Part shown: positions 1 through 33,029 of the stretch, in pieces
Layout of the letters: the number at the start of each line of letters is the position of its first letter
Position numbering within the stretch: the stretch's first letter is position 1
Source: Gallionella sp.
GTDB lineage: Bacteria; Pseudomonadota; Gammaproteobacteria; Burkholderiales; Gallionellaceae
Direction of reading: 5' to 3'
DNA: 33,029 nt
Assembly (NCBI GenBank): GCA_024653675.1
Contig: JANLIB010000192.1
Coordinates: 1-33,029, forward strand
Translations under genes and position numbers: made by a program
The notes under the pieces: model-generated
The model's database searches: none
What the model saw: the letters and a program-made list of their open reading frames with translations, nothing else
Told to the model about the DNA's origin: nothing

Positions 1-25
1 TTTCTAATTTAGAAGTGCTTTTTGC

Positions 26-69
26 GTAGGGCGGGTTCCACCCGCCATGGCGGGCGTAGCCCGCCCTAC
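26..69. repeat. REPIN-like inverted pair, GTAGGGCGGG...CCCGCCCTAC
   Basis: GTAGGGCGGGTTCCACCCGCC-ATGGCGGGCGTAGCCCGCCCTAC: outer inverted repeat, and each half is itself a hairpin; GTAG at both outer ends. Confidence 0.8.
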
Positions 70-299
70 AAATGCACTTTTTATCTGGAATTGGAATAAC
101 TTATTGCAAAGCTAACCCGGTTTGCTCAGATGACAAAATCAATTAGGCTCCGTCCCTGAGAATTGCTTGGCACAACTGTAGACGTACTTACACCCAAGTC
201 ACTTCCAGATAGTTTCAGGGGCCGCGTGTTTAAAGAAGCCGTTCCGGTATGAGCAAAACTGACATACAATCACATACCCGCATGCCAATGAGGAATGCC

Positions 300-548
300 A
301 TGAACACTATCACACTCCCTCCCGCCATACTCAAGCGGCTTGAAAAAATTTCCTCTTCATCACGGCGCTCGCCGGAAGCCATAGTCAAGCAGGCCATCAC
401 CGAGAAACTCGAATACGAAGAATGGGCGCTCCGGCAGATAGATGCCGGGCTGGCGGATGTAAAAGCCGGAAGGGTGGTTTCGCATGATGAGTTCCTGAAA
501 ACATTGGAGCAGGCGCGGCATGAGCGGAAGCGGAAAAAAGCAGCTTGA
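300..548 (+). CDS. ParD/CopG-like antitoxin (ribbon-helix-helix type)
   Basis: MNTITLPPAILKRLEKISSSSRRSPEAIVKQAITEKLEYEEWALRQIDAGLADVKAGRVVSHDEF is typical of RHH antitoxins; overlaps the downstream toxin ORF. The ORF extends to 249, but the internal ATG at 300 fits the family better. Confidence 0.8.
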   Translation: MNTITLPPAILKRLEKISSSSRRSPEAIVKQAITEKLEYEEWALRQIDAGLADVKAGRVVSHDEFLKTLEQARHERKRKKAA

Positions 549-813
549 GTGGTCTATTCGAGCAACTGCGAACGTACTGCAAACCGAAGATCATATCACT
601 GCCGAGAATCCGGCAGCTGCGCAAAAAGTAACGAATGAAATCTTAAGGGTTGCACAAAGCCTGCGCGACTATCCCATGCTGGGGCATCTTGGTCGCCGTG
701 CCGGAACCCGCGAAATTACCACCCCGCACTACCCTTACTTCATCTCCTACCGGCTGACGCCCAGGAAGGTGATTGTCCTTGCGGTGATCCATCAGTCGCG
801 CAAATACCCATAA
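520..813 (+). CDS. RelE/ParE family toxin
   Basis: 97 aa; AAQKVTNEILRVAQSLRDYPMLGHLGRRAGTREITTPHYPYFISYRLTPRKVIVLAVIHQSRKYP is a characteristic ParE pattern; overlaps the antitoxin by 29 nt. Confidence 0.85.
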   Translation: MSGSGKKQLEWSIRATANVLQTEDHITAENPAAAQKVTNEILRVAQSLRDYPMLGHLGRRAGTREITTPHYPYFISYRLTPRKVIVLAVIHQSRKYP

Positions 814-840
814 TTCCAATTCGCATTAAAGCAGCACCAA

Positions 841-897
841 ATGTAGGAGCGGCCATGCCCGCGAAAAGATGTTCGCGGGCATGGCCCGCTCCTACAT
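841..897. repeat. REPIN-like palindrome, TGTAGGAGCGG(C)CATGCCCGCG family
   Basis: TGTAGGAGC...GCTCCTACA inverted arms; near-identical second copy at 11547-11608. Confidence 0.85.
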
Positions 898-959
898 CAG
901 GCAGGCAGCGCAGAAATCGCAACGCCTGATTGAACGCGCGGTGCAGCATGGATGATGAT

Positions 960-1745
960 TCAAATATCGAACTGGTGTTGCGTTCCGTGGCTCGCAGGCG
1001 GCTTGCGGTACTCGTCGGGCGGCATTCCCAATTGATCTGCATTCAGCAGCGGGCCTTTGATGATCTGTTCCAGCAAGGTCGCTTGTTGCGGATATATCTC
1101 CAGCGTCTCTTCCAGCAGGTGCAGCAGGCGCCGCAACTCGGAGGTGAATTCCGGCGGCCAACTGGTTGGCGTGATATCGTCAAGCGGAGAGGACTTTTTC
1201 CCCTTGCGGCTCTTCATGCGGTAACCGAGCCACGACTGCACTACCTTGAGCCCCGAGACCTCGAGCTCCCACACCGCCAGTGCGACCGGCTTGAACAGGC
1301 CGTCGCCGACATGCAGCGTCTGCGTTGCCTCGTCGTAGCTGAATTTCTCCGGCAAACTTTCTGTCGGAATAGCCTTGGCGCAGCGGGCGCGGCCATGAGG
1401 CCAAGTTTGGCCTTGCGCAAAACGTTCGCCGTAACTGTGCAAGCAAATGAGCCGCCTCCCGATGGCAACGGCTGCTGCAAACAACTCCTTGTCCAGCGTG
1501 ACAGGAGCGCGTACCTCGCGGTTCTCCAGTTCGCCGTGGAAGCGTTCCGTGTAACCGGGATGGGCGAGCACGGCGTAGAGATAGGCGGCGATTTCTTCTG
1601 CCCCGATTGCTTTTCCATATGCCTGCTTCAAAGCAGCGGGCAAGGCCGGGTGTATGTTGGGATGCTGGGCTTGCGCATCACGGTAAAGAGGAAGGATGTC
1701 TTTTGCACCTCGCCCTGAAAAATAATGTCGATCAGGTACTTCAGT
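960..1745 (-). pseudogene. Type ISP restriction-modification enzyme, C-terminal fragment (5' truncated)
   Basis: HYFSGRGAKDILPLYRDAQAQHPNI...LAVWELEVSGLKVVQSWLGYRMKSRKGKKSSPLDDITPTSWPPEFTSELRRLLHLLEETLEIYP resembles the type ISP C-terminal specificity region; no helicase or methyltransferase portion is present upstream. Confidence 0.7.
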
Positions 1746-2184
1746 GGATAGTGTAACTGCTGGTTCTTCCCCAAGAGCGCCGCTGGTCAAGTAGGCAGCA
1801 AATTTGAGAACGGACATCGGGCGACACTGTGCCCTTGATGGCCGAGGGATCGCCCATTAGTGTCTTGATAACGTCTTCGCGCTTCATGGGCAAAATCTCG
1901 TGACAGGCGACGTGGGAATCGCGATCGAGGAAATCATGGCTCGCAACGTCAATGGCCACTTGGCATTGCAACAGGTTCGGCCTGTTCGAGATGAAGGGGT
2001 TGATCTCGGAATTGACGATGAACGTCAGGTATTCCGGGTCATCATCCGCGACGAGCACCAGAAATTTTTGTTTTGTGATCTGGGGAAACTTGACCAGCAG
2101 CTTGATGACGCATCCCGGTTTGAGGGCGGCTTCGATGCGTGGTCGCAATAATTCAGCCGGGAAGTGTTCGCCAAGTGGTGACAT
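1741..2184 (-). CDS. Putative toxin partner of a Panacea-domain antitoxin (hypothetical)
   Basis: 147 aa; start overlaps the upstream antitoxin stop (TGATG at 2186-2182). MSPLGEHFPAELLRPRIEAALKPGCVIKLLVKFPQITKQKFLVLVADDDPEYLTFIVNSEINPF... The 3' end meets the truncated R-M fragment, so the C-terminus may not be native. Confidence 0.55.
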   Translation of the reverse strand: MSPLGEHFPAELLRPRIEAALKPGCVIKLLVKFPQITKQKFLVLVADDDPEYLTFIVNSEINPFISNRPNLLQCQVAIDVASHDFLDRDSHVACHEILPMKREDVIKTLMGDPSAIKGTVSPDVRSQICCLLDQRRSWGRTSSYTIH

Positions 2185-2711
2185 CAATGGGCATGCAGAT
2201 AACCCGCCACTTCGGCAGCATTGGGCAGTGTTGCAACGATGGACTCAAGAGGGATGGTCTGATTGTCGTCGGTTGCTTCCCATGCACTGTCGTGAGTAAT
2301 GTCCGTGAGTTGCCCAAAGCTCTTGTGGCCATATTCGGCTATGACTTTTTGAATACACTCGACTTCCGATTCGGCCAGCATGTCCATGTCACAATCACGT
2401 TTCGGGATTACATCACGGCCACGATAAACATCCAGGGATTCCTGAATGATTTCGTCCCAATCAACATCTATGGAACGTCTCCTAGCAGCCACTTTCATCA
2501 TGTCGTAGATGGCAGACGGTACGGGGCCGTTCTCCATCGCAATGTAGCGGTCGCCGCAAATCAGGCGGCCATACTCTTGCAGGTGCAGCTTGTCTGAAAG
2601 GTAGAGCATCTTGGAGATGCTATGGAAGGTCGGATTGCGGAGGCTCTTGGCGATGTACAAGATCGCTTCCAGCGCCTTGTCACGGTCGAAGTGCTTTATA
2701 TGAACTGGCAT
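2184..2711 (-). CDS. Panacea-domain (DUF4065/SocA-like) antitoxin
   Basis: KALEAILYIAKSLRNPTFHSISKMLYLSDKLHLQEYGRLICGDRYIAMENGPVPSAIYDMM... is a typical DUF4065 signature; AAAGGA RBS upstream of ATG at 2711. The ORF extension to 3053 runs antisense over pssA and is spurious. Confidence 0.8.
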   Translation of the reverse strand: MPVHIKHFDRDKALEAILYIAKSLRNPTFHSISKMLYLSDKLHLQEYGRLICGDRYIAMENGPVPSAIYDMMKVAARRRSIDVDWDEIIQESLDVYRGRDVIPKRDCDMDMLAESEVECIQKVIAEYGHKSFGQLTDITHDSAWEATDDNQTIPLESIVATLPNAAEVAGYLHAH

Positions 2712-2806
2712 TTTAATTCCTTTGCGGTGTTCCAAAAGGGATTGGTCATGCGCTTGCGGGTACGGATTATGTAGCAAATTGCTATTCGATGATAGCCCCA
2801 CGTTCA

Positions 2807-3553
2807 TCACATGGGTGGCTGTTTGTTGCTCCGCCGCTTCACCCACAGCACATAGCCGGACAGGGCATAGCCCAGGAACAGGAAAAACAATACGCCGGGC
2901 GGATAACTGGAGATCAGGATGAAGAACAACGCGACCATGAAGATCACCAGGAACGGCACGCTTTTCCGCATGTTGATGTCCTTGAAGCTGTAGAACGGCA
3001 GATTGCTGACCATGCTCAACCCGGCAAATACGGTCAGCGCCGCCGCATACCACCTCACTGCTTCGCCGTTAATCCCATAGTCCAGCATCACCCAGACGAA
3101 TCCTGCCACCAGAGCGGCGGCGGCTGGGCTGGGCAAACCCTGAAAATAACGCTTATCGACCACTTCGATATTTGTGTTGAAACGCGCCAGGCGCAGCGCG
3201 GTGGCGGCGCAATAGATGAATGCGGCGAACCAGCCCCACTTGCCCAAACTCCTGAAAGCCCATTCGTAGATGACCAGCGCGGGCGCGACGCCGAATGAAA
3301 CCATGTCGGACAGGCTGTCATATTCGGCGCCGAATTCGCTTTGCGTATGCGTCAGGCGCGCCACACGCCCGTCCAGTCCATCCAGCACCATGGCGATAAA
3401 TATTGCCACCGCCGCAAACTCAAACTTGCCGTTCATCGCCTGCACGATGGCATAGAAGCCGGCGAACAGCGCACCGGTGGTAAACAGGTTGGGCAGCAGA
3501 TAAATGCCGTGCCTGCGCAGATTAATCGGCTTGCGTGTATTGAATTCGTCCAT
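2807..3553 (-). CDS. pssA: CDP-diacylglycerol--serine O-phosphatidyltransferase
   Basis: CDP-alcohol phosphatidyltransferase motif DGLDGRVARLTHTQSEFGAEYDSLSD, multiple TM segments; adjacent to psd. Confidence 0.95.
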   Translation of the reverse strand: MDEFNTRKPINLRRHGIYLLPNLFTTGALFAGFYAIVQAMNGKFEFAAVAIFIAMVLDGLDGRVARLTHTQSEFGAEYDSLSDMVSFGVAPALVIYEWAFRSLGKWGWFAAFIYCAATALRLARFNTNIEVVDKRYFQGLPSPAAAALVAGFVWVMLDYGINGEAVRWYAAALTVFAGLSMVSNLPFYSFKDINMRKSVPFLVIFMVALFFILISSYPPGVLFFLFLGYALSGYVLWVKRRSNKQPPM

Positions 3554-3562
3554 GAGCCCAGA

Positions 3563-4216
3563 TTACCCGTTTTGCGGCAGCGTTGCCAGGATAGTCGTGG
3601 TGGCCGACACCTTGTCGCCGATGCTGGCCTTCACGCTGGCATTCAATGGAAGATATACATCCACCCGCGAGCCAAAACGGATAAAGCCATAGCGTTGTCC
3701 GCGCGTCAGCACATCACCGGCCTTGACATAGCACAAGATGCGCCGCGCGATCAGCCCGGCCACCTGCACCGATGTGATGTCTGTGCCATCGGCAGTTTTC
3801 AGCCACACCGCATTGCGCTCGTTCTCGGTCGAAGCCTTGTCCAGATCGGCATTCACGAACTTGCCGGGGAAATACCAGATCTGCTGCACCGTGCCGTCCA
3901 CCGGACTGCGGTTGGAATGCACGTTGAACACGTTCATGAACACGCTGACCTTGATCGCCTCGCGCTGCACATAGGGGTCAGTGACTCGTTCCACCGCAAC
4001 GATGCGCCCGTCGGCAGGTGATAGTACTGCGCCGGCATCCTGAGGAATTTCGCGCGGCGGATCACGGAAGAATTGCAGCACGAACAGCACGACGGCCCAG
4101 GACAGCAGCTCAACGATGCCGCCTGCAATGCCGGATAACAGCAGCGCAATGGCGATGGAGCCGATCAGGAACGGCCAGCCTTCGCGGGCGATGATGGGGT
4201 GGGGGTATGGGTTCAT
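3563..4216 (-). CDS. psd: Phosphatidylserine decarboxylase proenzyme (short form)
   Basis: [16 protein letters not shown]...[17 protein letters not shown]...[14 protein letters not shown]; the ORF extends to 4285 but the native start is probably 4216. Confidence 0.92.
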
Positions 4217-4288
4217 GGGGAGTAGGGAGTGGAGAGTATGGAGTGGGGTGTGGAATTTTCCTACTTCCGACTCCCCACTTCCCACTTC
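4217..4288. repeat. Polypurine/polypyrimidine imperfect inverted repeat (GGGGAGTAGGGAGTGG / CCCCACTTCCCACTTCC)
   Basis: Left arm GGGGAGTAGGGAGTGGAGAG.. and right arm CTACTTCCGACTCCCCACTTCCCACTTCC occupy almost the whole psd-ilvC spacer. Confidence 0.6.
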
Positions 4289-5323
<1,035 letters not shown>

Positions 5324-5338
5324 TTAGTTGTTAGATTT

Positions 5339-5390
5339 GCAGGGTGGGCGCAGCCCACGCGGATGCTTTGGTGGGCTGCGCCCACCCTAC
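5339..5390. repeat. REPIN-like palindrome, GTAGGGTGGGCGCAGCCCAC family
   Basis: AGGGTGGGCGCAGCCCACGCGG...GGTGGGCTGCGCCCACCCTAC; same family at 12090-12163. Confidence 0.8.
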
Positions 5391-5881
5391 AGTTTCAAAA
5401 TCCGTTCGCCGCGCCCGATGCCGGAAGCGCCGGTGCGCACTGTTTCAAGAATCGAATCGCGATTGATTGTCTCCAGAAACTTGTCCAGTTTGGCGCAGGT
5501 ATCGGTCAGCTCGATGGTGCATGTTGACTCGGATTCATCTATGACTCGTCCCTGAAAAGTTTTCGTGATGCGTTTTACCTCATCGCGCGCCGGGGCATCC
5601 GCGCGAACCTTGACCAGCATCAATTCGCGTTCCAGGTGTTCGCCTTCGCTGAGATCCATCACCGCCGCTACGTCTATCAGCTTGTTGAGCTGCTTGTTGA
5701 TCTGCTCGATGACCGCATCCGAACCGCTGGTGACGATGGTCATGCGCGACAAGGTCGGGTCTTCAGTCGGGGCGACCGCCAGCGACTCGATATTATAGGC
5801 GCGTGCCGAGAACAGCCCGGCCACACGCGACAAGGCGCCCGCTTCGTTTTCCATCAGCAAAGAGATGATATGCCGCATCAC
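5387..5881 (-). CDS. ilvH: Acetolactate synthase small subunit
   Basis: MMRHIISLLMENEAGALSRVAGLFSARAYNIESLAVAPTEDPTLSRMTIV (ACT domain); overlaps the ilvB stop. Confidence 0.96.
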   Translation of the reverse strand: MMRHIISLLMENEAGALSRVAGLFSARAYNIESLAVAPTEDPTLSRMTIVTSGSDAVIEQINKQLNKLIDVAAVMDLSEGEHLERELMLVKVRADAPARDEVKRITKTFQGRVIDESESTCTIELTDTCAKLDKFLETINRDSILETVRTGASGIGRGERILKL

Positions 5882-7590
5882 AGATCCTCCGCCAGAATCA
5901 CTTCCGACAAGCCCTTGCCGCCCGGCACCATCGGGAACACGTTTTCGGTCGGGTCGGTCCGGAAATCCATGAACACCAGATCGCTCTTGCGCGCAAAGGC
6001 TTCTTTCAAGGCCGGTTCAACATCTGCGGGTTTATCAATTCGCATCCCGACATGCCCATAAGCTTCGGCCAGCTTCACGAAATCCGGCAAAGCATCCATG
6101 TAGGACTCCGAATATCGGTTGCCGTGGAAAAACTCCTGCCATTGCCGCACCATGCCCAGATAACGATTGTTAAGCAACACCACCTTGACCGGCAGATGGA
6201 ACTGCTTGCAGGTGGATAGCTCCTGGATGTTCATCTGGATACTGCCCTCGCCGGTGACGCAGGCCACCGTCGCGCCCGGATTGCTCAGTTGCACGCCCAT
6301 CGCGGCAGGCAAACCGAAGCCCATCGTGCCCAGGCCGCCGGAGTTGATCCAGCGGCGCGGCTTGTTGAACTTGTAATACTGCGCAGCCCACATCTGATGC
6401 TGGCCGACATCCGAGGTGACAAAAGCATCTCCGCCGGTGACCTCGTAGAGTTTCTCGACCACAAATTGCGGCTTGATGATCTCGGTGGAATTCCTGTAGC
6501 GCAAACCGCCGCCCTTGACGCGCCACTCATCCACTTGTTTCCACCATGCGGCCAGATCCGAAGCATCGGGCTTTTTCCTGCTGCTGCGCAATTCGCTCAA
6601 CAATTGATCCAGCACCAGTTTCAGATCGCCGACCACCGGCACATCCACCTTGACGCGCTTGGCGATGGAAGATGGATCGATATCAATGTGGATGATCTTG
6701 CGCGGCATCTGGGCGAAATGCTCGACGTTGCCGATTACGCGGTCGTCAAAGCGCGCACCGACGGCCAGCAGCACATCACAATGCTGCATCGCCATGCATG
6801 CTTCATAAGTGCCGTGCATCCCTGGCATGCCCACGAACTGCCTGTCGTTGGCGGGGTAAGCACCCAAGCCCATCAGCGTATTGGTGCAGGGAATTCCGAG
6901 CAGGCGCACCAGCTCGGTCAATTGCGCCGAAGCCCCGGCCAGCACTACACCGCCGCCGCTGTATACCATCGGGCGCCTGGCTTCCAGCAGCATTTGCGCG
7001 GCACGCTTGATCTGAGCGCTGTCACCCTTGCCAACCGGATTATAGGAACGGATGCTGACGCTGGCCGGATATACAAATTCGGCTTTTTGATTGGATATGT
7101 CTTTCGGAATATCCACCAGCACCGGTCCGGGACGGCCTGACCTGGCCAGGTAAAACGCCTTCTTGATGGTCGGCGCGATGTCCTTCACATCCTTGATCAG
7201 GTAATTGTGCTTCACGCAGGGACGGGTGATACCGACGGCATCAACTTCCTGGAAGGCGTCTTCGCCGATAGCATAACTGGGCACCTGGCCGCTGATGACC
7301 ACCATCGGTATCGAGTCCATATATGCCGTGGCGATTCCGGTCACCGCATTGGTCAGGCCGGGGCCGGAAGTGACCATAGCCACGCCTACTTTCTCGGAAG
7401 AGCGCGCGTAACCGTCTGCGGCATGGACTGCCGCCTGCTCATGGCGCACCAGGATATGCTTGATCTTTTTCTGCTGAAACAGCGCGTCATATAAGTGCAG
7501 CACGGCGCCGCCGGGGTAGCCGAAAATATATTCAACTCCCTCTTTCTGCAAACAGCGGATAGCGATCTCCGCACCGGTCAGTTCCATCAC
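5878..7590 (-). CDS. ilvB: Acetolactate synthase large subunit (catalytic)
   Basis: 570 aa; MELTGAEIAIRCLQKEGVEYIFGYPGGAVLHLYDALF..., TPP-binding GEGSIQMNIQELSTCKQFHLPVKVVLLNN. Confidence 0.96.
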   Translation of the reverse strand: MMELTGAEIAIRCLQKEGVEYIFGYPGGAVLHLYDALFQQKKIKHILVRHEQAAVHAADGYARSSEKVGVAMVTSGPGLTNAVTGIATAYMDSIPMVVISGQVPSYAIGEDAFQEVDAVGITRPCVKHNYLIKDVKDIAPTIKKAFYLARSGRPGPVLVDIPKDISNQKAEFVYPASVSIRSYNPVGKGDSAQIKRAAQMLLEARRPMVYSGGGVVLAGASAQLTELVRLLGIPCTNTLMGLGAYPANDRQFVGMPGMHGTYEACMAMQHCDVLLAVGARFDDRVIGNVEHFAQMPRKIIHIDIDPSSIAKRVKVDVPVVGDLKLVLDQLLSELRSSRKKPDASDLAAWWKQVDEWRVKGGGLRYRNSTEIIKPQFVVEKLYEVTGGDAFVTSDVGQHQMWAAQYYKFNKPRRWINSGGLGTMGFGLPAAMGVQLSNPGATVACVTGEGSIQMNIQELSTCKQFHLPVKVVLLNNRYLGMVRQWQEFFHGNRYSESYMDALPDFVKLAEAYGHVGMRIDKPADVEPALKEAFARKSDLVFMDFRTDPTENVFPMVPGGKGLSEVILAEDL

Positions 7591-7637
7591 AAATACCCCA
7601 TCACAAACACCCTGGATTTAAGCCAAAAAGACCGCGT

Positions 7638-7666
7638 AAGATAAAGGTTGGCAGCGTTTTGGTCAA
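7638..7666 (-). promoter_or_regulatory. Candidate sigma70 promoter for ilvBHC
   Basis: On the minus strand, TTGACC-17 nt-TATCTT located 48-76 nt upstream of the ilvB start. Confidence 0.45.
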
Positions 7667-7755
7667 CTTTTGCTGCGCTGCGGAACCCCTGAACTTGGTT
7701 TCGTGCGGCATGAATGACGACTTGCTGCCATGTTAAGGGCGCCTCTATTTCTGAA

Positions 7756-8832
7756 TCAACGTCTTTCCGTCACCCACAACATCGTCATTCCAAACAGCAG
7801 AAACAAGACTGTCATCGCTGTGGCGCTCAAGAATGGCTGCCAGTCATTGAGTGCGCCCAGGCTTGCGAACAGCCGTCCGACAAAGTGATAAACCAGGCCA
7901 AGCACAATTCCCAGGAATATCATCGCACTGATCCCCCCCGCACGCCGATGGTAAGAAGCAAAAGGCAGCGCCAGTATCATCATGACCAGCAACGCGAATG
8001 GATAAACCAGTTTTTCCCACATCGCTATTTCATACCGCCCGCTCTTCTGGCGGTTGTCACGCAAGTGCATGGTATATTGGTACAGATTCCACGCCGACAT
8101 CTGTTCCGGCACCACCAGAAGCACGTTAAAGATGTCCGGGCTCAACGCTGAAATCCATTCCTGTTCTGGCTGCGCATTGATGCTTGTTCCCTCCTTGCTG
8201 AAGCGCGTCTCCATGACGTCTTCAAGCAGCCAACGCCCTTGCTCGACAAAATTTGCCCGCTTGGCATTGGTGATCGTCTGCAAGTGATAGGTTTCGTCGA
8301 AACGGTATATGTCGATATTCAACAAACTTGTGTCCGGCATCACGTTCTTCACATTCACAAAACTGCGATCATCCTTGACCCATACTCCGGAGCGGAACTC
8401 CTTGAGTGAAATTTGCGCATTCTGCGCCTTCAGGCGCAATTGCTGCGCCATCCGTTCGCTGGGCGGCGCGAGCAATTCCCCGCAAATGAAACCCAGCAGC
8501 ATCATCGGCAAGGCAATCTTGACAAGCGCTGCGATCATCTGCCAAAGCGATGTTCCGGATGAGCGATACACGGTCAATTCGGAGTTTGCGGCCATCTGCA
8601 CCAGCGCGAAAATGGTGCCTACCAGCGCCACGACCGGAAACAATTCATATATGTGGCCCGGCACTGTCAGCAACACGAACAGCAGCACATACCCCAGATG
8701 ATATTGCCCTTGTCCTATCGAACTTAATTCACGGATCAAGTCCATGAAGGCAAACAGCATCAGCAATGCGGAGAACACCAGCGCAACGCTGGCATAAATC
8801 TGCCGCCCCAGATAGCGGGTAAGCAGTTTCAT
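7756..8832 (-). CDS. lptG: LPS export ABC transporter permease LptG
   Basis: MKLLTRYLGRQIYASVALVFSALLMLFAFMDLIRELSSIGQGQY...; start at 8832 overlaps the lptF stop (ATGA). The longer ORF to 9144 is out of frame over lptF. Confidence 0.93.
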   Translation of the reverse strand: MKLLTRYLGRQIYASVALVFSALLMLFAFMDLIRELSSIGQGQYHLGYVLLFVLLTVPGHIYELFPVVALVGTIFALVQMAANSELTVYRSSGTSLWQMIAALVKIALPMMLLGFICGELLAPPSERMAQQLRLKAQNAQISLKEFRSGVWVKDDRSFVNVKNVMPDTSLLNIDIYRFDETYHLQTITNAKRANFVEQGRWLLEDVMETRFSKEGTSINAQPEQEWISALSPDIFNVLLVVPEQMSAWNLYQYTMHLRDNRQKSGRYEIAMWEKLVYPFALLVMMILALPFASYHRRAGGISAMIFLGIVLGLVYHFVGRLFASLGALNDWQPFLSATAMTVLFLLFGMTMLWVTERR

Positions 8833-9992
8833 CCCGGCAACACCCTGCGCAAGGAAAACAGCGTCATGCGCCTGTAGAACATCAGGACGGTAATCATCAG
8901 CATCACCGTATGTATTCCCCACAATCCGGCGGCCGGCGATATTTTTCCATGCCACACCCATGTATTGGTAACGCTGATCATATTGCTGTAGAGCATGTAC
9001 AGCACGATTGCCAGGATAAGATTCAGGGAGCGTCCTGCGCGCGGATTGACATAGCTTAATGGGATCGCCAGCAAGGCAAGGATCGCCGCGCTGACCGGCA
9101 ACCCGATCCGCCATTCCAGCTCGGAATAGGTCAAACGCCGCCACTCATCCTCGGCCCGGTTCCGGGGTGTTTCGCTGCGCCATAATTCAGCGGTTGTCAT
9201 GGAACGAAGGTTGAGCTTGATTTGCCGGACTGGCACAGCGTCGATGCGTATCGCATAACGCTCAAATTCAACGATGTTATAGTCTTTCTGGCCGGGCGTG
9301 CCTTCATAACGCGTTCCATTCAACAGCACCAGAAAGCGGTCCCCATTCGGCAGGGTTTCCTGCAATCCATCCTGCGCCACCATCGTCCCGATTTTTCCGT
9401 TCTGTTCGGACTGGACAAAGATGTTGCCGATATGGCTGGAGCCTGCATCCACATTCTCGATAAAATATACCCGGTCCGCCTGCTTCGATTCGCGGAATAC
9501 GCCAGGGGTAGCCGAAGTGACATCATCCCGGCTTTCCAGTTTATTTCTGTATTCATCGGCTTTATGCAATGCCCAGGGGGTCAGAACCAGACTGAGCAGC
9601 GCTATCACGGCCACCACCGGCAGGGCATACCACAACACCGGGCGTATCCAGCGCGTCAATCCTATGCCCGAACAGAACCACACTACCATTTCGCTGTCGC
9701 GATAACAGCGCGATAAAGTCAACAGGATGGAAATGAACAGGCTGACAGAGAGCAACACCGGCAAATAGCTCATGGCGCTGAAGCCCAGCAGCGCCAGCAC
9801 GCCGTCCACCGCGATTCTGCCGCTGACCGCATCACGCAGCAAACGTATCAACTGGGTGACCACCACTATGCCCAGCATCACTGCCAGCACCAGAATTCCA
9901 TTGCCGGTAAATTCGCCGACCAGAGCGCGATGAAAAACGCTTCTGCGCAATGGCTTTGACTTTATGCGGTGAGTTTGCGGATAATCGGACAT
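8829..9992 (-). CDS. lptF: LPS export ABC transporter permease LptF
   Basis: VFHRALVGEFTGNGILVLAVMLGIVVVTQLIRLL...; paired with lptG and divergent from pepA. A TTG start near 9950 (..LRRSVFHRALVGEF) may be native. Confidence 0.92.
   Translation of the reverse strand: MSDYPQTHRIKSKPLRRSVFHRALVGEFTGNGILVLAVMLGIVVVTQLIRLLRDAVSGRIAVDGVLALLGFSAMSYLPVLLSVSLFISILLTLSRCYRDSEMVVWFCSGIGLTRWIRPVLWYALPVVAVIALLSLVLTPWALHKADEYRNKLESRDDVTSATPGVFRESKQADRVYFIENVDAGSSHIGNIFVQSEQNGKIGTMVAQDGLQETLPNGDRFLVLLNGTRYEGTPGQKDYNIVEFERYAIRIDAVPVRQIKLNLRSMTTAELWRSETPRNRAEDEWRRLTYSELEWRIGLPVSAAILALLAIPLSYVNPRAGRSLNLILAIVLYMLYSNMISVTNTWVWHGKISPAAGLWGIHTVMLMITVLMFYRRMTLFSLRRVLPG
9956..9985 (+). promoter_or_regulatory. Candidate sigma70 promoter for pepA
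   Basis: TTGACT-18 nt-GATAAT, 43 nt upstream of the GTG start at 10028. Confidence 0.4.
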
Positions 9993-10027
9993 CGAACCCG
10001 GGATTTCCCGTTTATAAGGAGCAACGC

Positions 10028-11539
10028 GTGGAATTTAGCATAAAACAAGGCATTCCGGACAAACAGCGCAGCGGCTGCGTAGTGGTTGGCGTCTATGAAG
10101 GCGGAAAACTGCCGGCAGCAACACAGCTGCTGGACAAGGCCGCAAAACATGCGATCAAAGACCTCGTCGCACGCGGCGACATGAGCGGCAAATCCGCATC
10201 CACGCTGTTGCTGCACAAACTTCCCGGCATCGCCGCCGAGCGCGTGCTGCTGGCCGGCCTTGGCAAACCGGGTGAACTGGATAACAAGACCAGCGTAGAG
10301 ATCTTGCGCGCGGTCTTCACTGCACTGAACGGCACGCCCGCGAAAACCGCCGCGTTGTATCTGATCGATGAAGGCTTTGGCAAAGATGCCGCCACTTCGA
10401 CAAGCTCAGGACAGGCATGGATTATCCGGCAGGCGGTGTTCGCCGCTGCCGAACAGGCTTTCCGCGCCGACGGACTGAAGAGCAAACCCGGCAAGGCGGC
10501 GACGCTGAAGAACATCACTTTCACCACGCTGGACAAACCGGCTGCCGCCTTGAAACCGGTGCTCGACCAGGCCGCCGCGACCGCGCATGGCATGGAACTC
10601 GCCAAGACGCTGGGCAACCTGCCAGGCAACGTCTGCACCCCTGCCTACCTCGCCGCCAGGGCGCTGGCGCTGGGCAAGGCGCACAAGAGCATCAAGACCA
10701 CCGTGCTGGAAGAGAAAGACATGCAGAAGCTGGGCATGGGCTCTTTGCTCTCCGTCACGCGCGGCAGCGAACAGCCGGCCAAGCTGATCACGCTGGAATA
10801 TCACGGCGCGGACAAAAAACAGAAACCCATCGTGCTGGTCGGCAAGGGCATCACCTTCGATTCCGGCGGCATCTCGCTCAAGCCGGGCGCCGAGATGGAT
10901 GAGATGAAATATGACATGTGCGGCGCGGCCAGCGTGCTCGGCACGATGCAGGCCATCGCCGAGTTGGGGCTGAAGCTCAACGTGGTCGGCGTGATCCCCG
11001 CTTGCGAGAACCTGCCTTCCGGCCGCGCCACCAAACCCGGCGACATCGTCACCAGCATGTCCGGGCAGACCATCGAGATACTCAACACCGATGCGGAAGG
11101 CCGCCTCATCCTGTGCGATGCGCTGACCTACTCGGCGAAGTTCAACCCGGACACCGTGATCGACATCGCCACGCTCACCGGCGCCTGCGTGATCGCGCTG
11201 GGGCATGTGGCCAGCGGCTTGTTCAGCAATGAAGACAAGCTCGCCAAAGAACTGCTCGCAGCGGGCGAACAAGCGCATGACCGCGCCTGGCAACTACCGC
11301 TGTGGGAAGACTACCAGCCGCTGCTGGACAGCAATTTCGCCGATATGCAGAACATCGGCGGACGCGCCGGCGGAACCATCACCGCCGCATGTTTCCTGTC
11401 GCGCTTCACCAAGGACTACCGCTGGGCGCATCTGGACATCGCCGGAACCGCCTGGAAATCCGGAAAGGAAAAGGGGGCGACGGGACGACCGGTGCCGCTG
11501 CTCACGCAGTATTTGATTAACCGCGCGGGAGGCAAATGA
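10028..11539 (+). CDS. pepA: Leucyl aminopeptidase (cytosol aminopeptidase)
   Basis: GTG start VEFSIKQGIPDKQRSGCVVVGVYE; catalytic signature NTDAEGRLILCDALTY; contains a repeat-derived STSSGQA segment. Confidence 0.95.
   Translation: MEFSIKQGIPDKQRSGCVVVGVYEGGKLPAATQLLDKAAKHAIKDLVARGDMSGKSASTLLLHKLPGIAAERVLLAGLGKPGELDNKTSVEILRAVFTALNGTPAKTAALYLIDEGFGKDAATSTSSGQAWIIRQAVFAAAEQAFRADGLKSKPGKAATLKNITFTTLDKPAAALKPVLDQAAATAHGMELAKTLGNLPGNVCTPAYLAARALALGKAHKSIKTTVLEEKDMQKLGMGSLLSVTRGSEQPAKLITLEYHGADKKQKPIVLVGKGITFDSGGISLKPGAEMDEMKYDMCGAASVLGTMQAIAELGLKLNVVGVIPACENLPSGRATKPGDIVTSMSGQTIEILNTDAEGRLILCDALTYSAKFNPDTVIDIATLTGACVIALGHVASGLFSNEDKLAKELLAAGEQAHDRAWQLPLWEDYQPLLDSNFADMQNIGGRAGGTITAACFLSRFTKDYRWAHLDIAGTAWKSGKEKGATGRPVPLLTQYLINRAGGK
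10395..10416 (+). repeat. CTTCGACAAGCTCAGGACAGGC repeat within pepA
   Basis: Exact 22-nt match to 12183-12204; related sequence at 22421-22495. Confidence 0.85.
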
Positions 11540-11546
11540 TTCCACA

Positions 11547-11608
11547 TGTAGGAGCGGGCCATGCCCGCGACAAATTCAACACATTCGCGGGCATGGCCCG
11601 CTCCTACA
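11547..11608. repeat. REPIN-like palindrome TGTAGGAGCGGGCCATGCCCGCGA...TCGCGGGCATGGCCCGCTCCTACA
   Basis: Long near-perfect inverted pair; second copy at 841-897. Confidence 0.88.
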
Positions 11609-11632
11609 ATTTGCTGCGACTTGATCTCAAGC

Positions 11633-12064
11633 ATGACTAAAATCGATTTTTATACCGGATCAAGAGACAAGCTGCGCACCGCATGCCAGTTGAGCCACAA
11701 GGCCATGCTGAACGGAGTGCGCGTGATACTCAGCGCTCCTGACGCGGCAACAAGTCATGCCCTGGACAAGCTGCTCTGGCATTACCCTGCCACTGCGTTC
11801 ATCCCGCACTGCAATAGTGACCAGGAAGAAGCGGAACAAATGCCTGTGGTGCTGAATCACGGCAGCGAGAAATTCCCGCATCACGATCTGCTGATCAGCC
11901 TGCACATCGAATGTGCGCCGTTCTTCAGCCGCTTCGAGCGCGTCATCGAAATCATCGGCGCCGGCGCTGAAGACAGCCGTCTCGGGCGGGAGCGCTACAA
12001 GTTCTACCGGGATCGCGGCTACGAATTGCGCCACATTGATTTGGCCGGCGCGCAAACCACCTGA
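11633..12064 (+). CDS. holC: DNA polymerase III subunit chi
   Basis: MTKIDFYTGSRDKLRTACQLSHKAMLNGVRVILSAPDAATSHALDKLLWHYPATAFIPHC; lies between pepA and valS as is common. Confidence 0.9.
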   Translation: MTKIDFYTGSRDKLRTACQLSHKAMLNGVRVILSAPDAATSHALDKLLWHYPATAFIPHCNSDQEEAEQMPVVLNHGSEKFPHHDLLISLHIECAPFFSRFERVIEIIGAGAEDSRLGRERYKFYRDRGYELRHIDLAGAQTT

Positions 12065-12089
12065 CCACTTCCACACATTCCATATCGCG

Positions 12090-12163
12090 GTAGGGTGGGC
12101 GCAGCCCACGCGGTATTTATCATTCGACCGCGATATCAATTGCGTGGGCTGTGCCCACCCTAC
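12090..12163. repeat. REPIN-like palindrome GTAGGGTGGGCGCAGCCCACGCGG...TGCGTGGGCTGTGCCCACCCTAC
   Basis: Same family as 5339-5390, GTAG at both ends. Confidence 0.85.
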
Positions 12164-12168
12164 GCCTG

Positions 12169-12174
12169 TATAAT
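12169..12174 (+). promoter_or_regulatory. Candidate valS -10 element TATAAT adjacent to REPIN
   Basis: Perfect TATAAT 57 nt upstream of the valS ATG; its -35 position would fall inside the preceding REP arm. Confidence 0.4.
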
Positions 12175-12182
12175 CCCGCCTC

Positions 12183-12204
12183 CTTCGACAAGCTCAGGAC
12201 AGGC
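12183..12204 (+). repeat. CTTCGACAAGCTCAGGACAGGC repeat in the valS leader
   Basis: Identical to 10395-10416. Confidence 0.85.
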
Positions 12205-12230
12205 TTTCAAGCCGCACAGAAATAAATCAA

Positions 12231-15161
12231 ATGGAACTCGCAAAAAGTTTTGACCCGAAAGACATCGAAGCGCGCTGGTATTCCAGGTGGGAAGAATCCG
12301 GGTATTTCAAAGCCGGACTTGACCCGGACAAGGCCGGAAATTTCTGCATCCTGCTGCCTCCTCCGAACGTGACCGGCACGCTGCACATGGGGCACGGCTT
12401 CAACCAGACGCTGATGGACGCGCTGACCCGCTATCACCGCATGAAGGGCGACAACACGCTGTGGCAACCGGGCACCGACCACGCCGGCATTGCGACGCAA
12501 ATTGTCGTCGAACGCCAGCTCGACGCACAGGGCATCACGCGCCACAGCCTTGTTGAACAATTCGGCGCTGCCGGGGGCCGCGAGAAATTCATCGAAAAAG
12601 TGTGGGAATGGAAGGAATATTCCGGCAACACCATCACCAAACAGATGCGCCGCCTCGGCACTTCCCCGGACTGGTCGCGCGAGCGTTTCACGATGGACGA
12701 AGGCTTGTCCCGTTCCGTTACCGGGACCTTTGTGCGCTTGCATAAAGAAGGCCTGATCTATCGCGGCAAGCGGCTGGTGAACTGGGACCCGGAGCTGCAC
12801 ACCGCCGTGTCCGATCTGGAAGTGGTGCAGGAGGAAGAAGACGGCTTCATGTGGCACATCCGCTATCCGCTCGCCGAGCCGGACAGCGTGCACGGACTGA
12901 CCCACCTGACCGTCGCCACCACCCGCCCGGAAACCATGCTCGGCGACGTCGCGGTGATGGTGCATCCCGATGACGAGCGCTACAGGCATCTGATCGGCAA
13001 GAAGGTGCAGTTGCCTCTGTGCGAACGCGACATCCCCATCATCGCCGACGAATATGTGGACAAGGAATTCGGCACGGGCTGCGTGAAGGTCACTCCCGCA
13101 CACGATTTCAATGACTATGCGGTGGGGCTACGCCACAAACTGCCGCAAATCTGCATCCTCACGCTGGATGCAAAAATCAATGAGCACGCGCCTGCGAAAT
13201 ATCGCGGCCTCGACCGCTTTGATGCGCGCAAGCAGATCGTCGCCGACCTGGAAGCATCCGGCGTGTTTGAGAAAGCCGAGAAACACAAACTCAAAGTGCC
13301 GCGCGGCGACCGTACTCACGCAGTAATCGAGCCGATGCTCACCGACCAGTGGTTCGTCGCGATGAGCAAGCCGGGAAAAGAAGGCAAGAGCATCACTGAG
13401 CAGGCGCTGGAATGCGTCGCATCCGGCGAAATAAAATTTCATCCCGAAAACTGGGTGAACACCTACAACCAGTGGCTGAACAACATCCAGGACTGGTGCA
13501 TCTCGCGCCAACTGTGGTGGGGGCATCAGATTCCGGCGTGGTATGGCGACGATGGCCGCGTCTATGTCGCGCACGACGAATCCGAAGCAAAGCAACTCGC
13601 GGCAAAGGATGGTTACACCGGAAAGCTGAAGCGCGACGACGACGTGCTCGACACCTGGTTCTCGTCCGCATTGTGGCCATTCTCAACACTGGACTGGGAA
13701 GAAGGAAAAACATTCCCGGAACAGAATTCCTTCGTTCAAAAATATCTGCCTTCTTCGGTGCTGGTGACCGGCTTCGACATAATCTTCTTCTGGGTGGCGC
13801 GCATGGTGATGATGACAAAACACATCACCGGCAAGATCCCGTTCAGGGACGTGTACGTGCACGGCCTGATCCGCGATGCGGAAGGACACAAGATGTCCAA
13901 GTCCAAGGGCAACGTACTCGACCCGATTGATTTGATCGACGGCATAGCCATCGAGGAACTGGTGAAGAAGCGCACCAGCGGATTGATGAACCCGAAGCAG
14001 GCGGAGCAGATAGGGAAACGCACGCGCAAAGAGTTCCCGGAAGGCATCCCGGCGTTTGGCACCGACGCGCTGCGCTTCACCTTCGCTTCACTGGCCTCGC
14101 CGGGACGCGACATCAAATTCGACATGCAGCGTTGCGAAGGCTATCGCAACTTCTGCAACAAGCTGTGGAACGCCACGCGCTTCGTGCTGATGAATTGCGA
14201 AGGCAAAGACGTCGGTCTGGAGCCCCCCTCTACCGCAGGCGGGAGAGGGGCTGGGGGTGAGGGGCTGGAATTCTCCGCAGCCGACAAATGGATGATCAGT
14301 GTGCTGCAACAAGCCGAGGCGGAGATGACAACGCACTTTGCCGATTACCGATTCGACATGGCCGCACGCACCGTGTATGAACTGGTGTGGAACGCTTATT
14401 GCGACTGGTATGTGGAATTGGCAAAGGTGCAACTCAGCACCCCTCTCCCTAACCCTCTCCCGCTAGCGGGAGAGGGGACAACCGACTTCCCTCTGGCGAG
14501 GGAAGGACATTTGATCCTTGCCCGGCAGCGCGCCACAAGACGCACGCTGGTGCGCGTGCTGGAAGCCATCCTGCGCCTGGCTCACCCTATCATTCCGTTC
14601 ATAACCGAAGAGCTGTGGCAAAGCGTCGCGCCGCTCGCCGGAAAGAAGGGCGGCAGCATCATGCTGCAACCCTATCCCAAGGCAGACGTTTCCAGAATAG
14701 ACGGCTTCGCCATGAAAGAAATCACCCTCACGCAGGACATGGTCACCGCCTGCCGCAAGCTGCGCAGCGAGATGAACCTTTCACCTGCACAGAGAGTTCC
14801 TTTGATTGCAAGCGGCGACGCCGCCACACTGCACAACATCGCGCCTTATCTGCAAGCGCTGTGTAAACTGAGCGACGTCAGCGTGATTGATGAATTGCCG
14901 GGCAATGATGCGGCGGTCGCCATTATCGGCAATTTCAAGCTGATGCTGAAAATCGAGATTGACGTGGCCGCAGAACGCGAGCGGCTGGACAAGGAAATCA
15001 CACGCTTGTCCAACGAGATTTCCAGGGCGCAGGCCAAGCTCGGCAATGAAAGCTTTGTCGCCCGCGCCCCGGCTGAGGTGGTGGAACAAGAGCGCAAACG
15101 CATGGATGATTTCAGCGCTACGCTGTCACAACTGAAGATACAGCGCGGCAAACTGGATTGA
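12231..15161 (+). CDS. valS: Valyl-tRNA synthetase
   Basis: [63 protein letters not shown]-terminal coiled coil; 976 aa with two repeat-derived inserts. Confidence 0.97.
14219..14268. repeat. In-frame palindromic repeat in valS (GCCCCCCTCTACCGCAGGCGGGAGAGGGGC type)
   Basis: Encodes [14 protein letters not shown] between [10 protein letters not shown] and LEFSAADKW; inverted CCCCTCT / AGAGGGG arms. Confidence 0.7.
14440..14510. repeat. In-frame palindromic repeat in valS (CCCTCTCCCGCTAGCGGGAGAGGG)
   Basis: Perfect 24-bp palindrome at 14453-14476 plus TTCCCTC-TGGC-GAGGGAA at 14487-14504; encodes [22 protein letters not shown]. Confidence 0.82.
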
Positions 15162-15223
15162 TTCAACCGTGCAGCTGGCGAAACCCGCGAGCTTTTCTGT
15201 AATAAAGTTTTCGTCTTCCGGCC

Positions 15224-15538
15224 TCAGGCAATCGGCAAGCTGGCGTTAGCCCATGCGATGATGCCGCCTTGCAGGTTGTATACATCCGTGAAACCGTTTG
15301 CTGCCACGAACGCGGCCGCCTGCGCGGATCGCCCGCCGGACCGGCAGTAAAAAACCGTGGTTACCTTCTTGTCCATCTCTTCCAGCCGCATGGGGATCAG
15401 ATGCAAGGGTAACGGCTCGCCCTGCGGAATTTTCCCCTGAGCCATTTCCGCTTCGGTGCGCACATCGAGCAGGCGCATGCCTCCTTTTTCCAGCATGTCC
15501 TGCAACTCAATAGCCGTGATATTCCTGAAACTGTTCAT
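15224..15538 (-). CDS. Rhodanese-like domain protein
   Basis: LLDVRTEAEMAQGKIPQGEPLPLHLIPMRLEEMDKKVTTVFYCRSGGRSAQAAAFVAANGFTDVYNLQGGIIAW; active-site loop CRSGGRS. Confidence 0.92.
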   Translation of the reverse strand: MNSFRNITAIELQDMLEKGGMRLLDVRTEAEMAQGKIPQGEPLPLHLIPMRLEEMDKKVTTVFYCRSGGRSAQAAAFVAANGFTDVYNLQGGIIAWANASLPIA

Positions 15539-15630
15539 CTCTCTATTAATCCTCTATTCATCCTATTCATTCAAAATAATCCATTAGAAATGTCCAGCAA
15601 TTTTTCTGGCTGTAAAGCCTGTCATCCCGG

Positions 15631-15694
15631 TGTAGGAGCCCGATTTATCGGGCGAATATTCACGGTTAATCGCTCGATGAATCGGGCTCCTACA
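15631..15694. repeat. REPIN-like palindrome TGTAGGAGCCCGATTTATCGGGCGA...TCGATGAATCGGGCTCCTACA
   Basis: Inverted pair with GTAG ends but a stem distinct from the other families. Confidence 0.82.
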
Positions 15695-15749
15695 ACGGCA
15701 TTTCCCCTTGATGAGTTATCTCGGTTCATCCTAAAAACCTCAGTTCAAT

Positions 15750-15875
15750 CCGCAGATTACACAGATTAACGCAGATTTTCAAAGCGTTGCTGGCGAGTAT
15801 CGCATCACCTGAAAGGTTATGCGACAATTCGAAATTACCGGTTGTTTAATCGGCGGAAATCTGCGTAATCTGCGG
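15750..15875. repeat. Inverted pair of CCGCAGATTACACAGATTAACGCAGATT-type repeats
   Basis: Left arm CCGCAGATTACACAGATTAACGCAGATTT at 15750-15778; right arm AAATCTGCGTAATCTGCGG at 15857-15875. Confidence 0.7.
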
Positions 15876-15887
15876 ACAGCTAAGTTT

Positions 15888-17189
15888 TTAAGGTTCATCC
15901 TCAACCGGCGTATCATCCGCCAGCAAACGCGAGATACGCGTATTTGCCACCGCCAGACGCTTGACCAGCATGCGCAGAAACGAGTCCCCGAACTGGAACC
16001 GGCAACCGGTCGTCGCATGTATCAGGACATCCGGATCAATCTCAATCAGGGTAACGTCGTTTTTGGCGATCACATCGGTGCTGCGTTTGAAATCGCCTTC
16101 AAGCAGGTGCGCCATCTCACCGAAACAATCGCCACGGTGCAACAGGCTCAGCAACTTGCCGCGCTTTGACACGCGCACCGTGCCTTGCGCCAGGATATAG
16201 AAAGTGCGCCCGCTTTCGCCATCACGAAGAATATACCCGGCTTCCGGCACTTTGCGCCACCTGCTGATATGTAATACCTCCCAGAGTTCCACATCGCTGA
16301 AATTCCTGAAAAATGCCAGGCTGCGCAGGGTGTCGAATTTTTCGGTATCGAAAATCTCGTTCTGCGCCGGCGCGGCATGGCTCGAAAACTCGACCAGATC
16401 GCCCGCAAACTCCTCCCATGTCTGGTAGCGCTTCGCCGTTTCCTTCTCCATCGCGCGCCGCACAATCGCATCCAGCTCCGGGGGTATTTCGGGACGAAAC
16501 GCGCTGGGCGGAGGCGGCTCGATGTTGATGATGTTGTAAATCATGCTGTAGTTGTTGCTCGAATCGAACGGCAACTTGCCGGTCAGCAACTTGTACATCA
16601 CCACCCCCAGCGAATAGATGTCTGTCTGGTGAGTCGGCTTGAGTTCCCTGACCTGTTCGGGTGACATGTAGGCCGGCGAACCCACCCCGGACACTTGCGT
16701 GGATTGATTGCCCATGATCACCGCCGAGCCGAAATCGGAGATCTTGATGTCGGTCTCGCCCTGCAAAAGGACATTTGCCGGCTTGATGTCGCGGTGGATC
16801 ACACCTTGGTACTGAGCGTATTCGAGCGCCTTGCAGCACTTGTAGATAATTTCCGCTATGGCGCTGACCGGCAGCAGATTGTCCACCTCGGCGTATCGTT
16901 CCAGCGTGCAGCCCTCGACATATTCCATCACGATGTAGTTGGCGTCGTCCTCCATCACGGCATCGATGATCTTCACGATATGGGGATGGGACAATTTTCC
17001 GGCCAGCGAGGCTTCGGTCATCAAAAGCTTGCGATAGATCCTGGCCCGGTTCGGGTCGCGCAGGATTCCCAGGTCGAACAATTTGATGGCCACCTGCTGT
17101 TTGTTGAACGGGTCCGTGGCCAGGTACACGGTACTGGTTGCGCCCCTGCCGAGTTCGCGCACGATTTCATATTTGCCGATTTTTTCCAT
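15888..17189 (-). CDS. Ser/Thr protein kinase with C-terminal cyclic-nucleotide-binding-like domain
   Basis: Kinase: IGKYEIVRELGRGATSTVYLA, VIHRDIKPANVLL, DFGSA, SPEQV. C-terminus: GYILRDGESGRTFYILAQGTVRVSKRGKLLSLLHRGDCFGEMAHLLEG resembles a CAP_ED/cNMP fold. Native start likely at 17189. Confidence 0.88.
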   Translation of the reverse strand: MEKIGKYEIVRELGRGATSTVYLATDPFNKQQVAIKLFDLGILRDPNRARIYRKLLMTEASLAGKLSHPHIVKIIDAVMEDDANYIVMEYVEGCTLERYAEVDNLLPVSAIAEIIYKCCKALEYAQYQGVIHRDIKPANVLLQGETDIKISDFGSAVIMGNQSTQVSGVGSPAYMSPEQVRELKPTHQTDIYSLGVVMYKLLTGKLPFDSSNNYSMIYNIINIEPPPPSAFRPEIPPELDAIVRRAMEKETAKRYQTWEEFAGDLVEFSSHAAPAQNEIFDTEKFDTLRSLAFFRNFSDVELWEVLHISRWRKVPEAGYILRDGESGRTFYILAQGTVRVSKRGKLLSLLHRGDCFGEMAHLLEGDFKRSTDVIAKNDVTLIEIDPDVLIHATTGCRFQFGDSFLRMLVKRLAVANTRISRLLADDTPVEDEP

Positions 17190-17321
17190 TTTCTGATAGC
17201 GGAAGGTTATGCGTTTCAATTCTGAGCACTTTGCAGTGCGCTGTCCATATGAAAACAGTATATCCGGGCGCAATGCCCATCGCTGTGTGAACTCGCGGCA
17301 AAAACAACTATCATAGAGGCC

Positions 17322-18737
17322 ATGAAAAAACTTTCCTTGCTGGTATTGCTGTGTTTCTCTCCCTGCGTTATGGGCGATGGCCTGCCCGATCTGGGCGATG
17401 TCTCGCAGGCCGCGCTTTCCCCTTTGCAGGAGCGCCAGATCGGGCGGCAAAGCATGCTGCAGATTCGCGCCGGCAGGCAATATCTTGACGATGCCGAAAT
17501 CAATGATTATCTCAACCATCTGGGCGCAAAGCTGGTTGAGAACAGTCCTGAACCTTCGCAGGATTTTGAGTTTTTCGCAATAGATGATTACGCCGTCAAC
17601 GCTTTTGCCATACCGGGCGGTTACATCGGCGTAAACGCGGGGCTGCTGCTCACCACGCAGAGCGAAGCGGAACTGGCTTCCGTTTTAAGCCATGAAATTT
17701 CGCACGTCACACAACATCACCTGGCGCGCATGATAGCCGGCCAGCAAAACGACAGCCTGATCTCCATGGCAGCCATCGCCATCGCCATACTCGCCGCGCG
17801 CACCAACCCGCAGGCGACGGAAGCGGCAATCGTCGGCGTGCAGGCAGGCGCCATACAGAAGCAGCTTAATTTCACCCGCACTTATGAAGAAGAAGCGGAT
17901 CGCATCGGCCTGCAGATTCTGCAGAAGTCCGGTTTCAACACCCACGCCATGCCCGAATTCCTGGAACGGCTGCAAAAGGCGACGCGCCTGCTGGACAGCG
18001 GCGCGCCGAACTACATGCGCACCCATCCCATCACCAGCGATCGTATCGCCGAAATCGAAAACCGCGTGCAGAACCAGCCTTACCGGCTGGTTTCCGACAG
18101 CCTGGATTTCCAGCTGGTGCGCAGCAAACTCATCGCCGCTCAGAAAACCGCCCAGGATGCCATCGCCTATTTCAGCGACGCGCTGGGCGCGCAGAATTTC
18201 GGCAACCCCATCGCGCAACGCTATGGCCTGGTACTCTCGCTGCTGCGCAACAATGAGATCGAACGTGCCGTCAAGGAACTGTCGGCCTTGCGAAAACAGG
18301 CGCCCGCCAACCCGATGATAGAAACCCTGGCCGGACAGGTGAAGCGCGCCGCAAAAAATGGCCGCGACGCATTGGCGTTTTACCGCGCCGCAGTGCAGAA
18401 CTACCCGCAGCATCGCGCCCTGATTTATGACTACGCCGAGCTGCTGCTGCAAAACAGGCAACATGAGGTCGCCGTCAAGCTGCTCACCGGACAGATTGCC
18501 CGCCACCCCGGCGACACCAGACTCTATGAACTGCAAGCCAAAGCCTACGCCATGCAGGGCAAGCGCGCAGAGCAATATCAGGCGCAGGCCTACAGTTACG
18601 CATGGCAAGGCAATCTTTATGCCGCGATCGAGCAACTCGAATTGGCGAAACAGGCAGGCGGGAGTTTTTATCAGCTTTCGACGATAGAGAGCGACCTGCG
18701 CGAGTTGCGCGAACTGCTGGACGCGCGCAAAAAATGA
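17322..18737 (+). CDS. M48 family metalloprotease with TPR region (BepA/YfgC-like)
   Basis: Signal peptide; HEISHVTQHH zinc motif; TPR-like C-terminus. Confidence 0.9.
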   Translation: MKKLSLLVLLCFSPCVMGDGLPDLGDVSQAALSPLQERQIGRQSMLQIRAGRQYLDDAEINDYLNHLGAKLVENSPEPSQDFEFFAIDDYAVNAFAIPGGYIGVNAGLLLTTQSEAELASVLSHEISHVTQHHLARMIAGQQNDSLISMAAIAIAILAARTNPQATEAAIVGVQAGAIQKQLNFTRTYEEEADRIGLQILQKSGFNTHAMPEFLERLQKATRLLDSGAPNYMRTHPITSDRIAEIENRVQNQPYRLVSDSLDFQLVRSKLIAAQKTAQDAIAYFSDALGAQNFGNPIAQRYGLVLSLLRNNEIERAVKELSALRKQAPANPMIETLAGQVKRAAKNGRDALAFYRAAVQNYPQHRALIYDYAELLLQNRQHEVAVKLLTGQIARHPGDTRLYELQAKAYAMQGKRAEQYQAQAYSYAWQGNLYAAIEQLELAKQAGGSFYQLSTIESDLRELRELLDARKK

Positions 18738-20041
18738 CGCAGAGTGAGAAAGCCGTGAATAAAACAATGATCGCCGTCGTCGGGCTGGGTTATGTGGGCT
18801 TGCCGCTGGCCGTTGAGTTTGGCAAGCGGTTCACCACCGTCGGTTACGATTTATCCGGGCGCAAGATAGCCAGTTACCGCAATGGCCGCGATCCGTCCGG
18901 GGACGTGCCCGACGAGAATTTCCGCGCCGCGAAACATCTGTTGTTTACCACCGACCCCTCGCACCTGTCCCAAGCGGATTACTTCATCGTGGCCGTCCCG
19001 ACCCCGGTAGATGCGGCCCACCAGCCCGACTTCTCGCCTTTGGTGTCGGCGTCCGCCACCGTGGGAAAACACCTGAAACGCGGCGCGATCGTAATTTATG
19101 AATCGACTGTTTATCCGGGCGCGACCGAGGAAATATGCATCCCGGTACTGGAGCGTGAATCCGGCTTGAAATGGATGAAAGATTTCCATGTCGGCTATTC
19201 CCCGGAGCGGGTCAACCCCGGCGACAAGGAAAGAACCCTCACCAAAGTGACCAAGGTGGTATCCGGCGATGATGCGGCAACCCTGGAGAAAGTCGCGGAT
19301 TTGTACGGGCACATAATCGCCGCAGGCGTGCACAGAGTAAGCTCCATCAAAGTAGCCGAGGCCGCCAAAGTGATCGAAAACACCCAGCGCGACCTGAACA
19401 TCGCGCTGATGAACGAACTGGCCTTGATCTTCGACCGCCTGGGCATAGATACGCTGGAAGTGCTGGAAGCGGCAGGAACCAAATGGAATTTTCTGCCCTT
19501 CCGCCCCGGCCTGGTCGGCGGACATTGCATCGGGGTAGATCCTTACTATTTGACGCATAAAGCGGTGATGCTGGGCTACCATCCCGAAGTCATCCTTGCC
19601 GGCCGCCGCATCAATGACAGCATGGCCGCATTCGTCGCGCAGCAGACCATCAAGCAGTTATCCCGCGCGGGCGACCCGATCAAGAACGCAAGAATCATCG
19701 TATTGGGGCTGACCTTCAAGGAAAATTGCAGCGATTTGCGCAATTCCAAAGCAGCGGATGTCGTGCGTGAATTGCAGGATTTCGGTTGCGATGTGTCGGT
19801 GCATGATCCCGTGGCTGCGCCCGAAGAAGCCATGCATGAGTATGGGATTCCCCTGACAGCCTGGAATGAATTGCCCGAAGCCGACGCAATCGTTGCAGCC
19901 GTATCTCACAAAGAATATTTGTCCATGCCGCCAACCGGTCTGCTGGCAAAGATGAAACCCGGCGGAGTATTTGTGGATGTAAAATCTGCCTATGATGCCG
20001 GTGCGATAGAAGCTGCTGGCTTTAAAGTGTGGCGGTTGTAA
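18734..20041 (+). CDS. Nucleotide-sugar (UDP-HexNAc type) 6-dehydrogenase, TviB/WbpO-like
   Basis: MIAVVGLGYVGLPLAVEFGKRFTTVGYDLS...FLPFRPGLVGGHCIGVDPYYLTHKA; ATGA overlap with the upstream gene. Confidence 0.88.
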   Translation: MTQSEKAVNKTMIAVVGLGYVGLPLAVEFGKRFTTVGYDLSGRKIASYRNGRDPSGDVPDENFRAAKHLLFTTDPSHLSQADYFIVAVPTPVDAAHQPDFSPLVSASATVGKHLKRGAIVIYESTVYPGATEEICIPVLERESGLKWMKDFHVGYSPERVNPGDKERTLTKVTKVVSGDDAATLEKVADLYGHIIAAGVHRVSSIKVAEAAKVIENTQRDLNIALMNELALIFDRLGIDTLEVLEAAGTKWNFLPFRPGLVGGHCIGVDPYYLTHKAVMLGYHPEVILAGRRINDSMAAFVAQQTIKQLSRAGDPIKNARIIVLGLTFKENCSDLRNSKAADVVRELQDFGCDVSVHDPVAAPEEAMHEYGIPLTAWNELPEADAIVAAVSHKEYLSMPPTGLLAKMKPGGVFVDVKSAYDAGAIEAAGFKVWRL

Positions 20042-20073
20042 TTTCCCTAGATCGAACACAGCAATCCGTCCGC

Positions 20074-20102
20074 TTGACTACCCCCCCCCAGCCATGCTAC
20101 GG
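20074..20102 (+). promoter_or_regulatory. Candidate promoter with C8 tract in the spacer
   Basis: TTGACT (20074-20079), 17-nt spacer containing CCCCCCCC (20081-20088), TACGGT (20097-20102). Confidence 0.3.
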
Positions 20103-20177
20103 TGACGGCATCGGGATAAAAACCAACGCATCGCGACTATAGGTTTGCTCCCATTCCAAATTCTTCAGGGAGCAGCA

Positions 20178-21431
20178 ATGAATAGCCTCTTTCGAGACGT
20201 ACCCGCTATTATACTGGGCGCGCTCAAAGGCTTGACTCTGATGTTTCTCTTCGGGATGTTTCTCTTCGGAACGAATTTGGCAAACGCGGCTAGCGTTTCT
20301 GTAAGCCCATTCTACGGAGCGCCCTATACAATACCGGATTATTATGCCGGGAGTCCTCAAGGGAATACGGTTGATGGGGTGCTCAACACATGGTGGGATT
20401 TATATAAACGGTATTGGGTCGTTAGTCCGTTTGGTTGGCGGAATTGTGGTCTCAATCTTTCTTACACCTGCAATGGGGCAAGCGCCGGAATATTTGCTTA
20501 TTTTTCAGTGACAGGCAATTGTAGTGGAAGTAATGGCGTATTTGGGACGATGCAGTGTCCGTCCAATGCAACTCTAAGCGGATCGACTTGTAATTGCAAC
20601 ACAGATTATGTGCCCGACCCCACTGCAACAAGCTGTATTCCTGAGCAACTCACCATTTCCCTGACCGGATTGGGCGGCGAGGTGATGCCCACCAAAACAC
20701 GGGCAGCTTACGCGCATGTGGCAAAGAGCGACGGCTCGGACAAGAGCGGCGCAGAGGTTGTTCTGACACTTGATGTCATCCCGGAGCTCGAAGGCCAGCT
20801 TCCCGTTACTTATACAGGAACCTTGTCGACATACAGCGGAGCAACCGGGGCGGATGGCAGGTTGAACTTTGTGTTTACAGCGCCCGTGGCGGGCGGCGAA
20901 CACATCATTACCGCCGGCTGTGTTGGTTGCACAAATGTAGCGCAAGACACGATCAAGGTGCCGGGGTGTTCGGTGGATGACTTGCCGCCGATAACCGACC
21001 CGGAAGTTCAGTTATTTGAGGACAACCCGGATCGCTCTGATGAGACACGTCTTACTGATCGCATGAAGACAGCGCTTGCATGTTTGAAAACGGCTGCGGC
21101 GGCCGGTTCGCCCAACGTTGGCTCGGCCTATCGGCCACCGGCGTATAACCAGCATTTGATTGAGGTGTGGGAGAAGTGGGTGAATGAGCTTAAAAATAAT
21201 AAAGAACCCGCCTGTGCAACTCTGAAAACGAAGATTCAGGGGCATTTCAAAACGCACAAACTGCTTGAATCTCAACAGCCCGTAGAGGGATCGCTGCACA
21301 CGCTGGGCGAGGCGGTGGATGTGACGATCAGCCTGCCGCCCGCCACTATTGACGGATTTTGGCCGGGCTGTCGTCTGTACCGCAAGCCCAGCCTGCGTAT
21401 TAAAGACCCCGTGCATTTTATTTACAAATAG
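20178..21431 (+). CDS. Secreted Cys-rich/Ig-like protein with C-terminal M15-like (VanY/DD-carboxypeptidase-type) domain
   Basis: N-terminal signal peptide; Cys-rich CPSNATLSGSTCNCNTDYVPDPTATSC; Ig-like middle; C-terminal SAYRPPAYNQHL, SLHTLGEAVDV (SxHxxGxAxD) and DPVHFIYK. Confidence 0.65.
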   Translation: MNSLFRDVPAIILGALKGLTLMFLFGMFLFGTNLANAASVSVSPFYGAPYTIPDYYAGSPQGNTVDGVLNTWWDLYKRYWVVSPFGWRNCGLNLSYTCNGASAGIFAYFSVTGNCSGSNGVFGTMQCPSNATLSGSTCNCNTDYVPDPTATSCIPEQLTISLTGLGGEVMPTKTRAAYAHVAKSDGSDKSGAEVVLTLDVIPELEGQLPVTYTGTLSTYSGATGADGRLNFVFTAPVAGGEHIITAGCVGCTNVAQDTIKVPGCSVDDLPPITDPEVQLFEDNPDRSDETRLTDRMKTALACLKTAAAAGSPNVGSAYRPPAYNQHLIEVWEKWVNELKNNKEPACATLKTKIQGHFKTHKLLESQQPVEGSLHTLGEAVDVTISLPPATIDGFWPGCRLYRKPSLRIKDPVHFIYK

Positions 21432-22325
21432 ATGAAGGATGCGATCATGAAAAAATCTATGACGAGCTTAATGCTCCGTTTATTCGGTTTGGCCAGTCTG
21501 GCATTTGCCTCTATCGGCACAGTCATGGCACAGCCACCTGCCAGCGTTGGCGTGTATGCAGAGCACCGTGGCGGCAAGGTCGTGTACCACTATCGGGTGA
21601 CCAATAACAGCCAGGACAATATCGCTGCCGTGCGCATCGGGTATGACACCAAAAATGATAGTAATAACTCCAACAATACATGGGAATTACTTGAGTTGCC
21701 GACGGGATGGGATTTTTATACAGGTATCCCATCAACGAGTGCCACATCACCATTCGGTTGGCGTGTTTTCGTGATTACCCTTGAAGAAAACGAAGTATTC
21801 GGCATTAACTGGGAAACTATTGATGACAACTCCCCTGAACTTTATCCAAGCCAAACATTCACCGGGATGAGCGTCACGTTGGACAAGGCTGATATCAACT
21901 ATATAACCGGACATGCTTTCATTATATTTTCCAGTAAGCCTAAGACTCCAACTGCGCCTACCGTCCCACTCGAACGGCTCGACACGACCCCGCCTACACT
22001 TTTGGTAACGTTAAATCCTACCACCCTCTGGCCGCCGAACAACAAGATGGTGTCCGTCACTGCCGCCATCGCAGTGAATGACGACTACGACACCGAACCT
22101 GAAATCATGCTCGAATCCATCACCGCGAGCGAGACGCTGGCGGACGGCGATATTCAGGATGCCGGGTTCGCTGCCGACGACCGGCAATTCAGTCTGGCCG
22201 CCGAGCGCGAAGGTTCCAATCTGGCCGGGCGCATCTACACCGTCACCTATTCCGCCACCGACGCTTCGGGCAACAAAGCCACCGCCAGCGCCACGGCCAC
22301 CGTGCCGCACGATCAGGGGAAGTAG
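21432..22325 (+). CDS. Secreted HYR/Ig-like domain protein
   Basis: Signal peptide (MKKSMTSLMLRLFGLASLAFASIGTVMA); DTTPPTLLVTLNPTTLWPPNNKMVSVTAAIAVNDDYD... is typical of LWPPNxKMV Ig-like repeats. Confidence 0.65.
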   Translation: MKDAIMKKSMTSLMLRLFGLASLAFASIGTVMAQPPASVGVYAEHRGGKVVYHYRVTNNSQDNIAAVRIGYDTKNDSNNSNNTWELLELPTGWDFYTGIPSTSATSPFGWRVFVITLEENEVFGINWETIDDNSPELYPSQTFTGMSVTLDKADINYITGHAFIIFSSKPKTPTAPTVPLERLDTTPPTLLVTLNPTTLWPPNNKMVSVTAAIAVNDDYDTEPEIMLESITASETLADGDIQDAGFAADDRQFSLAAEREGSNLAGRIYTVTYSATDASGNKATASATATVPHDQGK

Positions 22326-22366
22326 TTCGTTGGGTTAGCGGCATTTTCGCGTTAACCAATGACTTG

Positions 22367-22387
22367 GCCGTCGTCTTTTGACGGCCT
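22367..22387. terminator. Hairpin GGCCGTC-GTCTTTT-GACGGCC, possible terminator
   Basis: Perfect 7-bp stem 42 nt after the 21432-22325 stop; weak T-tract. Confidence 0.35.
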
Positions 22388-22420
22388 ATTGATCCGGCAC
22401 GAATAGAAATTACATTCCGT

Positions 22421-22495
22421 TCGGCCTGAGCCTGTCGAAGGCCATTAGCCATTCATGTTTCGACAAGGCCTTTAGTCCTGAGCAAAGTCGAAGGG
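22421..22495. repeat. Composite TTCGACAGGCTCAGGCC-type repeat pair
   Basis: TTCGGCCTGAGCCTGTCGAAGG and TCGACAAGGCCTTTAGTCCTGAGCAAAGTCGAAGG; related to the 10395 and 12183 copies. Confidence 0.6.
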
Positions 22496-22578
22496 TCAAC
22501 ACGAACGGCTCCATACTTTACTCGTGCCGAATCTATAGTCAGATGGCTATGCAAAGCTACCCAACAACCTTTAAATGA

Positions 22579-22615
22579 TGTTGGGTTACGCGGTGAATCG
22601 CTAACCCAACCTACA
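22579..22615. repeat. REP-like hairpin TGTTGGGTTACGCG...CGCTAACCCAACCTACA
   Basis: TTGGGTTA / TAACCCAA stem with a GTAG end on the minus strand. Confidence 0.7.
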
Positions 22616-22706
22616 AAGCTCCATAAGGTAACTTCCGCTATCAGTTGACCAAGTCGTCGCCTGACCGCAGAATCGCGGGAATATTCCACAAATCGCGATA
22701 TAAACG

Positions 22707-23507
22707 ATGACCCTGAACCCCCTGCATATCTCTGCCGACATCTGGCGCAACCGCTATCTGCTCGGCCAGCTCGTCAAGCGCGACGTGCTGCTGCGCTATC
22801 GCGGGGCGATGTTCGGCGTGATGTGGGTCTTCCTCAGCCCGCTGATCATGCTGGCGATCTTTGCTTTCATCTTCGGTCAGATATTCCAGGCACGCTGGCC
22901 TCAACAGGAAAGCGGCATCCCTTTCTGGCTGTTGCTCTACAGCGGTCTTATCGCCTTCAACCTGTTCGCCGAAACCATTTCCCGCGCGCCCGCGTCGGTT
23001 CGCGGATATCCCAGCTTCGTCAAGAAAATCATTTTTCCGGTGAGCATATTGCCCCTGGTGCCGCTTGGCGCCGCGCTGGTGCATGGAGGATTCAACTTCC
23101 TGATCCTGCTTGCCGCCCTCGCCTGGACCGGCCATCTGCATGCCGGCATCCTGCTGTTCCCTTTACTGATTACTCCTTTGCTCTTGCTTGCCTTGGGGCT
23201 GTCGTGGTTTTTTGCGGCATGGGGGGTGTTCATCAAGGACATGACCCAGATCGTGCCGGTGTTCGTGCAGATGCTGATGTTCCTGTCACCGGTGTTCTAT
23301 CCGGCAAGCGCGGTGCCTGAAGCGCTTCGCCCCGTTTTCCATTACAACCCGTTGAGCACAGTGATCGAGTCATGCCGCGCCACAGTAACCGGCCAGCCGG
23401 TTGAATGGGGGGCATGGGGTATGGCGTTTGTTTTCTGCCTGGTTGCGGCAATCCTGGGTTATGCCTTCTTCCAGCACAGCAGGGATGAGTTCGCCGATGC
23501 GCTCTGA
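22707..23507 (+). CDS. wzm: ABC transporter permease, polysaccharide export (Wzm-like)
   Basis: LVKRDVLLRYRGAMFGVMWVFLSPLIMLAIFAFIFGQIF...FLSPVFYPASAVPEALRPVFHYNPLSTVIESCRA. Confidence 0.9.
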   Translation: MTLNPLHISADIWRNRYLLGQLVKRDVLLRYRGAMFGVMWVFLSPLIMLAIFAFIFGQIFQARWPQQESGIPFWLLLYSGLIAFNLFAETISRAPASVRGYPSFVKKIIFPVSILPLVPLGAALVHGGFNFLILLAALAWTGHLHAGILLFPLLITPLLLLALGLSWFFAAWGVFIKDMTQIVPVFVQMLMFLSPVFYPASAVPEALRPVFHYNPLSTVIESCRATVTGQPVEWGAWGMAFVFCLVAAILGYAFFQHSRDEFADAL

Positions 23508-24702
23508 CATTGCCATCTCGGTCAGGAACCTGACCAAGACTTATCGTATCTTTGGCCACCCAGGCGACCGGATCAAACAGGCGCTCACGTTTGGCAAAAT
23601 GCGCTTTCACCGTGAGTTCACTGCCTTGCAGGATATATCCTTCGAAATCAAAAAAGGGGAAACTGTCGGCATCGTTGGCCGCAATGGCTCTGGCAAGAGC
23701 ACCCTGTTACAACTTCTTTGCGGCATTCTCAAGCCAACCTCCGGCACGGTGCAGGTCAATGGCCGTGTTTCTGCGCTGCTGGAACTGGGCGCCGGGTTCA
23801 ACCCGGAATTCACCGGGCGCGAGAACGTCTATTTTCAGGGCGCGGTGATGGGGCTGACGAGGGCGGAAATGGATGCGCGCTTCGCCGATATCGCAGCCTT
23901 TGCGGATATCGGCGATTTCATCGACCAGCCGGTGCGGATTTATTCGAGCGGGATGTTTGTAAGACTGGCATTCGCTGTTGCCGTGCATGTGGATCCGGAT
24001 ATTCTGATAATCGATGAGGTTCTGGCAGTTGGCGATACGATATTTCAGCAGAAATGCATAGACCAGATATCCATGCTGCAATCCCAAGGTACGACGATTA
24101 TCGTGGTATCGCACAATCCTTACCATATTGAGCGTTTGTGCCACCAGGCAGCTGTTTTGCATCAGGGCAAACTATCCGATCTGAGGCCAGCCAAGGAAAT
24201 TCTGGCGCAGTACCATGAAATGGTTCAAGAGGATATGGGTCCTTCTCCGGGTATGAATGAGAGCCTCCGGGAAGGTTCTCATGAACTTTATTTCGAAAAA
24301 GTATTGATCGAGAACGCTTCTGCATTTGTCACCAACAGAGTCCTGACGAACGAACCCATGTGTATCATAGCTGAAGTTTTTGCAAGATGCCCCATGGACA
24401 ATGTTCGTTTTCGTTTCGAACTTTGCTCCTCAAGCAATGATATTGTAGCGGTGGTTGCCACCAATGGCCTATCCGAAGCCTGGCAACTCAACGGAAAACA
24501 CCGCATTTCATTTACTTTAAATCCCTGCCAACTCACATCAGGCTGGTATTACCTAAACGCTATAGCAAGCAGCAAATACGTTAGACTTGACACTTGGCAA
24601 CGCGTTGTCGATTTCAAGGTTTTACTTCGAGACAAGAGCGCGCAAGATCTGTCACTGGATCAAGGCATTTTCGTCTGCCATGGTCATTGGGAATTTTCCT
24701 GA
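23497..24702 (+). CDS. wzt: ABC transporter ATP-binding protein, polysaccharide export (Wzt-like) with C-terminal extension
   Basis: Walker A GRNGSGKST; YSSGMFVRLAFAVAVHVDPDILIIDEVLAVGD; ~160-aa C-terminal extension like Wzt substrate-binding domains; overlaps wzm. Confidence 0.9.
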   Translation: MRSDIAISVRNLTKTYRIFGHPGDRIKQALTFGKMRFHREFTALQDISFEIKKGETVGIVGRNGSGKSTLLQLLCGILKPTSGTVQVNGRVSALLELGAGFNPEFTGRENVYFQGAVMGLTRAEMDARFADIAAFADIGDFIDQPVRIYSSGMFVRLAFAVAVHVDPDILIIDEVLAVGDTIFQQKCIDQISMLQSQGTTIIVVSHNPYHIERLCHQAAVLHQGKLSDLRPAKEILAQYHEMVQEDMGPSPGMNESLREGSHELYFEKVLIENASAFVTNRVLTNEPMCIIAEVFARCPMDNVRFRFELCSSSNDIVAVVATNGLSEAWQLNGKHRISFTLNPCQLTSGWYYLNAIASSKYVRLDTWQRVVDFKVLLRDKSAQDLSLDQGIFVCHGHWEFS

Positions 24703-24737
24703 CAACGCGACAACACTGAGTATGATTTATTGAAACT

Positions 24738-25838
24738 ATGGACAAATTTGGAATAGACAGTCATAAGCTCATTTACCACCCGCAGCGCGTGACACAGTTT
24801 CTGGATGCGGGTGAAAACTGGGAACTTGCCAAACACGTCTACCCGATTTATGTGGAAGTTTCTCCAGTAGGAGCTTGTAACCACCGCTGCACCTTTTGCG
24901 CGGTTGACTACATTGGCTACAAGAGCCAGATGCTGGATGTCGGCGTGCTTTCCGGACGTTTGGCCGAAATAGGGCGGCTCGGCGTCAGGAGCATCATGTA
25001 TGCCGGCGAAGGCGAGCCGCTGCTGCACAAGAAAATCAACGAGATCGTCAAAGCGACAAAAAATGCCGGCATCGACGTGTCGTTCACCACCAATGCCACG
25101 GTGCTGAATGAAGCATTTGTCGAACAATCACTGCCGCTAACTTCCTGGATAAAGGTTTCCATCAATGCCGGCACTGCTGCCACCTACGCAAAAATTCATC
25201 AAACCAAGGAACGGGATTTTGACCGGGTAGTGGTCAACCTGAAACATGCGGTTGAATACAAGAAAGCTCATGGGCTGGACTGTACGATAGGCGCGCAATC
25301 CCTGCTTCTACCGGAGAATTCAGATGAGATGGAAACGCTGGCGCTGCTGTGCCGCGATGAAATCGGGCTGGACTACCTTGTGGTCAAGCCGTATTCACAG
25401 CACATGTTCAGCGAAACCCATGTCTATGAGAATGTCGATTACAGCGCTTACCTGGCGATGGCATCATCTCTTGAAAAGCTGAACACGGAAAACTTTCATG
25501 TGGTATTTAGAGAAAATACCATGCGGAAATATATGGAAGATGAAAGCTCGCGTTACAAAAAATGCAATGCGACCCCGTTCTTCTGGGCTTATGTCATGGC
25601 CGACGGGTCGGTCTATGGGTGCAGCGCTTACCTGCTCGACAAACGCTTCGAATATGGTAACCTCAACGAGCAATCATTTCAGGCGATATGGGAAGGCGAG
25701 CGGCGCAAGGCTAATTTTCACTATGTCAGGAATGAACTGGACATCATGGAATGCCGGAAAAACTGCCGTATGGATGAGGTGAACCGCTATCTTTATCAGC
25801 TGCGCGAAAACCTTGTTCAGCACGTGAATTTTATTTGA
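24738..25838 (+). CDS. Radical SAM/SPASM (or twitch)-type protein
   Basis: CNHRCTFC (CxxxCxxC), [10 protein letters not shown]-terminal GCSAYLLD...ECRKNC. Confidence 0.88.
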
Positions 25839-25845
25839 GTCCATC

Positions 25846-26841
25846 ATGAAAACCTTAATCACCGGCGGCGCCGGTTTTATCGGCAGCCACTTGGCGGAAT
25901 TACTGATCGGGAAAGGGCACGAGGTTATCGTCGTCGACAATCTGCTCTCCGGGCGCCTGAAAAATCTGCAGTCGGTTACCGGGCATGCCGGATTCAAGTT
26001 CACCCAGGCGGATATTCGCGACATGGCTTCCCTGCAGCCGCTCTTTGAAAATGCGGACTGGGTATTTCACCTCGCCGGGCTGGCGGATATCGTGCCTTCG
26101 ATCGAAATGCCGGCGCAATACTACAGCACCAATGTCACCGGCACCTTCAACGTGCTGGAGTGCGCGCGTCAATGCGGCGTGAAACGGCTCATCTATGCTG
26201 CATCATCGTCAAGTTACGGCATTCCGGATGTGTATCCCACGCCGGAATCGTCTCCGATCAAACCGCAATACCCCTATGCCCTGACCAAATATATGGGAGA
26301 AGAACTGGTGCTGCACTGGTCTAGCGTTTACAAGCTGCCCGCCGTCTCTTTACGCCTGTTCAATGTGTTCGGAACACGATCCCGCACATCCGGGGCATAT
26401 GGCGCAGTCTTCGGCGTATTCCTGGCGCAAAAGCTCAATGGGAAACCTTTTACAGTAGTAGGAGACGGCACACAGACCAGGGACTTTACCTATGTCACTG
26501 ATGTTGCCGAAGCATTCTTGTGTGCGGCAGAATCCTCAATTTCCGGAGAGGCAATGAATGTCGGCAGCGGCAGCCATTACAGCGTCAATCGTCTTGTTGA
26601 ATTGCTGGGAGGAGATATCGAATATATTCCCAGACGCCCCGGGGAGCCTGATTGTACATTCGGTGACATATCCAGAATACAACGTTTGCTTGGATGGAAA
26701 GCCAGAGTCAGCTTTGAAGAAGGCGTAAGCCGGATGATAGAGCGCATCAACGACTGGAAGGATGCGCCGGTATGGGATCCTGCCAGCATCAATCAGGCGA
26801 CCAGCTCATGGTTCAAATATCTGGGAGAAAAGCAGCAATGA
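25846..26841 (+). CDS. NAD-dependent epimerase/dehydratase (extended SDR, nucleotide-sugar epimerase)
   Basis: MKTLITGGAGFIGSHLAELLIGKGHEVIVVDNL (GxxGxxG), YPYALTKYMGE (YxxxK). Confidence 0.9.
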   Translation: MKTLITGGAGFIGSHLAELLIGKGHEVIVVDNLLSGRLKNLQSVTGHAGFKFTQADIRDMASLQPLFENADWVFHLAGLADIVPSIEMPAQYYSTNVTGTFNVLECARQCGVKRLIYAASSSSYGIPDVYPTPESSPIKPQYPYALTKYMGEELVLHWSSVYKLPAVSLRLFNVFGTRSRTSGAYGAVFGVFLAQKLNGKPFTVVGDGTQTRDFTYVTDVAEAFLCAAESSISGEAMNVGSGSHYSVNRLVELLGGDIEYIPRRPGEPDCTFGDISRIQRLLGWKARVSFEEGVSRMIERINDWKDAPVWDPASINQATSSWFKYLGEKQQ

Positions 26842-27440
26842 CGAAAGAACTGGAAGACATGCAGCTTGCGAAACGGGCTGCAAAATTTGCGGCATTGCTG
26901 GGGAGCTGCGAAGTCACCGGCAGGAATGGCTCTTCGCTGGGAACAGAAGCCGGCATCGCAACCGCCTTGCAGATTCTTACCCGTATGCGCGGCAAAAACG
27001 GCAGCGTTTATGTCATCGGCAACGGCGGCAGCGCCGCAGTGGCAAGCCATGCGGTAATCGATCTTATCAATGTTGCGAAGCTGCGCGCATTCACGCTGCA
27101 TGAACCATCGGTGCTCACCTGCATTGTCAACGATTACGGCTACGAGAACGCCTATTCACGCCTGCTGGCGCATATGGCGCGACCGGAGGATATATTGATT
27201 GCCATCAGCAGTTCCGGACGTTCGATGAATATCCGCAATGCGGCGACGCAGGTTATCAACAACGGCGGCAGCGTTATCACCTTAAGCGGTTTTCTGCACG
27301 ACAATCCGTTACGCTCCATGGGTGATGTCAATATCTGGCTGGATATCAGCGATTACGGCCTGGTCGAGATCGGGCACCAGTTCATTCTGCATAACATGTC
27401 CGACCGCTTTGGCGCAGGCTACGGAAGCACCGCAGCATGA
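26838..27440 (+). CDS. SIS-domain phosphosugar isomerase (GmhA-like)
   Basis: VYVIGNGGSAAVASHAVIDLIN...ILIAISSSGRSMNIRNAA; ATGA overlap with the upstream epimerase. Confidence 0.85.
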   Translation: MTKELEDMQLAKRAAKFAALLGSCEVTGRNGSSLGTEAGIATALQILTRMRGKNGSVYVIGNGGSAAVASHAVIDLINVAKLRAFTLHEPSVLTCIVNDYGYENAYSRLLAHMARPEDILIAISSSGRSMNIRNAATQVINNGGSVITLSGFLHDNPLRSMGDVNIWLDISDYGLVEIGHQFILHNMSDRFGAGYGSTAA

Positions 27441-28960
27441 GCACAGAAAAAATCCTCGACTTGCAGGAACTTGTGGCGCGTGCCCGGCAACTCCGCGACG
27501 GCGGAAAACAGGTAGTGCTGTGCCACGGCACTTACGACCTTATGCACACCGGGCACATCCGTTATCTGCAACGCGCAAAGCAGGAAGGCGATATTCTGCT
27601 GGTCACGGTCACTGCCGATGCCTATGTCAACAAGGGTCCTGGCCGGCCGGTGTTCAATGAGCAACTGCGCGCCGAAAGCCTGGCTGCGCTGGCCTGTGTC
27701 GATTATGTCGCCATCAACCATGCCGTTTCCGCAGTCGAAGCGCTGCACGCAATTCAGCCCAATATTTACGCCAAAGGCAGCGATTACCGCTCGCACAGCG
27801 AAGATGTGACGGGGAATATCGCCCTGGAACAGGCTGCTGTCGAAGCGCACGGCGGACGTATTTTCTATACCGACGAAATTACATTCAGCTCCAGCAACTT
27901 GCTGAATTCCTACTTTGACGTTTTCCCGCCGGAAGTCAGGGGATTCCTCAAGGATTTCCGCGAACGCTGGCCGGAAAATGAAGTCCGCAAAATGATTGCC
28001 ACGCTGGGCGATTTGAAGGTTCTTGTCGTCGGTGACGCCATCATAGACCAGTATCACTACTCCACCCCTCTGGGGCAGACCGGCAAAGGCAGCTTTCTGG
28101 CCGTGCGCTATGAATCGGAAGAACAGTTTGCCGGCGGCTCCATTGCCGTCGCCAATCACATCGCAGGGTTTGCCGGGAGTGTCACCCTGTTGACGGGGCT
28201 GGGTAAAGTTGACAGCCATGAGCAGTTTATCCTGGACAAATTGTCAAAAAATGTCGAACCGGTATTTTTTGCTTTTGCCGATGCGCCAACGGTAACCAAG
28301 CGGCGCTTTGTCGATAACGATCTGGCAAAATTTTTCGAGGTATATTTTTACAAGGAAAATGCCGTTTACGGAGAAGTGGAGCAGCGAATCTGCCAATGGC
28401 TCGGTGCAAATATTGCGTCATATGATGCGGTAATCGTGCCGGATTTCGGGAACGGCTTCATCACTCCGGCCATGATCAGCATCCTCTCCGCCAAAGCGAA
28501 ATACCTCGCGGTCAATACGCAGATCAACAGCGGCAATCGCGGCTATCATGTGATTCACCGTTATCCGCGGGCTGATTTCGTCTCTCTCAATGAACCGGAG
28601 CTGCGCCTGGCCGCGCATAACCGCAATGACCCTCTGGAAGCAGTGGCCGGCCTGATGGGCGAAAGGGTGCAGGCCAGGCAATTGGCCGTCACGCGCGGAA
28701 CCAAAGGAGTGATGATTTATGATCGGGACATGAGAATGTTTCACAATGTCCCGGCGCTGGCCACACGGGTGATCGACCGTATCGGTGCGGGTGACGCTTT
28801 CCTGTCTTTGGCGGGCATATGCCTTGCCAGAGGACTTGATGCACAGGTTGCCGCATTTGTCGGCAGCGTGGCTGCCGCAATGGATGTGCAGATCGTCTGC
28901 AACAGGGAACCCATCAATCCGGTTGGCCTCAATAAGTACGTTACCACCCTGTTGAAATAG
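27437..28960 (+). CDS. HldE-like bifunctional protein, domain order nucleotidyltransferase-PfkB kinase
   Basis: N-terminus CHGTYDLMHTGHIRYLQRAKQEGDILLV (HxGH); C-terminal PfkB-type kinase VVGDAIIDQYHY...VIDRIGAGDAFLSLAG. Confidence 0.87.
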   Translation: MSTEKILDLQELVARARQLRDGGKQVVLCHGTYDLMHTGHIRYLQRAKQEGDILLVTVTADAYVNKGPGRPVFNEQLRAESLAALACVDYVAINHAVSAVEALHAIQPNIYAKGSDYRSHSEDVTGNIALEQAAVEAHGGRIFYTDEITFSSSNLLNSYFDVFPPEVRGFLKDFRERWPENEVRKMIATLGDLKVLVVGDAIIDQYHYSTPLGQTGKGSFLAVRYESEEQFAGGSIAVANHIAGFAGSVTLLTGLGKVDSHEQFILDKLSKNVEPVFFAFADAPTVTKRRFVDNDLAKFFEVYFYKENAVYGEVEQRICQWLGANIASYDAVIVPDFGNGFITPAMISILSAKAKYLAVNTQINSGNRGYHVIHRYPRADFVSLNEPELRLAAHNRNDPLEAVAGLMGERVQARQLAVTRGTKGVMIYDRDMRMFHNVPALATRVIDRIGAGDAFLSLAGICLARGLDAQVAAFVGSVAAAMDVQIVCNREPINPVGLNKYVTTLLK

Positions 28961-28973
28961 CCCACAACGACAA

Positions 28974-29936
28974 ATGAGCCACTCCAGCCAGCTTGCCCTG
29001 CTTCGCTCCATGTTGCGCATCAGGCGCATCGAGGAAGCCATTGCAGACCGCTATGCCGAACAGGAAATGCGCTGCCCGATGCATTTGTGCATCGGGCAGG
29101 AGGCCATTGCCGTGGGCGTATGTGCAGCGCTCTCAAAAGGCGATTCGGTATTCAGCAACCATCGCGCTCATGGGCACTATCTGGCAAAAGGCGGCAGCCT
29201 CAATGCGATGGTGGCGGAACTGTATGGCCGTTCAACGGGCTGTTGCGGTGGGCGCGGCGGGTCAATGCACTTGATTGATCTGGATGCCGGATTTTCCGGA
29301 TCCACTCCCATTGTAGGAGGTACAGTGCCGCTGGCGGTCGGGGCAGCATGGGCTTCCTCGCTCAAACAAAGCGAGCAGGTTACAGTGGTTTTCTTCGGGG
29401 ATGGCTGCTTTGAAGAAGGCGTTGTTCACGAATCCATGAATTTCGCAAAGCTGCACAAACTACCGGTGGTATTTGTATGCGAAAACAATAATTTTTCCGT
29501 TTATACGCGCTTGAACGAGCGGCAACCTGAACGCCCGTTATACCGGGTGGCTGAAGCTCATGGCTTGGCCGCCTATACCGGCAACGGCAACGATGTGGAA
29601 GAAGTGCTGGCAATCTCGCGCAAGGCTGTCGGCCTCGCAAGGCAAGGGCAAGGGCCTCAGTTCATAGAGTTGCATGCTTACCGCTGGCGCGAACACTGCG
29701 GGCCAAACTTTGACGATGAATTGAATTACCGGACGGCGCAGGAAATCAAAGCGGGAATACATGACTGCCCTATCGCCAGTTACACCAGAAAACTGGAAAA
29801 GGAAAACGGAAACATCCATCTCGAAATTGAGCGATGCGAGGCCGAAATACAACGGGAGATCGCCGCCGCCTTCGAGTTTGCTCTCTCCAGCAAAAAACCG
29901 TCCATCGATGATTCCCAAGGGAAGGTCTACGCCTGA
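28974..29936 (+). CDS. TPP-dependent dehydrogenase E1-alpha-like subunit
   Basis: MLRIRRIEEAIADRYAEQEMRCPMHLCIGQEAIAVG; TPP motif GDGCFEEGVVHESMNFAKLHKLPVVFVCENNNF. Confidence 0.9.
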   Translation: MSHSSQLALLRSMLRIRRIEEAIADRYAEQEMRCPMHLCIGQEAIAVGVCAALSKGDSVFSNHRAHGHYLAKGGSLNAMVAELYGRSTGCCGGRGGSMHLIDLDAGFSGSTPIVGGTVPLAVGAAWASSLKQSEQVTVVFFGDGCFEEGVVHESMNFAKLHKLPVVFVCENNNFSVYTRLNERQPERPLYRVAEAHGLAAYTGNGNDVEEVLAISRKAVGLARQGQGPQFIELHAYRWREHCGPNFDDELNYRTAQEIKAGIHDCPIASYTRKLEKENGNIHLEIERCEAEIQREIAAAFEFALSSKKPSIDDSQGKVYA

Positions 29937-29937
29937 A

Positions 29938-31017
29938 ATGAAGCATCGGGATATCACTTTCGCAGAAGCGATCCGGGAAGGCCTTGATCAGTCCATGGAA
30001 AAGGATCCCCGCGTGATCGTCATCGGCGAAGGCGTGCCCGACCCCAAGGCGATTTTCAATACCACTGCCGGCCTGCGCGATAAATATGGCAACCGGAGAG
30101 TTTTTGACATGCCGCTGTCCGAGAACGGCATGACCGGAATTTGTATCGGCGCCGCACTTTCCGGGCTGCGTCCCGTCATGGTGCATCAGCGTATTGATTT
30201 TGCGCTATTGGCGATGGATCAATTGATCAATAATGCTGCCAAGTGGCATTACATGTTTGACGGCAAGGCATCCGTTCCGCTGGTTGTTCGCATGATCGTA
30301 GGCCGCGGATGGGGACAGGGCCCCCAGCATTCGCAGAGCTTGCAAGCCATGTTCGCGCATGCGCCGGGAATCAAGGTCATTATGCCGACGACTGCTTATG
30401 ACGCAAAAGGAATGCTGATCTCAGCGATAGAGGATAACAACCCGGTACTGTTCATTGAACATCGCTTGCTACACCAGATTAAAGACAATGTTCCCGAAGA
30501 ATACTATCGTGTGCCGCTGGGACAGGCAAAAGTGTTGCATGAAGGCGATGCCGTTACGGTAGCAGCCTTTTCTTATATGGCGGTCGAAGCACTGGTTGCC
30601 GCCAAAGCGCTGAAATCGGCCATGGGAATTGGCATCGACGTACTGGATATGCGTAGCGTGCGCCCGCTTGACGTTGCCAGCGTGCTGAATTCAGTCCGGA
30701 AAACGGGACAATTGATTGTCGCGGATACAGCATCTCGTACAGGCAGTATCGCAGGTGAATTAATCAGCCAGGTTTCCGAGCAAGCCTTTGATGCGTTGAG
30801 AACCCATCCTGTACGCATCGCCTGTCCCGATCATCCCGCTCCAACTTCCCACTTTATGACCAGGCACTATTACCCAGGCCCGCAAATGATTGCCGATGAA
30901 GTGCTCAAAATGGTCGGCGCGGATAAAACATCGACCAACTATCGCGAATTGTGCGCATTGATGTTGCACGACGGACCGCATGACGCCCCGAATCGCGGAT
31001 TTACCGGGCCGTTTTGA
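29938..31017 (+). CDS. TPP-dependent dehydrogenase E1-beta-like subunit (transketolase-like)
   Basis: ITFAEAIREGLDQSMEKDPRVIVIGEGVPDP...RVFDMPLSENGMTGICIGAALSGLRPVM; starts 2 nt after the E1-alpha stop. Confidence 0.9.
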   Translation: MKHRDITFAEAIREGLDQSMEKDPRVIVIGEGVPDPKAIFNTTAGLRDKYGNRRVFDMPLSENGMTGICIGAALSGLRPVMVHQRIDFALLAMDQLINNAAKWHYMFDGKASVPLVVRMIVGRGWGQGPQHSQSLQAMFAHAPGIKVIMPTTAYDAKGMLISAIEDNNPVLFIEHRLLHQIKDNVPEEYYRVPLGQAKVLHEGDAVTVAAFSYMAVEALVAAKALKSAMGIGIDVLDMRSVRPLDVASVLNSVRKTGQLIVADTASRTGSIAGELISQVSEQAFDALRTHPVRIACPDHPAPTSHFMTRHYYPGPQMIADEVLKMVGADKTSTNYRELCALMLHDGPHDAPNRGFTGPF

Positions 31018-31054
31018 TCCCTTTATGCAAGAACTTATTCAAGATTAATGAACC

Positions 31055-31393
31055 ATGAGCAGTAATCTTTATAATGCCAATACAAATACGCCAGCACCCG
31101 GGCATACCTGGCGCCAACTATCCGATAACGAGAGACTTGTTCTCGTTAATAATACTGTGACGGCCAGGATGGCGGCCTTAAACAAAACTCTTGTGGCTGT
31201 CGAAGCAAAGCTGGATGGCCAGGTAATAATAAGGCTGCTCGAACCTGTTCCCGCCGACAAACGCGGAACGCTGTTGCTTGATCTTGAAGCTTTTCTGAAG
31301 GAATCGATTGATCCGGGGCTTGTCGTCTGGCTCGAACCTTTCGGGGATCGCAGCTCGTTAAGAAACCTTCGTGGCATTGAGGTGAAATCATGA
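31055..31393 (+). CDS. Hypothetical 112-aa protein
   Basis: ATG start, TGA overlapping the next gene's ATG (ATGA at 31390-31393); no recognised domain. Confidence 0.65.
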   Translation: MSSNLYNANTNTPAPGHTWRQLSDNERLVLVNNTVTARMAALNKTLVAVEAKLDGQVIIRLLEPVPADKRGTLLLDLEAFLKESIDPGLVVWLEPFGDRSSLRNLRGIEVKS

Positions 31394-32529
31394 GTGAGGC
31401 TGTTCAGACGCGCGAAGGCACGCTGATCCTCGACTCCCACAAGCTTTCCTATCACACCGACCGGGTGGAGGCATGGGAAGCCGGGGAGCGGATAGCCCCT
31501 GTCAGTGTCGATATGTCTCTAACCCGCGCGTGCGGCGCCATGTGCACATTCTGCTACGCCATGATGCAGGAATCACAGGCGCGCAGCAGCATCAAGACTT
31601 CCCACGCGCTCAACCTGCTCGACGATTTTGCCGCCATCGGCATACGCAGCGTTTCGCTTGTTTCGGATGGGGAAAGCACGCTGTCGAATGCGTATGTGCC
31701 CTTCATTCAACACGCTGCCAAGCTGGGAATTGACGTTGGGAATGCCACGAATGCATGGGAATGGGAACCGGAAAAGATCGAACAGGTCTTGCCCCATCTC
31801 ACCTGGGTGCGCTTCACGGTTGCTGCCGGAAGGCCGGAAAGCTACGCAAAAATTATGTACAAAGGACCCGAACATACCGAAGTTTTTGACCGTGCCATTA
31901 AGCACATCAAGTACGCCGTTGACCTCAAGAAGCGCAATCGTCTGCCGGTAACGCTGGGCATCCAGATGGTGCTGATGCCGCACTTGAAAGAGGAGATCAT
32001 TCCATTCGCACAACTCGGCCTCGATCTTGGCGTTGACTATGCCGTGATCAAGCACTGCTCGGACGACGAACAGCACACGCTGGGCATAGACTACAGCCAA
32101 TATGAAAGCCTTCATGACCTGCTTATTCAGGCGGAGTCCATGAGCAACGAGCAAACCAAAATTATTGTCAAATGGGACAAGATCAGGGATGGGGATAAGC
32201 CGTCCTACAAGCGCTTCTATGGTCCCCAGTTTTTGCTGCAAATCAGCGGCAGCGGCCTGGTGGCGCCTTCCGGCATGTTCTTTAATGCCCGCTATTCCAA
32301 ACTCCATATCGGCAATTTTACTGAAGAACGGTTCATTGATATCTGGAAATCCGAGCGTTACTGGCGAGCCATGAATTATCTGGCTTCTCCGGCTTTCGAT
32401 GCCCAGACCATGATGGGCACATTGCCGATTCAGCACTATGTGAGTGTGGCACTCGACAATCACGCCAAAGGCATAGCGCGAATCCGTCCGGGCACCGGGC
32501 AAAAGCCGCTGCATGTTAATTTTTTGTGA
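31390..32529 (+). CDS. Radical SAM protein (second paralogue)
   Basis: CGAMCTFC (CxxxCxxC); shares DSHKLxYHxxRV near the N-terminus and HVNF(I/L) at the C-terminus with the 24738 protein. Confidence 0.87.
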   Translation: MSEAVQTREGTLILDSHKLSYHTDRVEAWEAGERIAPVSVDMSLTRACGAMCTFCYAMMQESQARSSIKTSHALNLLDDFAAIGIRSVSLVSDGESTLSNAYVPFIQHAAKLGIDVGNATNAWEWEPEKIEQVLPHLTWVRFTVAAGRPESYAKIMYKGPEHTEVFDRAIKHIKYAVDLKKRNRLPVTLGIQMVLMPHLKEEIIPFAQLGLDLGVDYAVIKHCSDDEQHTLGIDYSQYESLHDLLIQAESMSNEQTKIIVKWDKIRDGDKPSYKRFYGPQFLLQISGSGLVAPSGMFFNARYSKLHIGNFTEERFIDIWKSERYWRAMNYLASPAFDAQTMMGTLPIQHYVSVALDNHAKGIARIRPGTGQKPLHVNFL

Positions 32530-32583
32530 GAGGTTCATCGTGCGTCTGCTTTGACCACGCAATTTTAAGAAATAACAAAAAAA

Positions 32584-32919
32584 ATGGCTGCAACCCATGT
32601 TAACAATACCTCCCTGCATACTGAACATTTAACCCACCCAAAATACCGCGCAGACATTGACGGCTTACGTGCAATAGCAGTTCTCTCAGTTGTAGGGTTT
32701 CATGCTTTTCCTTCTTCGATTAAAGGTGGGTTTGTTGGCGTCGATGTTTTCTTCGTCATCTCCGGATTTTTAATCTCAACAATTATTATTGGCAGCCTGG
32801 AGCGAAATAGCTTTAGCTTCATTGAGTTTTATAGTCGTCGCATCAAACGCATATTCCCAGCCCTGCTTTTGGTATTGATTGCCAGCTTTGCAATTGGCTG
32901 GTTTGTGCCACTATGTTGA
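32584..32919 (+). pseudogene. Acyltransferase_3 (OafA/YrhL-like) N-terminal fragment, interrupted
   Basis: [49 protein letters not shown]...[27 protein letters not shown], then a stop within a palindrome at 32905-32936. Confidence 0.8.
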
Positions 32920-33020
32920 GCTAAACATAGTGGCACCTATGTGTAGAAGCAAACTATGTGCAGTTTTTCTAGCAACCCCATACGCTACCAGACGTTGCTG
33001 GTAGCGAACTATACATAGTT
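32905..33020. mobile_element. Possible end of an inserted mobile element (palindrome-rich, recurring CTATGT/ACATAG motif)
   Basis: Near-perfect 32-bp palindrome at the point where the OafA-like frame is lost; hairpin CGCTACCAG-ACGTTG-CTGGTAGCG at 32983-33006; AACTATACATAGTT at 33007-33020. Confidence 0.4.
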
Positions 33021-33029
33021 ACAGCGACT

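Follow-up and report, generated by a model that had tools for sequence, protein, structure and literature searches.

The window analysed here, a stretch of 33,029 nucleotides that constitutes the entire contig C297 of a Gallionella-like betaproteobacterium, ends in the ritC end of a RIT element inserted in an oafA gene. RIT ("recombinase in trio") elements are mobile elements with three adjacent, overlapping tyrosine-recombinase genes, ritA-ritB-ritC, and the copy found here presumably carries all three. The explanation that best accounts for the whole of the evidence, and which we regard as likely, combines a RIT element whose ritC end lies in oafA with a circular form bearing a palindrome and two mirror-image core sites. 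The presence of this palindrome on one side of the element suggests how these poorly understood elements insert.

A first-pass annotation had described an oafA-like acyltransferase broken at a near-perfect 32-bp palindrome, and both the break and the palindrome are borne out. The 5' part of an oafA-type O-acyltransferase gene (the first ∼107 codons, 32584-32910, plus strand) is interrupted here, with the remainder located on contig C198. Its frame (32584-32919) matches the Pfam family Acyl_transf_3 (PF01757, E 2e-14, profile positions 2-97 of 326), is cut after ..ASFAIGWFV and runs into a stop at 32919, within the palindrome GTGCCACTATGTTGAGCTAAACATAGTGGCAC (32905-32936). The latter consists of two 16-nt arms without spacer, complementary at 15/16 positions, or alternatively of 13 perfect pairs around GAGCTA, and its predicted DNA fold far exceeds chance expectation (z -6.8, with 0/200 shuffles as good). 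No second match to this palindrome (≤3 mismatches) was found in the window or in its shuffles, and an Rfam search of positions 31000-33029 gave no match. The region upstream (22707-32529) looks like a polysaccharide cluster that oafA closes, encoding an ABC-2 permease, an ABC ATPase with a Wzt_C domain, two radical-SAM proteins, an NDP-sugar epimerase, a kinase/cytidylyltransferase fusion (PfkB + CTP_transf_like), and subunits of an E1-type thiamine-dependent dehydrogenase; such a dehydrogenase pair seems unusual within a cluster of this kind.

The terminus can be decomposed into a succession of short elements. The left half of the target site, GGCTGGTTT (32896-32904, plus strand), reads outward as AAACCAGCC, in which C5, G7, and C9 all agree with the half-site NNNGCNGNC discussed below. 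It is followed by an outer 6-bp spacer or overlap, O1 (GTGCCA, 32905-32910, plus strand), whose counterpart at the opposite end of the element (C198) reads GTACTA. Then come the 20-bp inner palindrome (32911-32930), made of two CTNNRCATAR motifs placed head to head (CTATGTTGAG/CTAAACATAG), and an inner 6-bp spacer, O2 (TGGCAC, 32931-32936, plus strand), which is the reverse complement of GTGCCA and separates the palindrome from the terminal repeat. The terminal inverted repeat itself, ACCTATGTGTAGAAGCAAACTATGTGCAGTT (32935-32965), is identical to the other end at 31/31 positions and contains an outer motif (32937-32946) and an inner one (32954-32963), 17 bp apart. A perfect 9-bp hairpin (CGCTACCAG/CTGGTAGCG, 32983-33006), possibly the transcription terminator of ritC, lies just past the ritC stop and is found at the same place in two genus relatives, G011 and G003. 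This hairpin and the sequence AACTATACATAGTT at 33007-33020 are both present as annotated at first, and the latter overlaps a third CTNNRCATAR motif, inverted, located 82 bp inside the element boundary (33009-33018, plus strand). The last ritC codons (..Ser-Leu-stop, 33019-33029, minus strand) close the window, the remainder of the gene lying past the contig end. The 110 bp with about six CTATGT/ACATAG motifs that had been noted after the palindrome were thus correct as to the motifs but not as to the length or number: position 33029 is the end of the contig, 93 bp inside the ritC end of the element, and CTNNRCATAR occurs five times near the window end (at 32911, 32921, 32937, 32954, and 33009), with three copies beyond the palindrome. 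Across the whole window we counted 11 copies versus 2.06 expected, a number reached in 0/100 shuffles.

Searching the genome with the window end retrieved four contig ends, C297, C298, C198, and C54. Those of C297 and C298 have exactly 99 bp in common, those of C198 and C54 another 99 bp, which looks like the overlap length of the assembly, and ACCTATGTGTAGAAGCAAACTATGTGCAGTT is found in both contig pairs in inverted orientation (31/31 bp). The rest of oafA lies on C198 directly behind this other terminal repeat and resumes in frame (LFADEYKQLGKHIAGG..), and homologues of the gene are uninterrupted at the insertion point (e.g., GWFVLLPVEFKQLGKH and GWYVLFADEFKQLGKH); a query of the joined oafA reads through this point with 81% identity in genomes G068 and G030. 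Based on the shared contig ends, the in-frame resumption of oafA, and the continuous homologues, we conclude that the genome holds two copies of the element, one within oafA and the other between C298 and C54. The gene preceding the second copy is, we assume, mntP-like. A search for the empty site of this copy by its flanks gave relatives that are homologous near the site and not across it, so that the exact site was not recovered. No contig of this assembly contains the element interior, a gap that a repeat would be expected to cause, and the eight matches obtained when searching the genome for its own tyrosine recombinases do not adjoin these ends. The oafA half on C198 (L008, C198:10000-16260, reverse-complement ∼1300) displays a second break, as the match to homologues shifts to another frame after approximately codon 410 of that half; the gene could be a pseudogene twice over, or the break could be a sequence error.

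The assignment to the RIT family is based on both gene content and end anatomy. The ritC gene lies close to one terminus: its closing codons are read on the minus strand of the final 11 bases here, and the corresponding terminus of G011 and G003 runs into RitC. In G003 the terminus is 85% identical over 118 bp and leads into an intact RitC of 338 aa, in an element of 1.45 kb that is probably an internal deletion, since a stub resembling the end of RitB precedes ritC; in G011 it is 80% identical and leads into the RitC C-terminus (MRLYHPVDDALMQFLQSL, followed by the stop), where the contig ends. Residues consistent with the catalytic set of tyrosine recombinases (R, K, H, R, H, Y) do not vary across the RitC alignment. 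In relatives that share this end anatomy, complete elements span ∼3.2-3.5 kb and encode RitA, RitB, and RitC, each a Phage_integrase protein; in the window copy the three adjacent rit genes would fall in the unassembled interior. Terminal inverted repeats, of ∼28-30 bp in RIT elements, are found at both ends (31/31 bp), a palindrome (32905-32936) adjoins the terminus, and two copies with distinct flanks, one of them inside oafA, occupy different sites. The elements with these ends encode Phage_integrase proteins rather than the DDE transposase that would lie beside the ends of a classical insertion sequence. Van Houdt and colleagues (PMC3414803, PMC2864759) described a RIT inverted repeat with an overlapping palindrome and stated that these match the usual recombinase sites poorly. 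The window feature is another member of the RIT family, and a palindrome at a RIT terminus had already been published (PMC3414803). The initial reading as a mobile-element junction with recombinase binding sites had therefore named the right class, without recognizing the RIT family or the restriction of the palindrome to one end. The follow-ups it had proposed came out in its favour: the rest of oafA, a second occurrence of the terminus (C298/C54), a recombinase gene adjoining it, and relatives continuous across the insertion point were found.

The palindrome is found on just one end in about three quarters of the related elements examined, and on either end equally often. Among the matches listed when species genomes were scanned with the RitC alignment, we considered 80 loci, and both ends were readable in 49 of them. 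An automatic geometric rule, with a chance rate of 0.0037, assigned the palindrome to the ritA end in 18 of these, to the ritC end in 17, and to both ends in 2, and saw none in 12; after reading L109 and L077 by eye the respective numbers were 18, 18, 3, and 10. Two of the three elements with two palindromes lie on contigs of 3.3-3.5 kb and may be assembly chimeras. The geometry is nearly invariant, and consists of a terminal repeat ending in CATAR, 6 bp, YTATG-N10-CATAR, 6 bp, and host DNA. The same 10-bp CTNNRCATAR makes up the outer and inner motifs of the repeat and both palindrome arms, the two repeat motifs being 17 bp apart in 34/34 elements, and a third inverted copy is found ∼82-106 bp inside most ends. 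The palindrome resembles the terminal motifs of its own element, and its outer spacer equals the inner one in most elements. In L098 (CAGCCC/TGACCA), L102 (GTGTCT/GGGCCC), and G003 (GTCTCG/TTATAG) the two outer spacers are identical and unlike the inner one. Five genomes (this one, Ferrigenium, Thauera sp. 28, Paraglaciecola, and Methylomicrobium wino1) harbor two copies with the palindrome on opposite ends. In the two pairs where the palindrome is asymmetric and thus informative (C297 versus C54, and L116 versus L117 of Paraglaciecola), it stays fixed in orientation relative to the element. In a Methylococcaceae MAG (L144, ∼6583), the ritC end of a RIT element bears a tandem pair of 26-bp palindrome units. 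We found neither the one-end rule nor the target form in the passages retrieved by keyword from PMC3414803, PMC8138268, PMC10214605, and PMC10322971.

Read outward from the 6-bp spacer, the host flanks on both sides display the half-site NNNGCNGNC, with 6.3 bits on the palindrome side and 5.0 bits on the other, versus 0.7 bits in a control further out. Since the same half-site occurs on both flanks, the target corresponds to a pair of inverted half-sites around 6 bp, which is the usual form of a tyrosine-recombinase core. Both flanks of the window copy agree with the 3/3 key bases of the half-site, and the oafA target, GGCTGGTTT-GTACTA-TTTGCAGAC, fits on both sides. The two copies of this genome and the Ferrigenium pair had suggested that the palindrome always lies on a defined side of an oriented target; this idea was dropped, as 35 elements show mirror-image half-sites. 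The flanks of four RIT elements (L129, L134, L139, and L146) look, by eye, like IS66-type transposase genes, and the outer spacers differ between ends in three of these four.

We propose that the Rit recombinases would release the element in circular form, its two ends brought together on either side of the palindrome. The joint of this putative circle would be a near-perfect 92-nt palindrome of the form motif-6-motif.motif-6-motif, that is, two equivalent, mirror-image core sites, each composed of motif-6 bp-motif. Strand exchange at one of these cores with a host half-site-6 bp-half-site would insert the element and leave the palindrome on one side, the choice of core setting the orientation of the element. 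The two outer spacers would then come from the exchange with the target, while the inner spacer, not being exchanged, would retain the sequence it had in the circle. Other pairings of cores would leave a palindrome without element, or an element without palindrome. Such a circle predicts that both ends are used equally, in agreement with the observed counts, and that the palindrome changes ends with its orientation to the element fixed, as in both informative pairs; an exchange replacing only the outer pair of spacers predicts outer spacers alike and a different inner one, as in L098, L102, and G003. The steps, their order, and the double-stranded DNA route are inferred. It seems somewhat probable to us that the attachment site of RIT elements is movable and has a double core, which would allow insertion either way into symmetric targets, with the palindrome on one side and the inner spacer as a record of an earlier target. 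Several findings sit uneasily with the circle: the target half-site motif is unlike the element motif, which can be explained only by assigning different Rit proteins to each; the outer spacers of the oafA copy differ (GTGCCA, GTACTA), requiring the resolution of a heteroduplex; and among the 49 elements ten have no palindrome and three have two. The difference between element motifs and target half-sites may be the reason for having several recombinases.

Both kinds of predicted by-products are seen, solitary palindromes as well as elements that lack one. Palindromes without RIT genes are found in Gallionella-like genomes (L161, L162, L163, L165, L169, L175, and L045), several of them flanked by target-like half-sites, with spacers that are inverted in L161, L163, and L169, direct in L162, and near-direct in L045; we consider them candidate excision scars. 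In genomic loci the joint pattern was found only as the tandem palindrome of L144, and no circle or excision was seen. Three phage-type contigs of IMG/VR (L181, L182, and L183) carry RIT genes, with a full set in L182, whereas L183 has a RitA-like fragment; L182 bears the palindrome at its ritC end, L181 has the same junction, and in L183 the palindrome appears to be at the ritA end, and in L181 and L183 it is found beside genes that look like those of a phage prohead protease and a capsid protein. Their joint pattern was considered as a sign of circles and rejected, as these are integrated ends with a target resembling the motif.

The palindrome could be older than the element, having served RIT as a target in the host, either as a REP-like repeat or as an att site already in place, as the element-free palindromes of L161, L163, L165, L169, and L175 might suggest. 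We regard this as very unlikely: the oafA frame resumes at once past the other end, where homologues are continuous, the palindrome switches ends along with the element, their relative orientation being preserved, its outer spacer mostly equals the inner one, and it resembles the terminal motifs of its own element. Alternatively, the one-sided palindrome might arise after insertion, by an in-place inversion of the element body (inner x far core) instead of by core choice at integration. This is geometrically feasible, given that the inner and far cores are inverted to each other, but flipping the body under a fixed palindrome would lose the asymmetric orientation, which is kept in both informative pairs (only two), and we hold such an inversion to be improbable.

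The element might also move as single-stranded DNA, with the 92-nt joint folded into one long hairpin and recombined in that form, as at integron attC sites. The predicted joint indeed forms a fold of 43 pairs (-51.8 kcal/mol, z -18), and strand-biased exchange is shown by the SE elements, another group that relies on tyrosine recombinases (PMC10214605). The joint nonetheless holds two complete cores of the double-strand type (motif-6 bp-motif), its near-perfect stem lacks unpaired bases, and no feature here distinguishes strand use; we would give this route a minor chance. An assembly artefact, with an intact oafA and C297 misjoined to a repeat, would account for a window that ends at a repeat and for the missing interior. 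It is hardly credible, as four contig ends agree on two distinct flanks to the left and two to the right, overlapping by exactly 99 bp, each half of oafA bears the end and the target half-site expected of it, and independent genomes show the same anatomy.

RIT elements share with integron cassettes (attC/attI) a tyrosine recombinase, a hairpin-forming site, and target half-sites unlike the element's own. In contrast to integrons, they lack a cassette/integrase platform and carry their own recombinases, and their hairpin is a near-perfect joint of two ends. They are widespread, as at least 573 RitC-like stretches were found in the species-genome scan, and 565 plasmid records hold RitC relatives at E 1e-30. 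Compared with the RIT elements of Van Houdt et al. 2012 (PMC3414803), those studied here have a palindrome at either end, in a geometry fixed at 6+20+6, together with paired motifs and target half-sites that are symmetric. A 2023 study (PMC10214605) counted the target specificity and the movement of RIT elements among the matters not tested. The anatomy fixes the element ends to the base, defines a rule for the target, and makes clear predictions as to circles and scars, so that RIT mobility becomes directly testable and annotation from sequence possible.

Parallels may also be drawn with other elements. SE elements (strand-biased circularizing integrative elements) and Tn554 (PMC10214605) likewise use tyrosine recombinases, have a 6-bp spacer between inverted joint motifs, show target specificity, and carry the spacer between sites. 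They differ in their genes, in having one spacer at the joint versus two cores here, and in that an extra palindrome between the ends is not described. Their characteristic gene sets are IntA-Tfp-IntB-Srap for SE and TnpA-TnpB-TnpC for Tn554, whereas the relatives with the same ends as the window carry RitABC instead. GInts (PMC5385486) resemble RIT elements in the operon of three tyrosine recombinases, the staggered exchange of 6-7 nt, and the circular intermediate, as proposed here for RIT; unlike the latter, they possess a fourth gene (ginD) and form large islands with cargo, their repeats are direct and imperfect, and the operon is located at one end.
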